From the NCBI RefSeq assembly GCF_030694375.1, contig NZ_JAUXYL010000041.1, positions 124,001-188,000 of the forward strand: a stretch of DNA of 64,000 nt, in the 5' to 3' direction. Source of the stretch: Algoriphagus sp. (GTDB taxonomy: Bacteria > Bacteroidota > Bacteroidia > Cytophagales > Cyclobacteriaceae). Below the pieces are notes generated by a model. That model searched no databases. It had not been told where the DNA came from and was given only the letters and a program-made list of their open reading frames with translations. Below are positions 1-64,000 of the stretch, piece after piece (the first letter of the stretch is position 1; the number at the start of each line of letters is the position of its first letter). The translations under genes were made by a program, and so were the position numbers.

Positions 1-963
1 TTGTTCAATAACAAAGTAACCGGTAGTGTTGACTACTACACCAGAAATATATCTGACCTGTTGTTCAATGTTCCTGTAGCTACAGGTGCACCAAACCCAT
101 TTGATCCAGGAAGATTCAATACTGCAGGTTCGACTTGGGTAAACTTGGCAGATTTAAGAGCTGCAGGTTTTGAATTTCTAGCCTCTGTCAATCAGATCGG
201 TAAAGGTTCATTGAAATGGTCTCCAACCTTCAATTTTACAATTTATGACAAAACCTCCATCGAAAGCTTATCAGCCGGTGAATTAGGTTTCGAAGAATTG
301 AGATTTGCAACTCCGGGTTCTCCTGGACAAAACAACAACCCGATTATCTACAACAGAGTAGGTCAGAATTTGGGTGATTTCTACGGTCCTCGTTTGAATG
401 GCTTAACTGAAAACGGTGAGTACATTCTCTCTACTACTGACCCGAATGAATTCGAAAAGTTGGGTAATGGTCTGCCTAAAGGTGAATTTGGTTTTGCCAA
501 CAGCTTTATGTACGGTCAATGGACCCTGAACTTCTTCTTTAGAGGCGCTTGGGGACATGATCTTTACAACTCTTACAGAGGTTTCTATGAAAACGGTGAT
601 ACCGCCTCAAACACATGGAACTCAGTTGTGACAGATAAGACACCTACAAGCCCTTTGGTAAAATCACCTCCGACATTTAATAGCTCATTGGTGGAAGATG
701 CATCGTTTATCCGATTGGACAACGCGGAATTGGGTTATAATTTCCAAACCAAATCTCCGAATTTGAGTTCTTTGAGAGTGTATTTCGCTGCACAGAACTT
801 ATTTACAATAACAAACTACACTGGTGTGGATCCAGAAGTAAGAATAAATGATTCCGAGAATGATAACCCATTTACATCTGCACTTTCTCCAGGAATCGAG
901 CGTAGAAATACTTACTTCCAGACTCGTTCTTTCACGTTGGGTGTAACAGTAAACTTTAAATAA
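1..963 (+). CDS. SusC/RagA-type TonB-dependent outer membrane protein, C-terminal part
   Basis: The reading frame is open from the window edge, so this is the last 320 residues of a SusC-like porin; the plug and N-terminus lie outside. The visible part is beta-barrel sequence rich in alternating aromatic and polar residues. It includes the typical late-barrel segment 'RVYFAAQNLFTITNYTGVDPE' (residues about 259-279) and ends in an aromatic strand, TLGVTVNFK, as expected for an outer-membrane barrel. In the family these proteins import oligosaccharides or peptides across the outer membrane, driven by TonB, with the SusD lid encoded directly downstream (19 bp gap). The substrate cannot be read from this fragment. 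The first codon shown (TTG) is internal, not a start. Confidence 0.93.
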   Translation: MFNNKVTGSVDYYTRNISDLLFNVPVATGAPNPFDPGRFNTAGSTWVNLADLRAAGFEFLASVNQIGKGSLKWSPTFNFTIYDKTSIESLSAGELGFEELRFATPGSPGQNNNPIIYNRVGQNLGDFYGPRLNGLTENGEYILSTTDPNEFEKLGNGLPKGEFGFANSFMYGQWTLNFFFRGAWGHDLYNSYRGFYENGDTASNTWNSVVTDKTPTSPLVKSPPTFNSSLVEDASFIRLDNAELGYNFQTKSPNLSSLRVYFAAQNLFTITNYTGVDPEVRINDSENDNPFTSALSPGIERRNTYFQTRSFTLGVTVNFK

Positions 964-982
964 CCAATCAAATTCTACAGAT

Positions 983-2473
983 ATGTTAAAATCTATAAGT
1001 AAAATCTGTTTGATGCTCCCATTGGTTTATGCATTGGGCGCATGTCAGGAGCTTGAGCAAGAGGTGTTGGACGGTGTGACTGCAGAGGATATTGCAAACA
1101 GCAAAAATCCGAATTTGATAAACGTCCTGAAAGCTTCCGCTTATTCCCGAATCGTAGGTTCATGGGGAGGTCACAATAGTATTTGGTCTATTTATGAAGT
1201 CTCTTCAGATGCAATGGCAATTCCTCAAAAGGGTGCTGACTGGGAAGACGGAGGCCAATGGATCAGAATGCACAGACATACATGGAACCCTTCTGAGGAA
1301 TCCTTCAACAACTCCTGGAACTATTGCTTCACGGCAATCGGTGAAATCAACAACCTGTTGATCCAGTTCCCGGATGTGGCAGCCTTGAATTCTGAACTGA
1401 AAGTACTGAGAGCCTTGGTTTACTTATGGTTGATTGACTCATTCGGTAATGTGCCGATTATTGACGAAACTACCACAGGTGGTAATCCAACCAATAAGAC
1501 AAGGGCAGAAGTTTTTGCATTCATTGAAAAATCCATAAAGGACAACATCGATGCATTGCCAAAGGACAACGCAAAGTCTACGGTTAATTTCTATACAGCT
1601 CAGGCTATGCTTGCCAAGCTTTATTTGAATGCGCAAATTTACACGGGTACTGCCAAATGGGCTGAGGCCGAAGCAGCAGCTGATCAGGTGATCAATAGTG
1701 GCAAATACTCTTTGTCCTCAAATTTCTTTGCCAATTTCTCGGAAAGAAACAGCGGCTCGACTGAGAATATTTTGACGCTTCCTTATGATCAGAACAACGC
1801 TCCGGGCTTCAACTTGCCTCAAATGACTTTACACTACCTAAGTCAGAGAACATACAATTTGCAAGATCAACCCTGGAATGGATATGCATCTTTGGAGGAA
1901 TTCTATAACAAATTTGATGACAAGGATGTACGTAAAAAGTCATTCCTTGTAGGTCCTCAATTTGCTTCAGACGGTACACGTTTGATTGATATCTCAGCAG
2001 AACCTAATGATCCGGACGGTCCTCCATTGACTTTTACTCCCAATATCAATATGCTTGCTCCTAATGCATTCAGACAAGCAGGTACAAGAGTAGGTAAGTT
2101 TGAATTCGCCTTAGGCGCTGCAAACAGCTTAAACAATGACTATCCTTTGATTCGTCTGGGAGATATCATCCTGATCAAAGCTGAAGCTGCATTCCGTCAG
2201 GGAAAAACAGCAGCTGCGCTTACTGCAATCAATCAGATCCGAACAAGAGCTAATATGCCTGCTTTCACTACACTCACATTGGATAATATCTTTGATGAGA
2301 GAGGTTTTGAAATGTTTGCTGAAGCAAGCCGAAGAACTGACATGATCCGATTCGGGAAATGGAATCAGCCATGGTGGGAGAAGTCAGCTTCTCAGCCATT
2401 CAGAGCACTTTTCCCAATCCCTCAAAACCAGATCAATGCTAACCCTGCGTTGAAACAAAATCCCGGTTATTGA
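983..2473 (+). CDS. SusD/RagB family nutrient-binding lipoprotein
   Basis: A 496-residue lipoprotein. The N-terminus has a hydrophobic stretch followed by the lipobox LGAC, so it should be exported by Sec and lipid-anchored at the outer membrane. The family signature regions are visible: helical TPR-like segments in the middle (RALVYLWLIDSFGNVPI at about 140-157, followed by AQAMLAKLYLNAQIYTG) and the C-terminal SusD block 'LIRLGDIILIKAEAAFRQG' then 'NQIRTRANMP' and 'GFEMFAEASRRTDMIRFGKW'. It caps the SusC channel encoded 19 bp upstream and binds the substrate at the cell surface. A hairpin follows 23 bp after the stop, suggesting a transcriptional step-down between susCD and the downstream lipoproteins. 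Confidence 0.95.
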   Translation: MLKSISKICLMLPLVYALGACQELEQEVLDGVTAEDIANSKNPNLINVLKASAYSRIVGSWGGHNSIWSIYEVSSDAMAIPQKGADWEDGGQWIRMHRHTWNPSEESFNNSWNYCFTAIGEINNLLIQFPDVAALNSELKVLRALVYLWLIDSFGNVPIIDETTTGGNPTNKTRAEVFAFIEKSIKDNIDALPKDNAKSTVNFYTAQAMLAKLYLNAQIYTGTAKWAEAEAAADQVINSGKYSLSSNFFANFSERNSGSTENILTLPYDQNNAPGFNLPQMTLHYLSQRTYNLQDQPWNGYASLEEFYNKFDDKDVRKKSFLVGPQFASDGTRLIDISAEPNDPDGPPLTFTPNINMLAPNAFRQAGTRVGKFEFALGAANSLNNDYPLIRLGDIILIKAEAAFRQGKTAAALTAINQIRTRANMPAFTTLTLDNIFDERGFEMFAEASRRTDMIRFGKWNQPWWEKSASQPFRALFPIPQNQINANPALKQNPGY

Positions 2474-2496
2474 TCGAGCCTGAATTAAATTTGAAA

Positions 2497-2527
2497 GGAA
2501 GTGTGCTTTGGTACACTTCCTTTTTTT
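2497..2527 (+). terminator. Hairpin with T-run after susD
   Basis: Stem GGAAGTGT (2497-2504) pairs with ACACTTCC (2513-2520) around an 8-nt loop and is followed directly by seven T. It has the form of an intrinsic terminator, but the next gene on the same strand starts 12 bp later. It may therefore act as an attenuator that lowers expression of the FG-GAP lipoprotein genes relative to susCD. Confidence 0.75.
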
Positions 2528-2538
2528 ACTTTAAATCC

Positions 2539-5500
2539 ATGAAGCAAAGAAACATCCTTTTACTTCTGTTTCTTTCCCTTTGTTCCTGTCAACAGGAAGA
2601 AAAAAACACTGCCCCACTTTTTCGCCTCCTCTCTGAGGATGAAACAGGTATTGCGTTTATAAATGACCTCACCTATACCGAAAAAGTAAACCCCTATACG
2701 TTTCGGAATTTTTATAACGGTGCCGGTGTGGCGCTTGGAGACATCAATAATGACGGACTGATCGATATTTTCCTGGCAGGCAACCAAACATCCAACAGAC
2801 TTTACCTTAATCTGGGTAATCTGAAATTCAAAGACATTACAGACCAAGCCGGATTAAACTCCACCGGCTATTGGTCCACTGGAGTAAGCATGGCAGACAT
2901 CAACGGAGATGGATTGCTGGACATTTATGTTTGCAAATCAGGACCTCCGGGAGGGGAGAAACGTCACAATGAACTCTTTATCAACAATGGCAACCTGACT
3001 TTCACCGAAAGTTCCAAAGAATACGGACTTGCCGAAGAAGGCCTGAGCCAGCACGCCGTTTTCTTCGATTTTGACAAAGACGGGGATCTGGATATGTACC
3101 TTCTCAGCAATTCCGGGCGGTCTGTTGGAATCTACGACCTCCGTGAGGGACAGCGTGAAATCCGGGATCCCGAGGGTGGAAATAAACTCTTCAGAAACGA
3201 CGGCAACAAATTCACCGACGTTTCCGAAGCAGCAGGAATATTTGGAAGTAGCATTGGTTATGGACTCGGGGTTACCGTCGCCGATCTGAATGATGACAAC
3301 TGGCCGGACCTGTATGTCTCCAATGATTTTTTTGAGCGGGATTACCTCTATCTCAACAATCAGGATGGGACATTTTCCGAAGTCCTTCCCGAATTGCTCT
3401 CCGAAATCAGCATGGGAAGTATGGGGGCTGACATTGCGGATCTGGATAATGACAGCCGTCCGGATATTTTTGTCACAGAAATGCTCCCGAAAGATCTTGC
3501 CCGAGTCAAAACCAAAACACCCTTTGAAGATTGGGACAAATATCAGGCAAGCCTAAAAGCCGGATATCATCATCAGTTTACCCGAAACACCCTCCAACGA
3601 AATTTAGGATTTCAACCGGGAACCCAAATCCCTGTTTTCTCCGAAGTCAGCCGGATGGCAGGAGTCGAAGCCACAGACTGGAGTTGGGGCGCTTTGATTT
3701 TTGACATGGACAATGACGGACAGAAGGATATCTTCGTCGCAAACGGCATTGTAAAGGATCTAACCGATTTTGACTTTGTGGACTTTTATGTCAATAGTCA
3801 ACAACGGGTATCGGAATTCATCAGAGACTCGGTTCTATTAACCAAAATGATTGATGCATTTCCTTCCAATCCGCAGCAAAACTTCCTGTTCAAAAACAAA
3901 GGCAATTGGAATTTTGAAAACCTCTCCCAAAGCCTCGGATTGGATCAGCTTACTTTTAGCACCGGGTCTGCTTACGGAGATTTGGACAATGACGGGGATT
4001 TGGACTTGGTCATAAACAACCTGAACGAACGGACCTTCATCTATCAAAACACAAGTACCGATTCAAAAAATGGCAATTATTTAAGCATTGAACTTGGAAA
4101 TGCGTTTGGATCAAAAGTCACGGCCTTCTTCGGAAAACAAAAATTCTATCAGGAGTACCAACCTGTCAAAGGGTATATGTCATCGGTAGATCCACGGGTC
4201 CATTTTGGTTTGGGGAAAATTGAAAAATTAGACTCCCTTCAGATTCTTTGGCCAAGCGGAAAAACAAGAACGCTCAAAAATATCCAAAGCAATCAAACAC
4301 TCAAACTCTCACCTGGAATAGAGGATAAAATTCAACCAACATTCCAGGAAGCTCAAAATCAGCCTTTCCTCCAAAGTGAATCAAAGCTCCCTTTTCAGCA
4401 CAAAGAGAGTGATTTTATCGACTTCGATCGTGACCGCTTGCGGTTTTGGATGATCAGTAATGAAGGACCAAAGGCTGCAAAAGCAGACCTGAACAGAGAC
4501 GGATTGGATGATCTGTTTATTCCCGGCGCAAAAGGCCAAGCCTCTGTTTTGCTTACCCAAAACTCAAGTGGGAAATTCACCCCACAGCTAGCAGACCTTT
4601 TTGCAATGGATGCTATTTCAGAAGATGTCACTGGACATTTTTTTGATGCTGACGGAGATGGCAAACCTGATTTGCTTGTAGGCAGCGGAGGTATCGAGTT
4701 TGGAGACTATTCACCTGCCTATGCAGATCGACTTTACCTCAATGATGGTAAAGGCAACTTTCAGAAATCTCCACAAGCCTTCTCCCCTACCCCTACGGCT
4801 TTCATACTTTCCCAAGATGTCGATGGAGACGGAGATTTGGATTTGATTGTAGGAAGTCGGGCGATACCCTTTGCCTACGGGATTCCTGCGGGACTTCAGA
4901 TTTGGGAAAATGACGGCAAAGGAAGTTTCAAGGAAATTTCCCGAAATCTAAATCCCGAACTTTCTAAGCTTGGAATGCTGACTTCCGGGGCTTTGGCAGA
5001 TTTGGATGGAGACGGAGAGTTGGAACTCATTTTTACGGGGGAGTGGATGCCTGTCCGGATTTTCGCTTTTCAGGACAATAAATTACTGGAAAAAACGGCT
5101 GAATTTGGTTTTGAAAATACCGCAGGGCTATGGAATTGCCTTTATGTGGCAGATATCAATGGGGACGGAAAACCTGATATTCTTGCCGGCAACCATGGCT
5201 TAAACTCCCGACTTCGCACTTCAGAAAGCTCAAAGCTACGCATGCTGATTAATGACTTTGATCAAAATGGAGCCTTGGATCATATCCTTTCCAAGTATGA
5301 AGATCAAAAAACAATTCCCTGGGTTCTCAAACCCGCTTTACTTCGTCAAATTCCTGCTTTACGAAAGCAACTTTTAACCTATGAATCCTACCAAAATAAG
5401 TCCTTGGAAGAACTTTTCCCTGAAGCAGTTTGGGCAAATTCCTTAACTTTGGGCGCTGACATTCTGGAAACTAGCCTATGGATAAATGGAGGTCAGGGAA

Positions 5501-5826
5501 ATTTTATCCGTACTGCCTTACCCTCTGAAATTCAATCGGCACCTGTCCATTCAATCACCTCAATTTCCGCTGATTCACAACTTCCACTATTGCTCTTCGG
5601 AGGAAATCAAAGCCGGATCAAACCGGAACTGGGAAGTCAAATGGGAAGCTTTGCATGGGCACTGAAACCGCTCGGGAACAACCAATGGAAAGCGCTTCTG
5701 CCGGAGGAAAGCGGCTTGTACGTCAAAGGTGAAATCCGACAGTTCCTCCAAATTAATCTTGAAAACAAACCAAATTTAGTAGTCCTAAGAAACAATGATA
5801 CGCCACTCGTTTTTGAAATACGTTAG
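2539..5826 (+). CDS. FG-GAP/VCBS-repeat, ASPIC-UnbV (CRTAC1-like) lipoprotein, copy 1
   Basis: About 1,095 residues. The ATG at 2539 is chosen over an in-frame upstream start because it begins the lipoprotein signal MKQRNILLLLFLSLCSC; the upstream extension would run through the hairpin. Roughly thirteen calcium-loop FG-GAP/VCBS motifs of the DxNxDGxxDI type are spread over the protein (for example DINNDGLIDIF, DINGDGLLDIYV, DADGDGKPDLLV), arguing for two seven-bladed-type propeller regions. They are separated near residues 515-590 by an ASPIC/UnbV domain (HFGLGKIEKLDSLQILWPSG). The family is extracellular and of unknown biochemical role; calcium-dependent carbohydrate or protein binding is usually assumed. 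It is the first of three tandem paralogues of nearly equal length, following a susCD pair. Its last 32 bases overlap the next gene. Confidence 0.93.
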   Translation: MKQRNILLLLFLSLCSCQQEEKNTAPLFRLLSEDETGIAFINDLTYTEKVNPYTFRNFYNGAGVALGDINNDGLIDIFLAGNQTSNRLYLNLGNLKFKDITDQAGLNSTGYWSTGVSMADINGDGLLDIYVCKSGPPGGEKRHNELFINNGNLTFTESSKEYGLAEEGLSQHAVFFDFDKDGDLDMYLLSNSGRSVGIYDLREGQREIRDPEGGNKLFRNDGNKFTDVSEAAGIFGSSIGYGLGVTVADLNDDNWPDLYVSNDFFERDYLYLNNQDGTFSEVLPELLSEISMGSMGADIADLDNDSRPDIFVTEMLPKDLARVKTKTPFEDWDKYQASLKAGYHHQFTRNTLQRNLGFQPGTQIPVFSEVSRMAGVEATDWSWGALIFDMDNDGQKDIFVANGIVKDLTDFDFVDFYVNSQQRVSEFIRDSVLLTKMIDAFPSNPQQNFLFKNKGNWNFENLSQSLGLDQLTFSTGSAYGDLDNDGDLDLVINNLNERTFIYQNTSTDSKNGNYLSIELGNAFGSKVTAFFGKQKFYQEYQPVKGYMSSVDPRVHFGLGKIEKLDSLQILWPSGKTRTLKNIQSNQTLKLSPGIEDKIQPTFQEAQNQPFLQSESKLPFQHKESDFIDFDRDRLRFWMISNEGPKAAKADLNRDGLDDLFIPGAKGQASVLLTQNSSGKFTPQLADLFAMDAISEDVTGHFFDADGDGKPDLLVGSGGIEFGDYSPAYADRLYLNDGKGNFQKSPQAFSPTPTAFILSQDVDGDGDLDLIVGSRAIPFAYGIPAGLQIWENDGKGSFKEISRNLNPELSKLGMLTSGALADLDGDGELELIFTGEWMPVRIFAFQDNKLLEKTAEFGFENTAGLWNCLYVADINGDGKPDILAGNHGLNSRLRTSESSKLRMLINDFDQNGALDHILSKYEDQKTIPWVLKPALLRQIPALRKQLLTYESYQNKSLEELFPEAVWANSLTLGADILETSLWINGGQGNFIRTALPSEIQSAPVHSITSISADSQLPLLLFGGNQSRIKPELGSQMGSFAWALKPLGNNQWKALLPEESGLYVKGEIRQFLQINLENKPNLVVLRNNDTPLVFEIR

Positions 5827-6379
5827 CACGCTGATTTTCGCATCGCTCCTATTCTCCTGCCAATCCGAATATGAAAAGCTGGAAAAAAGAGAACTTGCCT
5901 CAGGCAAACAGGTCAATGAACTCTTCTTGGGATTGGAGCTGGGAATGGATCAGAAAACCTTCTTCGAGACTTGCTGGGAACTAAACAAACAAGGCAAACT
6001 TACCAATGGTCCTTCAGAACTTTCAGTGGAGTATAGGACTGAATTGGCTTCTGGAAATTCAGCCAAAATGCGTTTCTATCCGAAATTTGAGCAGGATAAA
6101 ATCTACATGATGCCCGTTGAATTTACTTACGAAGGGTGGGCGCCATGGAATGAGGAGCTAAGCGCGGAAAAACTCCGTGCCGATGTGGTCAAACTCTTTG
6201 AAGAATGGTATGGACCGGGATTTATTGAAGTCACCAATGAAGACAAATCCCAAATCGTATTTGTAAAAATGGACGGAAACCGCAGAATCCGGATTTTCAA
6301 AAAACATATTTCTATCGTAAGGGCCGAAATATCTGATCTTCCCATCGAGAAAAAATTAAAGGAAAACAGCAATTCATGA
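5795..6379 (+). CDS. Small lipoprotein of unknown function
   Basis: A 194-residue protein with a lipoprotein signal (MIRHSFLKYVSTLIFASLLFSC), so a predicted lipid-anchored envelope protein. No family is recognised. The mature part is charged and contains the segment LGLELGMDQKTFFETCWELN, which resembles the start of many small Bacteroidota lipoproteins that sense or scaffold. It overlaps the preceding FG-GAP gene by 32 bases and the following one by four (ATGA). The three are thus almost certainly co-translated, and the gene is a built-in member of the FG-GAP/haloperoxidase locus. Confidence 0.85.
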   Translation: MIRHSFLKYVSTLIFASLLFSCQSEYEKLEKRELASGKQVNELFLGLELGMDQKTFFETCWELNKQGKLTNGPSELSVEYRTELASGNSAKMRFYPKFEQDKIYMMPVEFTYEGWAPWNEELSAEKLRADVVKLFEEWYGPGFIEVTNEDKSQIVFVKMDGNRRIRIFKKHISIVRAEISDLPIEKKLKENSNS

Positions 6380-9300
6380 GAATCCTATTTCCAAGTCTTT
6401 TTCTTTTGAGTTTGCTTTTTTCCTGTTCTGAACAAAAGGAAAAAGAGCCTACGCTCTATCAGGAGATGGATGTCGATTCTACCGGCGTCAACTTCCGCAA
6501 CGACCTAAGTTTCGATGAAAACTTTAATGTTTTTACCTATCGAAACTATTACAACGGTGGAGGAGTAGCCATCGGGGACATCAATAATGACGGACTTGTT
6601 GACCTGTATTTCACCGCCAACTTAGGGCCAAACAAACTTTACCTCAATAAGGGTGACTTCAAATTTGAAGACATTACAGACGGTGCAGGGGTGGCAGGTA
6701 CCCGCGCCTGGAGCACCGGAGTAGCCATGGCTGACGTCAATGGGGACGGATTTGTCGATATTTACGTGTGTAACTCCGGCGACATCTCCGGCGACAACAA
6801 GCAAAATGAGCTATTCATCAATCAGGGCGATGGGACATTCAATGAAATGGCTGAAGCTTATGGCTTGGCAGATCAGGGATTCTCCACGCACGCGGTTTTT
6901 TTCGACTATGACAAGGACGGGGACCTCGATGTCTATCTGCTGAATAATTCCTATCAGGCAATTGGTTCATTTAACAAAATGCAGAACGAGCGAATCAAGC
7001 GGGATGCGGTTGGCGGAGACAAACTATTCCGGAATGACGGAGACAAATTCACCGACGTATCTGAAGCAGCCGGAATCTATGGTTCCATCATCGGTTTTGG
7101 TTTGGGGATTACCATCGGAGATGTAAATCAGGACACCTGGCCCGACATTTTTATTTCGAATGACTTTTTTGAAAAGGATTACCTCTACATCAACAATCAG
7201 GACGGTACGTTCACCGAATCCATGGAAAGCTCCATGCGCTCGATCAGTGCTGCTTCCATGGGTGCGGACATTGCCGACATCAACGGAGACGGACTACTGG
7301 ATATCTTTGTCACTGACATGCTTCCCGAACACCAAACCCGCCTGAAGCAGGTGACAACCTTTGAGAATTGGGATAAATTCCAGTTCAATAAAACTCACAG
7401 CTATCACTACCAATACTCCCGAAATATGCTCCATCTCAACAACGGAGATGGAACCTTCAGCGAAATCGGCAGACTGGGAAATGTAGAAGCCACAGACTGG
7501 AGTTGGGGTGCGCTGATGTTTGACATGGACAATGACGGACTACGGGATATTTTCGTGGCCAATGGCATCTACCAAGACATCACCGACCTGGATTACCTCA
7601 ATTTCATCGACGATGAGCAGACTAAGCGTAAAATCATCTCTCAGGAAGGCGTCAACTACAAAGCCCTGATCGATCCGATTCCGGTCAATCCCATCCCAAA
7701 TTATGCATTCCGAAATCTCGGGGAGCTGAAATTTGAAAACCATGCAGATACTTGGGGACTGGGCAAAGCCATCCATTCCAACGGTGCCGCCTACGGTGAT
7801 CTCAACAATGACGGCACACTCGATCTGGTCGTGAATAACGTCAATCAACCTGCTCAGATCTTCAGAAATCTGGGGAAAACAATCAATCCAAGTCATCATT
7901 CCATCCAATTCCAATTGGTGGGGAAAGGCAAAAATACACAAGCCATAGGGACGCAAATCCGCCTGAAATCAGAAGGGAAAATCTTCTATGCGGAGCAAAT
8001 GCCCAACCGGGGATTTCAATCCTCAGTAGACCCAAAGATCACCATTGGATTAGGTTCTCTTACTGAGATAGCATCCATTGAAATCCTCTGGCCTGACGGC
8101 AAATACACAGAGTTGAAAAATCAGGCCACCGATCAGTTGTTGATAGTGAAGTGGGAAGAAGCAGGAGAATTGCCAGTTGGCAAATCCTTTTTTGAAAAGA
8201 CTTCAAACCAACAATTCACCAAAGTCGAAAATCCAGGTTTGAAATTCCTTCATGAAGAAAACGCTTTCGTTGACTTTGATCGGGATCGACTGACTTACTT
8301 TATGTTTTCCACCGAGGGACCGGCATTTGCCAAAGCAGATGTAAACGGCGACGGCCTGGAGGATCTCTTTTTCGGTGGAGCAAAATCCTTTCCTGCCAAG
8401 CTATTCTTGGCAAGCCCTTCGGGCAAGTACACAGAAAGCCCTCAGGATGATTTCCTTGCAGATGCGATTTCTGAGGACACTGATGCTGTTTTCTTTGATG
8501 CGGATGGAGACGGGGATTTGGATTTGTTTGTCACCTCGGGAGGCAATGAATCAGGATTTGGATCGCCTGATCTGGCTGACCGGCTATACCTGAATGATGG
8601 AAAAGGAAACTTTCGCAAAATTTCCGGGGGAGGATTCTCTTCAGTAGTTGGAAGCAGCAGCACTGTAAAACTAATCGATATTAACGGCGACGGTGCAGTG
8701 GATTTATTTGTCGGAGGAAGACTTGTTCCATTCACCTATGGTGCTCCTGCAAGTAGCCAATTGTGGATCAATGACGGCAAAGGCAATTTTACCGAGCAGT
8801 CCGCCGCACTGGCTCCGGGTTTGAAGGACATGGGCATGGTGACCGATGCGCAGGTGCTGGACTGGGATGGAGATGGGAAAAATGACCTCGTTGTAGTCGG
8901 TGAATGGATGGCCCCCACCTTTTTCAGAAACACCGGAGGAAAGCTGGAAAAAACAGAATTGCCAAACTTGGAAAATTTGAAAGGCTGGTATCGAACAGTT
9001 GAAATCGGAGATTTCGACGGGAATGGATTACCGGACATTGCATTGGGAAATCACGGATTAAACTCCCGTTTTAAGGCTTCGGCAACCTCTCCAATAAGTT
9101 TGTTTTTGAATGACTTTGATCAAAACGGATCCATCGAGCAAATTTTCACACAGAAAGTGGGGGATATTCAAATTCCCTATACTTTGAAACATGAGTTGGA
9201 AAGGCAAGTGCCTACAATTAAGAAAAAGTACATCCGCTATGCTGATTACAACAATAAAGGACTCAATGATATTTTCTCCCAAGAAGTCATCGACAAGTCC

Positions 9301-9675
9301 ATCATCCAAGAAGTCAACAACTTTGAATCAGGAGTTTTATTGAACCTTGGCGGAGGAAATTTCGAGTGGAAGCCCTTTCCGAGATTTGCCCAACGGTCTT
9401 GGACTTTTGCAATCCAAGTGCTGGACATCAACAAAGACGGAATTCTCGATTTGATTTTGGGTGGAAATTTGGCACAGATCAAACCGGAAATCGGGAAGTT
9501 CGATGCTAGTTTTGGTGAAGTTCTCATCGGCAAAGGCGACGGAACTTTCACTTTCAACCCAAATTATCAAAATGGACTGAAGCTCGAAGGAGATGTAAGA
9601 GCCTTTTCACTTTTGGAAGGCAATCGGATTTTAGTGGTTAAAAACAGCGCTTCGGCTGAAATTTGGAACTACTGA
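6376..9675 (+). CDS. FG-GAP/VCBS-repeat, ASPIC-UnbV (CRTAC1-like) lipoprotein, copy 2
   Basis: A 1,099-residue lipoprotein (signal MRILFPSLFLLSLLFSC). It has the same architecture as the preceding paralogue. N-terminal FG-GAP calcium motifs (DINNDGLVDLYF, DVNGDGFVDIYV, DYDKDGDLDVYL and others) are followed by an ASPIC/UnbV domain at about residues 510-592 (IGLGSLTEIASIEILWPDGK). A second FG-GAP set follows (DVNGDGLEDLFF, DADGDGDLDLFV, DINGDGAVDLFV), then the conserved tail LNDFDQNGSIEQI and a Y-x2-Y motif also present in the other copies. The start overlaps the stop of the small lipoprotein gene (ATGA). The shared order of blocks shows the three copies arose by tandem duplication. The sequences have diverged well beyond near-identity, so the duplication is old and probably functional specialisation. 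Confidence 0.93.
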   Translation: MRILFPSLFLLSLLFSCSEQKEKEPTLYQEMDVDSTGVNFRNDLSFDENFNVFTYRNYYNGGGVAIGDINNDGLVDLYFTANLGPNKLYLNKGDFKFEDITDGAGVAGTRAWSTGVAMADVNGDGFVDIYVCNSGDISGDNKQNELFINQGDGTFNEMAEAYGLADQGFSTHAVFFDYDKDGDLDVYLLNNSYQAIGSFNKMQNERIKRDAVGGDKLFRNDGDKFTDVSEAAGIYGSIIGFGLGITIGDVNQDTWPDIFISNDFFEKDYLYINNQDGTFTESMESSMRSISAASMGADIADINGDGLLDIFVTDMLPEHQTRLKQVTTFENWDKFQFNKTHSYHYQYSRNMLHLNNGDGTFSEIGRLGNVEATDWSWGALMFDMDNDGLRDIFVANGIYQDITDLDYLNFIDDEQTKRKIISQEGVNYKALIDPIPVNPIPNYAFRNLGELKFENHADTWGLGKAIHSNGAAYGDLNNDGTLDLVVNNVNQPAQIFRNLGKTINPSHHSIQFQLVGKGKNTQAIGTQIRLKSEGKIFYAEQMPNRGFQSSVDPKITIGLGSLTEIASIEILWPDGKYTELKNQATDQLLIVKWEEAGELPVGKSFFEKTSNQQFTKVENPGLKFLHEENAFVDFDRDRLTYFMFSTEGPAFAKADVNGDGLEDLFFGGAKSFPAKLFLASPSGKYTESPQDDFLADAISEDTDAVFFDADGDGDLDLFVTSGGNESGFGSPDLADRLYLNDGKGNFRKISGGGFSSVVGSSSTVKLIDINGDGAVDLFVGGRLVPFTYGAPASSQLWINDGKGNFTEQSAALAPGLKDMGMVTDAQVLDWDGDGKNDLVVVGEWMAPTFFRNTGGKLEKTELPNLENLKGWYRTVEIGDFDGNGLPDIALGNHGLNSRFKASATSPISLFLNDFDQNGSIEQIFTQKVGDIQIPYTLKHELERQVPTIKKKYIRYADYNNKGLNDIFSQEVIDKSIIQEVNNFESGVLLNLGGGNFEWKPFPRFAQRSWTFAIQVLDINKDGILDLILGGNLAQIKPEIGKFDASFGEVLIGKGDGTFTFNPNYQNGLKLEGDVRAFSLLEGNRILVVKNSASAEIWNY

Positions 9676-12600
9676 TGCCTAGATCGATTGGATATTTCAC
9701 TTGGGCTTTTGGTCTCGGTATTTTGCTTTTCTCCTGCAAAAATGAAAAAACCGAGGAAACTCCCCCCCTTTTCTCCTTACTTCCTGCGGAGCAAACGGGA
9801 ATCACTTTCCAAAATCAACTGACTTCAAGTTCTGAAAACAACATCCTCGAATACCTCTATTTCTACAATGGTGGCGGAGTAGCGGCAGGAGATATTAATG
9901 GAGATGGTTTAGTCGATCTGTACTTCACCGGCAACCAAGTCCCGAACAAACTCTACCTTAACAAGGGGAATTTCCAGTTTGAAGACATTACCGAATCGGC
10001 TGGAGTGGGCGGAGATGGAGGCTGGTCGACAGGTGTCACGATGGCCGATGTCAATGGGGATGGCTTACTTGACATTTATGTCTGCCAGGTTGGGGATCTT
10101 CCGGGAATCGAAGGAAAAAACAAACTCTACATAAACCTCGGCGAAGGAAAATTCCGTGAAGCGGGGGCTGAATTTGGACTGGATTTCAAAGGCTACAGCA
10201 CGCATGCCGTATTTTTCGATTACGATCGGGACGGGGATTTGGACATGTATTTGCTCAATCACAATGTCAAGTCGCCTGAAGTTTTTGCGAAAGCAGGGGC
10301 TCGGGAAAAGACCGACCCCAGCGGAGACAAACTTTTCAAGAACCTGGCTTCGGAAGGAGAAATCGGTTTTGAAGACGTGACCGAAGCCTCGGGAATCTAT
10401 TCCAGTATTTTAGGTTTTGGACTGGGTGTCAGCACAGAAGATTTCAACGGAGATGGTTGGCTGGATATTTACGTTTCCAACGATTTTACCGAAAACGATT
10501 ACCTCTACCTCAACAATCAGGACGGGACTTTCCGGGAGGCTTTGAATGAATTCATCCCCAGTACCAGTCGCTACAGCATGGGCAACGATGCCGCAGACTT
10601 GAATGGAGACGGACTACCGGAGATTTTCACCACCGACATGCTCCCCGAGAATCCGGAAATCTGGATGAAATCCGTCGGAGAGGACAAGGCGGAAGTCTAT
10701 CAGGTCAAGGAACAATTTGGCTACCAGGATCAATATGTGCGCAATCACCTGCAGTTGAATCGGGGTGAAAATGGATTTTCGGAAATTGCCCTTTTCGCAG
10801 GAGTTCATGCTTCAGATTGGAGTTGGTCTCCCCTGATTTTTGACATGGACAATGACGGGTTTCCAGATATCCATGTGACAAACGGAATTGTCAAGCGACC
10901 CAATGACCTCGATTTCATCCAATATAGCCAAGAAGCAGATCCCAATCTGAGTATGGAAGAATTGCGAAAAAGGCAGATCGACATGCTTCCAAGCCTCAAA
11001 ATTTCAAACTTCGCCTGGAAAAATCAGGGGGATTTACAATTCAAAAACGAAGCAAAATCCCTGGGTTTGGATCAGGAAAGCTATTCCAACGGCTCCCTCT
11101 ACGCCGATCTGGACAATGACGGAGACCTGGACTTGGTCATCAACAATCTGGATCAGGAAGCTTTCGTTTATCAGAATCAGAGCGAAAAGTCAGGAAACAA
11201 CTTTCTTCGGATTGACTTGAAATCCACAAGGCAAAACACCTTTGGTATCGGCTCCCAGGTGATTCTTTTCTCAGGTACCGAAAAATGGACGCAGCGGATC
11301 AGCACCAGCCGTGGTTTTCAGTCTGGTCCTTCCACCACCCTGGTTTTCGGATTGGGAAAAACCTCTTCGGTAGATTCTATTCAGGTAAACTGGCCAAATG
11401 GAAAATCAGAAATCTTTCCAAAAACTGCTTCGAATCAAAGTTTGGTGCTTGCTCAAGGTCAAGGAAAGCCCTTTGAACCAACAGCTCGAGTAAATCCTAA
11501 TGAAGAAAATCTTCCTCAGGTAAATTGGGTGCATGTAGAAAAAGATGAGGTAGACTTTATCAAACGGGAGTATTTGGCTCCAAAAAGCTTTTCCAAAATG
11601 GGACCTGCTTTGGCTGTAGCTGATGTAAATGGAGACGGTTTGGACGACTTCTATGTGGGTGGAGCCAAAGACCGGGCCGGAGCATTTTTCCTTCAGAAGC
11701 CCGATGGGCAATTTGAGGAAATCCCCAATCCCATGTTTGTCCAATTGGCCAAAGCCGAGGATGTGGTGGCGGAATTTGCCGACTTCAACGGGGATGGTTT
11801 TTTGGATTTGTTTATTGGTAGCGGTGGAAATGAGTACGAAAGTGGGGCCTTGTTCAATTTTGATCGAATCTTCTTTGGAGAGGGCAACGGGAATTTCAGA
11901 TTTTCTATGAATTCCTTACCTCCTATCGGTGAAAACACTTCCTGCATTGCAATTCACGATGTGGATGGAGATGGAGATTTGGATCTTTTTGTAGGAAGTG
12001 CTGTCAAAACTGGGGATTACGGAGCCAGCCCAAAAAGCAGCTTGTTGATCAATCAGGGCAATGGACAATTCAGGGATGAAACTCAGCTTTGGTTTGAATC
12101 GGGATCGGATTTAGGCATGGTCAACACCGCAACTTGGGCCGATCTGAATGGAGACGGAAAAGCGGAGCTCTTAATCAGTGGTGACTGGCAAGGAGTGAGG
12201 GTATTTGAGCTTTCGCCAGAAAATAAACTTAGCGAAATCAAACCTCGAGGTCTGGAATTCTCCGCAGGTTGGATCAATACGATCCAAGTCGCTGACATGA
12301 ATGGCGACGGCAGACCGGATATTTTGACAGGAAATCTCGGACTCAACAGCAAGCTCAAGTCCTCCCAAAAAAGACCAGTTTGGCTCTATCATCATGACTT
12401 TGACGGAAACGGGCAGGCAGATCCGCTGATTTTTCATTACATGGGCGACAAACTCGTCCCATTCGCCACACGGGATGATCTGATCCGACAGATTCCGGGC
12501 ATCAAGCGCCAGCATAATTCTTACCAAGACTACTCAAAAATCAGAACCCCCGGAGATCTTTTTCCCAAAGAAGAAATCCAAAAAGCAAGAAAGCTCCCCG

Positions 12601-12968
12601 CCTATGAATTCCGCTCCGGAGTTTACTTTCAGACCGAAGACGGAAGCTTTGAATTTATTCCTTTCCCGTCAGAAGCGCAGTGGAGTCCCATTTTCGCTAT
12701 AGAAGTAGATGAGCAGACAGGCACAATTTACCTCGGTGGAAATTCCTCTGACTTCCGAGTCGACCTTGGAAAATCTCTGAACATTGGAATACTGGCATAT
12801 AGGTGGAACCAGTCATTATGGTTGGAGGCGGAAAAAACCCGAAATCCGAAACCTGTGTTGAGCGTAGTCGAAGCATCCGAAGTCCGAAATCTGAAATTCC
12901 TTAAAACCAACAAAGGGAATCAGCTTCTCGGTGCCCAAAACAATGGTTCACTAGTCTGGATCAAATGA
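9675..12968 (+). CDS. FG-GAP/VCBS-repeat, ASPIC-UnbV (CRTAC1-like) lipoprotein, copy 3
   Basis: About 1,097 residues from the ATG at 9675, which shares one base with the TGA of the previous gene (TGATG), a translational-coupling arrangement. An alternative start 12 bases upstream exists. The signal MPRSIGYFTWAFGLGILLFSC gives a lipoprotein. The domain order is as in copies 1 and 2: FG-GAP repeats, ASPIC/UnbV at about residues 508-583 (VFGLGKTSSVDSIQVNWPNG), second FG-GAP set, conserved tail. Near the C-terminus the homologous stretch of the other copies (GL-x-L/V-x-G-D/E-V/I-R) is interrupted by a foreign-looking insert, RNPKPVLSVVEAS, encoded by a dispersed intergenic repeat; see the repeat at 12850-12885. 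No terminator was seen in the 266 bp before the haloperoxidase gene. Confidence 0.92.
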   Translation: MPRSIGYFTWAFGLGILLFSCKNEKTEETPPLFSLLPAEQTGITFQNQLTSSSENNILEYLYFYNGGGVAAGDINGDGLVDLYFTGNQVPNKLYLNKGNFQFEDITESAGVGGDGGWSTGVTMADVNGDGLLDIYVCQVGDLPGIEGKNKLYINLGEGKFREAGAEFGLDFKGYSTHAVFFDYDRDGDLDMYLLNHNVKSPEVFAKAGAREKTDPSGDKLFKNLASEGEIGFEDVTEASGIYSSILGFGLGVSTEDFNGDGWLDIYVSNDFTENDYLYLNNQDGTFREALNEFIPSTSRYSMGNDAADLNGDGLPEIFTTDMLPENPEIWMKSVGEDKAEVYQVKEQFGYQDQYVRNHLQLNRGENGFSEIALFAGVHASDWSWSPLIFDMDNDGFPDIHVTNGIVKRPNDLDFIQYSQEADPNLSMEELRKRQIDMLPSLKISNFAWKNQGDLQFKNEAKSLGLDQESYSNGSLYADLDNDGDLDLVINNLDQEAFVYQNQSEKSGNNFLRIDLKSTRQNTFGIGSQVILFSGTEKWTQRISTSRGFQSGPSTTLVFGLGKTSSVDSIQVNWPNGKSEIFPKTASNQSLVLAQGQGKPFEPTARVNPNEENLPQVNWVHVEKDEVDFIKREYLAPKSFSKMGPALAVADVNGDGLDDFYVGGAKDRAGAFFLQKPDGQFEEIPNPMFVQLAKAEDVVAEFADFNGDGFLDLFIGSGGNEYESGALFNFDRIFFGEGNGNFRFSMNSLPPIGENTSCIAIHDVDGDGDLDLFVGSAVKTGDYGASPKSSLLINQGNGQFRDETQLWFESGSDLGMVNTATWADLNGDGKAELLISGDWQGVRVFELSPENKLSEIKPRGLEFSAGWINTIQVADMNGDGRPDILTGNLGLNSKLKSSQKRPVWLYHHDFDGNGQADPLIFHYMGDKLVPFATRDDLIRQIPGIKRQHNSYQDYSKIRTPGDLFPKEEIQKARKLPAYEFRSGVYFQTEDGSFEFIPFPSEAQWSPIFAIEVDEQTGTIYLGGNSSDFRVDLGKSLNIGILAYRWNQSLWLEAEKTRNPKPVLSVVEASEVRNLKFLKTNKGNQLLGAQNNGSLVWIK
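12850..12885. repeat. Dispersed GAGCGNAGTCGAAG repeat lying in frame inside a gene
   Basis: The core TTGAGCGTAGTCGAAG (12858-12873) matches the intergenic copies at 21896-21912 (ACTGAGCGAAGTCGAAG) and 32956-32970. Here it lies inside the third FG-GAP gene, reads without a stop as PVLSVVEAS, and adds about ten residues that the two paralogues lack. Seen directly: the motif match and the extra residues. Inferred: insertion of the repeat into a coding sequence. Confidence 0.6.
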
Positions 12969-13234
12969 ATGGGTATAAGATTTGGAGAAATTAATCGAAA
13001 ACCTGAAGAGCCCGGAATCCCCTAGGAATAATCCAAGAAGATAAATCTTTAGGCACCGTTAGTATCTGTGCCTTTCTGTGTAATCTGTGAGCAAAATAAA
13101 ATACATTCCACAAAAACCTGAGTAAAATCATTTGGCATTGAATACCTTATACTTAGCTTTGAAATCCAATTGAATCTCATGTAAGTTGATAAAACCCAAT
13201 CGCCCGCAAGGGAAAATCGATCGTCAACTTCTAA
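12969..13234. repeat. Intergenic region with a CTGTG-type repeat
   Basis: This gap between the third FG-GAP gene and the haloperoxidase gene holds no gene. At 13063-13098 it carries one member of a degenerate repeat built of ATCTGTG units followed by GAGCAAAATAAAA. Related copies occur at 32201-32238 and, as a palindrome, at 45317-45380. No clear terminator or promoter could be called. Confidence 0.5.
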
Positions 13235-14605
13235 ATGAAAAACCCTTTTATGCGTATCCTTAAATTAATTTGTCTCGCGCTTGTCATCAGCTTTGCGTTC
13301 CTGGCATGCCAAAAACCGGTAGATTACTCCAATGCGATCAGCGATGGTCAGTATTTTCATCGTGCTCAAAATCGGATCACGGAAGTCATCATTCATGACA
13401 TCTTCTCGCCGCCTGTTGCTGTCAGGATCTATTCCTATGCTTCACTAGCAGCTTACGAAGTAGCTGCAGCAACAGACCCTGCCAGTTACGCCCCGCTTAT
13501 GGGTCAACTGAACGGTTCGGAAGCTTTGAATCTGTCCATACCTGAGAAAGTCTATCCACCTTTGGCAGCATTGGCAGCTTATTATCACGTAGGAACCGCC
13601 CTGATCTTCTCGGAGGAAATGATGAATGAGCACCGGGACAAGGTCTTCAAGGAATTGAAGAAAAAAGGAATCCCAAGTGAGGTATTTGAAGCCTCAGTAA
13701 AATTTGGACAGGAAGTCGGTGAAAAGGTGAAAGACTACTCTAAAAAGGATAACTACCACCAAAGCCGGTCTTTTCCTAAGTACACCGTCGTCAATCAGCC
13801 GGGAACTTGGCAGCCTACTCCACCCGCATACATGGAGGCTGTAGAGCCCCACTGGAACAAAATCCGAACCTTTGTCCTGGACTCTGCTTCACAATTTAGG
13901 ATCACTCCTCCCCCAGCTTACTCGACAGAACCTAATTCTGAGTTTTATAAGCTGGCCAAAGAAGTCTATGATGCCAAACAAAACGCCACTCCCGAAGAAA
14001 CAGCGATTGCGATGTTTTGGGATTGCAATCCCTACAAAATGAATGTCAAAGGCCATGTGATGTTTGCAGAGAAAAAGATCACTCCAGGTGGCCATTGGAT
14101 GGGCATCGCATCTATCGCATCGGCGGCAGCGGAAAAAGACTGGAAAGGAACTGTGGAAGCTTTGGCTATGACAGGAATTTCACTCAATGAAGCATTTATT
14201 GCCTGCTGGGATGAGAAATACCGAAGTCGCCTGATCCGCCCGGAGACTTATATCAATCAATTTATCGACGAAGATTGGGTTCCGCTATTGCAGACGCCTC
14301 CTTTCCCCGAACATACCTCGGGACATAGTGTGGCTTCGACAGCAGCGGCTTTTACTTTAACCCAACTTTTCGGAGATGAGCTGCATATCGTAGACAGCAC
14401 TGAGGTAGCTTATGGTCTTCCCATCCGGGAGTTTAATGGGTTTTCGGAGGCAGCGGCAGAAGCAGCCATCAGTAGATTTTATGGTGGAATTCATTATATG
14501 CCAGCTATCACGGAAGGAACCAAGCAAGGACAGAAAGTCGGGGAACTGATCTGGAGTAAAATCTCGACCAAGCCGGATCGGGTGGCATTGTTAGAAAGAC
14601 GCTAG
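13235..14605 (+). CDS. Vanadium-dependent haloperoxidase-like (PAP2 superfamily) lipoprotein
   Basis: A 456-residue lipoprotein (hydrophobic stretch ending in LAC; an alternative ATG at 13250 gives the more compact signal MRILKLICLALVISFAFLAC). The PAP2/vanadate-binding signature is complete and correctly spaced. K-x6-RP is read in KYRSRLIRP near residue 328. After 25 residues comes TSGH in PEHTSGHSV, and after 48 more SR-x5-H in SRFYGGIHY. These residues bind vanadate in haloperoxidases or phosphate in the related acid phosphatases. The vHPO subfamily fits best because of the length and the PEHTSGH context; halogenating activity is inferred, not shown. It ends the susCD/FG-GAP run and, like those proteins, should sit in the envelope. 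Confidence 0.88.
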   Translation: MKNPFMRILKLICLALVISFAFLACQKPVDYSNAISDGQYFHRAQNRITEVIIHDIFSPPVAVRIYSYASLAAYEVAAATDPASYAPLMGQLNGSEALNLSIPEKVYPPLAALAAYYHVGTALIFSEEMMNEHRDKVFKELKKKGIPSEVFEASVKFGQEVGEKVKDYSKKDNYHQSRSFPKYTVVNQPGTWQPTPPAYMEAVEPHWNKIRTFVLDSASQFRITPPPAYSTEPNSEFYKLAKEVYDAKQNATPEETAIAMFWDCNPYKMNVKGHVMFAEKKITPGGHWMGIASIASAAAEKDWKGTVEALAMTGISLNEAFIACWDEKYRSRLIRPETYINQFIDEDWVPLLQTPPFPEHTSGHSVASTAAAFTLTQLFGDELHIVDSTEVAYGLPIREFNGFSEAAAEAAISRFYGGIHYMPAITEGTKQGQKVGELIWSKISTKPDRVALLERR

Positions 14606-14794
14606 ATATTAGATACAAGATTTTAGACAAAGAAGAAGTAAGAGGTCTAAAGTCAAAAAGTTTTCCTGCCGCAGGTAGGCTGAAATTGCTAGAAGCAAGA
14701 GCCGAAATGAAAGACGTTAGATTTTAGACATAAGATGTTAGAAAAAGTCAGAAAGCTAAAGTCAGAAAGCTAAAAGTAGCGAGATACATGAGAG
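14606..14794. repeat. Intergenic AT-rich repeats
   Basis: No gene. The stretch is made of short degenerate repeats of the AGA(C/T)-TTAGA-(T/C)A type, such as TAGATATTAGATACAAGATT and TAGATTTTAGACATAAGATG. A doubled AAAGTCAGAAAGCTAAAG unit and a CCTGCCGCAGGTAGG palindrome (from about 14664) are also present. These look like dispersed non-coding repeats. Confidence 0.5.
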
Positions 14795-14824
14795 ATCCCG
14801 AGGCGTGAGTTTCGGGATTTTTTG
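14795..14824 (+). terminator. Intrinsic terminator candidate
   Basis: Stem ATCCCGA (14795-14801) pairs with TCGGGAT (14812-14818) around a 10-nt loop and is followed by a run of T. It is 190 bp downstream of the haloperoxidase gene on the plus strand and is the only terminator-like structure there. Confidence 0.6.
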
Positions 14825-14835
14825 TTCCTGATTTT

Positions 14836-14976
14836 TTAACCATTAAGAAAATTAAGGACATTAAGAAATGAATACCAGCGCTTCAGATTCTACGTTTTCA
14901 GTAGATCAAATGGGTTTGATATTTTCACTGCATTTGATTTAACAAACTTAATTTTCTCAATTCCCTTAATGGTTAA
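14836..14976. repeat. Imperfect 30-bp inverted repeat
   Basis: The left arm 14836-14865 begins TTAACCATTAAG. The right arm 14947-14976 is its reverse complement at about 25 of 30 positions. The 81-bp interior holds no gene. The right arm ends 6 bp before the stop of the minus-strand propeller gene. It may act as a large bidirectional terminator or be a miniature repeat element. Confidence 0.5.
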
Positions 14977-14982
14977 AAGCCA

Positions 14983-16119
14983 TTACTCAACATTCAGCTC
15001 AAATTCAAGCACGAAAACCAAGGCATCAGGATTAGCCAGAATCGCTTTTTCCAATGCTGAACCTGCAAATGCTGGATCATCGCGGTTCAACTGATCCGTA
15101 CTGACTAAAGCCGCAAATCGGGATCCATCCACTCCGATCACTTTGGGGAATGGCTGATTATCAAAACTCAAGTCATTTTTCAGGTTTTCAATTTTAAACG
15201 TACTGCCTTTCCCATTTGAAGAAAAAGCCAATCGAGGCGTATTCTGAATAAAATACAGGAAAATAAATTGCTCAGGTGTACTTTCAAAAATGGTGAAAAG
15301 TGAAGGTTGACTTACCAAACTCTCTTGGAACAGCTTGAAGCCAGCCTGATCTTTTACAAAATCTGTGTTTTTAGGTTTTTTTACTAACTCTCCTTCGTAT
15401 TCAATTCCGCTAAAGGATTCGATTACCCCATTATCCACACGGATAATCTCCGGATTGAAGGAAGAGTTAAAGAGAACTTGTACCTCATTTCCATCCACCA
15501 GTTTGTGGAAAGGGTTTGGAGGACTCAATAGAAACTCAATCGAATTGGGTAAGTGTGCAGAAATCAATTTGCCTGTTTCATCTACAAAGGCAAGAGCATT
15601 CTCCTGTCCTCCTCCCGTAAGTCCAACAAAACCCGTTTTTGTCTTGGCAAAGCGCCGAAAGGGAATTTCCAGTTTGATGTGCTCGAGTTGTTGAAAAGTG
15701 CCGGATGAGTAAGAAATAGAAACGATTTTTCGCCCGATCCCGTCCAAGACATAAAGCATATCCCCATCCAGCCAAAAGTCATTTACTGCCCGAACTTCCT
15801 GCGGCCCTTCTCCTTTCTTAAGGGGAATTTCGAGTGCTTTTCCCGATTCCTTATTAAAAACATAAACTGACTGAGAAAGGGAAAAGTCTCCGAGTATCAT
15901 CAGCTCATCCGAGAAATCGATCCGATCCGCTTCAAAAGGAACTAGTCTAGGATCTCCTGTTAGTGGTCGAAACTGAACTTCTCTCACCAGAGAACTCACG
16001 GTCCGGTTCTCTGAGGATTCGGGAGGGACTACTATTTTTAAATCATTTTTTCTAGATGTATTACAAGAAAATAGAAGAATCAAAAACAAAAACTTATAAA
16101 AACAAAAGTATTTTGACAT
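14983..16119 (-). CDS. 6-bladed beta-propeller lipoprotein
   Basis: 378 residues from the ATG at 16119, chosen because it opens a lipoprotein signal (MSKYFCFYKFLFLILLFSC); a longer upstream frame adds 16 non-signal residues. The mature protein reads as a beta-propeller of the Bacteroidota 6-bladed family. It has recurring blocks such as LMILGDFSLSQSVYVFNKES, KKGEGPQEVRAVNDFWLDGD and YVLDGIGRKIVSISY, typical of blades 1-3. Role is unknown in this family; surface or periplasmic binding is presumed. It lies 66 bp downstream of a cysteine-rich secreted peptide gene on the same strand. This peptide-then-propeller pair is repeated at 16970-18420, and the two are best read as one unit. Confidence 0.85.
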   Translation of the reverse strand: MSKYFCFYKFLFLILLFSCNTSRKNDLKIVVPPESSENRTVSSLVREVQFRPLTGDPRLVPFEADRIDFSDELMILGDFSLSQSVYVFNKESGKALEIPLKKGEGPQEVRAVNDFWLDGDMLYVLDGIGRKIVSISYSSGTFQQLEHIKLEIPFRRFAKTKTGFVGLTGGGQENALAFVDETGKLISAHLPNSIEFLLSPPNPFHKLVDGNEVQVLFNSSFNPEIIRVDNGVIESFSGIEYEGELVKKPKNTDFVKDQAGFKLFQESLVSQPSLFTIFESTPEQFIFLYFIQNTPRLAFSSNGKGSTFKIENLKNDLSFDNQPFPKVIGVDGSRFAALVSTDQLNRDDPAFAGSALEKAILANPDALVFVLEFELNVE

Positions 16120-16185
16120 ATAAATGAATTTTAGTGAGACATAAATTCCCCCATAACCATTTACCATGGGGGAAGGGGAATAAAA

Positions 16186-16410
16186 TTAAGGACAAGTGGT
16201 AGATTCACCACATAAGCAACTCACTCCATCTCCATTTTGATGACAAACTTGGCGACTTGAACCTGTAAAATAATTGCAAATAAAAATTTCAACCTTACAT
16301 TCAAAGCCACCAATGCCTCCTCCTGGCCCACCAACACCCTGCGCCTTTACATCATTTGTTCCAAATGCCATTGACCCCAAAAAAGCCAATCCAAAGATTA
16401 ATTTTTTCAT
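16186..16410 (-). CDS. Cysteine-rich secreted peptide 1 (NVEALA-like)
   Basis: A 74-residue peptide with a clear Sec signal (MKKLIFGLAFLGSMAFGT...VKAQ) and a ~50-residue mature part that is glycine-rich at first (GVGGPGGGIGG) and then holds six cysteines. The signal and the GVGG start are shared with the peptide at 18223-18420. No enzyme family fits. The layout resembles the short NVEALA-type secreted proteins of Bacteroidota, though the NVEALA motif itself is absent. The even cysteine count suggests disulfides. Upstream lies a 156-bp leader shared with the other copy; downstream is a propeller lipoprotein. Reality as a gene is supported by conservation between copies. Confidence 0.8.
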   Translation of the reverse strand: MKKLIFGLAFLGSMAFGTNDVKAQGVGGPGGGIGGFECKVEIFICNYFTGSSRQVCHQNGDGVSCLCGESTTCP

Positions 16411-16566
16411 TTTTTAAAGAGTTAGATTTTACTAAAAAGTTTTTGGCCCAAAAACGGCTTCTTTCTGAAGTTGAAAATAATCTAATGAGCTAGTATCAAA
16501 TGCCCTAGTACTAGTTTGAAATTTTATTAAAAAATACTTGGACGGCGTTTTTTTTTTTGAACGGTC
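16411..16566 (-). promoter_or_regulatory. Conserved 5' leader of peptide 1
   Basis: These 156 bases upstream of peptide 1 align over their whole length with 18423-18578 upstream of peptide 2. Most conserved are the segment next to the ATG, a TTGGGCC block, a small CTTC/GAAG hairpin, and a far box. In gene direction the box reads CCGTTC, eleven A, then CGCCGTC; the A-tract is at 16548-16558. Both copies keep exactly eleven A. It probably contains the promoter and a bent-DNA or regulator site. Confidence 0.65.
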
Positions 16567-16869
16567 ACTATTCGCAATTGTCTTCTTGCAATCCATAAAA
16601 GCTTAGCTTTTCCTCTGTGCCCTTGAAAAATGTCTCCTGTGCCTAGATGGACTGAAGTTCATAATCAAGTTCACTCAAGTCTTCAATTAATCTTCCTTTG
16701 CGATCCTTTGCATGCTTTGCGGTGAAAAAACAAAAATCTTTAGCTTTTCCTCCGTGCCCTTGAAAAAAGTCACCCGAAGTGAAAAAGTATTAGGTTCCAA
16801 TAACAAAATACAATCTCCCCTCCTCTCCTCAGTGTCCGTGGTAAAACTTCTTCACGGTAAAAAAGAAAT
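16567..16869. repeat. Intergenic repeats between peptide leader and nadD remnant
   Basis: No gene. It contains two copies of a TTAGCTTTTCC-T/C-CTGTGCCCTTGAAAA-type repeat (about 16611-16630 and 16741-16766). A CTTTGCGAT/CTTTGCATG/CTTTGCGG run lies near 16696-16723, and a GTCCGTGGTAAAAC block near 16835. The same kinds of elements lie between peptide 2 and nadD (18600-18771), as expected if the spacer was duplicated together with the genes. Confidence 0.5.
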
Positions 16870-16920
16870 TTATTGATAAAGCTTTCGATCCAAAATATAC
16901 CTCTCCACTTTCTCGGGGTA
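16870..16920 (-). pseudogene. Remnant of nadD 3' end
   Basis: Read on the minus strand, this segment encodes YPEKVERYILDRKLYQ followed by a stop. The intact NadD ends PDKVEEYILDRKLYQ and a stop (gene end at 18772). Thirteen of the last fifteen residues agree, and the bases around the stop (TTTATTGATA-A/C-AGCTT) are nearly identical. Upstream of the match the sequence is unrelated to nadD and runs into the end of the propeller gene at 16970. It marks the junction of a tandem duplication that included the tail of nadD. Confidence 0.8.
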
Positions 16921-16969
16921 TAGGTTAATTAACTTGTTCCTAAATTTCACTGGAAATAGATTGTTTATC

Positions 16970-18058
16970 TCAATAATCAAATCTAACCAAATTGGGCTCC
17001 TCATCAGTGGTCACTCCATAAATCTTCCTATTATTTTCATCAATTGAAAAACCAAATAATGGGTAGTCTAACTGATACTGATTCAAGATTTTTCCCTTAT
17101 AATCAAATTCAAAAATTCGATTTAAGTTTGTCATATCACTAATTTGACTGTAGGGTTTACCTTTAAACAGGACAAAGAAAGAGGCTTTCCCTGCATAGAC
17201 ATCCCCATAAATCGTGGGTGAATTAGGATTTAAAGAGGGCATTTGATAACCATCCCAATATCCAATTTCAAAATCAGGTATATCCTTTTCTGACCCAAAA
17301 AGTGTTAATATTTTATGATCTTTAATTTGAATTATATCAATATAATTTGCTCTTAATCCCACTTTTATTGCATATTTCTTACTGGAATTAATTTTAAGTG
17401 GTCCTTGAAAAAGACTACTCACAAGGTTTGCATCCAATTCCTCCTCCTTATATCCATTTGGCAATTCTTTTCCTTTGATCATATCTTTCCAATCACCAAA
17501 TATCCCTAAAGTATCTCCGGAATTAGTTAAATGAAGGTATTTAGACCAACCATCAACTGCATTCCCTAGGAAAGAAGAGTCAGAGGTAAAAGTCGCTTTA
17601 GTTATAAAATAAGCAGTCTCTGGAGCACGAAACTGATCTTCGGCAAGTCGATTGGTATCTAATAAATCAAACTTTGAAAACAATCGTACCTCAGGATCAA
17701 ATGTCAAAATTTTATTAGGTTCATCTAACTCCTCAATCTGAGTAATTACTGTTATTTCTCCCGGACCTAATCCATCTATTCCCTTGGATTGTACATAGGA
17801 CTCCGATACAAGATCGATTATATGAAATTTATCATTTTGTACATTTTTCCTTTCAAAGACAATGGCTTTAGAGTCTGTAACCAAAATACCTCTTGGATTG
17901 ATGATTTGCGGAAAGTCGAATTTGTGCCCTTTTAGGAGGACTGGTTCTGGAAGATCCTTTTCCGTGAATCGAATAGAATCAGATTGAAAGTTAGGTGTAC
18001 TACAGCCTAATTGAATAAGAACAACTAATGGACATAGATTGCGAAATTTAATTTTCAT
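16970..18058 (-). CDS. TolB-like 6-bladed propeller lipoprotein
   Basis: 362 residues from the ATG at 18058, which begins the lipoprotein signal MKIKFRNLCPLVVLIQLGC. A frame extending to 18211 would add 51 residues read through a palindromic repeat and is rejected. The body shows propeller features of the Bacteroidota TolB-like family. GLGPGEITVITQI lies near residue 95, and the C-terminal strand motif PLFGFSIDENNRKIYGVT runs to the terminal PNLVRFDY. Function in this family is unknown. It is the partner of the peptide at 18223-18420 and corresponds by position to the propeller at 14983-16119, from which it has diverged strongly. Confidence 0.83.
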   Translation of the reverse strand: MKIKFRNLCPLVVLIQLGCSTPNFQSDSIRFTEKDLPEPVLLKGHKFDFPQIINPRGILVTDSKAIVFERKNVQNDKFHIIDLVSESYVQSKGIDGLGPGEITVITQIEELDEPNKILTFDPEVRLFSKFDLLDTNRLAEDQFRAPETAYFITKATFTSDSSFLGNAVDGWSKYLHLTNSGDTLGIFGDWKDMIKGKELPNGYKEEELDANLVSSLFQGPLKINSSKKYAIKVGLRANYIDIIQIKDHKILTLFGSEKDIPDFEIGYWDGYQMPSLNPNSPTIYGDVYAGKASFFVLFKGKPYSQISDMTNLNRIFEFDYKGKILNQYQLDYPLFGFSIDENNRKIYGVTTDEEPNLVRFDY

Positions 18059-18097
18059 AGAATTTTTATTTGATTCTTCAAGTCCATATATAATATC

Positions 18098-18155
18098 GCA
18101 TGTTACCCCGATAGCTATGGGGGCTATCCTCTGGCAGACACAGCAGGGGTCATGC
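18098..18155. repeat. CCCCGATAGC palindromic element, copy A
   Basis: Outer arms GCATG-(TT)-ACCCC and GGGGTCATGC face each other across 58 bp. Inside is a near-palindrome CCCCGATAGCTATGGGGG followed by CTATCCTCTGGCAGACAC. A second element with the same inner hairpin lies at 49547-49615. It sits between the peptide gene and the propeller gene of this unit. Confidence 0.5.
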
Positions 18156-18222
18156 ATGATTTCGTAAGTCTTTTCGAGTATAAAATCGAATAAGGAGGGA
18201 AGGCCCCTCATTAATTAAGATA

Positions 18223-18420
18223 TCATGGACAAAAACTGATATCAGGGGTCCAAGTCGACTCGGCAACTAATCCATATTTCGGGTGTTCACAATCAAGCTC
18301 TGATAAACAACAGACACCTCCATAAGAATTTCCGCCTCCGCCCACTCCTTGGGCTTTGATTGCAGTACTAAACATGGTTATTGACCCTATAAAGGCCAAT
18401 CCAAAGATTAATTTTTTCAT
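18223..18420 (-). CDS. Cysteine-rich secreted peptide 2 (NVEALA-like)
   Basis: 65 residues: Sec signal MKKLIFGLAFIGS...IKAQ, then mature GVGGGGNSYGGVCC and a short tail with four cysteines in total, ending FCP. The first 25 residues closely match peptide 1, including the bases just downstream of the ATG. The mature part keeps only the glycine-rich start and an even number of cysteines. A conserved signal with a variable exported core is what one expects of secreted effector, signal or toxin-type peptides, but the function is not known. The propeller lipoprotein follows at 18058 after a 164-bp gap carrying a palindromic repeat. Confidence 0.8.
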   Translation of the reverse strand: MKKLIFGLAFIGSITMFSTAIKAQGVGGGGNSYGGVCCLSELDCEHPKYGLVAESTWTPDISFCP

Positions 18421-18578
18421 AGTTTTTTAAAGAGTTAGATTTTACTAAAAAGTTTCTGGCCCAAAAACGACTTCATCCTGAAGCTGAAATTAATCTAATG
18501 GCCTAGTCAAAAGAATGCAAGATCTAGTTTTAAAATTTACCATGAAAATACTTAGACGGCGTTTTTTTTTTTGAACGG
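18421..18578 (-). promoter_or_regulatory. Conserved 5' leader of peptide 2
   Basis: Second copy of the leader described for 16411-16566. The A11 tract (18562-18572 on the complementary strand) and its flanks CCGTTC and CGCCGTC are kept exactly, and the ATG-proximal ~50 bases are almost identical. The middle (about 18500-18545) has diverged. Non-coding conservation at this level between otherwise diverged units suggests a regulatory role. Confidence 0.65.
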
Positions 18579-18599
18579 CCAAAAAGATCTTGAATTAGG

Positions 18600-18771
18600 C
18601 ATACCCAAAACAAAAAAGCTTTCGCTTTTCTCTGTGGCCTCTAAAAGGTTAAATATGAAATCGCACCAAAGGTTCTCAGGAAATAATGCCCCTTGAAATC
18701 TCCTATTCTCCGTGGCCTCTGTGGTAAAATTTTCTTTGCGAACTTTCGCGTGCTTTGCGGTTAAAAAAGAT
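18600..18771. repeat. Intergenic repeats downstream of nadD
   Basis: No gene. It holds an AAAGCTTTCGCTTTTCTCTG element (from about 18616) and a CTCCGTGGCCTCTGTGGTAA block. A run of TTTGCGAACTTTCGCGTG and CTTTGCGG units precedes TTAAAAAAG just after the nadD stop. All are degenerate repeats of the kind also found at 16567-16869. Confidence 0.5.
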
Positions 18772-19338
18772 TTATTGATACAGCTTCCGATCCAAAATAT
18801 ACTCCTCCACCTTATCCGGCAGTAAGTATTTCACCGAGTGGCCTTCTTGGATGGACTTGCGGATAAAAGTTGCTGAAATATCCAAAAGTGGGGCTTCGAT
18901 GGTTTTGATTTTGGGATGTTCAAAGCCCTTGGCTTCACCCGGTCGGGGGTAGACAAAAATCTCAAAATTATCCAGAATCGCCTGATGGTTTTTCCACTTT
19001 TGGAAGTGAGTCAGATTATCCGAACCCAGAAAAAGACAAAACTGATGCTGTGGATATTGGTCGCTCAGATACGTGAGCGTATCAATGGTGTAGCTTGGCT
19101 TCGGCATCCGAAACTCCACATCACTCGCCCGAAAGTGGTAATGATCCGCAATCGCAAGTTCGACCATTCGCAGCCGGTCAAATTCGTGGATCAGGGATTG
19201 TTGCTTTTTGAATGGATTCTGTGGACTGACCACAAACCAAACTTCGTCCAGGTCGGTGCGGTCGTACAATACATTTGCGATGATCAGGTGTCCGACGTGG
19301 ATCGGATTGAAGCTTCCGAAATACAGTCCAACCTTCAT
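18772..19338 (-). CDS. nadD: Nicotinate-nucleotide adenylyltransferase
   Basis: 188 residues. It transfers AMP from ATP to nicotinate mononucleotide, giving deamido-NAD in cytoplasmic NAD synthesis. The nucleotidyltransferase signature GSFNPIHVGHL is at residues 8-18, and the C-terminal substrate motif SATFIRKSIQEG (ISATxIR) is near 154-166. Length is normal. The gene begins two bases after the gmk stop and closes a probable operon with sigma factor, anti-sigma factor and gmk. Its last 16 codons are duplicated as a remnant at 16870-16920. Confidence 0.96.
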   Translation of the reverse strand: MKVGLYFGSFNPIHVGHLIIANVLYDRTDLDEVWFVVSPQNPFKKQQSLIHEFDRLRMVELAIADHYHFRASDVEFRMPKPSYTIDTLTYLSDQYPQHQFCLFLGSDNLTHFQKWKNHQAILDNFEIFVYPRPGEAKGFEHPKIKTIEAPLLDISATFIRKSIQEGHSVKYLLPDKVEEYILDRKLYQ

Positions 19339-19340
19339 CT

Positions 19341-19919
19341 TTATTTTGCCAAAAATTCCGATACCAATGCTACCGCCTCCTGCGAGGATCGATCAAAGTC
19401 ATCGTTGAGAATACTCACATCAAACTGAGGCTCAAACATGGCTTCAAACTGCGCTTTATACAATCTTCTGGACAGGGATTCTTCGGATTCAGTTCCCCGG
19501 TCGTTCAACCTGGTTTTCAGCACATCCAGTGAGGGCACTTTTACAAAAATCGCCAGTGCCTGCGGTCCAAAGTATTTTTTGAGAGCCAAGCCGCCTTTCA
19601 CATCCACATCAAAAATGACTGCTTTACCATTGTCCCAGATTCGTTGGACTTCTTCTTTGAGGGTTCCGTAAAAATTCCCCTCGTAGACTTCTTCCCATTC
19701 CACAAAGGCATCTTCGTCTATCTTCTTTTTGAATTCATCGATACTTAAAAAGTAGTAATCTCTGCCGTGAACTTCATGTCTGCCTCTTTTGTCACGGGTA
19801 CAGGCCGAGATAGAAAATCCAAGATTAGGTACATGCTGTATCAGGTGCTTGACCAGGGAGGTTTTTCCTGATCCCGATGGGGCTGAGAAAATAATTGCTT
19901 TGCCTTGGGTTTTGCTCAT
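19341..19919 (-). CDS. gmk: Guanylate kinase
   Basis: 192 residues. It phosphorylates GMP to GDP using ATP. The P-loop APSGSGKTSL is at residues 14-23. The GMP-binding segment includes TRDKRGRHEVHGRDYYFLS (about 41-59) and the EWEEVYEGNFYGTLKEEV region; FDVDVKGG follows at about 104-111. The start codon overlaps the stop of the anti-sigma gene (ATGA), so translation is coupled. Upstream of nadD in the same transcription unit. Confidence 0.97.
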   Translation of the reverse strand: MSKTQGKAIIFSAPSGSGKTSLVKHLIQHVPNLGFSISACTRDKRGRHEVHGRDYYFLSIDEFKKKIDEDAFVEWEEVYEGNFYGTLKEEVQRIWDNGKAVIFDVDVKGGLALKKYFGPQALAIFVKVPSLDVLKTRLNDRGTESEESLSRRLYKAQFEAMFEPQFDVSILNDDFDRSSQEAVALVSEFLAK

Positions 19920-20188
19920 TTGCTCTCCTGAATCATCTGGCGTATAGACCTAGCCAGTTCCGTTGGGACAGGTTGTTTGGTGCATTTTGTCTTCAGTACG
20001 TCCCGAATCGCCTGTTCCAAATGAAAGTGCTCAAAGCAAGGCTGGCATTTTGCCAACTTTTCCTTCATCAGTTCCTGGCCCGTTTCGCCCATTTCGCCGT
20101 CCAATATGCTTTCAAGCAACTGAAAACACTTGGTTACATCACTGCACGCCAGCTTTCGCTCACCGCCTGGTTGATCGTTTATTTCCAT
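19916..20188 (-). CDS. Zinc-finger-type soluble anti-sigma factor
   Basis: 90 residues, no membrane segment. It directly follows the ECF sigma gene by 11 bp and overlaps gmk by four bases. It has the layout of the small ZAS anti-sigma proteins: an N-terminal cysteine pair region (ACSDVTKC), a helix, then KCQPCFEHFH, a further helix and KTKC. In the classic ZAS motif (H-x3-C-x2-C) the position four before the first cysteine is His. Here it reads K-L-A-K-C-Q-P-C, so the His ligand appears replaced by Lys. Zinc binding and redox sensing would then have to use other residues. Assignment rests on context and the CxxC region. Confidence 0.75.
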   Translation of the reverse strand: MEINDQPGGERKLACSDVTKCFQLLESILDGEMGETGQELMKEKLAKCQPCFEHFHLEQAIRDVLKTKCTKQPVPTELARSIRQMIQESK

Positions 20189-20199
20189 GAGTAATCGTT

Positions 20200-20799
20200 T
20201 TAATCCTCCTCTTCTTCGTTCGTATTGTAGCCCATAGACTGAGCGTACCCTTTCAGTTGTTCTTTCAAAAGATTCCTGGCGCGATGCAACCTGGATCTTA
20301 CCGTCCCAATGGGGATGTCCAGGATCTTGGCCATCTCCTCATAAGTAAAGCCTTCCAGATCTGCCAGAATGATAACCGTACGGAAATCAACAGCCAGTGC
20401 ATTGAGTGCATTGGAGATCTCATCCCCGAGCATATCCTTGACAGATTCAGCCCGGAGATCAGAAGTACTTTGGTAGTCAACATCATCCGAGTTGTAGAAA
20501 GTTTCCACCTCTTGATAATCTACCTTCGTTGGTTGCTTGCTTTTTTTCCGGTACTCATTGATAAAGCTGTTTTTCAGAATTCTGAAAAGCCATGCTTTGG
20601 CATTCGTTCCCTGCTCAAAAGAGTTGATGAACCGGAAGGCCTTCATGTAAGTATCCTGCACGAGATCCTTGGCATCATCCTCGTCAAAGGTGAGTCGAAA
20701 AGCAAAATTGTACATGGAATCTATGTGTGGCATAAACTCCCCATCAAAGATGGCCGTTTTCTCTTCTTGAGAATATTTTCTGCGCTGTACTTCAGACAT
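20200..20799 (-). CDS. ECF-family RNA polymerase sigma factor
   Basis: 199 residues from the ATG at 20799 (MSEVQRRKYSQEEK); a TTG three codons upstream is possible. Region 2 is seen in FRLTFDEDDAKDLVQDTYMK and FINSFEQGTNAKAWLFRILK. Region 4 is seen in ADLEGFTYEEMAKILDIPIG and the recognition helix TVRSRLHRARNLLKEQL. It directs RNA polymerase to a stress or envelope regulon and is presumably held by the anti-sigma factor encoded 11 bp downstream. The same sigma/anti-sigma/gmk/nadD order is familiar in Bacteroidota. A divergent promoter region of about 130 bp separates it from the acyltransferase gene. Confidence 0.93.
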   Translation of the reverse strand: MSEVQRRKYSQEEKTAIFDGEFMPHIDSMYNFAFRLTFDEDDAKDLVQDTYMKAFRFINSFEQGTNAKAWLFRILKNSFINEYRKKSKQPTKVDYQEVETFYNSDDVDYQSTSDLRAESVKDMLGDEISNALNALAVDFRTVIILADLEGFTYEEMAKILDIPIGTVRSRLHRARNLLKEQLKGYAQSMGYNTNEEEED

Positions 20800-20929
20800 A
20801 AGGTTCAAAAGTAATGAAAGCCCAATTTATAACCAGAATTTAAACCGAAAGTCGGCTGAATTAATTTATTTTGTTGCTGAATTGACTCCAGGTTCGGAGC
20901 AAACCTCCCCATCAACAAAGGTATTTGTT

Positions 20930-21769
20930 ATGTTTTTCTTTAGGCTGCTGTCCTATTTGCCGCTTTCGGTGTTGTACTTGTTTTCGGATTTGATCTATCT
21001 GATCGCCCGATACCTGCTCAGCTACCGCAAAAATGTGATCGACGAAAACCTGAAATTTGCTTTTCCCGAAAAATCCGCAGAAGAACGTAAGCAAATCCGA
21101 AACCAATTCTACCGGAATTTCACGGATGCTTTCTTTGCTGAAACCATCAAAATGCTGACCATTTCTGAAAAAGAACTTCGACAGCGCTTCCAGGTAGTCA
21201 ATCAAGAAATAATTGATGCGGAAGTTCTAAAGGGAAAAAGTGCTTTGATGATGGCTGGTCACGTTTTCAACTGGGAAATGGCGATCTTGGGCGTGGCCTT
21301 GAATACCAAAGTAACAGCCGAAACGGTTTATCTCAAGTTGAACAATCCCTTCTTCAACCAGCTTATGTTGAAGATCCGGACACATTTTGGCGGGGTGATG
21401 ACCGAGAAAAGGGACTTTCGGAAAAGCATGATCACCATGCGAAGTCAACCTAGAATCGTACATTTGGCCGCAGATCAACGCCCTCCGAGTTCGGAAAAGC
21501 GCTACCAGCGGGATTTACTCAACCGATCGGCTTATTTCTTCGAAGGCGGAGAATTTATGGCCAAAAAGATGGAATTACCCGTTTTCTTCGGTACCATGAC
21601 CAAATTAAAACGGGGACATTACCGATTTGAATTCGCGAAAGTTGCCGAGCCTCCTTACGATTCACATAAAGCCCACAGCATCACGGACGAATTCTGCCGT
21701 AGGCTTGAAGAAAACATCAGAAACCAACCGGATCTTTATTTGTGGAGTCATAAGCGGTGGAAAATGTGA
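20930..21769 (+). CDS. LpxL/HtrB-type lipid A acyltransferase
   Basis: 279 residues from the ATG at 20930 (MFFFRLLSYLPLSVLYLFSD), preferred over an upstream TTG because it starts at the membrane anchor. An N-terminal transmembrane helix is followed by the family motif H-x4-E (GHVFNWE, about residue 110-117). LAADQRPPSSEKR and the typical ending YLWSHKRWK complete the family pattern. The enzyme transfers an acyl chain to lipid A precursors at the inner membrane. Transcribed divergently from the sigma factor; no terminator seen after it. Confidence 0.9.
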   Translation: MFFFRLLSYLPLSVLYLFSDLIYLIARYLLSYRKNVIDENLKFAFPEKSAEERKQIRNQFYRNFTDAFFAETIKMLTISEKELRQRFQVVNQEIIDAEVLKGKSALMMAGHVFNWEMAILGVALNTKVTAETVYLKLNNPFFNQLMLKIRTHFGGVMTEKRDFRKSMITMRSQPRIVHLAADQRPPSSEKRYQRDLLNRSAYFFEGGEFMAKKMELPVFFGTMTKLKRGHYRFEFAKVAEPPYDSHKAHSITDEFCRRLEENIRNQPDLYLWSHKRWKM

Positions 21770-21774
21770 GTTGG

Positions 21775-21804
21775 AAGGTTGTAAGGTTAAAAGGTTGTAA
21801 GGTT
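21775..21804. repeat. Short tandem direct repeat
   Basis: The 14-bp unit AAGGTTGTAAGGTT occurs twice (21775-21788 and 21791-21804) just after the acyltransferase stop, each unit itself being a doubled AAGGTT. Non-coding. Confidence 0.6.
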
Positions 21805-21895
21805 GAGGAGTAGCTGTCCGAAACTCACAAAACATCAACCGAGGGTTTACCACGACACCTCCAATTCCCCAGTAATTTGTAACTCTAAAACTTGT

Positions 21896-21912
21896 ACTGA
21901 GCGAAGTCGAAG
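21896..21912. repeat. GAGCGAAGTCGAAG dispersed repeat
   Basis: Intergenic copy of the element also found at 12858-12873 and 32956-32970. The rest of this 228-bp gap before the helicase gene holds further AT-rich repeat text (CTTGATACT twice) and no gene. Confidence 0.5.
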
Positions 21913-21997
21913 AATCGTACATTAAAAAATTACCACTAACCCTAGCTAATTGGATCATACCTCTTGATACTAAAATCTAGCTACTTGATACTTAAAA

Positions 21998-24256
21998 ATG
22001 GATTACCTCAAGGAACTGAATCCCCCGCAACTTCAGGCGGTGCAACATACTGATGGTCCGGTGATGATCATTGCAGGTGCCGGCTCGGGTAAAACCCGGG
22101 TTCTGACTTACCGCATTGCACACCTGATCTATGCCAAAGGAATCGATCCTTTCAATATCCTCTCCCTGACTTTCACCAACAAAGCCGCTGCGGAAATGAA
22201 GCACCGCATCGAGATGCTGGTTGGGCTCGAGGCCAGAAATACCTGGATGGGGACTTTTCACTCCGTTTTTGCGAAAATCCTCCGGGTCGAAGCCGGTAAA
22301 ATCGGCTACCCTTCCAACTTTACGATCTACGACAGCGACGACTCCAAATCCCTCATTCGCACCCTCGTCAAAGAGATGCGAATCGACGACAAAGTGTACA
22401 AGCCGAGTGTGGTACTTTCCCGAATCTCGGGCGCTAAAAACCGCCTCATTTCCTGGCAAGCCTATCAGGATGACCCATATGTCAAAGCAGACGACGAAGC
22501 AGCCATGAAACCTCATATGGGGGTTATCTACGAGAAATACCAAAAGCGACTCTTCAAATCCGGGGCGATGGACTTTGACGATCTGCTCTTCAACACCAAT
22601 GTCCTATTTAGGGATCATTTGGACGTGTTGAATAAATACCAGCAGCGCTTCAAATATGTAATGGTGGATGAGTTTCAGGACACCAATATTTCCCAATACC
22701 TGATCACCAAAAAACTCGCTGCTGTCCACCAAAACATCTGTGTAGTGGGCGATGACGCACAGAGTATTTATGCTTTTCGCGGAGCGGATATCCAGAATAT
22801 TCTGAATTTCGAAAAGGACTACCCGGACCTTTTTGTGGTCAAACTGGAGCAAAACTATCGGTCCACCAAGACCATCGTCGAAGCTGCCAATTCCATTATT
22901 GACAAGAATAAAGCACAGCTCAAAAAGCTCGTCTGGACCTCCAATCCCGAAGGTGAACTGATCGAGCTGATCAAAGCAACATCGGATGGAGAGGAGGGGC
23001 GGATCGTGGCCAACACGATTTTTGAGGAGAAAAACAATAAAAAACTCAACAACAGTGACTTTGCGATTCTCTATCGGACCAACTCCCAGTCCAGGTCGAT
23101 GGAAGAAGCACTGCGCAAAATGAACCTAACCTACAAAATCGTGGGTGGGCTATCATTTTACCAGCGGAAGGAAATCAAAGACTTGATGGCTTACATGCGC
23201 TTCACCGTAAACCCGGTGGACGAGGAAGCCTTCAAGCGTGTAATCAATTATCCCAAGCGGGGAATCGGGGATACTTCCGTGGAGAAGATCCTTGTTGCCG
23301 CTTACGATCATGATATCCCGCTTTGGGAGGTTGTAAAAAACGCCCACAGTTTTCTGCCCGGCAGAGCGGGAAGTTCGGTAGATGATTTTGCCACGATGAT
23401 CAAGGCATTCCAAATCGAAGTCGAGCGAAAAGACGCATTTGAAGTGGCCAGCAGCATCGCCAAGCAGAGTGGTTTGCTGCGGGAGCTCTACGAAGACAAA
23501 ACCATAGAAGGGCTCAATCGATACGAAAACGTCCAAGAATTGCTGAATGCAATCAAAGAATACGTGGACAACCCTGAAAATGAGGACAAAAGCTTGGGCT
23601 CATTCCTTCAGGAAATTGCCCTGCTTACCGACAATGATCAGGACAAAGACAAAACCGATGCAATCACCCTGATGACTATCCATTCTTCCAAGGGCTTGGA
23701 GTTTAGACAGGTATTTGTAGTCGGAATGGAAGAAGATCTTTTTCCTTCGCAAATGATGATGCAAAGCCGCGAAGATCTGGAGGAAGAGCGGCGCTTATTT
23801 TACGTCGCGACTACCCGGGCGATGGACAAATTGTATTTGACCTATGCTTTGTCCCGTTATCGTTTTGGGCGATTACTCAACTGTGAACCGAGCAGATTCC
23901 TGGAAGAAGTGGACCAAAACATGATCAAGGTAAACAAGCGTATGTCCTCCAAGGATATGCCGGGGGCGCTTCGCAAGGAAGGTTTACCCGGAGCAGGAGA
24001 GTTTGTGGGAATCAAAAGACAACCCGAATCCAGACAACCCTCACAACTGAAAATTCATACCCCATCTCCTGATTTTAAGCCCTCAAATACCAACAATCTG
24101 AAAGCAGCCCAATTGGTAGAGCACCCGAAATTTGGTTTTGGAAAAGTTCAAAAAATTGAAACAGAAGGACTTAACAAAAAGGCAACGATTCAATTTGAGC
24201 ATTTTGGTGAGAAAACTTTATTGCTTAGCTTTGCCAAGCTCAGAATCATAGACTAA
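21998..24256 (+). CDS. uvrD: UvrD/PcrA-type ATP-dependent DNA helicase
   Basis: 752 residues, superfamily 1A 3'-5' helicase for nucleotide excision and mismatch repair and replication-conflict removal. All motifs are visible: Walker A AGAGSGKT (about 27-34), TFTNKAAAEM, motif II VDEFQDTN, motif III GDDAQSIYAFRGA, motif IV QNYRST, motif V TIHSSKGLEF, motif VI FYVATTRA. The C-terminus carries the small Tudor-like segment VEHPKFGFGKVQKIE, which in PcrA/UvrD contacts RNA polymerase. Length is normal. Stands alone, with repeat-rich DNA upstream. Confidence 0.95.
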   Translation: MDYLKELNPPQLQAVQHTDGPVMIIAGAGSGKTRVLTYRIAHLIYAKGIDPFNILSLTFTNKAAAEMKHRIEMLVGLEARNTWMGTFHSVFAKILRVEAGKIGYPSNFTIYDSDDSKSLIRTLVKEMRIDDKVYKPSVVLSRISGAKNRLISWQAYQDDPYVKADDEAAMKPHMGVIYEKYQKRLFKSGAMDFDDLLFNTNVLFRDHLDVLNKYQQRFKYVMVDEFQDTNISQYLITKKLAAVHQNICVVGDDAQSIYAFRGADIQNILNFEKDYPDLFVVKLEQNYRSTKTIVEAANSIIDKNKAQLKKLVWTSNPEGELIELIKATSDGEEGRIVANTIFEEKNNKKLNNSDFAILYRTNSQSRSMEEALRKMNLTYKIVGGLSFYQRKEIKDLMAYMRFTVNPVDEEAFKRVINYPKRGIGDTSVEKILVAAYDHDIPLWEVVKNAHSFLPGRAGSSVDDFATMIKAFQIEVERKDAFEVASSIAKQSGLLRELYEDKTIEGLNRYENVQELLNAIKEYVDNPENEDKSLGSFLQEIALLTDNDQDKDKTDAITLMTIHSSKGLEFRQVFVVGMEEDLFPSQMMMQSREDLEEERRLFYVATTRAMDKLYLTYALSRYRFGRLLNCEPSRFLEEVDQNMIKVNKRMSSKDMPGALRKEGLPGAGEFVGIKRQPESRQPSQLKIHTPSPDFKPSNTNNLKAAQLVEHPKFGFGKVQKIETEGLNKKATIQFEHFGEKTLLLSFAKLRIID

Positions 24257-24322
24257 TCACTTGCCTTCCTGCCTTTTGGTGATTTTTTGTTACCTTTTGA
24301 ATGGCAATAAACGGGAAGCAAC

Positions 24323-24985
24323 ATGGAGCACACCGAACCTGAAAAACAACGACTTATTTTGAAAGAATACGGCAAAAACATTCAACGCCTGGTAGATCAT
24401 GTCACCGCGATTGAAGACCGTGAAAAGCGCACTCAGAGTGCCTACACTGTCATCGAAATCATCAAACAGCTCAATCCAACCTGGAAGCAGGAAAATGATC
24501 AGAAGCTTTGGGATGACATCTACATCATGTCGGACTTCAAACTCGATGTGGATGGCCCTTTTCCGATGCCGGAAAAAGAGCTTCTAGGCAAAAAACCACA
24601 GCCCATCGGATACCCCAAAGGCGAAGTGAAGTTTAAGCACTATGGCAGAAATATCGAAAAACTGATCGAACAAGCCATAGAGATTGAGAATGATGACGAT
24701 CAGGAATCTGCAATCATCTACATCGGCCAATTAATGCGTTCCTTCCACTCTACCTGGAACAGGGAGAACTTCGATGATGGGATTATCCTTGACGATATCA
24801 AAACGATGTCAAAAGGGAGACTTCATATCGATCTGGAAAAAGTTAGGGAGAATGCCCTCTTCGAATCCAATACCAGAAGAGATTTCAAAATTCCTCATAT
24901 CGAGGCTGAACCTCAGAAAAAGAAGTTCAACCATCCCAAAAAGCCCAGAAACAACGGCCACAATAATAAAAAGCGCAGAAATTAA
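24323..24985 (+). CDS. DUF4290 family protein
   Basis: 220 residues, cytoplasmic, no signal. Two related halves can be seen. The first contains KEYGKNIQRLVDHVTAIEDR and the second KHYGRNIEKLIEQAIEIEND, each followed by a PTW or STW motif, so the domain is an internal duplication. The tail is strongly basic (KKPRNNGHNNKKRRN), suggesting nucleic acid or membrane contact. The stop overlaps the murA start (TAATGG). The DUF4290-murA pair is a regular neighbourhood in Bacteroidota. Function unknown, possibly linked to cell-wall synthesis by co-translation. Confidence 0.88.
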   Translation: MEHTEPEKQRLILKEYGKNIQRLVDHVTAIEDREKRTQSAYTVIEIIKQLNPTWKQENDQKLWDDIYIMSDFKLDVDGPFPMPEKELLGKKPQPIGYPKGEVKFKHYGRNIEKLIEQAIEIENDDDQESAIIYIGQLMRSFHSTWNRENFDDGIILDDIKTMSKGRLHIDLEKVRENALFESNTRRDFKIPHIEAEPQKKKFNHPKKPRNNGHNNKKRRN

Positions 24986-26292
24986 TGGCATCATTTCGAG
25001 TTACCGGTGGTACCCGACTAAAAGGTGAAATCACCCCTCAGGGAGCAAAAAACGAGGCACTTCAAATTCTTTGCGCTGTCCTACTCACTCCCGAAAAAAT
25101 CACTGTCAACAAAATCCCAAACATACGTGACGCAAACAAGCTCATCGAGCTGCTTGCCGATATGGGCGTCAAAATCAAGCAACTGAGTCCTGAGTCCTAT
25201 AGTTTCCAGGCAGACGAGGTCAACTTGGATTACTTGGAAACGGAAGATTTCCTGACCAAGGCATCCGCACTTCGAGGCTCGGTGATGATACTGGGTCCGC
25301 TATTGGGGAGATTCGGAAAAGGCAAACTATCCAAGCCGGGAGGAGATAAGATCGGCCGAAGAAGAATGGATACCCACTTTTTTGGATTTCAAAAACTTGG
25401 AGCAGAATTCCATTACGACGCCAAAAATGAGATTTTCCACATCGATGGAAAAAAACTCAAGGGTACCTACATGCTTTTGGATGAGGCTTCGGTCACCGGC
25501 ACGGCCAATATTTTGATGGCAGCAGTGCTTGCCGAAGGCAAAACCACTATTTACAATGCAGCCTGCGAGCCATACCTTCAGCAGCTTTGTGACATGCTCA
25601 ACCGTATGGGGGCAAAAATCACAGGAGTAGGCTCAAATTTGCTGACTATTGAGGGTGTCAAAAAACTTGGCGGTACAACGCACACCATGCTTCCGGATAT
25701 GATCGAGATCGGTTCGTTCATCGGAATGGCAGCAATGACTCAGTCCGAGATCACCATCAAAGACTGTCAAATTGAGCGCTTGGGAATAATTCCGGAGACA
25801 TTCAAGCGAATGGGCATCCATTTGGAATTTCGAGGCGATGACATTTTCGTTCCTGCACAAAAGCACTACGAGATTGAAACATTCATCGACGGGTCGATCT
25901 TGACTGTTGCCGATCAGATTTGGCCTGGATTCACACCGGATTTGCTTTCCATTATCCTAGTCACTGCGACGCAGGCAAAAGGAACCGTCCTAGTTCACCA
26001 AAAGATGTTTGAATCGCGCTTATTCTTTGTGGACAAGTTGATCGACATGGGGGCACAGATCATCCTTTGTGATCCGCATCGAGCCACCGTGATCGGACTG
26101 GACCGAAAGTATCCACTTCGGGGTATTCGAATGACTTCACCGGATATCCGTGCGGGAGTGGCACTGCTCATAGCTGCCATGTCTGCTAATGGGGTTTCTG
26201 TCATTGACAATATCGAGCAGATTGATCGAGGGTATCAAAACATTGATGTCCGGCTCAATGCGCTTGGCGCAAAAATTGAACGGATTGCATAA
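24985..26292 (+). CDS. murA: UDP-N-acetylglucosamine 1-carboxyvinyltransferase
   Basis: 435 residues. It transfers enolpyruvate from PEP to UDP-GlcNAc, the first committed step of peptidoglycan synthesis, in the cytoplasm. The start shares one base with the DUF4290 stop. Conserved parts are KNEALQILCAVLLT (about 22-35), the active-site loop GKLSKPGGDKIGRRRMDTH (about 113-131) and the late DIRAGVALLIAA. The residue matching the fosfomycin-target cysteine (C115 in E. coli, in PGGC) is Asp here, D121 (codon GAT at 25345). This change is known from naturally fosfomycin-insensitive MurA enzymes of other phyla. A strong terminator follows. Confidence 0.96.
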   Translation: MASFRVTGGTRLKGEITPQGAKNEALQILCAVLLTPEKITVNKIPNIRDANKLIELLADMGVKIKQLSPESYSFQADEVNLDYLETEDFLTKASALRGSVMILGPLLGRFGKGKLSKPGGDKIGRRRMDTHFFGFQKLGAEFHYDAKNEIFHIDGKKLKGTYMLLDEASVTGTANILMAAVLAEGKTTIYNAACEPYLQQLCDMLNRMGAKITGVGSNLLTIEGVKKLGGTTHTMLPDMIEIGSFIGMAAMTQSEITIKDCQIERLGIIPETFKRMGIHLEFRGDDIFVPAQKHYEIETFIDGSILTVADQIWPGFTPDLLSIILVTATQAKGTVLVHQKMFESRLFFVDKLIDMGAQIILCDPHRATVIGLDRKYPLRGIRMTSPDIRAGVALLIAAMSANGVSVIDNIEQIDRGYQNIDVRLNALGAKIERIA

Positions 26293-26296
26293 TTCA

Positions 26297-26327
26297 ATTG
26301 GGAGCCAAAAGCTCCCAATTTCTTTTT
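26297..26327 (+). terminator. Intrinsic terminator after murA
   Basis: Perfect 9-bp stem ATTGGGAGC (26297-26305) and GCTCCCAAT (26311-26319), loop CAAAA, then TTCTTTTTT. It begins 5 bp after the murA stop. Confidence 0.9.
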
Positions 26328-26502
26328 TAATTTCGGCTGGTTTCAGAGAATCAAACACCGATCATGCCTATGGATAGAGGTAAGAAAAGAAACTGAAAAA
26401 AAGCGTTTTCAGAACTTCTTTTCCCAATTATCCATTCCCTTTTGCCCTTTTCTACATTTTTTTGGTAACTTCTTGGCCAAATAGCTCAACCCATTTTAAC
26501 CT

Positions 26503-28221
26503 ATGACCAAGAAAAAACTCCGTAGCCAAGAATGGTACGGCCGGACCGGAAAAGACGGATTTATTTACCGATCCTGGATGAAAAATCAGGGACTCCCCCA
26601 TCATCTTTTCGAAGGCGATAAGCCAGTGATTGGGATTTGCAATACCTGGTCTGAACTCACCCCCTGCAATGCCCATTTCAGGGATTTAGCTGAAGCCTTA
26701 AAGCGTGGTATCTGGGAAGCCGGTGGATTTCCATTGGAATTTCCGGTGATGTCCTTGGGCGAATGCTCCATCAAACCTACCGCGATGCTTTTCAGGAATT
26801 TAGCCTCCATGGATGTGGAAGAAAGCATCCGAGCCAACCCCATGGATGGCGTGGTGCTGATGTGTGGGTGTGACAAAACCACCCCTTCCCTAGTCATGGG
26901 AGCCGCTTCTGTCGATATTCCGGCCATGGTACTTTCGGGTGGACCTATGCTCGTGGGAAGATTCAAAGGAAAGAAAATCGGCACTTCGGACATTTGGAGA
27001 TTTGCAGAGGAATACAAGTTGGGAAAGCTTTCTCAGGAAGAATTTATTGAGGCAGAAGCCGCCATGTCCCGTTCTGTAGGACACTGCGCCCCTATGGGTA
27101 CTGCCTCTACCATGGCGGCGATGGTAGAAGCTTTGGGTCTTTCTTTACCTGATAACGCAACCATCCCTGCAGCTGATTCCCGCCGGAAAGTCATGGCCCA
27201 CATGACCGGCATGCGAATCGTGGAGATGGTGAAAGAAGACCTGAAAATGAGTAAAATTTTGACCCGTAAAGCCTTCGAAAACGCCATCATGGTCAATGCG
27301 GCTGTAGGAGGATCCACCAATTTTATTCTTCATTTGACAGCCATTTCCAAGCGAATCGGAGTGGAATTGGATCTCACCGATTTTGATCATTTCTCAGCCA
27401 AAATCCCGCTGATCGCCAATGTTCAGCCGTCCGGAGAGCATTGGGTTGAGGATCTCTTTTATGCAGGTGGACTACCGGCGGTCATGCGCGAAATCGAAAA
27501 GCATCTCCACCGTGACGCCCTTACTGTCAATGGGAAAACTATCGGAGAGAACATTGCAAAGGCTGAATGCTGGGATAGAAATCTGATTGGCACACTGGAA
27601 AACCCCATCAAACCGGACTCAGGCATAGCAGTACTTAAAGGTAATCTCTGTCCAAACGGTGCAGTACTGAAACCTTCTGCCGCCACTCCAAGTCTGCTTA
27701 CCCATACCGGAAGAGCCGTTGTCTTTGAAAATATTGATGACTACAAAGCCAAAGTAGACGACCCGAACCTGGATATCGATGAAACTTGCGTGATGGTCAT
27801 GAAAAATGTAGGGCCAAAAGGCTATCCCGGCATGCCGGAAGTCGGAAATATGGGCTTGCCAAAAAAACTGCTTGAGAAAGGAGTCAAAGATATGATTCGC
27901 ATATCCGATGGTAGGATGAGCGGCACAGGCTTTGGCACAGTCGTACTGCATGTCTCTCCAGAATCAGCAATCGGAGGACCCTTGGCTTTTGTGCAAAACG
28001 GAGATATGATCGCCTTGGATGTACCCAATCGCAGCCTAAACCTATTGATTTCCGAAGAGGAATTTGAAAGGCGAAGAGTAGGCTTCCAGCCGACCAAGCT
28101 CCCTTATGAAAGAGGCTACGTGAATCTTTTCCTTGACAAAGTAAATCAAGCACACGAAGGCGTAGACTTTGATTTTCTCCAAGGAAGCTCAGGTTCAGAA
28201 GTGAAAAGAGATTCGCATTAA
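26503..28221 (+). CDS. IlvD/Edd-family sugar-acid dehydratase
   Basis: 572 residues. Family enzymes remove water from dihydroxy-acids using an iron-sulfur cluster and Mg. Three cluster cysteines are visible: C55 in ELTPCNAH, C123 in CGCDKTTPS and C195 in GHCAPMGT. Their spacing (68 and 72 residues) closely follows that of L-arabinonate dehydratase, a [2Fe-2S] pentonate dehydratase, rather than the longer valine-pathway enzyme. The entry FIYRSWMKNQGLPHH and the PVMSLGECSIKPTAM loop also fit the sugar-acid subgroup. It heads a run of four genes with two SDRs and an acetoacetate-decarboxylase-like protein, which suggests oxidative, non-phosphorylating catabolism of a sugar acid; the substrate is not determined. 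Confidence 0.88.
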   Translation: MTKKKLRSQEWYGRTGKDGFIYRSWMKNQGLPHHLFEGDKPVIGICNTWSELTPCNAHFRDLAEALKRGIWEAGGFPLEFPVMSLGECSIKPTAMLFRNLASMDVEESIRANPMDGVVLMCGCDKTTPSLVMGAASVDIPAMVLSGGPMLVGRFKGKKIGTSDIWRFAEEYKLGKLSQEEFIEAEAAMSRSVGHCAPMGTASTMAAMVEALGLSLPDNATIPAADSRRKVMAHMTGMRIVEMVKEDLKMSKILTRKAFENAIMVNAAVGGSTNFILHLTAISKRIGVELDLTDFDHFSAKIPLIANVQPSGEHWVEDLFYAGGLPAVMREIEKHLHRDALTVNGKTIGENIAKAECWDRNLIGTLENPIKPDSGIAVLKGNLCPNGAVLKPSAATPSLLTHTGRAVVFENIDDYKAKVDDPNLDIDETCVMVMKNVGPKGYPGMPEVGNMGLPKKLLEKGVKDMIRISDGRMSGTGFGTVVLHVSPESAIGGPLAFVQNGDMIALDVPNRSLNLLISEEEFERRRVGFQPTKLPYERGYVNLFLDKVNQAHEGVDFDFLQGSSGSEVKRDSH

Positions 28222-28235
28222 TCAAAAGGGAAGCA

Positions 28236-28267
28236 TCCCCCAAGGGTTCTAAACCCTTGGAGGGTTT
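28236..28267 (+). terminator. CCAAGGGTT palindrome with T-run
   Basis: Perfect stem CCAAGGGTT (28240-28248) and AACCCTTGG (28252-28260), loop CTA, followed by AGGGTTTTTA. It has intrinsic-terminator form and is a member of a palindrome family also seen at 42894-42926 and, decayed, at 41460-41492. The next gene starts 14 bp later, so it would partly uncouple the dehydratase from the SDR genes. Confidence 0.7.
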
Positions 28268-28280
28268 TTAAAAGAGAATT

Positions 28281-29042
28281 ATGAAACCTCAAAAAGTAGC
28301 CATTATTACAGGAGCAGGTCAGGGAATCGGATTGGAGATTGCCAGAAAACTGCTTGATACCGGTTCACATATTGTCCTAAATGATCTGGAAGTCGGCCTG
28401 ACTGAAGAGGCCGTAGCTTCCCTCGCCCGCATGGGCAAAGGTCAAGTCATAGGATGCTCGGGCGATTCTTCTTCCGAGGAGGTGATTTCGGAATTGATCG
28501 AACTGGCCATGCATCATTTTGGTCAAATTGACCAAGTGGTCGCAAATGCCGGCATTACGCTTTTCGGTAATTTTTTGGAGTATTCCCGAAAGGATTTCCT
28601 GGAAGTAATGCGGGTCAATCAAGCAGGCACATTCTTTTTGACACAAGCAGCTGCACGTGTAATGAAAGACCAGAAAAACGGAGGGTCAATTTTGCTTACT
28701 TCCTCTGTGACTGCACATCAAAGCCATGAAAATCTTGCCGCTTACGCCATGAGCAAGGCCGCCATTGAGATGTTGGCCAAAAATCTGGTATTGGAACTTG
28801 CTCCCTTTGGCATTCGAATCAATACCATAGCACCCGGTGCTACCCTTACCGAGCGCACTACTTCTGACCCGGAATATGTCACAACCTGGTCAAAACTTAC
28901 CCCGATCGGCCGTCCCGCCTTTACGACTGATATAGCTGAGGCTGCAGCATTTCTACTTTCCAATGCCGCACGTCACATCACCGGGCAAACACTCATCGTA
29001 GATGGCGGCTGGACAGCGATTAGCCCCTCTCCTTATGCCTGA
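28281..29042 (+). CDS. Short-chain dehydrogenase/reductase
   Basis: 253 residues, classical SDR. The cofactor motif TGAGQGIG is at residues 10-17, with the acidic D35 region (LNDLE) suggesting NAD preference. NAG follows at about 89-91 and the active-site Tyr-x3-Lys in YAMSK (about 155-159). The C-terminal GQTLIVDGGW is the usual substrate-loop ending. Likely oxidises or reduces a sugar or hydroxy acid. It overlaps the next gene by 8 bases. Confidence 0.9.
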   Translation: MKPQKVAIITGAGQGIGLEIARKLLDTGSHIVLNDLEVGLTEEAVASLARMGKGQVIGCSGDSSSEEVISELIELAMHHFGQIDQVVANAGITLFGNFLEYSRKDFLEVMRVNQAGTFFLTQAAARVMKDQKNGGSILLTSSVTAHQSHENLAAYAMSKAAIEMLAKNLVLELAPFGIRINTIAPGATLTERTTSDPEYVTTWSKLTPIGRPAFTTDIAEAAAFLLSNAARHITGQTLIVDGGWTAISPSPYA

Positions 29043-29715
29043 AAATCATCTTATCAGTAAAGATCTTCACCTGGTATTAAAATCTCCACCCCCCTGGCAG
29101 CTCAGTGGTGAAGGGATCATACTAATTTTCAAATTCAAAAAAAATTGGGTTGAAAACTTTGGTTTACTCCCAAAACATCTCGAAGGAAAATTCAAAGGCG
29201 GACTGGGTTACGTCATGCTCGTCAACTATGAAAAAACACCGGTAGGACCTTATCACGAACTGCTGATCATCCCCGGGAAATTTCGAAAAATAAAAAAACA
29301 GGCGATTACCAAAATTTATGTGGATACAGAGGTCAGTACCCAAAATGGACGAAACAACTGGGGAATACCTAAGGAAACACTTCCTTTTACCTGGGAAAAG
29401 GAGCTAGGCAAAGATATAATCCAAATCAAATCCGGTGACCAAGTGATTTTTTCAACAGAAATCACACATAGTGGGCTGCCTTTCCCGGTGACTACTTCAC
29501 TTTTGCCTATCAGTCTATGCCAAATTTGGAATAAGGTAAAATACTACACCAAACCAAGCGGATATGGTTGGGGAAAGCTGGCTAAAATAAAAAGCCTCGA
29601 TTTGGATCCCACTTTTTTTCCTGACATTCGGGATATCAAGCCTCTCTTGGCCATGAAGATAAGCCCCTTTCACATCAAATTCCCGGAGCCAACCTATGGG
29701 GATGAACCATTTTGA
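29035..29715 (+). CDS. Acetoacetate-decarboxylase-like protein
   Basis: 226 residues from the ATG at 29035, overlapping the SDR stop by 8 bases (an upstream start at 29002 would overlap by 41). Recognised from the ADC-superfamily pattern. VGPYHELLIIPGKF in the first half is followed by TEVSTQNGRNNWGIPKE, matching the (S/T)-x-x-GRE-x-x-GxPK core. Members include decarboxylases and aldolase-dehydratases acting on beta-keto or pyruvate-derived acids. Whether the catalytic Lys is in place could not be settled by eye. Sits between two SDR genes in a tightly overlapping operon. Confidence 0.7.
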   Translation: MPENHLISKDLHLVLKSPPPWQLSGEGIILIFKFKKNWVENFGLLPKHLEGKFKGGLGYVMLVNYEKTPVGPYHELLIIPGKFRKIKKQAITKIYVDTEVSTQNGRNNWGIPKETLPFTWEKELGKDIIQIKSGDQVIFSTEITHSGLPFPVTTSLLPISLCQIWNKVKYYTKPSGYGWGKLAKIKSLDLDPTFFPDIRDIKPLLAMKISPFHIKFPEPTYGDEPF

Positions 29716-30499
29716 AAACAAACAAATTATTGTCACCGGAGCAAGTTCGGGGATCGGATTAGCCCTGGTAAGACTACTCTACCCATCGACAAAGCGTATT
29801 TTAGCCGTGGATATCTCAGGTCAAAATCTTGAGAAATTAAAGGATGAACTTCCCGAAATTGAAGGTTTTCTAATTGCAGATTTAAGTGAAAAAACAGGAA
29901 ACAAACTGATTTTGGAATGGATTAAAGCAAATTGGATCGGGATTGATTTTTGTTTTGCAAATGCAGGGAAAGCTGAATACAATGCTACGGAGAATCAAAA
30001 TTGGCATGAAATGGACTCGCTTTTCCAACTCAATGTCTTCAGCCCGATTCAGCTGGGATTGGAATTAAAGACCTGCTTTCCAAACATCACATTTCGACAC
30101 ATCATCACTTGTTCTGCAATTGCATTTTGGGCTGTTCCCGGGTACAGTGTATATGGTGCCAGCAAAGCTGCACTACTCCAATGGGCAAGAACGATTTGGG
30201 CTGAAAAATCAGGAAGTTGGCTAAGTTTAGTATTTCCAATCGCCACATCCACCGCTTTTTTTGATTCCGCCGGTAGCGAAATCCCAAAAGCCTTCCCAAT
30301 GCAAAGCCCAAAAATTGTCGCTCAAAAAATTCTAATTGGAGTGCAGAAAGGCAAAAACATGATTTTTCCATCTCCCCTCTTTAAAATCCTGCTTCACTTG
30401 AATAATTTCCTTTATTTCATTCGACCGATCTATCAGACAATTGAATCAAAGAAATTCCGATCTTGGCAAGCAAAACAAAGCAATAACAGTTCAGTTTAA
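29696..30499 (+). CDS. Short-chain dehydrogenase/reductase
   Basis: 267 residues; a second ATG two codons on (29702) is equally possible. Cofactor motif TGASSGIG (about 14-21), NAG in CFANAGKAEYN, and YGASKAA as the catalytic Tyr-x3-Lys. The C-terminal part is hydrophobic (LLHLNNFLYFIRPIY), which may tether it to the membrane, as in several SDRs acting on lipids or ketones. It overlaps the preceding gene by 20 bases, so it belongs to the same operon. Confidence 0.87.
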   Translation: MGMNHFENKQIIVTGASSGIGLALVRLLYPSTKRILAVDISGQNLEKLKDELPEIEGFLIADLSEKTGNKLILEWIKANWIGIDFCFANAGKAEYNATENQNWHEMDSLFQLNVFSPIQLGLELKTCFPNITFRHIITCSAIAFWAVPGYSVYGASKAALLQWARTIWAEKSGSWLSLVFPIATSTAFFDSAGSEIPKAFPMQSPKIVAQKILIGVQKGKNMIFPSPLFKILLHLNNFLYFIRPIYQTIESKKFRSWQAKQSNNSSV

Positions 30500-30522
30500 T
30501 TTCAAATCATCAACCACATTCC

Positions 30523-31182
30523 ATGAAAAACTATTTCTTCTTACTCTCATTCATCTGGCTAATAAGCTCCTGTGAGCAAAAAACAGAACTGCCTGACACC
30601 CTACCTATCCAAGTGGCAAAGGCCTACGGGTTTAGTAATTTTGACCAGGTAAACTCCATCGCATATACATGGAATGTGCAACGTGATTCGGTAAATGTGC
30701 TTTCCAGGGACTGGAAATGGAATATTAAAGAAAATACAGTTTATTATTCAGGACCTGACACTACCTTCACTTACAGCTTGGCTTCAGACTCTTTGCCAAA
30801 GCAGGACGGAGGATTCATCAATGACAAATACTGGTTGATGATGCCTTTCCAACTCGCATGGGACACTGGGTACACCTTTGAAATTCTGGAAAATGTCCCT
30901 TCCCCAATTGCCGGGGCCAATTCTACCAAGCTGACCATTCTTTATAATTCAGGAGAGCCTGCGGCACCCGGAATGGGGTACACCCCAGGCGATGCCTATG
31001 ACCTTTATTTGGATGAAAATAAAATGATCACAGAATGGGTTTTCCGTAGAGGAAACGGACCGGATGGACGTGCGGTCACTTGGGAAAATGTGCAGGACTT
31101 CGGCCCACTCAAGTTTGCAACCGACCACTCCAATGATGCCGGTAAGCGGTTCATTTGGTTTACCAATATCAAGGTTGACTAA
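30523..31182 (+). CDS. Lipoprotein of unknown function
   Basis: 219 residues with a lipoprotein signal (MKNYFFLLSFIWLISSC). The mature part is rich in beta-strand-like and Trp/Tyr-containing segments (WKWNIKENTVYYSGPDTTFTY, DAYDLYLDENKMITEWVFRR). This recalls the half-barrel fold of LolA/LolB-like proteins, but no family can be named. Gap of 23 bp to the SDR gene, so perhaps the last gene of that operon. A perfect terminator follows. Confidence 0.82.
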   Translation: MKNYFFLLSFIWLISSCEQKTELPDTLPIQVAKAYGFSNFDQVNSIAYTWNVQRDSVNVLSRDWKWNIKENTVYYSGPDTTFTYSLASDSLPKQDGGFINDKYWLMMPFQLAWDTGYTFEILENVPSPIAGANSTKLTILYNSGEPAAPGMGYTPGDAYDLYLDENKMITEWVFRRGNGPDGRAVTWENVQDFGPLKFATDHSNDAGKRFIWFTNIKVD

Positions 31183-31212
31183 TCCATATTTGAAATTCAA
31201 CTGAATCTCCTT

Positions 31213-31244
31213 ATGCCGCTGGTGAGCTACCAGCGGCATTTTTT
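31213..31244 (+). terminator. Intrinsic terminator
   Basis: Perfect 10-bp stem ATGCCGCTGG (31213-31222) and CCAGCGGCAT (31230-31239), loop TGAGCTA, then TTTTTT. It ends the operon 30 bp after the lipoprotein stop. An ATG inside the stem should not be taken as the start of the next gene. Confidence 0.95.
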
Positions 31245-31269
31245 ATATCTTAACAAAAAAACAAGGCTT

Positions 31270-32163
31270 ATGAAATCCCAAACTAACCGGCGTGAATTTT
31301 TACTCAAATCAAGTGCACTGATCGGTGCCGGAATGCTTGTAAATCCTTTTTCGGGATTCTCTTTTTCCAAAGAAAAGTCTTGGACAGTCGGCGAAATCAT
31401 GGACACGTTCATCTCCCAAGTTCCCAACGCACCTTTTTCCCAAACTGTGGATACAATCAAAATCGGATCCAGAGAAACAGTGGTGACAGGGGTGGTAACT
31501 ACCATGTTTACCACGATGGAAATCATCAAAAAAGCGATCGCACTGAAGGCTAACCTGATCATTCCACACGAGCCCACCTTTTTTTCAGGACAGGATGAAA
31601 CAGATTATTTGCAAAATGATCCCGTCTTCCGTGCCAAGTATGATCTGATGGCTGAACATGAAATTACACTTTGGCGCAATCACGACTATGTCCATCGCAT
31701 GAATGACGATGGAGTTCGGATTGGAGTCGTGGGAGATTTGGGATGGAATGCATATTATCAACCAAAAAGCCCGATCCTGAATATTCCCCGAACCAGCCTT
31801 CGTGAATTAATTCATCATATCAAAGGCAAACTTGGTGTACCGGCGATGCGCTATGTAGGTGATCTGAATCAGACCTGCAGCAAAGTATTGCTTCTTCCCG
31901 GAGCAGTAGGAGGTAGAAGGCAAATAGAATCCATTATGAAAGAAAAGCCTGACGCCTTGGTGTGCGGTGAATCCAACGAATGGGAAACTCCAGAATATGT
32001 GCGTGCAGCAAATGAAATCGGGATGAAGCTTTCTATGATCGAAATCGGCCATTCGGCCAGTGAGGAAGGCGGATCAGAATTTGTAAAAAACTGGCTGAAT
32101 GAAAACATGCCGGGGCTTCCTGTGCATCATATTCCTTCAGGGAATTCCTTACAGATCTTTTAG
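31270..32163 (+). CDS. Nif3-like dinuclear metal centre protein with Tat-type signal
   Basis: 297 residues from the ATG at 31270; the longer frame starts inside the terminator. It resembles the Nif3/YbgI family: metal-ligand regions IIPHEPTFF (about 97-105), NHDYVHRM and the C-terminal EIGHSASEEGG (about 258-268). The family forms hexamers or toroids with a two-metal site and uncertain activity. Unusually, the N-terminus is NRREFLLKSSALIGAGMLV, a twin-arginine-type signal with hydrophobic stretch, so this member is probably exported folded with its metals. Stands alone, terminated on both sides. Confidence 0.82.
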   Translation: MKSQTNRREFLLKSSALIGAGMLVNPFSGFSFSKEKSWTVGEIMDTFISQVPNAPFSQTVDTIKIGSRETVVTGVVTTMFTTMEIIKKAIALKANLIIPHEPTFFSGQDETDYLQNDPVFRAKYDLMAEHEITLWRNHDYVHRMNDDGVRIGVVGDLGWNAYYQPKSPILNIPRTSLRELIHHIKGKLGVPAMRYVGDLNQTCSKVLLLPGAVGGRRQIESIMKEKPDALVCGESNEWETPEYVRAANEIGMKLSMIEIGHSASEEGGSEFVKNWLNENMPGLPVHHIPSGNSLQIF

Positions 32164-32200
32164 CGGATGAGTGATGACACAGATGACCAAAGACCCAATT

Positions 32201-32238
32201 CCTATCTGTGAGAATCAGTGAAATCTGTGAGTAAAAAA
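32201..32238. repeat. CTGTG-type dispersed repeat
   Basis: CCTATCTGTGAGAATCAGTG then AAATCTGTGAGTAAAAAAAT, related to 13063-13098 and to the palindromic copy at 45317-45380. Confidence 0.5.
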
Positions 32239-32240
32239 AT

Positions 32241-32276
32241 AAGGGCCGATTTTCACATCAGCCCTTTTGTTTTTGT
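32241..32276 (+). terminator. Terminator candidate after the Nif3-like gene
   Basis: AAGGGC, one mismatch, GAT pairs with ATC, one mismatch, GCCCTT (32241-32266), followed by TTGTTTTTG. Located 78 bp after the stop. It could also serve the converging csbD-like gene. Confidence 0.7.
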
Positions 32277-32341
32277 TTGATTTGCTACAGTTCTGGCTTA
32301 CCAATGATTTTTAATCATTCCCAAACACCTTGTTAAAACGA

Positions 32342-32536
32342 TTAAAGTGAGTTAATCTCATTTTTAACATCATCCATCGTCTTACCAAGCTTTTTCTGCA
32401 ATTTCCCGAGGAGCTCGTCCTCTTTTCCTTCTTCGTATAGCAAATCGTCATCGGTCAAATCAGCATACTTCTGCTTCAATTTTCCTTTAACTTCATTCCA
32501 AGTACCTTTCATTTGAAGTCTAGTGTCAGTTTTCAT
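32342..32536 (-). CDS. CsbD-family stress protein
   Basis: 64 residues, small acidic/basic helical protein. The family core is complete: [24 protein letters not shown], then the [18 protein letters not shown] helix. CsbD-like proteins are abundant general-stress proteins of unknown mechanism. Transcribed alone from the repeat-rich gap upstream. Confidence 0.92.
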
Positions 32537-33141
32537 TTTGTTTTGGGGTTAAAGTGAAACAATAAATTATTACTTCAACTTATTCAAACCCGGTGCCACG
32601 ACACGGAATTAGGTTTCCGACGCAAATTAGGCGTAAATCCTAAACCGAATTGTTGAGTTATTATTCAGATTGGGGTTTATTAGCCCAATTCTATGGAATA
32701 AATGCCTGTTGAATTTCCTGAAGCGCTCGGTCACTTTTAGACTTTTTTAGGAAGACTTATGAAAAGACTTAAAGTTAAAAGATGGTGTCTCAAAAGGCCT
32801 AAATGTGTCAGCCTGATGATACTTCGACTCCGCTCTGCGTGACAGGAGTCGAAGACCCTCTGCAGCAAATACAGCTGCATTTGAACTTCCTGCCTACACG
32901 ACAGACAGGTGCTACCAATCACGTAAGGTATTTTGGCAGCTGAATGTGTGTCAGTCCGAGCGGAGTCGAGGACCTTTCGATTTCGAGACTCTCGTCTCTC
33001 AAATGCTCAAGGTGACAACCCCCCTGCTTTCGAAGTGATTTACCGCCATTTCCATTTTGTATGTTCGCAGAATATTTAAGACTCAATGTGACAAACAACA
33101 GTTATGAGACAGCCTTTTTTCTGTATACACAAAAGTCTTCC
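32537..33141. repeat. Gene-free region with dispersed repeats
   Basis: No credible gene in 605 bp. At 32822-32854 a perfect 10-bp inverted repeat CTTCGACTCC/GGAGTCGAAG encloses GCTCTGCGTGACA. At 32956-32970 CCGAGCGGAGTCGAG is another copy of the same core, and CTGCCTACACGACAGACAGG lies between. This is accumulated dispersed-repeat text. The promoter of the csbD-like gene should lie near 32540-32640. Confidence 0.6.
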
Positions 33142-33735
33142 CTACAAACTCCAAGTATTCCCTACTTCCGAAACCGGAATACAACCTTTGAATTCTCCCG
33201 GTATGGGGTCGTAACTCAGGACATTTTTTCCGATTTCTTCCGAGGTAAAATATGCCCAAAGCACTGTTGATTTCAGACTTCGATAGAATCCTACCGGCTC
33301 TCTTGGCCCCACTGCCGAGCCCCATACATTCTTTGGGAACTTGGGCGACTTGGCTTCATGTCCTTGGAAACAGGCAGCTTTATCCTCCGGACTAAGCTCA
33401 GCAAAAACTTTTCCGTAGGCAGCTTTACAATCCGCATTGAACTTTTCGATTTCGGCAAGGACATTTTTCTGTCCGGCTTCATCGTAGGTTTTGGCATAAA
33501 TGGAGTCGATGAAAATATCCGCCTTCACATCCAGTCCACCTGGAGTTTCGGTCTTTGGCAATAGAAAATCCACAAAAGCCGAAATGAATCGCGCCTGATC
33601 CTCGCTCAAAAACTGGGGAGTCCAAGTCAGGCGGTCCTGTTTGGCACATGCCTGCAAAAGGCTTAGCATGGTCGGTGCAGCTACTGCCGAACCCGCAAAA
33701 AGGGCTGTTTTTTTTAGTGCGTCTCGTCTGTTCAT
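33142..33735 (-). CDS. Gluconate 2-dehydrogenase subunit 3-like protein (Tat substrate)
   Basis: 197 residues. A twin-arginine signal (MNRRDALKKTALFAGSAVAA) precedes the small-subunit domain (LSEDQARFISAFVDFLLPKT, ending in the DPIPGEFKGCIPV block). In the family this subunit chaperones and carries the FAD subunit through the Tat pathway. It follows the GMC gene after 3 bp, so the two are co-expressed. It is also likely a lipoprotein (LLQAC). Confidence 0.9.
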   Translation of the reverse strand: MNRRDALKKTALFAGSAVAAPTMLSLLQACAKQDRLTWTPQFLSEDQARFISAFVDFLLPKTETPGGLDVKADIFIDSIYAKTYDEAGQKNVLAEIEKFNADCKAAYGKVFAELSPEDKAACFQGHEAKSPKFPKNVWGSAVGPREPVGFYRSLKSTVLWAYFTSEEIGKNVLSYDPIPGEFKGCIPVSEVGNTWSL

Positions 33736-33738
33736 GGC

Positions 33739-35445
33739 TTAGAGATTTGATTTTTTGAGTTCTGAAACCGCATGACTGGCCGCTCTGGCAGTGAGTGCCA
33801 TGTAGGTCAGCGAAGGATTGACGCAGGATGATGAGGTCATGCAAGCACCGTCAGTGACAAAAACGTTTTTGCAATCATGAACCTGATTTGTCGCATTCAG
33901 CACGGAAGTCTTCGGATCACGTCCCATTCGCGCGGTTCCCATTTCATGGATTCCGTAGCCCATTTCATGTTTATTGTCAAAATCCAGGACGTTTTTCACG
34001 CCGATGCGTTCGAGCATTTCTTTGGCATCAATCCGGATCTGGGCATTCATTTCCAATTCATTTTTGCCCCATTCCGCATCGATGGATAGCGTCGGCTGAC
34101 CCCATTTGTCCAGCACGTCTGTGTTGAGGTACACCTTATTCTCGTGATAGGGCAAGCACTCTGCAAAACCTGTGATGAAAAATTCCCAGGGACCCGGCTT
34201 CATCAGTCCATCTTTGAAGTCTCCTCCAAATCCCTCCTGATTGGAACCCGCTCCCCAGCCTGCGCGTCCTCCACCACCCTGAAAACCAAAACCTCGGACA
34301 AATTTATCCGACTTGGTCTTTTCATCCAGATTGACATATCGTGGGATGTAGATTCCATTTGGACGGCGTCCTTTGTAATACTGATCCTCAAAACCTTCCA
34401 CAGCACCCATTGCTCCTACCCGATAGGTATGGTCCATCAGGTTATGTCCCAATTCACCGGAATCATTTCCCATGCCGTTTGGAAAACGATTGGAAGTGGA
34501 GTTGAGCAAAATCTGTGTGGTGCTGAGCGTAGATGCGTTGACAAAGACAATTTTGGCTTTATATACCAACTCTTCTCCTGTCTCTGAATCGATGATTCTG
34601 ACACCGGAAGCCTTTCCTTTTTGCTCATCATAGACAATGGACTGCACAATGGAAAAAGGACGGATGGTGAGGTTTCCTGTGGCATGAGCCGCCGGCAAGG
34701 TTACCGCATTGCTGCTGAAATATGCGCCATAAGGACAACCTCTATCACATCGATTACGAAACTGACACTTCCCTCTACCATTCAGCGGTTCGGTCAGGTG
34801 AGCCACCCGACCGATGATCATATTTCTTCCTTTGAATTCCTTTTCGATTCGCTCTTTGACGTGTTTTTCCACGCAGTTGAGTTCCATAGGAGGTAAAAAA
34901 TGACTATCCGGTAAGTGTGGCAATCCCAAGGCTTCACCGCTGATCCCGGCAAATTTTTCAACATGGGTGTACCAAGGTGCCAAATCCTTATAACGAATCG
35001 GCCAGTCAACGCCATGGCCATCTTTGGCATTGGCCTCGAAGTCCAAATCCGACCAACGGTAACACTGCTTTCCCCAAAGCAGAGATCGGCCACCCATCTG
35101 ATGGGCCCTAACCCATAGAAAAGGCTTTACTTCTGTGTAAGGGTTTTCGACATCATTCGCATGAAAATGCTCGTTCATTTCGCCGATAAAACCGGACCGC
35201 CCTCCTTTTGGATGTCTTGCTTTTTGCTCGGGAGTGAGTCCGCCACGGAGTTCTGTTTCCCATGGATCGAGGGTCATGGTGGGATAGTCCACGACATGTT
35301 CTACGATTCGCCCCCGTTCCAGAACGAGGGTTTTGAGTCCGGCTTCGCAAAGTTCCTTTGCTGCCCAGCCTCCGCTGATTCCCGAACCGATGACAATCGC
35401 ATCATAAGTCAGGTTTTTGTCTGCATCAATTTTGAAATTAGCCAT
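33739..35445 (-). CDS. GMC-family FAD oxidoreductase (gluconate dehydrogenase type)
   Basis: 568 residues. FAD-binding Rossmann motif GSGISGG (residues 20-26), substrate-side GGRSLLWGKQCYRWSDLDFE and the C-terminal active-site region GYGIHEMGTARMG with NPSLTYMALTARAA. Cysteines C227, C233 and C237 (KCQFRNRCDRGCPYG) resemble the motif that carries a 3Fe-4S cluster in FAD-glucose dehydrogenases, suggesting one-electron transfer out of FAD. It lacks a signal, so it would be exported bound to the Tat-targeted subunit encoded directly after it. No cytochrome c subunit gene is present nearby; the electron acceptor is unknown. Upstream 263 bp form a divergent promoter region. Confidence 0.92.
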   Translation of the reverse strand: MANFKIDADKNLTYDAIVIGSGISGGWAAKELCEAGLKTLVLERGRIVEHVVDYPTMTLDPWETELRGGLTPEQKARHPKGGRSGFIGEMNEHFHANDVENPYTEVKPFLWVRAHQMGGRSLLWGKQCYRWSDLDFEANAKDGHGVDWPIRYKDLAPWYTHVEKFAGISGEALGLPHLPDSHFLPPMELNCVEKHVKERIEKEFKGRNMIIGRVAHLTEPLNGRGKCQFRNRCDRGCPYGAYFSSNAVTLPAAHATGNLTIRPFSIVQSIVYDEQKGKASGVRIIDSETGEELVYKAKIVFVNASTLSTTQILLNSTSNRFPNGMGNDSGELGHNLMDHTYRVGAMGAVEGFEDQYYKGRRPNGIYIPRYVNLDEKTKSDKFVRGFGFQGGGGRAGWGAGSNQEGFGGDFKDGLMKPGPWEFFITGFAECLPYHENKVYLNTDVLDKWGQPTLSIDAEWGKNELEMNAQIRIDAKEMLERIGVKNVLDFDNKHEMGYGIHEMGTARMGRDPKTSVLNATNQVHDCKNVFVTDGACMTSSSCVNPSLTYMALTARAASHAVSELKKSNL

Positions 35446-35708
35446 TCTAATAGGTTTAAAAGAGGATCAAGTATAGCCAAAATTTTGCTGAACTGGGTGA
35501 TTTCAAACGATCAGATATCTTCAACAAGTTAAGTTTTGACCAAATCCCAAAAGTTTGAAAAGATGGGAAGCACTTTTTTTAAAGCAGTTGAATTGGATAG
35601 TTTGAAAAGTTGAAATACGTTTATTTACGTATTATTTGTAGAAACACTGAATTCCTACCATCTTACAGAAAATTATTTATTGGAGTTCAGAATTAAGATT
35701 GGATTAAG

Positions 35709-38189
35709 TTGAGAAAAGGAATAAGAAAATTAGGTTGGCTAAAAGGGATAAAGCCATTTTTTAAAGTACTCTTTCTGGCAACTTCTTGCCTATTGATTTC
35801 ATTTTCAAGCGCTAAAGATCCTTTGGAAGAGATCATTGCAGGGTTTCAGCGCTACATTTCTGAGCAACCTCAGGAAAAGGTTTATTTACACACCGACAGA
35901 CAAACCTATGCCGCAGGTGAAACCATTTGGCTGAAAGCCTACCTCACAGCCGGACCTTTCCACATCCCCTCCTCGCTGAGTAGCACTGTCTATGTGGAGT
36001 TGATCGGCTCGGAGGGAGAACTAATCCAGCAACAAAAGCTTTTCACACCTGATGGTTTTGCCTCCGGTCAACTTGAGCTTTCAGATTCACTCCCCTCAGG
36101 TAATTATCTACTGCGAGCCTACACCAATTGGATGCGAAATTCAGGTGAGGAATATTTTTTTCACCGACCCTTAAAAATTTGGAACAGTCAAGTCATCCCC
36201 GAGCCTTTTACGACTCCAGAAACTGAGCTTGCTACTGGAAAAGTGGACATTCAATTTTTTCCCGAAGGGGGAAATTTGGTCCAGGGGATTCTCAGTAAAG
36301 TGGCTTTCAAAGCCATTGGCGAAAATGGACTTGGAAAAGCTGTAAAGGGAAAAATTCTGGAAGGAGATGCCGTCATCACTGAGTTTGAAAGCAATTCACT
36401 TGGAATGGGAGTTTTTCCACTTTTACCTGAAAAAGGAAAAACCTATCAGGTCCACCTAGAAGGCTACAAAATGGATTTGGACCTGCCCGCTGCCCTGGAA
36501 TCAGGCCTAGTCATGTCAGTGAACAACTCCGGCAAGTCTGAAGATATTGTGGTGAAAATCCAATCTTCGGAGAACTCTCAAATCTCCAAAATCAGTCTTT
36601 TGGCACAGACTCGCGGTTTGGTCTGTGCATCGAGTCGGGCCGACTTGGCAAATCGAGTGGTATTTGTACGAATTCCTAAGAAAGCATTTCCGACAGGAAT
36701 CGCTCAAATCACCGCTTTGGATGAAAACGGAATTCCTTTGGCAGAGCGCTTGGTCTTCATCGACCATCAGGATCAGCTCTCACTTTCTGCTGTCCCTGAC
36801 AAATCCAACTATGCCCCCAGAGAACCGGTACGAATTGACATCACCGCAAAAGACAAGACTGGACAGCCAGTGGTAGCCAACTTCTCCCTGAGTGTTTTTG
36901 ATAAGAGCCAAGTGCCTTTTGATGAGGACCACGAAACCATCCAATCCAACCTATTGCTTTCATCCGAACTGCAAGGACAAATTGAAAAGCCGGGGTACTA
37001 TTTCAATCCTGAAAATCCGGATCGGGAAGTTGCACTCGATTACCTCCTGCTCACTCAAGGTTGGCGAAAATTTTCACTCAAAAAGGCACTGAGCGGAGAA
37101 CTCCCAAAACCCGCTTACCGAATCGAAAAAGGACTTACGATCAGCGGGCAACTCACAGATCCAAAAACCAACAAACCCATTGCCAGCAGTACCGCCTCGT
37201 TTCTTTCGCTTTTTCCTGTTTCTGAATCCAGGACCACCTCTAGCGATGCGGAGGGTAAGTTTGAATTCGAAGACCTCATCTATTTTGATTCTGCTGAGGT
37301 CATGATTCAGGGGAAATTGAAAAATGGAAAATCCACTGCTACTGTTTCTGCTGATCACACTCGTAGGACTCCCACACTTAGGTATCCGATATTACCCTTC
37401 TTTTCCACTCCAACTGTACTCGAAAGGGAATTTCTAATCAAAAGCATGGAGCGAAAAAATATAAGCAGAGCATTTGATTTTGACGAAGACCTTATTGCCC
37501 TAGAGGTAGTGGAAGTTACCGGGACAAAAATCATAGATCAATACACCGGTCCAAGAATCTATGGAGGTGGATCGGCAAAAATCACTGTGGCAGACAATCC
37601 TGCCTTAGAAAACCTTCAGCATCCGTTGGACTTGGTCAAAGGAAGAGTCGCAGGAGTGCAAGTTTGGGGCAGTGGTGATATCTGGAGCATTTTGATCCAG
37701 GGCGTAAGCTCCATCAACAGTAGTGTTGAGCCCCTGATCATGGTGGATGACATTCCGGTTCCGATCGAAGGCTTAAGTTCAATTCCTGTTTTGGAAATTG
37801 AAAGTGTATCGGTATGGAAAGGGCCGGATGCCGCGATTTTTGGTTCTCGGGGAGCGAATGGTGTATTGGGTTTCTACACCAAAAGAGGCAAAGCGCAGTC
37901 CAGCACCCCAAATCAATCGGATCACCCACCCGTGCCAAGCGGATATCAGATTGAAAAGGAATTCTATTCTCCAAAGTATGAAGCTAAGGAACCTCCACAG
38001 CCTAGACCCGATCAGCGAGTGACACTCTTTTGGGCACCGGACGTCCAAACTGATTCCACGGGAAGAGCCACAGTTCTATTTTATAATCATGACCTTGAAT
38101 CCGTCCTCCGGGGTGAACTCGAAGGGATCAGCTGGAAAGGCGAGGTGGGAGTTTTGAGATTTCAAATTGGAGGAAAAATCGAGAGATAA
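35709..38189 (+). CDS. MG2-like and TonB-plug domain protein without barrel
   Basis: 826 residues. No ATG is available near the N-terminus; TTG at 35709 is the likely start and gives a signal sequence (FFKVLFLATSCLLISFSSA). An alpha-2-macroglobulin MG2-type sandwich begins at about residue 45 (EKVYLHTDRQTYAAGETIWL). A carboxypeptidase-regulatory-like segment lies near 475-545 (ISGQLTDPKTNKPIASS). At about 630-725 sits a complete TonB-receptor plug (DLVKGRVAGVQVWGSGD, MVDDIPVP, VLEIESVSVWKGPDAAIFGS, RGANGVL). No beta-barrel follows. Such plug-without-barrel proteins are common in Bacteroidota, with role unknown. The DUF4221-like gene starts 6 bp after it, so they are co-transcribed. Confidence 0.85.
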   Translation: MRKGIRKLGWLKGIKPFFKVLFLATSCLLISFSSAKDPLEEIIAGFQRYISEQPQEKVYLHTDRQTYAAGETIWLKAYLTAGPFHIPSSLSSTVYVELIGSEGELIQQQKLFTPDGFASGQLELSDSLPSGNYLLRAYTNWMRNSGEEYFFHRPLKIWNSQVIPEPFTTPETELATGKVDIQFFPEGGNLVQGILSKVAFKAIGENGLGKAVKGKILEGDAVITEFESNSLGMGVFPLLPEKGKTYQVHLEGYKMDLDLPAALESGLVMSVNNSGKSEDIVVKIQSSENSQISKISLLAQTRGLVCASSRADLANRVVFVRIPKKAFPTGIAQITALDENGIPLAERLVFIDHQDQLSLSAVPDKSNYAPREPVRIDITAKDKTGQPVVANFSLSVFDKSQVPFDEDHETIQSNLLLSSELQGQIEKPGYYFNPENPDREVALDYLLLTQGWRKFSLKKALSGELPKPAYRIEKGLTISGQLTDPKTNKPIASSTASFLSLFPVSESRTTSSDAEGKFEFEDLIYFDSAEVMIQGKLKNGKSTATVSADHTRRTPTLRYPILPFFSTPTVLEREFLIKSMERKNISRAFDFDEDLIALEVVEVTGTKIIDQYTGPRIYGGGSAKITVADNPALENLQHPLDLVKGRVAGVQVWGSGDIWSILIQGVSSINSSVEPLIMVDDIPVPIEGLSSIPVLEIESVSVWKGPDAAIFGSRGANGVLGFYTKRGKAQSSTPNQSDHPPVPSGYQIEKEFYSPKYEAKEPPQPRPDQRVTLFWAPDVQTDSTGRATVLFYNHDLESVLRGELEGISWKGEVGVLRFQIGGKIER

Positions 38190-38195
38190 ATTTGT

Positions 38196-39344
38196 ATGAA
38201 AAATCTATTCAAGTTACTTGTTGTTGCTTCAGTCCTTTCTTGTAATTCCAAAACAGAAGATGTGAGTCTTTCACTTCAAGTAATCGAAACAATCAAAATC
38301 TCTTTGGGTTCCACAGTCAACCCAAATCGGACAACTTATCAATACATCAATTCTGATTCGGGAGAATTTTTAGCACTTCAGAACAAATCAGTACATGGAA
38401 TTGAATTCTTCAATCTGAAAACTGGGGCTCATAATAAGAAAATAAAACTTCAAAGAGAATGCCCTAATGGTTCGGGTTCAGTCAACGGCTTTCGGATATT
38501 TTCAAATGACTCGCTATTGGTTGCCTCTTATCCTCAAAAACTGATGCTCTTCAATTTTGAAGGGATAAAAACAAGTGAATTCTCGATTAAAGACACCCAA
38601 AACGATGTGAATTACATTTCTTCCAACAGCGAAATTCCCTTTTTATTTGATGGAAAAAAGGTGTTTGGAGCACAACCATTTTTTAGGAATTTCTTTGACA
38701 TGACTGCTTCTGATCTGGGCAAATACAGTCATATTTATCAACTGGACATGGAATCTATCAATCCAGAGGCCGAATGGCTGCCCATCTCCAATCCCGAGGA
38801 CACTTGGAAGGAAGGAAAAAAAGTATCAAAATTTACCTGGACAGATCGGGGAGACAGTATTTTGGTGTCTCCCTACAACGATCACCGAATTTGGGTTATT
38901 TCCAAGAAAAGGAAAGAATTACTAGAACTGGTAGAAGCAAAGGCACCAGAGGTGAATCAATTTCACATAATCAAGGGATTACCCTCCGGAGATCAGGGAA
39001 TCATAGAAGAACTAGAATCCGACCGATACGAACTTCTTCTTTATGATGAATTTCGAGCCGTATTTTACCGATTCTATTTTGTAGGTATAGATGTCAACGA
39101 CTTTGAAGTTCATTATCGGGAATTGTATTCAAATCGACCCAAAATAGGATTAGTGGTTTTGGACGCCAATCTGAAAATTATTGGAAACCATCTTTTTGAA
39201 ACCCATCAAATCGAACCCTGGAACTACTTCGTAGGTCGCAAAGGTCTCTACGTCTCTACCAATAATCCTAACCGGGAAGATTTTGATGAGAATTACCTGA
39301 GGTATGATATTATCCGATTTGAGGGATTGGAGTATGAGGATTAA
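38196..39344 (+). CDS. DUF4221-like propeller lipoprotein, copy 1
   Basis: 382 residues with lipoprotein signal MKNLFKLLVVASVLSC. The mature protein is beta-rich and carries blocks shared with the copy at 39900: YINSDSGEFLALQNKS, FLFDGKKVFGAQPFFRN, WTDRGDSILVSPYNDHRIWV and the terminal IEPWNYFVG and YVSTNNPNREDFDENYLR. This fits the DUF4221 family of Cytophagales, probably a propeller; assignment from memory. The last 95 bases are almost identical to those of the paralogue although the rest has diverged. Six bp after the MG2/plug gene. Confidence 0.8.
   Translation: MKNLFKLLVVASVLSCNSKTEDVSLSLQVIETIKISLGSTVNPNRTTYQYINSDSGEFLALQNKSVHGIEFFNLKTGAHNKKIKLQRECPNGSGSVNGFRIFSNDSLLVASYPQKLMLFNFEGIKTSEFSIKDTQNDVNYISSNSEIPFLFDGKKVFGAQPFFRNFFDMTASDLGKYSHIYQLDMESINPEAEWLPISNPEDTWKEGKKVSKFTWTDRGDSILVSPYNDHRIWVISKKRKELLELVEAKAPEVNQFHIIKGLPSGDQGIIEELESDRYELLLYDEFRAVFYRFYFVGIDVNDFEVHYRELYSNRPKIGLVVLDANLKIIGNHLFETHQIEPWNYFVGRKGLYVSTNNPNREDFDENYLRYDIIRFEGLEYED
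39246..39340 (+). repeat. 95-bp near-identical direct repeat, copy 1
   Basis: The 3' end of the first DUF4221-like gene matches 40953-41047 at 94 of 95 positions (one A/C difference at 39317), whereas flanking codons show several silent and replacement changes. Confidence 0.9.
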
Positions 39345-39556
39345 GCAAAGATTTGCAACTACTAGTTAAACCCAACTTAAATACATTACAAAACGAATAT
39401 TTAGCCACTTAAACATTTTATTAAAATATTTTTAACAATTAGTTTGTTTTTTTTTTTGCGACTCCTATATTGCTGGTGATCTTATTGGCCAAGTGATCAG
39501 GGAAACCGAAATCCGCCCACGCAAAGGGATTTTTAACCAATAAATTCGTTATCAAG

Positions 39557-39751
39557 ATTAAAAAGTTAAAGTTATTTGTTTTAGGAGCATCCATTTTTGG
39601 GATGACCGCCTTAGGCGTCTCGTATTTCGGGGCAAGTGAGGCTGAGGCACAAGGAGGTCCAATTGCCCAATGTTCCTGGAACGGAAACGACTGCTTTGAT
39701 CCCATAGAGCACAATATGTGTATTTGTGAGGAAAAAGAAGAAGATAATTAG
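39557..39751 (+). CDS. Cysteine-rich secreted peptide 3 (NVEALA-like), non-ATG start
   Basis: Reading back from the TAG at 39749, the frame gives KKLKLFVLGASIFGMTALGV followed by SYFGASEAEAQ, a standard signal of the NVEALA-type secreted peptides. A 32-residue mature tail follows (GGPIAQCSWNGNDCFDP, then two more cysteines as MCIC and an acidic end). The codon where ATG is expected, before AAA AAG TTA AAG, is ATT (39557-39559). No ATG, GTG or TTG precedes it in frame back to the stop at 39494. Either ATT initiates, or the start was lost by a G-to-T change. An internal ATG at 39602 would remove most of the signal. Lies between two DUF4221-like lipoprotein genes; the 212 bp upstream is AT-rich and gene-free. 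Confidence 0.7.
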   Translation: MKKLKLFVLGASIFGMTALGVSYFGASEAEAQGGPIAQCSWNGNDCFDPIEHNMCICEEKEEDN

Positions 39752-39899
39752 GATTGAATTCAATTCTAGTTGGTAATCCTCTTTTTAAATTTAGAAGAGG
39801 ATTACCTTAACTCAACTATTTAAAATCTACTAAGAGCCTGGAAAAACTAACCTAAAAATTAAGAAAATTTCCTGGTTTTACAAAATCAAAATTCTGTTA

Positions 39900-41051
39900 A
39901 TGAAATATCTCATTGTTGTCTTCATTTCAATTGTTTTAGGAGGTTGTAATTTATCACAGGAAAAAAATTCTTTTAAGGCCTACACTTATAATCAATTTGA
40001 AATACAATTACCTGAGTCATTCGCTCCATCTTCGCATAAAAGCCAATACATAGAATCAGATTCTGGAGAATACCTTGCTATGGTAAATAAAGCCCAACGA
40101 AAAATTGAGCTATTTAGCTTTAATACACTCGCTTCGGAACATCAAATTTATTTACCACTAGACGGTCCAAACAAAATAGGTAGTGAAGTAGGATTTCGCA
40201 TCATTAATCCCGATTGTATCTTTATCGCAACAATACCTCCAGCAATTAAGATAATTGATTTCAAAGGTAATCTCAAAAGGACAATTCCAGTCCGCGACCC
40301 TGATAATGGAGTCAATTTTCTAACCTCTGATAACCGCCTTCCATTTCTTTTCGGAAATCGAGTCATTTTTGGTGCTCAACCATTTTTCAAAAATATTTAT
40401 GAGACTTCTGAAAGCGATATTAAATCTTCAAAACATATCTATAAAGTACAGTTAGAAAATATTCAGGAAAAAGTGGAATGGCTTCCAATTTACCACCCTG
40501 CTGGTACTTGGGAAAAAGGCAGAAAAAGTATGGAATTGACTTGGGCAGATTTTGGAGACTCAATCATTGTCTCTCCGGTAAGCGATCACCGACTTTGGAT
40601 TATTTCAAAAAGATCCGAAAAATTACTCGGATACGAGGAAGTCAAATCAAACTTTGTAAATCAGTTCGCTGTATTAGATCAATTGCCATATGGTGATGGC
40701 GGTATGATTAGGGCCCTTAATACTGATCGGTATGAACTACTCATATCTGATACCTATCGAAATGTTTTTTACAGATTTTTCTTCCGCGGATTTGAATTAG
40801 AGGAGTTCGAAACCTACTCTGTAAGGGATCTTTTCGGAAATCGTCCCAAAATGGGAATAATGGTCTTAAACCAACAACTAGAAGTCATTGGAGAACATTT
40901 ATTTGAGAATTTTCAAATCGAACCTTGGAACTACTTTGTAGGCAAAAAAGGACTCTACGTCTCTACCAATAATCCTAACCGGGAAGATTTTGATGAGAAT
41001 TACCTGAGGTATGATATTATCCGCTTTGAGGGATTGGAGTATGAGGAATAG
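39900..41051 (+). CDS. DUF4221-like propeller lipoprotein, copy 2
   Basis: 383 residues, lipoprotein signal MKYLIVVFISIVLGGC. It aligns end to end with the lipoprotein at 38196 (shared YIESDSGEYLAMVNKAQRKI, LPFLFGNRVIFGAQPFFKN, WADFGDSIIVSPVSDHRLWI and the common terminus). Similarity over most of the length is moderate, but the last 32 codons are practically identical in bases. It follows peptide 3 by 148 bp and overlaps the thioredoxin-like gene by 11 bases. Inferred: envelope protein working with the secreted peptide. Confidence 0.8.
   Translation: MKYLIVVFISIVLGGCNLSQEKNSFKAYTYNQFEIQLPESFAPSSHKSQYIESDSGEYLAMVNKAQRKIELFSFNTLASEHQIYLPLDGPNKIGSEVGFRIINPDCIFIATIPPAIKIIDFKGNLKRTIPVRDPDNGVNFLTSDNRLPFLFGNRVIFGAQPFFKNIYETSESDIKSSKHIYKVQLENIQEKVEWLPIYHPAGTWEKGRKSMELTWADFGDSIIVSPVSDHRLWIISKRSEKLLGYEEVKSNFVNQFAVLDQLPYGDGGMIRALNTDRYELLISDTYRNVFYRFFFRGFELEEFETYSVRDLFGNRPKMGIMVLNQQLEVIGEHLFENFQIEPWNYFVGKKGLYVSTNNPNREDFDENYLRYDIIRFEGLEYEE
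40953..41047 (+). repeat. 95-bp near-identical direct repeat, copy 2
   Basis: Second copy of the segment at 39246-39340, with a single mismatch. The local identity against diverged flanks suggests gene conversion between the paralogues. Confidence 0.9.
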
Positions 41052-41460
41052 TCCGGTTGTCCTTTATTTAATTCTGCTCGGGCTGATTGCCTGCAAGCCA
41101 AAAGGCAAAAGTGAGGTAGCCGAAATTTTGGGTATTGAAGAGCCAAAGGACTGGATACTGGTTATCCATCCTGAAGGATGTAAGACCTGCTTGGAAAGCT
41201 TGTATGATGACTTGGCGTCACTCACTTCAAATGCCGACGCAGCAATCGTAATCCTTGCCAAAAGCTCGAAAAATCTACGAATGATTCCATTGATTCAAGA
41301 CTCCCCCCTTCCTTTGTATCTCGACGAATATAAGGTTTTAATCGAAAAAGGGGTTCTGGAACTTCAAGATCAAATTTTACTATTCAAGGATGGCAGCGTG
41401 GAAAAATTTGATATTCTTAACTACGAGAAAGTTTTTCATTCCATTGCCTCCTACAAGTAA
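41041..41460 (+). CDS. Thioredoxin-like CXXC lipoprotein
   Basis: 139 residues from the ATG at 41041, which starts the lipoprotein signal MRNSPVVLYLILLGLIAC; a start at 41011 lies inside the previous gene. C47-K-T-C50 sits after the strand WILVIHPEG, the position of the active-site CXXC of thioredoxin folds, and a cis-proline-like LPLYLD follows later. It is short for a TlpA protein. The frame overlaps the preceding lipoprotein by 11 bases, so the genes are coupled. Possibly a periplasmic or surface disulfide oxidoreductase for the cysteine-rich peptide of this cluster; that link is inference. Confidence 0.72.
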   Translation: MRNSPVVLYLILLGLIACKPKGKSEVAEILGIEEPKDWILVIHPEGCKTCLESLYDDLASLTSNADAAIVILAKSSKNLRMIPLIQDSPLPLYLDEYKVLIEKGVLELQDQILLFKDGSVEKFDILNYEKVFHSIASYK

Positions 41461-41500
41461 AACCCTCCAAGGGTCTTGATCACTTGAAGGGCTGATGACC

Positions 41501-41581
41501 CTAAATCTCCGAAGTAAAGCGAAACTCGATATCGGGATAATTGTCCTGAACCAAATGTAATTCGAATTTAGAATCAGCGTT
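41501..41581 (-). pseudogene. Decayed copy of prfC 3' end
   Basis: On the minus strand this reads [20 protein letters not shown] then RFTSEI and a stop. Intact PrfC ends [20 protein letters not shown] then FTSEF. The similarity continues past the stop into a decayed version of the prfC terminator palindrome (41460-41492). No start or body of a second prfC remains. The fragment lies directly behind the stop of the ATPase gene. Confidence 0.8.
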
Positions 41582-41595
41582 AAGGAACCGAGGAT

Positions 41596-42753
41596 CTATC
41601 TTCTAAAAAAATATTCCTTCCAGTTCATGATAGTAATTCCTTCACTTCGGGATTGGGGTTGAGTACCTGCGTACAGCAGCGTTCCCATTTTTTTCTGACT
41701 CAAATTCATCCAGAATCTCAGGTTTTTGAAATAATCGGAGTTGATGGTTTTCCCAGATTTAATTTCCATGGGAAATAAGTCTAATCCCTCATCGATCAGC
41801 ACATCAATTTCATGTCCGGTCTTATCTCTCCAGAAAAACAGATTGATCTCTTTTGCTTGATTCGTCCTTTCTTTGATCAATTCCGATACCACCAAATTTT
41901 CAAACAGTGCCCCCCGCAAAGGATGAAAATCCATCTGTGCAACAGTACTGATTCCCAAAAGAAAACAAACCAACCCTGTATCTAAGAAATAGATTTTTGG
42001 ACGTTTGACGATAATCTTATTGAAGTTTTGAAAATGGGGTCTTAATAGGTAAATCAAAAAACTACTTTCCAAAATACCGATCCAAGATTGAATCGTCTTG
42101 GTATCTACCCCGACTTCGTTTCCGAGCGAAGTCATATTCAATTCTTGGCCTACCCTTCCGGCCAAAAGGCGAATAAATCGCTCAAAAACAATTAAATCAG
42201 TTATATTCTTGATCTGCCTTACATCCCGCTCAATATAAGTCCGCAGGTAATTTGGAAACCATAAATCCATAGGAATACCAGGCTCAAAGAGCGGTGGATA
42301 CCCCCCCTTAATCATTAATTCATCTTCCGAAGGAATGCCAGCTTTTTCTGGGTAAAGTTCTGTCAAAGAAAAAGGAAGCAGTTGCAAATACCCTACTCTT
42401 CCTGCCAGACTCTGAGTGATGGACTGCTGCAAGAGGAAATTGTTTGAACCTGTAAGGATAAATTGTCCTGGCTGAGGACTTGAATCTACCACCCCTTGCA
42501 AGTAAGAAAACAGGTCGGGCGTGCGCTGTACCTCATCCAAAATAGCCCCTTCCGGGAATTCACTTAAAAATCCTCTTGCGTCCTCAAGCGCAAACCTCCT
42601 TTGATCAGGATCTTCTAAGGATACATAGGGTTTATGGGGAAAAATGGACCGAACGAGCGTGGTTTTGCCAGATTGACGTGGACCAACTACAGCTACTACT
42701 TTAAAATAGCTTGCCAATTCTTGAAGCTTTTCGGTTGCCCTCCTTGAAATCAT
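41596..42753 (-). CDS. AAA ATPase with DUF4143 domain
   Basis: 385 residues from the ATG at 42753 (MISRRATEKLQELASYFKVV); an upstream frame to 42885 would read through a perfect palindrome and is rejected. N-terminal AAA_14-type ATPase: Walker A GPRQSGKTTL, Walker B-like GAILDEVQRTPDL, sensor ILTGSNNFLL. C-terminal DUF4143: ENLVVSELIKERTNQ and FFWRDKTGHEIDVLIDEGLDLFPMEIKSGKT, a nuclease-like D-E-x-K core. These proteins occur as scattered accessory genes; function unknown, sometimes linked to toxin-antitoxin or defence. It lies between prfC and a remnant of the prfC 3' end, which suggests it arrived by insertion. Confidence 0.9.
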   Translation of the reverse strand: MISRRATEKLQELASYFKVVAVVGPRQSGKTTLVRSIFPHKPYVSLEDPDQRRFALEDARGFLSEFPEGAILDEVQRTPDLFSYLQGVVDSSPQPGQFILTGSNNFLLQQSITQSLAGRVGYLQLLPFSLTELYPEKAGIPSEDELMIKGGYPPLFEPGIPMDLWFPNYLRTYIERDVRQIKNITDLIVFERFIRLLAGRVGQELNMTSLGNEVGVDTKTIQSWIGILESSFLIYLLRPHFQNFNKIIVKRPKIYFLDTGLVCFLLGISTVAQMDFHPLRGALFENLVVSELIKERTNQAKEINLFFWRDKTGHEIDVLIDEGLDLFPMEIKSGKTINSDYFKNLRFWMNLSQKKMGTLLYAGTQPQSRSEGITIMNWKEYFFRR

Positions 42754-42764
42754 AATCAAAAATA

Positions 42765-42799
42765 TGGAAAAATATGGAATTGGATTCCATATTTTTCCA
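42765..42799. promoter_or_regulatory. Perfect 15-bp palindrome before the ATPase gene
   Basis: TGGAAAAATATGGAA (42765-42779) and TTCCATATTTTTCCA (42785-42799) around a 5-nt centre, ending 11 bp before the ATPase start codon. It could be an operator, for instance for autoregulation, or an RNA hairpin in the leader. ATATGGAA also occurs once more directly in the arm. Confidence 0.65.
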
Positions 42800-42853
42800 G
42801 TTTTTTCAATCAACTCAAGTACCGAAAAAGCTTTTTGGCAAGAAAAAGTCCGG

Positions 42854-42871
42854 CTCCGATAGCAATCGGAG
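42854..42871. repeat. CTCCGATAGC hairpin
   Basis: CTCCGAT and ATCGGAG (7 bp) around AGCA. The CCGATAGC core recalls the elements at 18098-18155 and 49547-49615. Lies between the prfC terminator and the ATPase leader. Confidence 0.45.
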
Positions 42872-42884
42872 GAGAAGCAGGACA

Positions 42885-42926
42885 ATTAATAAAAACCCTC
42901 CAAGGGTTCCGAACCCTTGGAGGGTT
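42885..42926 (-). terminator. Intrinsic terminator of prfC
   Basis: A perfect 16-bp inverted repeat with a one-base centre: AACCCTCCAAGGGTTC (42894-42909) and GAACCCTTGGAGGGTT (42911-42926). It is followed on the minus strand by TTTTTATT. It begins 7 bp after the prfC stop, and is the intact member of the CCAAGGGTT palindrome family. Confidence 0.9.
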
Positions 42927-42933
42927 GATGACC

Positions 42934-44514
42934 CTAAAACTCCGAAGTAAAGTGAAACTCAATATCCGGATAATTGTCTTGCACCATTTGCAGCCAGGAT
43001 TTTGACTCGGCCATAAAGACCAGCTTGTCATCTTTGTCCCTAGCGATGTAGCGGTTCTTTGAGCGCACAAACTCATCCAATTGCTTTTTGTCCTTGCTGC
43101 TGATCCAGCAGGCTTTGTAAAGGTTCATGGGATGAAACTCCGCCGTGGCGTTGTATTCATTCTTGAGACGGAATTGAATTACTTCAAACTGAAGTTGACC
43201 CACCGTTCCGACTACTTTTCTGGAACCAATATCGAAAGTAAAAAGCTGCGCGACACCTTCTTCCATTAGCTGCTTAAGGCCTTTTTCCAGTTGCTTGGTT
43301 TTCATGGCGTCTTTGTTCACCACCTCTCTAAAAATCTCCGGTGAAAAGCTCGGAATCCCGGTAAACACCATGTTTTCTCCATCGGTGAGCGTGTCTCCGA
43401 TTTTTAGATTACCGGTATCATATAGCCCGACAATATCTCCGGGGAAAGCTTCGTCGATGATTTCTTTGTCCTGCGCCATAAACTGCGTGACATTGGAAAA
43501 TCGCAGGGGTTTAGCGCCATGGACATGATTGTAAGGTTTATTTCGCTCAAACTTCCCTGAGCAGATCCGCAAAAAGGCAATTCTGTTCCGGTGGTTTGGG
43601 TCCATATTTGCGTGGATCTTGAAGATGAATCCTGAAAACTTGGATTCTTCGGGCTTTACTTCACGCACATCCGTTTCGCGGCTTTTAGGAGCAGGGGCGA
43701 TTTTGATAAACGTATCGAGCATTTCGTTTACCCCGAAGTTATTCACCGCCGATCCAAAAAATACCGGAGCGATTTTTCCTTCCAGGTATTCATTCACATC
43801 AAAATCCGGGTAAACCCCTTCGATCAAATCCACATCCTCACGCAGTTGTTTGGCATTCCCGGGCCCGATCAGTCCATCCAGTTGCGGATCTTTCAGATTT
43901 TCAAACACCTGCCGATCATCGCTAAGCTTTCGCTGGGATGGAGTAAAAAGATTGAGCTGCTGATCGTAGAGATTATAGACTCCTTTGAATCCTTTGCCCA
44001 TACCGATAGGCCAGGAAAGCGGTCTTACGCTGATTCCCAGCTTAGTTTCGACCTCGTCCAGCAAATCATAAGGATCCCGGCCTTCCCGGTCGAGCTTGTT
44101 GATAAAGCAGATTACAGGCGTGTTCCGCATTCGGCAGACTTCCATCAATTTTTCAGTCTGGATTTCGACCCCCTTCACACAGTCGATGACCATGATGACC
44201 GAATCTACAGCCGTCAACGTCCGATAGGTATCCTCCGCAAAATCCTGGTGACCAGGCGTATCTAGCAAATTGATTTTGATGTCCTTGTACTCAAAACCCA
44301 TTACGGAAGTCGCTACAGAGATCCCCCGTTGCTTTTCGATTTCCATCCAGTCGGACTTGGTTGCTGTGTCGATTTTGTTGGATTTGACCGCTCCTGCAGT
44401 CTGAATCGCACCACCAAAAAGGAGTAATTTTTCTGTCAATGTGGTTTTTCCGGCATCGGGGTGGGCAATAATGGCAAAAGTTCTTCTCTTTTGGATCTCT
44501 TCTTTCAGCGTCAT
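42934..44514 (-). CDS. prfC: Peptide chain release factor 3
   Basis: 526 residues, a translational GTPase that removes RF1/RF2 from the ribosome after termination. G1 [13 protein letters not shown] (about 17-29), switch region [12 protein letters not shown]3 [13 protein letters not shown] and G4 NKLDREG are all present. The C-terminal domain ends [16 protein letters not shown]. Full length and intact. A strong terminator follows, then a foreign-looking ATPase gene and a second, decayed copy of this gene's tail. Confidence 0.97.
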
Positions 44515-44811
44515 GGGTATTGAATTTCAGGGGGCAAAGGTAGGGAAAATGGAATTATTAATTTTGAATTAGAACAATTCCCATCTTTAAGCATTCGGTA
44601 CTAGGATCATCCGCAAGTCTGCCAGTAAGAAAAAATGAGCAAGGAAGATGGCGGATAATATTACCTATCAAAAAATCTCATGCATTTAGGCATTGAGATT
44701 AACAGTTTAACTATTCAAGTTAAATTCGCAAATGTAATTTGGCAAGTCTTCAAATCTCAGCTTAAAAAGGTCCCCGATTCGTGTCGATAAATCAAAACTT
44801 CAAAACCCATA
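44515..44811. other. Divergent intergenic region
   Basis: 297 bp between the divergent prfC and acetyltransferase genes. AT-rich; it should hold both promoters, but no element could be assigned with confidence, and no gene or repeat was seen. Confidence 0.5.
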
Positions 44812-45309
44812 ATGATCTCGATCAGAAAATTACCAGCCGATGAACTCTCCAAAGTTCAATCCATCGCCCAACGCACCTGGCCTACTACTTTTGCCAATAT
44901 TTTGAGTTCGGAGCAAATCGAGTACATGTTGAATTGGATGTATTCGCTCGAAATGCTGGAATCTCAGCTGGAGAAAGGACACACATTTTTGCTGGCTGAG
45001 GAAGAAGGGACCGAATTTGGTTTTGCGGGTTTTGAATTGAACTATTCAGAAGGACCCAATGCCAAGCTTCATAAAATCTACCTCTTGCCGGAGGCACAGG
45101 GAAAAGGTGCCGGAAAAGCATTAATCCTGGAAGTAGCCGATCGGGCCAGAAAAGCAAGTCAAAAAAGTCTACTTCTGAATGTCAACAGGTACAATCAGAA
45201 GGCGATCGAGTTTTACAATCGGATAGGGTTTCAAGAGATTTACAAAGAAGTCATCGATATTGGAAATGGCTACATCATGGACGATGTGGTGATGGAGCTG
45301 AGCCTTTGA
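44812..45309 (+). CDS. GNAT-family N-acetyltransferase
   Basis: 165 residues. The acetyl-CoA pyrophosphate loop is EAQGKGAGKAL (about 93-103, the Q/R-x2-G-x-G/A motif), preceded by the strand AKLHKIYLLP. It is followed by NVNRYNQKAIEFYNRIGFQE, the family's usual alpha4 region. Substrate unknown. A single gene between prfC and the PUL. Confidence 0.92.
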   Translation: MISIRKLPADELSKVQSIAQRTWPTTFANILSSEQIEYMLNWMYSLEMLESQLEKGHTFLLAEEEGTEFGFAGFELNYSEGPNAKLHKIYLLPEAQGKGAGKALILEVADRARKASQKSLLLNVNRYNQKAIEFYNRIGFQEIYKEVIDIGNGYIMDDVVMELSL

Positions 45310-45316
45310 TGATTTT

Positions 45317-45380
45317 CTCACAGATACCTGAGATGTACACAGATTTTTCTATAACTGTGTACATCTGTGCCATCTGTGAG
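45317..45380. repeat. Large palindrome of the CTGTG repeat family
   Basis: The arms 45317-45342 and 45355-45380 match in 21 of 26 positions (outer CTCACAGAT/ATCTGTGAG and inner AGATGTACACAG/CTGTGTACATCT) around ATTTTTCTATAA. It lies between convergent genes and probably serves as a two-way terminator. Confidence 0.75.
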
Positions 45381-45394
45381 CTTTAACCCGTTTT

Positions 45395-46951
45395 TTATTT
45401 TAGTTCGACCTGCTCGATCTTACTGTTGTCTCCCCTGATCTCCAGATATTTTTTCTTCATTTCCTCGAGTTTTTCAGGATTGGAAGTAGCCAAGTTTGTT
45501 TGTTGACTGGGGTCATCTTTCAGATTAAACAGCTGATAATCCGTTGAATTTCCCAATTCAATATTGACTTGATTTTGTACTGCCGGACCCGGATAAGGAG
45601 GAATCATCGCCCAATCTCCCGATCGCAGTGCTGTTCTGGTGGTAGCTTCCAATACGAATGATTCTCTTCCTTGCTGGCTTTTCCCTAAAAAGGCTTCCAA
45701 TAGATTCTCACTGTCAGGACCACTCGCCGAACTTCCGACCAAGGCCGCCAAAGAAGCTAACAAATCTATCTGAGTGACCAAAGCATCCGATACGCCGGGC
45801 TGGATCTTGCCTTTCCAATAGGTCACAAAAGGAACCCGTGTCCCTGCCTCAAAAAGGGAATACTTCCCGCCTTTAAATGGTCCAGCGGGCGTATGATTGC
45901 CCAATTTTTCTACTGCATCATCGTAATACCCGTCGTTTAGCACAGGTCCATTATCACTTGAAAAGACGATCAGTGTGTTTTCCAACAACCCTTCCTCTTC
46001 GAGCGTTTTATATAGTTCACCGATCACCCAATCTGCCTCCAAAATCACATCTCCCCTAGGACCCATCCCCGATTTCCCCTCAAATCTCGGATGTGGCGTA
46101 CGCGGCACATGTGGCTGCTGCATGGGAAAGAAAAGGAAAAACGGCTCGGCTGACTGTGATTTTTCTTTGATGTAAGCCTTGCCTTTTTCCAAGAAATGAT
46201 CCGCCATATCCACATCACTCCACTTGGCACTCTGACCACCTTTCATGAATCCTATTCGAGGAATTCCATTGACGATGCTGTTGTTGTGTCCATGATGCCA
46301 CTTCATGGTGAGCAAGTCCGGATTGGTGATCGCTGAGGGTTCACCGTCAAAGTTTTTATCATAATCTACCAAAATGGGATCATTTGGATCGAGATTAACC
46401 ACTCGTCCGTTTTCGATATAAACAGTTGGCACACGGTCTTGCGTGGCCGCCAAGATATGCGAATGATCAAAGCCTACATGATTTGGATTTGGGGAAATCT
46501 CCTGATTCCAATCCACCACGCCAGTTCCCAAACCCAAATGCCACTTACCAATCACAGCGGTTTCATAACCTTGGCTTCTCAGCATTTTTGGAATGGTCAT
46601 CTGCGCAGTATCAATGATCAATGGGGCTGTACCGGGAAGGATTTTGGCGTTTTGATTTCTCCAGGGATACGTTCCGGTCAGAAGGGCGTATCGGCTTGGG
46701 GTACAGGTAGCCGAGGAAGCATAGCCATTGGTGAATTTTATACCTCCGTTGACCAAGCGGTCCATATTGGGAGTTTGGATCGTCCCGGACTGATAGGCAC
46801 TGACATCTCCATAGCCCAGATCATCAAGATAAATGAAAACGATGTTGGGTTTGTCAGCGGTAACCTCCTCATTTGTCTTGGGCGCTTGACAGCTTAAAAA
46901 GAGGCAAAATGACAGGATACAGAGTAGAAGAAAGGATTTTACTTTTTCCAT
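45395..46951 (-). CDS. Sulfatase (S1 family), lipoprotein
   Basis: 518 residues with lipoprotein signal (MEKVKSFLLLCILSFCLFLSC). The formylglycine motif is C83-T-P-S-R87 in SSATCTPSRYALLTG. Metal ligands are visible in DDLGYGDV (about 43-50), the GKWHLG motif and FSSDNGPV. It hydrolyses sulfate esters; an anaerobic or FGE-type maturase must exist elsewhere. Of the three sulfatases this one is most like arylsulfatase A in its TCTPSRYALLTGTYPWR entry and long C-terminus. Last gene of the PUL; it ends at a palindrome shared with the converging gene. Confidence 0.94.
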   Translation of the reverse strand: MEKVKSFLLLCILSFCLFLSCQAPKTNEEVTADKPNIVFIYLDDLGYGDVSAYQSGTIQTPNMDRLVNGGIKFTNGYASSATCTPSRYALLTGTYPWRNQNAKILPGTAPLIIDTAQMTIPKMLRSQGYETAVIGKWHLGLGTGVVDWNQEISPNPNHVGFDHSHILAATQDRVPTVYIENGRVVNLDPNDPILVDYDKNFDGEPSAITNPDLLTMKWHHGHNNSIVNGIPRIGFMKGGQSAKWSDVDMADHFLEKGKAYIKEKSQSAEPFFLFFPMQQPHVPRTPHPRFEGKSGMGPRGDVILEADWVIGELYKTLEEEGLLENTLIVFSSDNGPVLNDGYYDDAVEKLGNHTPAGPFKGGKYSLFEAGTRVPFVTYWKGKIQPGVSDALVTQIDLLASLAALVGSSASGPDSENLLEAFLGKSQQGRESFVLEATTRTALRSGDWAMIPPYPGPAVQNQVNIELGNSTDYQLFNLKDDPSQQTNLATSNPEKLEEMKKKYLEIRGDNSKIEQVELK

Positions 46952-46988
46952 GGACTTTGGGTTTTGCTGGTTTTATGATATAAGATTT

Positions 46989-48377
46989 CTATTTGTTTTC
47001 AGGTTGAGACAGTTGATAGTTTTGATCGTACAAGTCTCGCTGTTGGACCTTCCAGGATGCTCCCTCCAAAAATAAAGGATGGGGCAAACTCAGATCCCAA
47101 TCACCAAGTTTTTTGAGTAGATCTATGGTAATCTCAGGATACTTTAGCGCAAGATTGTTTTGCTCTGAACTATCATTTGATAAATCAAAAAGCAAAGGCA
47201 ATCGGTCGGGAAGGCGAATCAGTTTCCATTGCGCCTCAAGAATTCCTGCGCTGATGGTAAATCTCCACTTCAGACTCGGATGTGGAGGTGTCAATTCCTG
47301 CCCCAAAATATAGGGAAGTAGGTTTCTCCCCTCCAACCCAGCTGACTCATCAAAATCAACTCCGGCAGCTGCCAGAAATGTAGGCATCAGGTCCAGGGAA
47401 GAAATTGCCCGATCAAACCGAACGCCTGCCGGGATTTGTTTTGGCCATTTTATAAAAAAAGGCACCCGTAATCCGCCCTCCAACAATATTCCTTTCTGAC
47501 CATTAAAAGGCGCATTGATCGAGGCATTGCTATCGACAGGACCACCATTATCACTTAAAAAAATCACCAGGGTATTTTCCTCCAAGCCTTCCGATTCAAG
47601 AGCTTGCAAAATTTTCCCCACATTCAGATCCAGTCGGTACACCATGGCTAGGTATGTTCTCCGCTCAAGGTCCCCTATATGAGAAAATAAGTCAAGATCA
47701 TCTTCCAAAGCCTGCAGAGGCGCATGCGGGGCATTGAATGAGGCATAAAGGAAAAAAGGGTTCCCCTTATGCCGCTTGATAAAATCCACACATTCGTCGC
47801 CCTTATCATCGGTAAGGTAACTGATCGTCTGCAGGGTTTTGATATTGCTGCTCAAGGGCGATAAATATCCTACCCCGTTCGGATCTGATCTGAAATAGTT
47901 GTGGCCTCCACCCAGGTAGCCCCAAAATTCGTCAAAGCCACGATTGAGGGGATGAAACTGGTCCTGAGAACCCAAATGCCATTTCCCAATTAATCCGCTT
48001 ACATACCCAGCTGCTTTCAATCGGTCTGCAATGGTCTTTTCTTCTACTGGCAAGCCTGCAAATTCAGGATCAAAGCCACGTTGCTTTTCAGAGAGGTTAT
48101 TATCATAGCCAAAAGAAACCTGATTTTTGCCAGTCAACAGGCCCGCTCTGGAAGGACTGCAGACCGGTGCGGAAACATACCCCTGGGAAAAATGGACTCC
48201 CTCCCGGGCGATCCTGTCAATAAAAGGTGTCTGAATCTGCTTACTCCCATGGATACTCAAGTCTGCATAGCCCAGATCATCCGCTAAAATGAGTACAATA
48301 TTGGGTTTTTGATTTTGGGCAATCAACTTCTCGCCCAGACCAAACACCAGCAAACAAACGATGATAAGTTTATTCAT
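46989..48377 (-). CDS. Sulfatase (S1 family), secreted
   Basis: 462 residues from the ATG at 48377 (Sec signal MNKLIIVCLLVFGLGEKLIA); the longer frame would overlap the GH43 gene. FGly motif C73-S-P-S-R77 in PVCSPSRAGLLTG. Ligand motifs are LADDLGYADLSIHG, GKWHLGSQ and FLSDNGGPVDSN. Ten bp after the GH43-like gene and 37 bp before the next sulfatase, so within one operon. The ligand DNGG context resembles the third sulfatase more than the first. Confidence 0.94.
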   Translation of the reverse strand: MNKLIIVCLLVFGLGEKLIAQNQKPNIVLILADDLGYADLSIHGSKQIQTPFIDRIAREGVHFSQGYVSAPVCSPSRAGLLTGKNQVSFGYDNNLSEKQRGFDPEFAGLPVEEKTIADRLKAAGYVSGLIGKWHLGSQDQFHPLNRGFDEFWGYLGGGHNYFRSDPNGVGYLSPLSSNIKTLQTISYLTDDKGDECVDFIKRHKGNPFFLYASFNAPHAPLQALEDDLDLFSHIGDLERRTYLAMVYRLDLNVGKILQALESEGLEENTLVIFLSDNGGPVDSNASINAPFNGQKGILLEGGLRVPFFIKWPKQIPAGVRFDRAISSLDLMPTFLAAAGVDFDESAGLEGRNLLPYILGQELTPPHPSLKWRFTISAGILEAQWKLIRLPDRLPLLFDLSNDSSEQNNLALKYPEITIDLLKKLGDWDLSLPHPLFLEGASWKVQQRDLYDQNYQLSQPENK

Positions 48378-48387
48378 AATTCCAATT

Positions 48388-49518
48388 TTACTCCAAGCGG
48401 GAAATATCCCACTGATCATACCAGCGAAGTATAGGCATTGACCCTTCAAATTCCACCGGAAGGAAGATATATTTTCCGTCGATCGGGTTTTCAGGGGTCC
48501 ATCGATCCCCCACGTAGATGAAGGCCTCTTTTTTCCCAATCACCGGAATCACATAGGTGCTTTGGGACCAAAATGTGGTCATATTTTCCTCCTCTGTTCC
48601 CCTGCACGGATTGCCCAAGGCTGTCCAGGGACCCAGGGGATGATCGGCAACAGCGGATTTACCTGGATTTGGCTTCCAACCTGTCAATCCAGAGGAAAAC
48701 ATGTAATATTTTCCATCCTTTTTGAAAACTGCCGGAGCTTCATTTTGCTGTCCTGCCAGTACACGGGTATAATTTCCGGTATGACTCAGGTAATCCTCGC
48801 TGAGCTCGGCTACATGAAGAGTCTGATTATTTTCTGATGAATAAAAATGATAAGCCTTCCCATCATCATCTACAAATAATGTCATATCTCTTGCCATCTG
48901 CCCGCGCTCAAAATCCCTTCGTAAAAATATCCCATCCACAACCGCTTCTTTCCATTCAGGAGACCAAGCTTTTAACTCTTCCAAATTAACAGGCTTGGTT
49001 TTCATACTATCCGGATAATTTGCCGGCCAAATTCCGGGATTGGGATTGACACTTTTTACATACGTATAAGGACCAGTCACCTGATCGCTTACTGCCAAAC
49101 CAGTGAGTGCCGATTCATAGCCTTTACCTTTGAGTTCATGATGAAACCACATCACAAATTTACCTGTCTTCTCATTGTAAATCACTTTTGGACGCTCAAT
49201 CACGCATCCTTTGACAAGAGGTGAATCGGGATTTTCATGTACGCTTAGTGCTATCCCTTCATTTTTCCAATTGTAAAGGTCCTTTGAGGAATAAACCCCC
49301 ACTCCAACCTGAGCTTTGTTTCCTTCTTTGCCCCCAATCTTATGCTCCCCAAACCAATAATAAGTATCATCAACTGTCAAAAACCCTCCGCCATGTGCAT
49401 TGATATGTTCTCCCCGGTCATCTTTCCACTCCTTTCCGGGATGAAACCGATCATAGGAGACATCCTTGGATATAAATCCGGTAATGAGAATGGCTATAAT
49501 TAATATTTTCAATTTCAT
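48388..49518 (-). CDS. Glycoside hydrolase family 43-like protein
   Basis: 376 residues with Sec signal (MKLKILIIAILITGFIS). A five-bladed-propeller GH43 pattern is seen. The entry INAHGGGFLTVDDTYYWFGE is typical of the exo-galactanase-like GH43 branch. YSSKDLYNWKNEG, ERPKVIYNEKTGKFVMWFHH and APAVFKKDGKYYMFSSGLTG mark successive blades. Family members cleave arabinan, xylan or galactan side chains; the subfamily hints at a galactan, not proven. Co-transcribed with the sulfatases. Confidence 0.87.
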   Translation of the reverse strand: MKLKILIIAILITGFISKDVSYDRFHPGKEWKDDRGEHINAHGGGFLTVDDTYYWFGEHKIGGKEGNKAQVGVGVYSSKDLYNWKNEGIALSVHENPDSPLVKGCVIERPKVIYNEKTGKFVMWFHHELKGKGYESALTGLAVSDQVTGPYTYVKSVNPNPGIWPANYPDSMKTKPVNLEELKAWSPEWKEAVVDGIFLRRDFERGQMARDMTLFVDDDGKAYHFYSSENNQTLHVAELSEDYLSHTGNYTRVLAGQQNEAPAVFKKDGKYYMFSSGLTGWKPNPGKSAVADHPLGPWTALGNPCRGTEEENMTTFWSQSTYVIPVIGKKEAFIYVGDRWTPENPIDGKYIFLPVEFEGSMPILRWYDQWDISRLE

Positions 49519-49546
49519 GTGTTTATAATTTGATTTTTTCGGTCAC

Positions 49547-49615
49547 ATGGAATGCCCTGCCCCGATAGCTCGGGGCATCCCCCTGTGCGAGAAACTTTTA
49601 TCATGGGCATTTCAT
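49547..49615. repeat. CCCCGATAGC palindromic element, copy B
   Basis: Outer arms ATGGAATGCCC (49547-49557) and GGGCATTTCAT (49605-49615) match at 10 of 11. Inside is a perfect hairpin TGCCCCGA/TCGGGGCA with loop TAGC (49558-49577), followed by TCCCCCTGTGCGAGAAAC. Related to 18098-18155. It fills the 104-bp gap between two PUL genes and has no T-run. Confidence 0.6.
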
Positions 49616-49622
49616 ATTCAAC

Positions 49623-51281
49623 TCAATTTTCACCTTCGACAAACTTAATCGCTCCGATCCCCGGCTTTCCATCAATAGGATTGCCTAAGAAATCCCGCTC
49701 CAAATCCACTCCCTGAATCAAGCCGAAATCATCTCCTTCCAAAAAGGGGATGGTAATCCCGGGTTCTACATATTGGCCTCTTTGAGGGATGTAATCCTCT
49801 GCATTCAATCCTCCTGGCTTACTGAAGCTGACTTTGCCGATAATCGGATTTGAATCCTGAATCAAAGCATCCTGTGGCCAGCTTCCTGCCTGCAGGAAAA
49901 TATTGTTTTTAAAAAATACCCGCTCCAGATTTCCCGTCTCCCCATCATCAGGCTTGTACTGATCACCCGGAACCATTTGCGCAGGACCTTCCAAATGGAA
50001 AATATTGTTGGCAATCAAGATGCCTTCGGATCGGTTATCAATGGCGATTTTCGGGACAATATCCGAACCGACATAGATCGTATTGTTGTAGAAATAGGAA
50101 TTGACAGGCCCCTTTCTTGCCTTTTTCTCCCCCTGATACCCACTCAGCCAAAAAGTTTTTCCTTCCTGAAAAGCACCGTTTTCGCCCTTCACCCGGTGAC
50201 CGTCGTTGACGCTGATATTATATCGGTAAGCGCAGTTGAAATTGTTTCCCAGTACTTCGATAAATCCTCCTGCATTGTGCGCACTGAAGTTGTATTGCAG
50301 GACGATGTTGTCACAGTTGTAATCGATATGAGCCCCGGCAGAATCGCCCGGACCATTGGCATACATGAATTTATTTTTTTCGATCAGCACATTGGAAGCA
50401 CTCCAGGTCCAAAGCCCACTACCTCTACCCCATTTTCTGAAGTCGTTCGTGCTACCAGAATAGCTCACTTCATTGGTAATGACATGGACAAATTTCACTC
50501 CCGACATCTGAATTCCCGGGCCGCCTGTGTGGGTCAACTTATTGCCTGAAATCGTAACTCTTCTGATATTTTGTGCTGAATTCCCGGTCAATTTGATCCC
50601 GGTATGACTGACATCCGCAATGTCAGAATTCAGGATTTTCACCTCTTCGATCAACGCGGACTCCGATTGGTTGATCAGCCGGATTCCCCAGCCGTAGCGT
50701 TGGGTCCCGTTAGCTGATCGGACTTCATCAGTTCCCCGAATGAAGCCTTTTTCCTCAAAGAAAATCCGGGAAATCTTCAGCCTATCCAGCGTGATTCCTT
50801 TGACAAGTCCGTCGCCTGTTGCCAAAATCAAAACGCCTACCCGCATTTCTCCTGCGGGTTTCATTGCACCGTAACCCTCAGCAGTGATCTCCAGATTTTC
50901 AACCCGGATGAAGCTGGAGTTTTGAATCAGAATGCCGTTTGGAAACCCCTTGGCATCGATTTTTGCAGGACTTGAAAAAGAGGATCCATGCTCACTGAAT
51001 GAGGTAATAATCAAGGGCTGATCTTCCTTTCCTTGAAAGCCCTTTAGCTCCAAAGTCCCCTGAAAAATCTGTCCCTCTGCCAGCAAAATCCGGTCACCAG
51101 GAACAAGCTTTAAGTCGCTGACTTTAGAAAGGGATTGAAAAGGCTCGTCAGTTGAAAGGCCTGAATTCTGGTTATTGCCTTTCTGGGGATGAAAGAAATA
51201 ATCCTTCGAAAAAGCCGATGCCGTACACAGGAAAAGGGAGATCAATCCCAAGAGGAATATATAGGATAAATTAGTTTTCAT
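49623..51281 (-). CDS. Right-handed parallel beta-helix protein (pectate-lyase-like)
   Basis: 552 residues, Sec signal MKTNLSYIFLLGLISLFLCT...FS. After the DYFFHPQKGNNQNSGLSTDE entry, which is typical of exported beta-helix glycan enzymes, come many turns with N/G-rich repeats. Examples are ESALIEEVKILNSDIADVSH, HTGIKLTGNSAQNIRRVTIS and the N-ladder GNNFNCAYRYNIS. Could be a lyase, an epimerase or a GH of the beta-helix clan; no catalytic triad could be assigned. It stands between the third sulfatase and the GH43-like gene in the PUL operon. Confidence 0.85.
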   Translation of the reverse strand: MKTNLSYIFLLGLISLFLCTASAFSKDYFFHPQKGNNQNSGLSTDEPFQSLSKVSDLKLVPGDRILLAEGQIFQGTLELKGFQGKEDQPLIITSFSEHGSSFSSPAKIDAKGFPNGILIQNSSFIRVENLEITAEGYGAMKPAGEMRVGVLILATGDGLVKGITLDRLKISRIFFEEKGFIRGTDEVRSANGTQRYGWGIRLINQSESALIEEVKILNSDIADVSHTGIKLTGNSAQNIRRVTISGNKLTHTGGPGIQMSGVKFVHVITNEVSYSGSTNDFRKWGRGSGLWTWSASNVLIEKNKFMYANGPGDSAGAHIDYNCDNIVLQYNFSAHNAGGFIEVLGNNFNCAYRYNISVNDGHRVKGENGAFQEGKTFWLSGYQGEKKARKGPVNSYFYNNTIYVGSDIVPKIAIDNRSEGILIANNIFHLEGPAQMVPGDQYKPDDGETGNLERVFFKNNIFLQAGSWPQDALIQDSNPIIGKVSFSKPGGLNAEDYIPQRGQYVEPGITIPFLEGDDFGLIQGVDLERDFLGNPIDGKPGIGAIKFVEGEN

Positions 51282-51309
51282 TAGGTTTAAAGTTTATTGA
51301 AAAAATCAC

Positions 51310-52719
51310 TCAGTCATTTTTTTTGATTTCCGGCGTAAATCGATCCGGATGCAATCGGCTGTATTCCCTATCCTCCAAAAGACCCAAAAAAACAGGATCC
51401 ATCAGGAGCATCTTCCACTGATAAATCTTCGCCGAAAGGGAATTTTTACGGAGGAGATCAACTGAAATCACATTTTTACTTTCGGATAAATCTGACTGTA
51501 TGTCAAAGAGCTGCCCGATTTCTTTTTCCAAAATCATCTTTGAATCTGCAGTCCGGATAGCTACCCTTCCGCGGTCAAAGTTTCTCCAGTAAAGCGCCTG
51601 ATGGGGTGGATTTTGATTTTCTCCAGTCAAAAAGGGGATCAGATTTACACCATCCAGCTCGTTTTTGGGCTCTGCATTGGCTAATGCCGCAGCCGTAGCA
51701 AAGATGTCCAGTGAAATCACCGGATGATCAAAATCCTGACCTTCGGGAATCTGACCTTTCCACTGCACCGCAAAGGGGACCCGTACTCCTCCTTCGAAGA
51801 AATCACTTTTGAATCCTCTCAGCGGTCGGTTATCGGAGGCATTGTCCTTCGTTGGCCCGCCATTGTCTGAAAGAAAAAATACCAAAGTATTTTCCTCCAG
51901 TTTCAGCTCTTTCAACAAATCCAACAAAGCCCCAACCCCATCATCCACAGCGGAGACCATGGCCACATAGGTTTTTCTTCGGGGATCTTCGATGTGGTCA
52001 AACCTACTCAGGTATTTCTCGGTAGCCTGAAGGGGTGCATGGGGTGCATTGTATGCCAGATAGAGGAAAAAAGACTCAGATTGATTCCTCTTCACAAAGT
52101 CCAATGCTTCCCTCGAGAGTGCATCAGTCAGATATTCCGTTTCCTCAACGGGTCCGTCATTTCGGGTGAGTTTGGTGCGGTAGCCATCGTATTGACTTTG
52201 AACCTGACTTTCTTCCAGATTCCACTCTTCCGGAAAATACCGGTGTCCCCCTTCCAGAAAGCCATAAAATTCATCAAAGCCACGCTTGTTGGGTGTCAAA
52301 CTGGGATGTGCACCGAGGTGCCATTTACCCAAAACTCCGGTTTTGTACCCTGCTTTTTGCAACAAATCACCCATCGTCTCCTCAGCAAGCGGAAGTCCCA
52401 TGGTTGAATCTTTAGGGGCCAATAGTGGATTACGGGAAAATCCGAATCGATCTTGATAACGCCCTGTAATCAACCCCGCCCTGCTCGGACCGCAAACTGC
52501 GTAGGAGACATATCCCGCTCTAAATACAACTCCATTTTTTGCAATGCGGTCGATTCCCGGAGTAGGAATATCCTTGCTTCCGTTGAATCCTACATCGGCA
52601 TAACCCTGGTCGTCCGTCAGGATGATGACGACATTCGGTTTTTCGGATGCGGGCCTTTGCTGCGCAAAAGAATATCCCGCCCAAATCAGAAAAAGAACTG
52701 TCCAATAGGATTTTATCAT
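51310..52719 (-). CDS. Sulfatase (S1 family), secreted
   Basis: 469 residues, Sec signal MIKSYWTVLFLIWAGYSFA. FGly motif C76-G-P-S-R80 in YAVCGPSRAGLITGRYQDRFG. Metal and sulfate ligands are in LTDDQGYADVGFNG, GKWHLGAHP and FLSDNGGPTKDN. First enzyme gene after susCD, separated from susD by a hairpin. The DNGGP motif and domain size pair it with the sulfatase at 46989, while the one at 45395 differs, so at least two sulfate positions are probably addressed. Confidence 0.94.
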   Translation of the reverse strand: MIKSYWTVLFLIWAGYSFAQQRPASEKPNVVIILTDDQGYADVGFNGSKDIPTPGIDRIAKNGVVFRAGYVSYAVCGPSRAGLITGRYQDRFGFSRNPLLAPKDSTMGLPLAEETMGDLLQKAGYKTGVLGKWHLGAHPSLTPNKRGFDEFYGFLEGGHRYFPEEWNLEESQVQSQYDGYRTKLTRNDGPVEETEYLTDALSREALDFVKRNQSESFFLYLAYNAPHAPLQATEKYLSRFDHIEDPRRKTYVAMVSAVDDGVGALLDLLKELKLEENTLVFFLSDNGGPTKDNASDNRPLRGFKSDFFEGGVRVPFAVQWKGQIPEGQDFDHPVISLDIFATAAALANAEPKNELDGVNLIPFLTGENQNPPHQALYWRNFDRGRVAIRTADSKMILEKEIGQLFDIQSDLSESKNVISVDLLRKNSLSAKIYQWKMLLMDPVFLGLLEDREYSRLHPDRFTPEIKKND

Positions 52720-52743
52720 GGTTGGAAATTAAAAGGAACCACC

Positions 52744-52762
52744 CCCGTCTCAAAAAGACGGG
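52744..52762 (-). terminator. Hairpin between susD and the first sulfatase
   Basis: CCCGTCT and AGACGGG around CAAAA, extendable by GTG/CAC with one mismatch. On the minus strand it is followed by GGTTCCTTTTAA, a weak U-stretch. Likely partial termination after susCD, as at 2497-2527 in the other Sus locus. Confidence 0.6.
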
Positions 52763-52801
52763 AGTGATTAACCAATCTACCCTATGTTTAACTTTTGATT
52801 T

Positions 52802-54337
52802 TTAATTCCAAACCGGATTTTGAACCAGTCGGTCATTCGCATCGATTTCATTTTGGGGAATCGCAAATACTTCTGACTGACGACCGCGATAGACCGGATT
52901 GTACGGCCCAACTGGATCTGCCTTCGCTCTTGCATAAGCAGCTTCTACCTCTCCCCAGCGCTTCACGTCAAAGAAACGTAAGCCCTCAAATGCCAACTCA
53001 ACCCTTCTTTCCCTACGGATGAGCGCTATCAGTTGAGCCTGAGTCAGGGACGTACCATTTACCTGCGTCACGGTGGGCATTTTGGCCCTAGTCCTGATTT
53101 GGTTCAATAAAGGATAGACTTCGGAAAGCTGACCTGATTCCGCCAATGCTTCAGCTCTCATCAGCAGTATATCCGCATAACGGATCACGTAAAAGTCTTG
53201 ACCGCCTTGACTATCCGGACTTATTCCACTTGCAGACAAATTGTTCCGTATGTATTTTTTCTGACCAAAGCGGGTTGCTGTGTTTCCTGCAAATGCTCTG
53301 TTGAGGTGAATCAGGAATATATCTCCTTGAAAATATATCGAAGCTCCAAGTCTGGGATCTCTGTTTGCTTTTCGCTGTGCAGGATTGTAAAGAGGTGATG
53401 CCGTAATAGGAAGGCCATCTATGCAAAGGTAAGCATCAACCAAGTTGGGCATCGGTTGCATATTCACACGGGGAATCCCCAGGAATGTGGACGAAAATGT
53501 CTCACCGTTATTGGATTGGTCTTGGATAAAACGGACAGAAAATACAATTTCTTTGGATTGCTCGCCCGCTTCAGTGAATAACTGGGCATAATCCGGGTGA
53601 AGCTGATAGCCCAAGGTCATAATTTCCGAAGTCAGTCTGATTACTTCCCCGTAATTTTTATTGTACAATTCAAATCTTGCCAACATCCCCAAAGCAGCAC
53701 CTTTGGTCGCATAACCAAACTGATTGGCAGGGTAGGCTACAGGCAATGCTTCGGCTGCCGCTTTTAAATCAGCCGTGATAAGCGCCTTCAGTTCCTCATA
53801 GGTATTCTTTGCCACATAGGACTGCTCCAAAGTCTGGAATTTTTCGATCAGAGGAGCATCCTCATAATACACGGCCAAATGAGAGTAAAACACAGCTCTC
53901 AGAAATCTTGCCTGTCCGAGTAAGGCGGCTTTTGATCCTGCACTGATATTGGCATCGGGAATGGTTGCTATTTTTTCGATCGCAATGTTCGCCCGGCCTA
54001 TTCCCCGGTAAAGCGCAGTCCAAAAGGCATTGAAGAAAGAAAATGCAGGATCAGCGCGACCTTCCATAAAATTTCCAGGCCCTTCGAATTTAAAATTGTT
54101 GAACGCGTTGTCTGCAAATGCGTCATGCTGGGGAATACCTGCGGTTGCATTGAGATTGCCTCCATATAATACTCTGTCCTGGAGCGCGGCGTAGATGCCA
54201 TTGACCCCCAATTGTGCATCCTTTTCATTCATCCAGAAATTGCTTTCCGCCAACTGGGTCAATGATCCCCGCTCCAGATAGTCTTCTGAACAGGAAGCGA
54301 GAAAAACCAAACTGATGATATAGATAAATTTTTTCAT
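52802..54337 (-). CDS. SusD/RagB family nutrient-binding lipoprotein
   Basis: 511 residues, signal MKKFIYIISLVFLASC. Features: NFWMNEKDAQLGVNGIYAAL near the start, a TPR-like middle (FLRAVFYSHLAVYYEDAPLI), and the C-terminal SusD block YVIRYADILLMRAEALAESG. LLNQIRTRAKMP and RRERRVELAFEGLRFFDVKR complete it. Surface glycan-binding lid for the SusC encoded 5 bp upstream. Confidence 0.96.
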   Translation of the reverse strand: MKKFIYIISLVFLASCSEDYLERGSLTQLAESNFWMNEKDAQLGVNGIYAALQDRVLYGGNLNATAGIPQHDAFADNAFNNFKFEGPGNFMEGRADPAFSFFNAFWTALYRGIGRANIAIEKIATIPDANISAGSKAALLGQARFLRAVFYSHLAVYYEDAPLIEKFQTLEQSYVAKNTYEELKALITADLKAAAEALPVAYPANQFGYATKGAALGMLARFELYNKNYGEVIRLTSEIMTLGYQLHPDYAQLFTEAGEQSKEIVFSVRFIQDQSNNGETFSSTFLGIPRVNMQPMPNLVDAYLCIDGLPITASPLYNPAQRKANRDPRLGASIYFQGDIFLIHLNRAFAGNTATRFGQKKYIRNNLSASGISPDSQGGQDFYVIRYADILLMRAEALAESGQLSEVYPLLNQIRTRAKMPTVTQVNGTSLTQAQLIALIRRERRVELAFEGLRFFDVKRWGEVEAAYARAKADPVGPYNPVYRGRQSEVFAIPQNEIDANDRLVQNPVWN

Positions 54338-54342
54338 GGGAA

Positions 54343-57300
54343 TTAGAATTTGATGTTGATACCTGCAGAAATCACTTTGTACAGCGGGGTGGTCCGATCT
54401 GTACCGGTTCCTCTTTGTCTTTCAGGATCGAAATTTTTCACCTTGGTGAATGTCAGCAGGTTTTGTCCACTCACGAAAACTCTGGCCTTCTGAAGCAATA
54501 CCTTCTGAGAAGCAGTCACGGGAATTGTATAGCCAAACTCTAGATTTCTCAATCTCAAATAGGACATGTCCTGGATGTAGAAAGTGGAGGTGACCGAATT
54601 ATTTATGCCTCCCAATCTTGGTAAAGTCTGGGATGGGTTCTCCGGTGTCCATCGGTCAACCCAATAAGAGAGTGAATTATTCCGATCACCTTCCATGGGA
54701 GTTTGCCCATTGCTGAACAGCAACCTGTCCAATTTTCCAACTCCCTGGAAGACCATATTCAGATCGAAACCACTGAACTGAAAATTGGCATTCATACCAT
54801 AAATCCATCTGGGAAAGGGATTTCCGATAACTGTACGATCGAAGGCATTGATGACTCCGTCAGGAATTCCGTCAGGACCCGAGAGATCTGCATATCTCAT
54901 ATCGCCAGGACGGGTCAAGTTGCTCCCAAATTGTCTCGGTGCGCTATCCACTTCCTCTTGGGTTTGGAAGATACCCTGTGCCTGATAGCCAAAGTAGGAA
55001 TTGAACGGAACCCCGATTCGGATGATTGTATTTCCACCGATTGTCTCAATACCGTTTGGACCCAGGCTGGTAACTCGGTTGTCTGCCATTCGGGTGACGT
55101 TTCCTGAAAAGTTCATCACCAGTTTGCCGATATTTTCACGATAACCGAGCGAAAGCTCCAAGCCTGCATTTTCCATTCCTGCCGCATTCACTGCGGCAAG
55201 ATTGGTCACTCCGATAGAGTTTGGAATAGGAAAGTTGGTGTAAAGAATATCCGAACTGATTCGCTTGAAATAGTCTGCTGTCAGGTTGACTTTGTTATTG
55301 AAAAAAGAGGCATCCAATCCTATGTTAAATTGCTCGATCGATTCCCAGGTGATAAAGGGATTTGCCAAAGAGGTCAAAGCCACTGCCGATAGGATCACAT
55401 CCTGTCCTACATGATAGTCAAGACCGGTGTTGTAGGTCTGCTCGAAGATGTAATTTCCGATTCGGTCATTGCCGCTTATTCCCCAGCTTCCGCGGATCTT
55501 CAAATCTGTGATGGTTCGCGAACCACTCAGAAATTCCTCCCTTGCGATATTCCAGCCCGCTGATACAGAAGGAAACGTTCCGTAGCGGTTATCTCTCCCA
55601 AATTTGGAGGAGCCGTCTTTTCTGATATTGGCCTCAAAGAGATATTTCTCTTTGTAGTTGTAATTCACTCGTGCAAAAAATGACTGCCATGCTTCTTCCG
55701 AAGCTCCTCCACTCACAGATGGATTGAGTACGCCGCCTCCGTTGAATTCCTGAATGGCATCCGAAGGAAAACTCTGAAGTGACCCCGAAAACCCATCGAC
55801 TTTGTCATAGATCACAGAATGTCCCACAATTACGCTCAGGTTATGCTTTTCCTTGATGCGGGTAGAATATCTCAGGATATTTTCATTGAGTAAGCGATAG
55901 TTGAAATCCAAGGTGTTGGAAAGGGAATTCAATACATTTTGCTGTACCACATTACCCGCCCAGTCACGTGTGGTCAATGTGGGACGAAAATTGGATATGT
56001 TATCAAAGTTGATGATTGCACTTCCGCTGGTTTCAAAAAACAGTCCGTCGGCAATCTTGGCACTTAAGCCAATTCGCTCACTTAAATTGATATTGTCACT
56101 GCTGTAATCTCCAAAATTCCCTGTCAGCAGGACATTGTTGATCGGATAGGAGAAATTTACATTCTCGTAAGCGCCATCTACTACCCCCAATTCACCATTG
56201 GAATAATATACCGGAACAAGCGGGGAAGAGCGCTGAAACTGATTGATAATTCCGGTTTCCCCGGTAATGGCATTTGCACCACCGTTGGGGCCTACAAATC
56301 TGGACCAAAAACCGTTGGTCACATTAGTTACCGTCAACCATTTATTTGGCTTCAATGTCAGGTTTAACCCAAGATTGTAGCGGTCTGATTTGAATTTACC
56401 GTTTACAACAGCCTCCTGATTGAGATAACCCAAAGACACCCGGTAAGTTACCTGATCGGATCCTCCGGTAAAGGAGAGGTAGTGATTCTGGATCGGAGCA
56501 TCTCTCAATGCTACCTTTGCCCAATTGGTATTAGCAAATTGGTCAGGGTCGGTACCGTTGCGAATGGCTTCTATATTAGCCTCAGAAAATCTTAAGGGAG
56601 CATTCGGACCGTTAACGTTTCGATCACGCTCATTTCTGAGCAAAGCATAATTGACAGCATCCAAATACTCCGGTACCACGGTGACCCGCTGCACCCCGTA
56701 GTAGTTGTTGTAATCCACTGAAAATTTCCCCTTGGTTCCTTTTTTGGTTGTCACCACCAAGACCCCATTTGCACCTCTGGCACCGTAGATGGCCGATGCG
56801 GATGCATCTTTCAATACGGAGATGCTTTCGATATCGGATGGAGCCAGGTTATTGAATTCCGCCAATCCGGTGTATTGGATATTGTCAATCACCACGAGTG
56901 GGTTGGTACCTCCAAAAGTTCCAATTCCACGAATGACTATCGCAGACCCATCTGCCCCGGGAAGACCTGAGGACTGGGTAAGCTGCACACCGGAAAACTT
57001 ACCGTACATCAGTTGTGCGGAATTGGTGACAGGCTGATTGACTGCGTCGTCAAATCGCACCGTCTCCACAGATCCCGTCAGGTTGAGCTTTTTCTGCTCT
57101 CCATAGCCGACCACCACTACTTCTTGGAGTAGTGATTCAGACTCGCGAAGTGTCAGATTGATTATCGATTGGTTTCCAACTTGGATTTCCTGAGAATTAA
57201 ATCCCACCAGGCTAAACACAAGAATTGATTCCTGGGAAGCTACCCGGATTGAAAAATTTCCGTCCAAATCAGTCACCTGACCATTTGATGTTCCCTTTTC

Positions 57301-57495
57301 CAATACAACAACACCGGGAAGTGCCTCCCCATCAGGAGAAATAACTTTTCCGGATATACTTGCGGTGGTTTGCCAAGCCCAGGCAAAAGCTATCGTTTGG
57401 ATGTAAAGCAATCCTAACAAGAGCATTTTTTTCTGAGAAAGGAACCTGCCAAATCTTCTTAAAGGAACAGTCTCCTTTACTTTGATGAGTTTCAT
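54343..57495 (-). CDS. SusC/RagA TonB-linked outer membrane transporter
   Basis: 1,050 residues, complete. An N-terminal signal-like segment precedes a CarboxypepD_reg-like domain at about 45-125 (ASISGKVISPDGEALPGVVV), the SusC TonB-box region LLQEVVVVGYGEQKK, and the plug at about 140-255 (IRGIGTFGGTNPLVVIDNIQ, SISVLKDASASAIYGARGAN). The 22-strand barrel ends in VISAGINIKF. It imports the oligosaccharide bound by SusD. Its 150-bp upstream region holds the regulator's terminator and a motif shared with the region upstream of the HTCS gene. Confidence 0.97.
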   Translation of the reverse strand: MKLIKVKETVPLRRFGRFLSQKKMLLLGLLYIQTIAFAWAWQTTASISGKVISPDGEALPGVVVLEKGTSNGQVTDLDGNFSIRVASQESILVFSLVGFNSQEIQVGNQSIINLTLRESESLLQEVVVVGYGEQKKLNLTGSVETVRFDDAVNQPVTNSAQLMYGKFSGVQLTQSSGLPGADGSAIVIRGIGTFGGTNPLVVIDNIQYTGLAEFNNLAPSDIESISVLKDASASAIYGARGANGVLVVTTKKGTKGKFSVDYNNYYGVQRVTVVPEYLDAVNYALLRNERDRNVNGPNAPLRFSEANIEAIRNGTDPDQFANTNWAKVALRDAPIQNHYLSFTGGSDQVTYRVSLGYLNQEAVVNGKFKSDRYNLGLNLTLKPNKWLTVTNVTNGFWSRFVGPNGGANAITGETGIINQFQRSSPLVPVYYSNGELGVVDGAYENVNFSYPINNVLLTGNFGDYSSDNINLSERIGLSAKIADGLFFETSGSAIINFDNISNFRPTLTTRDWAGNVVQQNVLNSLSNTLDFNYRLLNENILRYSTRIKEKHNLSVIVGHSVIYDKVDGFSGSLQSFPSDAIQEFNGGGVLNPSVSGGASEEAWQSFFARVNYNYKEKYLFEANIRKDGSSKFGRDNRYGTFPSVSAGWNIAREEFLSGSRTITDLKIRGSWGISGNDRIGNYIFEQTYNTGLDYHVGQDVILSAVALTSLANPFITWESIEQFNIGLDASFFNNKVNLTADYFKRISSDILYTNFPIPNSIGVTNLAAVNAAGMENAGLELSLGYRENIGKLVMNFSGNVTRMADNRVTSLGPNGIETIGGNTIIRIGVPFNSYFGYQAQGIFQTQEEVDSAPRQFGSNLTRPGDMRYADLSGPDGIPDGVINAFDRTVIGNPFPRWIYGMNANFQFSGFDLNMVFQGVGKLDRLLFSNGQTPMEGDRNNSLSYWVDRWTPENPSQTLPRLGGINNSVTSTFYIQDMSYLRLRNLEFGYTIPVTASQKVLLQKARVFVSGQNLLTFTKVKNFDPERQRGTGTDRTTPLYKVISAGINIKF

Positions 57496-57565
57496 GAATT
57501 ACGATTTTTGGGTTCGCGATAATTGTTACTGCCCAAATTTGACCCAAACAAGCTCCTTTCCGTGG

Positions 57566-57603
57566 GCTGAATCGGCCATCTTAGGGGGGTAAATCAGCCA
57601 TAA
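57566..57603 (-). promoter_or_regulatory. Candidate HTCS operator upstream of susC
   Basis: Plus-strand GCTGAAT (57566-57572), then GGGGGGTAAATCAGCCAT (from 57584), forming GGCTGA/TCAGCC ends 71-108 bp before the susC start. A similar arrangement occurs at 61806-61856 upstream of the HTCS gene itself. Function is inferred from position and shared sequence only. Confidence 0.4.
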
Positions 57604-57607
57604 TAAA

Positions 57608-57632
57608 AAAAGCACCCATCGGGGGTGCTTTT
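57608..57632 (-). terminator. Intrinsic terminator of the HTCS gene
   Basis: Perfect 10-bp stem AAAAGCACCC/GGGTGCTTTT with loop ATCGG; on the minus strand it is followed by TTTTATTATG. It starts 14 bp after the HTCS stop and separates regulator and susC transcripts. Confidence 0.92.
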
Positions 57633-57645
57633 GAAAAAGGTTGAC

Positions 57646-60600
57646 CTATTCGGCCTGTTCCAGGATTTTGCTCTTGTATTCGGAGGGAAGACAGCCAAAC
57701 TGTTGCTGAAAGGACTTTTTGAAATGCTTGTAATCATTGAATCCAACATCCATGGCGACTTGACTTAATTTCATATTGGACTGGAGAATGATTTGGGCAG
57801 CTTGCTTGAGTCGTACTGATCGGATAAAGCCTGTAATCGAAAGGCCGGTCAGGGATTTGATTTTCCGGAAAAGCGTGGATTGACTCATAAATAGCTGATC
57901 TACGAGGGTCTCTATCCCGAAATTTTCATCCTGCAAATTCTCATTCACCAATTGGATTGCTTTTTCGATAAAACGGGCATCAATGTCCGATTCATGCACT
58001 TGATGAGAATCCGGTTCAAACCTTACTTTATTGAGAAAATATTCCCGGAGTTTCGATCTGTTTTCCAAGATGTTGGAAATTCTGGTTTTGATTATTCCGG
58101 GATTAAACGGCTTGGTGATGTAATCCTCTGCGCCGATTTTCAGGCCCTCCATTTCATAACTCAGGGAAGCACGCGCGGTAAGCAGTATTACCGGAATATG
58201 GGAGGTGTTGATTTGGCTTTTGAGGACTTCACACAGTTTTATCCCATCCATCTGAGGCATCATCACGTCGCTGATGATAATATCGGGGAGTTCCCTGTTG
58301 GTCAGATCCAGGGCGACCAGGCCATCCTCTGCCTCCAGAATGTAATATTCTTCCTCCAACAGATTTCTCAGGTACTTGCGGATGTCCTCGTTATCGTCTG
58401 CAATCAGGATGGTAGCGCATTTTCCGGCGCGTTCCATGTTGAGATCATTTCCTTCTTCAAGCGCATCTTCGTGAAGAAAATCCAAACTGATTTCTTCTCC
58501 TTTGGGTCTATTAAATGCCCCTTCGGGAATATCCTCAAGGGAAAACAGAATTTTAACTTCTGTGCCTGCACCTTTGGCACTGTGAATTTCAATTTCACCT
58601 TCATGGAGGTCCACGATATTTTTGGAAAAAGCCAATCCGATTCCACTTCCTGCCAAATTGGAAGTTTCCGCATTTTGTACCTGGTAAAACCGGTCAAAGG
58701 CTCTTCCGGCTTGATCCTCTGTCATGCCAATTCCCGTATCAGCCACAATCACAGTCAGGTATCCATGATCACAGCGGATTTTGAAATCAATTTTCCCGCC
58801 CTGAGGCGTATAATTGAATGCGTTGGAGAGTAAGTTGAAAAGGACAATTTCCATTTGATTCCTGTCATACTCCATTGGAAAGGCCTCCACTTCTGACTCA
58901 AAACAGTAGTCAATCTGTTTTTTTGACGCCAAATTCTGAAAGCTGACAAATACTTCTTTGGAGAAGGAAACGAAGTCTGAGTACGTTTTATTGAGCTTGA
59001 GCAGGCCGTGTTCTGACTTTCTGAAGTCCAACAATTGATTGATCAGACGGAGCATCCGTTTTCCGTTTGATTCAACAAGCAACAGCTTTTCCCGTACAGA
59101 TTCTTTAAAATCAAACTGTTCCAAAAGCTCAGTCACAGGACTCAATATGAGGGTAAGCGGCGTTCGGAACTCGTGGGAAATATTGGTGAAAAAGGTGATT
59201 TTCGCTTCGTTGAGTTCATGTTCCTTTTCCTTTTCTATCTGAATGATCTGAAGCTCGGCGCGCAATTTGGCCTGACGGATGGAAATATATCTGAACAGGT
59301 ACATGATCCCGCCAAACATTGCCAAATAGATCAAAAATGCATACCAAGAAAGCCATGGCGGGGCTTGGATTTCAATTAACAGACTTCTTGGCACACTCCA
59401 ATCCTGATTGTTTCGGCTCGCTCTGATGAGCAATTCATACTCTCCCCATGGCAATCCCGTAAAGCTGATCTGATTGAGGCGCCCCAGATTCACCCACTCC
59501 TCATTCATCCCTTTCAGTTTGTAGGAGTAGGCAATATTGTCGGGACCCAGAAAGTCGTTGGCGGAAAAGGACAGGGAGAGGTGGTTTTGGGAGTAATCCA
59601 AAATAATTTTCCCGGTTTTCTGAATGGCGTTTTCCAGGATCACTTCTCCGTTGACCTCATCTCCTACCTGAAGTACCTGATTATTCACGATCAGTTTGGT
59701 CAGTACAACCTCTGGCAAATTGAAAGTCTCACTGATGGATTGGGGAGAAAATGAAACCATTCCATTTGACCCACCGAAATAGATCTTCCCGTTCTCATCT
59801 TTAAAAGAGGCACCCAAGTGGAATGAATTGATCAATACCCCATCTTCGCGGTCAAAATTGATGAAGTTCTTTAGATGAGGTTTAAATTTGGTAATGGTCG
59901 TGGTAGTACTCAGCCAAAGATTCCCTTCCTGATCTTCTTCCATTGCACATATGAAATCATTGATCAAGCCGTCATTCTTGTCAAAAAAGTTGATTAAACT
60001 GAGATTTTTCCCTGTAACCTTCAATTCAGCCAATCCATTCGGTGTTCCCAGATACATGATATTCTCCTTCAGGAAAAAGTCATTGATTATGGGGTTGGCC
60101 AGTTCATTGCCCAAAATGGACCGATGGGAAATGAGCTTTTGGTTATCCTCATCATACCGGTTGATCCCGGAGTAGGTCCCCACCCAGATTTCTCCATTGT
60201 TGTCTTCTTTGATTTGACTGATTCGATTGTTTTCTAGGGGGTGATCCTTACTTGTTTCTTCGAAAACCATCCAGTTTTCCAAATTCGGAAACCCGGTAAA
60301 ATCAATCATTTTCATCCCGGATTGTTGGGTTCCTACCCAAAGCCTGCTTTTGGAATCAATCAGAATGGCTGTGATTTTTTGATTTCGGAAGTAGCGTTTT
60401 GCCCCCTCAAAGTCCCCGTCCCTCACCACGTAGAGTCCGTTCCCTGTGCCTACAAAAAGGTGGTTTTCGTATTCATATACCGTGTGGATTTTAGATTTTA
60501 CCACCTGATTTACCAGCTGAAAATTCCCCCCTTCCGCAGCAGCGTACAAGCCCTTTGCCAGGGTACCCAAATAGGTTTTGCCTGACTTGGAGATCAGAAA

Positions 60601-61668
60601 AGCGGTCACATTTTTATCAGCCACACTTTGGTCTCCGGAGATCGATGCAAAAGAAAAACCCTTGTTTGGATACAGGATCAACACCCCGCCATGGGAAGTT
60701 CCCAACCAGGCGATCCCGTTATCGTCAAAATCAATACTGAGGATGATGGAGTAGTTGATGTTATTTTCGGAGACACCTTGGGGATTGGTATTAACTCTGC
60801 GGAAGTTTTCGAGTCTCTCGTCACTGATGAACAGTCCATCACCCCAGCTCCCAATCCAGAGCCTTCCCCGGGTATCCAATCCGATACTGACCAAGTGTCG
60901 GCCCTCAAAATCAGTGGGGATTCGTTCAAGTTGTTGTGTCTCGTAGTCGAATTCGGTCAGAACGGATTTGGTGCCTTCATTGCCAATCATCCAAATTTTC
61001 TTCCGGACCGGATCTTCAATCAGGTTATAGTGCGTTCTTCCGGTCTGAAAATGAATCAGTCTGTTTTCGGAAGGGTCAAATTTCACCAACTGATAACCCG
61101 CCAAAAACCAGATATTCCCAAAGCGGTCGCGGATGATATTGTAAATCGGCTGATTGAAAGAAAAATGCTCCTCCACCTGCCCCGATTGGGGATCAATCCT
61201 GAATACCCCATCACTCCAGGTACCCAGCCAAATTTTACCGTCCCCCCCCTGATTGATGGAGATGACCCGAAGCGGTTTTTCTGTGAATTTTACAAAAGCC
61301 GGATTAAAGGAGCGAATGGCGTTTTTTCCGGGATCCAATACCGATAATCCACCGCCTTTGGTCCCGATCCAAATCAGGTTTTCCCGGTCTTTAAAGAGCG
61401 TTTCGATATTTTCATTCTCCAATCCGGGATAGTGTGGTCCGGGTCTGTACTCGGAAAAATCATACCCGTCATATTTGGTGATTCCTCCTTCGGTCGCGAA
61501 ATACTTCGCATTGAATTCGTCATTGACGACTCTGGTTACATAATTACTGAGCAGTCCCTTTCGGACATTCAGGACATCAATAGAAAATTCCTCTTCCATT
61601 TTTTCCTGAAAAGAAAATGACGGAACAGAAAACAGAAACAGGCAAATAAAAAGACCTAAAATCCGCAT
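57646..61668 (-). CDS. Hybrid two-component system sensor/regulator (HTCS)
   Basis: 1,340 residues. Signal MRILGLFICLFLFSVPSFSF; about 650 residues of two-component propeller repeats (NLIWIGTKGGGLSVLDPGKN, GKIWLGTWSDGVFRIDP and similar); Y_Y_Y domain at about 696-760 (GLPWGEYELLIRASRNNQDW). A membrane helix at 776-796 is followed by a histidine kinase H-box FFTNISHEFRTPLTL at about 823-837, HATPase motifs ADTGIGM and GSGIGLAFSKN, a receiver domain (DD near 1088, phospho-acceptor D in ISDVMMPQMDG near 1131, K near 1185) and an AraC-type HTH at the end. It senses a periplasmic oligosaccharide and activates the PUL. Located immediately upstream of susC on the same strand. Confidence 0.97.
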   Translation of the reverse strand: MRILGLFICLFLFSVPSFSFQEKMEEEFSIDVLNVRKGLLSNYVTRVVNDEFNAKYFATEGGITKYDGYDFSEYRPGPHYPGLENENIETLFKDRENLIWIGTKGGGLSVLDPGKNAIRSFNPAFVKFTEKPLRVISINQGGDGKIWLGTWSDGVFRIDPQSGQVEEHFSFNQPIYNIIRDRFGNIWFLAGYQLVKFDPSENRLIHFQTGRTHYNLIEDPVRKKIWMIGNEGTKSVLTEFDYETQQLERIPTDFEGRHLVSIGLDTRGRLWIGSWGDGLFISDERLENFRRVNTNPQGVSENNINYSIILSIDFDDNGIAWLGTSHGGVLILYPNKGFSFASISGDQSVADKNVTAFLISKSGKTYLGTLAKGLYAAAEGGNFQLVNQVVKSKIHTVYEYENHLFVGTGNGLYVVRDGDFEGAKRYFRNQKITAILIDSKSRLWVGTQQSGMKMIDFTGFPNLENWMVFEETSKDHPLENNRISQIKEDNNGEIWVGTYSGINRYDEDNQKLISHRSILGNELANPIINDFFLKENIMYLGTPNGLAELKVTGKNLSLINFFDKNDGLINDFICAMEEDQEGNLWLSTTTTITKFKPHLKNFINFDREDGVLINSFHLGASFKDENGKIYFGGSNGMVSFSPQSISETFNLPEVVLTKLIVNNQVLQVGDEVNGEVILENAIQKTGKIILDYSQNHLSLSFSANDFLGPDNIAYSYKLKGMNEEWVNLGRLNQISFTGLPWGEYELLIRASRNNQDWSVPRSLLIEIQAPPWLSWYAFLIYLAMFGGIMYLFRYISIRQAKLRAELQIIQIEKEKEHELNEAKITFFTNISHEFRTPLTLILSPVTELLEQFDFKESVREKLLLVESNGKRMLRLINQLLDFRKSEHGLLKLNKTYSDFVSFSKEVFVSFQNLASKKQIDYCFESEVEAFPMEYDRNQMEIVLFNLLSNAFNYTPQGGKIDFKIRCDHGYLTVIVADTGIGMTEDQAGRAFDRFYQVQNAETSNLAGSGIGLAFSKNIVDLHEGEIEIHSAKGAGTEVKILFSLEDIPEGAFNRPKGEEISLDFLHEDALEEGNDLNMERAGKCATILIADDNEDIRKYLRNLLEEEYYILEAEDGLVALDLTNRELPDIIISDVMMPQMDGIKLCEVLKSQINTSHIPVILLTARASLSYEMEGLKIGAEDYITKPFNPGIIKTRISNILENRSKLREYFLNKVRFEPDSHQVHESDIDARFIEKAIQLVNENLQDENFGIETLVDQLFMSQSTLFRKIKSLTGLSITGFIRSVRLKQAAQIILQSNMKLSQVAMDVGFNDYKHFKKSFQQQFGCLPSEYKSKILEQAE

Positions 61669-61805
61669 GAATTCAGGAGGTTAGTTTGGGTTGGGCTTAA
61701 GTTATGGCTTTTTTCAGAAACAGAAATTGAATCCAACCAATTGTTAGCCAATCAACCCGGGACTTCAGATTCTGTTTAAGAATTTGAAATTTAGCCAGGA
61801 ATGCC

Positions 61806-61856
61806 GCTGAATAAGGGGGTGAAATAGGTCAGGATTGTGGGGTAATCAGTCAGCAT
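61806..61856 (-). promoter_or_regulatory. Candidate regulatory site upstream of the HTCS gene
   Basis: Plus-strand GCTGAAT (61806-61812), AAGGGGGTGAAATAGGTCAG (from 61813) and TGGGGTAATCAGTCAGCAT (61838-61856). These are two G-run units 24 bp apart that resemble the single unit at 57584-57603 before susC. It lies 138-188 bp before the HTCS start. It may be the binding site for autoregulation; inferred. Confidence 0.35.
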
Positions 61857-61876
61857 TTTCCAAACCCAAAATCAAA

Positions 61877-61912
61877 TAAAAAAAAAAGAGGGCTAATCAA
61901 CGATCAGCCCTC
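61877..61912 (-). terminator. Intrinsic terminator of the CBM protein gene
   Basis: GAGGGCTAATC and GATCAGCCCTC (one mismatch in 11) around AAC. On the minus strand it is followed by a run of T (61877-61887, with the run extending beyond). It starts 17 bp after the stop of the CBM/T9SS gene. Confidence 0.92.
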
Positions 61913-61929
61913 CTGAAATTTTGGATTTT

Positions 61930-63999
61930 CTATTGAACAATCAATTTTTTGCTCTGCCAAATCTGACCCTGCTGAATCATGATGAGGTACATTCCACGGG
62001 ATAAACCGGTATCAAACCGGAGTTCTTGCCGAGTTCCGTCCGGAACGACTTGAGAATGGATCACCCTTCCTGTCAAATCCGTCACCTGCACGTTGGTAGT
62101 TCCGGGTTCTTCAAAGAGTCGGGGGATTTCCAGCGTAATCGAATTACCGGAGCTAACCGGATTTGGATAGACTTTGAATTCACCCACGGCTTTTACAGTG
62201 TCAAAAGAAGGCTGAATCGTGTCCAACACCCTGAGATTCTGACCTTCATCGGAATCTTTGATTACAATCTTATCCAAGAAAGGAGAATCTGAACCTGCTA
62301 CAGGCCTGAATTCAATGGTGTTATTCCCTTGCTTTAGATCCAGTTCGATCAATTTGGTGCCCGGCACACCGGCATTGAAGCACCACTCGCCCGAATCCTG
62401 GAAGCTTGCTGTGACAAAAGTTGCTCCATTTATCGAATACCTCAAGCTTCGGTCCACGGCAGACACATAGTGAACTTCCATTAGGTATTTGCCGGCAAAA
62501 GGCACATTGACTGCATTGAATTTGACTACATTAGTCCCCAATTGACCCATATTGGCAAGCAGTCCATTGGAGGCACTGTTGCATGCAGGAGTTGTCACAG
62601 TTCCGGTCAATTCGGCTAACTCAGCTTCAAACGAAAGTCCTGCAAAAGGTGCTTTTTCCAGCTTGATTTTATCGATAATCGGCCCGGGAGTATTGTTAAA
62701 TACATTGATCGCAATTGTATTTACTCCCTCCAGCAACTGCACTTCCATTTGGTAAGACCCGGGAGACCCACCTTCAAAGCACCAATTTCCTGTAGGCTGA
62801 ACTGTCTTTTGACCCAGATTTACTCCATTGACTGCAATTCGGAAGGATCGCGTGTTTTTATTCATCAAGGAAATATTCAGTAGGTAAGTTCCGGCATCCT
62901 TGGCTACGATTTGATCAAATCTAACTCCATTGGCCGAAGCGGTTGCAAGTTCTACCTGCAGACCGTTGGAAGATGCAGCGCAGGCTGCGATTCTTGCAGC
63001 ACCGAGAAGTGTCGCATGTTCCGCTTCGAATTCCAGATTTTCTTTTACCAAAATCACATTGGGATCGATTTCCTCGGGGAGTTTTCCTTTGCTGGCAATG
63101 GCAATCCGATCCACGGCCACATTTCCGCTGGATACCGCCAGCCGTATTTCATGCAAACCGGCAGTCAGGAAATAAGAGAAGTTTCGCTCTTCAGCCTCAT
63201 AGCCATGGAACACCTTTTTCCAGTACCACTCAAAAATCGGATTACCCAGGTTATTCCATTTACGGAAGGGCTCTCCGTCCACAGAAACCCATAGACTATA
63301 GTCCTCATTTTCGTAGGCCTGGATTTTTGCCCACAACTCGTACTCGTCTGCTTCAGCTACCTCGAAATTGAATGTCAACATTCCTTTGGAACCCGGTGCT
63401 TCTTCCAATGACTTCTGACCCTCTATCGATTGGGTGAAAAGTCCCCCTTGAGCCCTTGCAGCTGCCTGTATTTCCCACCATGGGCCCTTTACGGCTGCTT
63501 CGGCTTCAAAAAAGTCCACAACATCTGTTTTTACCAATCCCCAGCTGAAGTCACCCGGAGTACAGGTTCCTGCTTCCTGCACAAACTGCTCCAGATCCGT
63601 TGGTCCATTTACCAAGGCCACTTGGTCAAGCAGGATATTGGAATTGGGAAATTCGATGGTCAACCGGTGCGTGCCTTTTCCCAAATCATAGAATCTCGGC
63701 ACTTGAAACCAGATAAATGAACCGCTGTTGAACGGTGCGATTTGCTCCAGTGCTTTCCCGTCCACACCGATTCGGATCGCTCCATTGGCATTCAGATTTC
63801 TGGCGCGAATCCACACTCTGTATTGGGATGCTTCCGTCAAGTCAAATTCGAAATGAACTTGTTTCGCAATCGGACTCCCCCCTGGTTTTTGGGTATTCCC
63901 CCGAATATAAAGACCATTGGAAGCTGTTTCGTCTGTGAGTACATCCCACTGATTGCCCAAATAATCTCCGCACTCCGCCTCGAATGAGAGGGAGTTCAC
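61930..63999 (-). CDS. Multi-CBM protein with type IX secretion domain, C-terminal part
   Basis: The 5' end lies beyond the window; 689 residues are visible. Four carbohydrate-binding-module-like (CBM6/35 type) units follow one another, each starting with an EAE/EAEC motif (SFEAECGDYLG, FFEAEAAVKG, EFEAEHATLLG, SFEAELAELTG). Each ends in an I-x2-D-x-I/V strand (LLDQVAL, AVDRIAI, IIDKIKL, FLDKIVI). The last 80 residues are a type A T9SS sorting domain (FKVYPNPVSSG, LTGRVIHSQ, GMYLIMIQQG, KKLIVQ). So a large secreted or surface-attached glycan-binding protein, likely with a catalytic domain outside the window. It is transcribed toward the HTCS gene but separated by a strong terminator. Confidence 0.9.
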   Translation of the reverse strand: MNSLSFEAECGDYLGNQWDVLTDETASNGLYIRGNTQKPGGSPIAKQVHFEFDLTEASQYRVWIRARNLNANGAIRIGVDGKALEQIAPFNSGSFIWFQVPRFYDLGKGTHRLTIEFPNSNILLDQVALVNGPTDLEQFVQEAGTCTPGDFSWGLVKTDVVDFFEAEAAVKGPWWEIQAAARAQGGLFTQSIEGQKSLEEAPGSKGMLTFNFEVAEADEYELWAKIQAYENEDYSLWVSVDGEPFRKWNNLGNPIFEWYWKKVFHGYEAEERNFSYFLTAGLHEIRLAVSSGNVAVDRIAIASKGKLPEEIDPNVILVKENLEFEAEHATLLGAARIAACAASSNGLQVELATASANGVRFDQIVAKDAGTYLLNISLMNKNTRSFRIAVNGVNLGQKTVQPTGNWCFEGGSPGSYQMEVQLLEGVNTIAINVFNNTPGPIIDKIKLEKAPFAGLSFEAELAELTGTVTTPACNSASNGLLANMGQLGTNVVKFNAVNVPFAGKYLMEVHYVSAVDRSLRYSINGATFVTASFQDSGEWCFNAGVPGTKLIELDLKQGNNTIEFRPVAGSDSPFLDKIVIKDSDEGQNLRVLDTIQPSFDTVKAVGEFKVYPNPVSSGNSITLEIPRLFEEPGTTNVQVTDLTGRVIHSQVVPDGTRQELRFDTGLSRGMYLIMIQQGQIWQSKKLIVQ

Positions 64000-64000
64000 C

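Follow-up and report, generated by a model that had tools for sequence, protein, structure and literature searches.

CDI and other polymorphic toxin systems consist of a common upstream part and a variable toxic tip, which is exchanged jointly with its immunity gene, and NVEALA peptides (PF14055) have a short leader followed by a cysteine-containing tail. In the T6SS of Vibrio cholerae, displacement leaves the old immunity genes in place according to an excerpt of PMC5361080, and an excerpt of PMC4573289 places a lipoprotein gene behind a TIGR04149 peptide in Bacteroides fragilis. The locus described here lies on the forward strand at positions 38196–41460 of the window, that is, of the whole 64,000-nucleotide stretch of Algoriphagus DNA analysed, and appears to encode a peptide weapon (or signal) that has not been described before, together with its immunity protein (or receptor), the two exchanged as a matched pair beside a housekeeping gene, prfC, in this genus, whose type strains are environmental and non-pathogenic. 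Among the literature matches listed there was no description of such a cassette, NVEALA and DUF4221 giving none and the six matches for other family names concerning, by their listing, Plasmodium (four), enzyme profiles (one) and signature proteins of Bacteroidetes (one), and PADLOC returned no match for the four proteins scanned (both DUF4221 proteins, the CXXC protein and the Plug protein).

With the V. cholerae T6SS modules that carry orphan immunity arrays, as the excerpt of PMC5361080 presents them, the locus shares recombination-driven module exchange and an old immunity-like gene beside the new pair; it differs in having neither a T6SS nor a large effector, since the effector would be a leadered peptide of some 33 aa and its partner a propeller lipoprotein. 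Like CDI and polymorphic toxin cassettes, it has a common 5′ part and a variable tip exchanged jointly with its partner, but what is common here amounts to no more than a Sec-type leader of some 31 aa, and a thioredoxin-like gene follows. The double-Gly leaders of the Bacteroidetes TIGR04149 and Bacteroid_pep peptides, so far as the excerpts of PMC4573289 and PMC8939145 describe them, offer a further likeness, since such leaders precede DUF4221 genes of the same genome: at locus L014 two of them stand directly before DUF4221 genes, one scoring over the TIGR04149 cut-off. The leader of the window peptide, however, is of the Sec type, and the cassette contains no recognised modification enzyme. 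Its short leader and cysteine tail also recall NVEALA, to which the earlier note had likened it, but PF14055 matched neither the peptide frame in the Pfam scan nor this place in the genome scan, both up to E 1, and membership was rejected; the sole match in the genome lies elsewhere (E 0.78, below the cut-off), and a scan of 148 genomes of the phylum gave only two matches, both below it.

The composition proposed in the earlier note, two DUF4221-like lipoproteins, a four-cysteine peptide and a CXXC lipoprotein, is borne out. The lipoproteins w1 (38196–39344) and w2 (39900–41051) both exceed the PF13970 cut-off of 23.4 bits, with 66.4 bits (E 4.4e-18) and 48.7 bits (E 1.1e-12), respectively, and the DUF4221 fold is matched in Foldseek by the β-propeller 3s9j (BVU_1028, Bacteroides vulgatus; E 7.9e-26, TM 0.80), a structure of the same fold whose title states no function. 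The CXXC gene (41041–41460) has no Pfam or NCBIfam match; its start, set by comparison of homologues (MRNSPVV..., lipobox LIAC), produces the 11-base overlap with w2 that had been claimed, and its CKTC motif (codons 47–50, 41179–41190) indeed stands behind a lipoprotein signal. An AlphaFold2 model (pLDDT 82.9) and the Foldseek/VIA matches agree on a thioredoxin fold with the CXXC at a helix N-terminus, the Foldseek matches being singly weak (best E 3.1e-3) and used for their agreement alone. The protein shares fold and CXXC with ResA/TlpA-type oxidoreductases, but differs from them in its CKTC motif and in sequence identities of only 7% to FetE (Z 8.6) and 12% to ResA (Z 8.4). Cysteines C47 and C50 are invariant across 17 homologues, and the presumed cis-proline is absent from three of these (L071, L073, L075). 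On the strength of the model, the protein is a thioredoxin-fold lipoprotein with a putative redox role.

The secreted peptide (39557–39751) has four cysteines, a leader at 39557–39649 and the predicted mature sequence QGGPIAQCSWNGNDCFDPIEHNMCICEEKEEDN from 39650, the presumed cleavage site following the Q-rule as an excerpt of its source gives it. As in bacteriocins and microcins, a small peptide with a putatively removable leader adjoins a partner gene; a dedicated exporter, which those systems keep in the locus and which accompanies the double-Gly peptides of L014, was recognised nowhere among the window ORFs between 33 and 46 kb. The Sec-type cassette thus leaves the export route of a periplasmic peptide unaccounted for, a point against an effector. 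The ATG of Algoriphagus boritolerans is ATT here (39557), and the frame contains no ATG, GTG or TTG before the methionine at 39602, so that translation may be poor here; a peptide without a standard start codon also counts against an effector. Between the peptide and propeller genes lies a hairpin (39772–39806; gap fold z −4.3 against 100 single-base rather than dinucleotide shuffles), a putative attenuator. Of 12 peptide–propeller gaps, 9 have folds with z at or below −3, whereas those of G422a and G227 lack a hairpin (z 0.6 and 1.3).

Directly upstream, ending 6 bp before w1 as the earlier note had stated, is a Plug protein of 826 aa (35709–38189, forward strand) in which only Plug and MG2 exceed the Pfam cut-offs and no model of a TonB-dependent receptor barrel is found. 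At the same locus elsewhere the homologue lies upstream, downstream or nowhere, sometimes with a peptide of its own, and it is best regarded as a variable accessory member. The three peptide/propeller sets claimed for 26 kb are real: besides the DUF4221 unit, the reverse strand carries a cysteine-rich peptide (16186–16410) ahead of a six-bladed propeller lipoprotein (PF17170, 14983–16167), and another such peptide (18223–18420) ahead of a TolB-like propeller (PF15869, 16970–18211). An AAA_14/DUF4143 ATPase (41596–42885, reverse strand) marks the far edge of the block, outside the cassette.

The most informative feature of the locus is its mosaic ancestry. A resident 5′ segment, comprising the upstream region and the peptide leader (39418–39652), is 89.9% identical to A. 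boritolerans in a local alignment and 91% identical over 39418–39649 in a three-way alignment, and ends at most one codon from the predicted leader/mature boundary. From there to 40950, an approximate end point, the sequence of mature peptide, hairpin and propeller body is throughout nearer to another species, G437, than to A. boritolerans (80 vs 57% in the mature peptide, 70 vs 55% in the propeller body of w2), and beyond it the resident 3′ segment (40951–41460) is again A. boritolerans-like, with 91% identity in the propeller tail and 80% in the CXXC gene. Within the peptide itself the shift is plain, as the leader matches A. boritolerans at 26 of 31 residues and G437 at 13 of 31, and the core at 14 of 32 and 28 of 33, respectively; because the G437-like match begins inside the leader, at 39611, the 5′ breakpoint is placed only between 39611 and 39652. 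The closest donor candidate is 72% identical to the w2 protein. We infer the direction of the exchange, which may be a gain in the lineage of the window or a loss in A. boritolerans.

Algoriphagus ratkowskyi (G422) provides a second mosaic case, with two cassettes at two contig ends. A 796-bp stretch spanning propeller tail and CXXC gene is 94.5% identical between them, and one of 151 bp that covers the peptide start and sequence upstream of it is 88.7% identical, while their propellers are 56% identical and their peptides different. Mantel tests correlate the divergence of the peptides with that of the propellers (n=10: r 0.63, p 4e-4; n=9: r 0.58, p 0.003). Within the genus peptide divergence shows no correlation with that of the CXXC protein (n=9: r 0.20, p 0.13), although over 13 loci it does (r 0.52, p 3e-4), and propeller and CXXC distances are likewise correlated (r 0.49, p 0.014). 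The propeller body is variable, whereas the propeller tail is conserved throughout the genus. Since the mature peptide has the same ancestry as the propeller body, and the flanks a different one, the two behave, as judged from the alignments, as a cognate pair exchanged like polymorphic effector–immunity cassettes: a variable part and its partner move together between shared flanks, the variable part being a putative effector.

What is the place of w1 in this arrangement? It is intact and peptide-less, shares 85% identity with the propeller of the A. boritolerans cassette, and has a dN/dS of 0.10, a value that includes the time preceding any displacement. It reads as an older propeller stripped of its peptide, and behind it a short open stretch (39334–39369, forward strand; MRIKQRFATTS, then a stop) may be the start stub of a CXXC gene, weak evidence in view of its shortness. 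A similar leftover occurs in G439, where an MG2-Plug gene is followed after a 6-bp gap by a peptide-less DUF5128 propeller, and both may be retained orphan genes with a putative immunity function. Retained pheromone receptors would look similar, an observation unfavourable to an effector–immunity cassette. After comparison with A. boritolerans, the idea that the four genes form one complex was rejected.

The unit of peptide, propeller and CXXC gene recurs in other species, and to this extent the coherent unit of the earlier note stands, the two DUF4221 genes forming no obvious functional pair. Each of 13 CXXC homologues has a DUF4221 gene directly 5′ of it, and a peptide lies upstream in 11 of 12 testable peptide–DUF4221–CXXC loci. 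In the census, which left out one listed place on contig 33 of G018, an ORF with a leader and at least three cysteines precedes 26 of the 99 DUF4221 genes, compared with 16 of 302 genes of other kinds (Fisher p 5.6e-8), so that the co-occurrence suspected earlier exceeds chance. Twenty further loci were drawn by best PF13970 scores and are biased accordingly; the census includes one each from G018, G020, G040 and G043. Peptides with at least two cysteines were detected for 34 DUF4221 genes, four of which (L116, L122, L144, L151) were judged false by eye and labelled as lacking a peptide in the tree only, remaining within the census counts; the detector also missed peptides found by pattern or eye (G437, L072 and the split one of L065). 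For roughly two in three DUF4221 genes, whole tandem arrays included, no peptide was detected, and immunity is therefore not the general role of the family; the notion that every DUF4221 gene has a peptide was rejected on the arrays of L011, L116, L128 and L151, which lack an accepted one. The absence of peptide neighbours, which the earlier note had named as speaking against its proposal, is thus real for this majority and above all for the tandem-array clade, and does not hold for the clade of the cassette. Loci L014 and L099 hold six double-Gly peptide/DUF4221 pairs, and L014 additionally a C39 exporter, HlyD and a VKOR/C39 protein. Beside prfC, 9 of 19 further loci of the genus are empty, and the entire block is absent from G443, a related species rather than a near-twin, as its PrfC reaches 99% identity to the window protein only over 145 aa at the C-terminus and stands at 92% over its full length. 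In G403 the propeller is the damaged gene, and a peptide was not detected.

Could the CXXC protein be a dedicated catalyst that oxidises the peptide, with surface receptors recognising it and all four genes cooperating, as the earlier note proposed? We regard this as quite improbable. DUF4221 genes with a CXXC neighbour are enriched for detector-positive peptides of at least two cysteines (9 of 10 vs 25 of 89 without; Fisher 2.3e-4), and in G143 peptide and CXXC gene are both frameshifted, by decay or sequencing error; yet for 25 of the 34 peptide-positive genes no CXXC neighbour was detected, w1 looks like a remnant rather than a partner, and in G240 an in-frame stop breaks the peptide while the propeller and CXXC genes stay open. 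(The two genes of the comparison set that have a CXXC neighbour sit in stretches fetched for weak DUF4221 matches, L103 and L142, but count among the other genes.) The catalyst role is at most a putative one. The same lesion in G240 and the retention of w1 without a peptide argue against the peptide being a structural or redox subunit of a housekeeping envelope complex with propeller and CXXC protein, as do the presence or absence of the block between species and the ancestry shift near the mature-peptide boundary; co-variation would then be ordinary co-evolution of subunits, with which the conserved gene order and invariant CXXC agree, and we consider this reading improbable too.

A polymorphic peptide effector–immunity cassette with a thioredoxin-like helper is the reading we prefer, tentatively and at somewhat less than an even chance. 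It draws support from both mosaics, the peptide–propeller correlation, the orphan propellers of the window and G439, the patchy presence of the block, the hairpins, the double-Gly pairs, the V. cholerae precedent, and peptides that are impaired beside open partners, by the stop in G240 and by ATT for ATG in the window; the presumed direction of the exchange, the imprecise 5′ breakpoint, the distance of the nearest donor, the lesions in G143 and G403, the further CXXC correlations and the two gaps lacking a hairpin weigh against it. Peptide signalling systems such as agr and Com have specificity groups, and the main rival, unlikely though by no means negligible, takes the peptide as a self-recognition pheromone and the propeller lipoprotein as its cognate receptor, so that cassette exchange would change the signalling group. 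Swapping of cognates and co-variation are expected equally under it, and propeller folds bind ligands, the Foldseek matches including the cobalamin-binding surface lipoproteins BtuG of Bacteroides; the receptors of the earlier note are in this sense one of two readings still in play, and the pattern of recombination agrees at least equally well with immunity. A pheromone accords less readily with an intact peptide-less propeller, with cassettes in which inspection by eye picked out no regulator, anti-sigma factor or kinase, and with double-Gly loci of several alternating pairs, as in bacteriocin loci.

How might an effector–immunity cassette of this kind operate? Mature peptide and propeller body would have been swapped in as a unit, displacing w1. 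The peptide would be cut at A|Q, acquire two disulfides in the envelope, leave the cell and harm related cells, and the propeller would bind its cognate peptide and protect the producer, with the hairpin keeping the propeller less strongly expressed than the peptide. Displaced propellers would be retained because they protect against relatives still making the old peptide. The CXXC lipoprotein might dock on the conserved propeller tail and there reduce or shuffle disulfides in the peptide once it is captured; a part in peptide maturation is less likely.

We further propose, with some hesitation and as a possibility we would not put at an even chance, a competition or kin-recognition system that may extend across the Bacteroidota, in which disulfide-rich secreted peptides each have their own propeller lipoprotein (DUF4221, DUF5128 or TolB-like), sometimes with an MG2-Plug protein or a thioredoxin-fold lipoprotein, and Sec-leader and double-Gly peptides use one partner family. 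Specificity would shift by exchange of mature peptide and propeller body, displaced propellers becoming orphan immunity genes. If this is true, the DUF4221, DUF5128 and TolB-like propellers, large uncharacterised families of the Bacteroidota, would gain a role in binding cognate secreted peptides, and the phylum would offer a further supply of disulfide-rich peptides whose specificity is set by their genes, among which the mosaic singles out peptide/propeller pairs worth testing.

The genomes set beside the 5.0-Mb genome that carries the window, itself of the genus Algoriphagus, include A. boritolerans (G158), A. faecimaris (G240), A. hitonicola (G421), A. aquimarinus (G227), A. resistens (G423), A. 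ratkowskyi (G422) and Algoriphagus strain PAP.12 (G413). The coordinates bear out the gene order of the earlier note: on the forward strand at 38196-41460 stand a DUF4221 lipoprotein gene (w1, 38196-39344), a Cys-rich peptide whose frame runs to 39751, a second DUF4221 lipoprotein gene (w2, 39900-41051) and a CXXC lipoprotein gene (41041-41460), the last two overlapping by 11 bp as described. The TonB-plug neighbour it proposed is likewise present, an MG2-Plug gene (35709-38189, forward strand) separated from w1 by 6 bp. The peptide frame of the window has no ATG, GTG or TTG ahead of an internal methionine; where the A. boritolerans peptide starts with ATG the window has ATT, so it may be translated from a rare start or have lost its function. 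An AAA_14/DUF4143 ATPase gene adjoining the block (41596-42885) matches the PADLOC candidate defence family PDC-S01 (6.9e-104), and its homologues adjoin prfC also in G447, G178, G443 and G431.

By DNA comparison, the window locus is a mosaic. The syntenic place in A. boritolerans, where the flanking GMC protein and the product of a gene that we take to be prfC are 92-95% identical to those of the window, holds a single cassette (peptide, propeller and CXXC lipoprotein), whose propeller is 85% identical to w1 versus 49% to w2; the w1 pair has 84.5% DNA identity and a dN/dS of 0.10. Identity to A. boritolerans and to genome G437, respectively, is 91% and 54% in the upstream region and leader (39418-39649), 57% and 80% in the mature peptide (39650-39751), 26% and 55% in the hairpin-bearing gap, 55% and 70% in the propeller body (39900-40950), and 91% and 73% in the propeller tail (40951-41051); the remainder of the CXXC gene is 80% identical to A. 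boritolerans, and the gene is absent in G437. The local A. boritolerans match stops at 39652, no more than a codon from where leader and mature peptide are predicted to meet, and the G437-like match begins at 39611; the 5' breakpoint is therefore placed between these positions. At the protein level, leader and core share 26/31 and 14/32 residues with A. boritolerans, and 13/31 and 28/33 with G437. Mature peptide and propeller body therefore have one history and their surroundings another. Our reading is a swap that pushed the resident propeller, w1, upstream, where it was retained, the direction of exchange being the one we infer. Both paralogues that the earlier note counted as one set are present, but w1 would be the displaced member. 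A. ratkowskyi provides a second case, with two cassettes, each at a contig end, that are 94.5% identical across 796 bp from propeller tail through CXXC gene and 88.7% identical across 151 bp round the peptide start, with propellers only 56% identical and peptides unlike.

The cassette recurs. Searching 245 family genomes for the CXXC protein returned 13 places in 12 genomes, that of the window included, and a DUF4221 gene, called with a profile made from the own genome's DUF4221 proteins, lies immediately 5' at all 13. A peptide precedes the pair at 11 of the 12 places with upstream sequence present (L073, where it is absent, is not counted; none was detected at L068), the count including peptides cut by a contig end (L075), split by a stop (L065) or frameshifted (L069). 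The peptides commonly follow the pattern C-x(n)-C-x(8-9)-C-x-C-E, and in most the preceding leader closes with A-x-A-Q; L072 deviates. A census covered the own genome together with G018, G020, G040, G043, G108 and G158: an ORF with a leader and at least three cysteines lies upstream of 26/99 DUF4221 genes versus 16/302 other genes, with control values of 7/99 downstream and 4/99 antisense; in the own genome the detector accepts a peptide at 6 of 16. A small CXXC lipoprotein ORF lies 3' of 26/149 DUF4221 genes versus 2/545 others, the 149 including loci drawn for the CXXC gene or w2, and the census alone giving 10 of at most 99. At L011 (6748-12445), L116 (3719-12023, one gene reversed) and L128 (3364-10450), five to seven DUF4221 genes stand in a row without accepted peptides, and nearly all of these genes form a clade of their own.

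The place beside prfC behaves as an accessory spot. The gene was located in all 49 genus genomes, and its flank was examined in 20, taken mostly for top prfC identity and not known cassette carriers; 19 were informative (the G401 contig ended). Nine are empty between prfC and what is presumably an adenine-deaminase-like gene. The other ten hold differing combinations: peptide-DUF4221 (G445), peptide-DUF5128 propeller (G414), peptide-MG2-Plug (G198), MG2-Plug followed 6 bp 3' by a DUF5128 propeller without peptide (G439), and elsewhere MG2-Plug without propeller, an AAA_14 gene, a metallophosphoesterase-like gene and others. The related species G443 (92% identical in full-length prfC, 96% in GMC) carries the MG2-Plug and AAA_14 genes and lacks window 38054-41454, almost exactly the four-gene block. 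The cassettes of G419 and G403 are distant from prfC. Similar Cys peptides stand immediately 5' of MG2-Plug genes in G422 (L189, 2510-6935) and G198 (L229, 553-3325), and G422 has a further one 5' of a TolB-like propeller. The nadD-linked peptide/propeller units of the window (14983-18810) have, like the 38-41 kb block, a common leader with variable core and propeller; about 200 bp covering upstream region and leader start are 85% identical between them (16370-16564 versus 18380-18578), and 55 bp from the 3' end of nadD recur at 16855-16908.

Peptide and propeller distances are correlated (Mantel r 0.63, p 4e-4, n=10; r 0.58, p 0.003, n=9), as are those of propeller and CXXC protein (r 0.49, p 0.014); peptide and CXXC distances show no correlation within the genus (r 0.20, p 0.13, n=9) but do correlate over 13 family loci (r 0.52, p 3e-4), where partial correlation gives 0.33 for peptide-propeller against 0.09 for peptide-CXXC. 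In A. faecimaris (L065, about 4909-5130) an in-frame stop directly follows the peptide leader; propeller and CXXC genes are open and 96% and 98% identical to those of A. hitonicola, where the peptide is intact. Frameshifts affect peptide and CXXC gene alike in G143; G403 has a broken propeller and no detected peptide. In 9 of 12 cases the gap between peptide and propeller genes contains a hairpin with z at or below -3, as would be expected of an attenuator.

The w2 model (pLDDT 92.8, from a 75-sequence alignment) matches the solved DUF4221 structure 3s9j (E 7.9e-26, TM 0.80), with many beta-propellers ranking next. The CXXC model (pLDDT 82.9) has a thioredoxin fold; over some 115 residues VIA gives Z of 8.6 with FetE and 8.4 with ResA, and the Foldseek E-values are weak taken singly. 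Among 17 homologues, the most distant 20% identical to the window protein, no residue is invariant except the two cysteines and one Asp.

In a literature search with most subscription journals and bioRxiv outside its coverage, no paper naming NVEALA or DUF4221 was found, and among the matches listed for related families, double-Gly Bacteroidetes bacteriocins, propeller lipoproteins and Algoriphagus bacteriocins the peptide-propeller pairing was absent. For B. fragilis, a lipoprotein gene 3' of a TIGR04149 peptide has already been noted (PMC4573289). Two of the six peptide-positive DUF4221 genes of the own genome have double-Gly peptides, both at one locus (L014, 3188-14419) that also encodes a C39 ABC exporter, HlyD, a LanC-like protein, glycosyltransferase-like proteins and a VKOR/C39 protein that weakly matches thioredoxin. 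In A. boritolerans one stretch (L099, 6119-16100) holds four pairs of a double-Gly Cys-rich peptide and a DUF4221 gene, and three of the peptide cores have a C-C-CC-C-C spacing that we regard as reminiscent of cystine knots.

What could the cassette be? A shared delivery part, a variable tip and partner, a leftover partner kept and empty alleles in relatives form a pattern that it has in common with known effector-immunity cassettes; for the V. cholerae T6SS, Kirchberger et al. describe displacement with immunity genes retained (PMC5361080). For this likeness we adopt, at somewhat less than even odds, the reading that the peptide is a secreted effector and the propeller lipoprotein its immunity partner. 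The absence of an exporter for a Sec-type peptide at the window locus counts against it. The earlier expectation that DUF4221 genes elsewhere have peptide neighbours holds as an enrichment, but many such genes are peptide-less, which does not fit effector-immunity. A pheromone-receptor system predicts nearly identical genetics, and we consider it rather unlikely. The last 45 propeller residues are almost invariant in the genus, and the CXXC gene overlaps the propeller gene. Under the effector-immunity reading, the CXXC protein would work by thiol chemistry on the peptide caught by the propeller.
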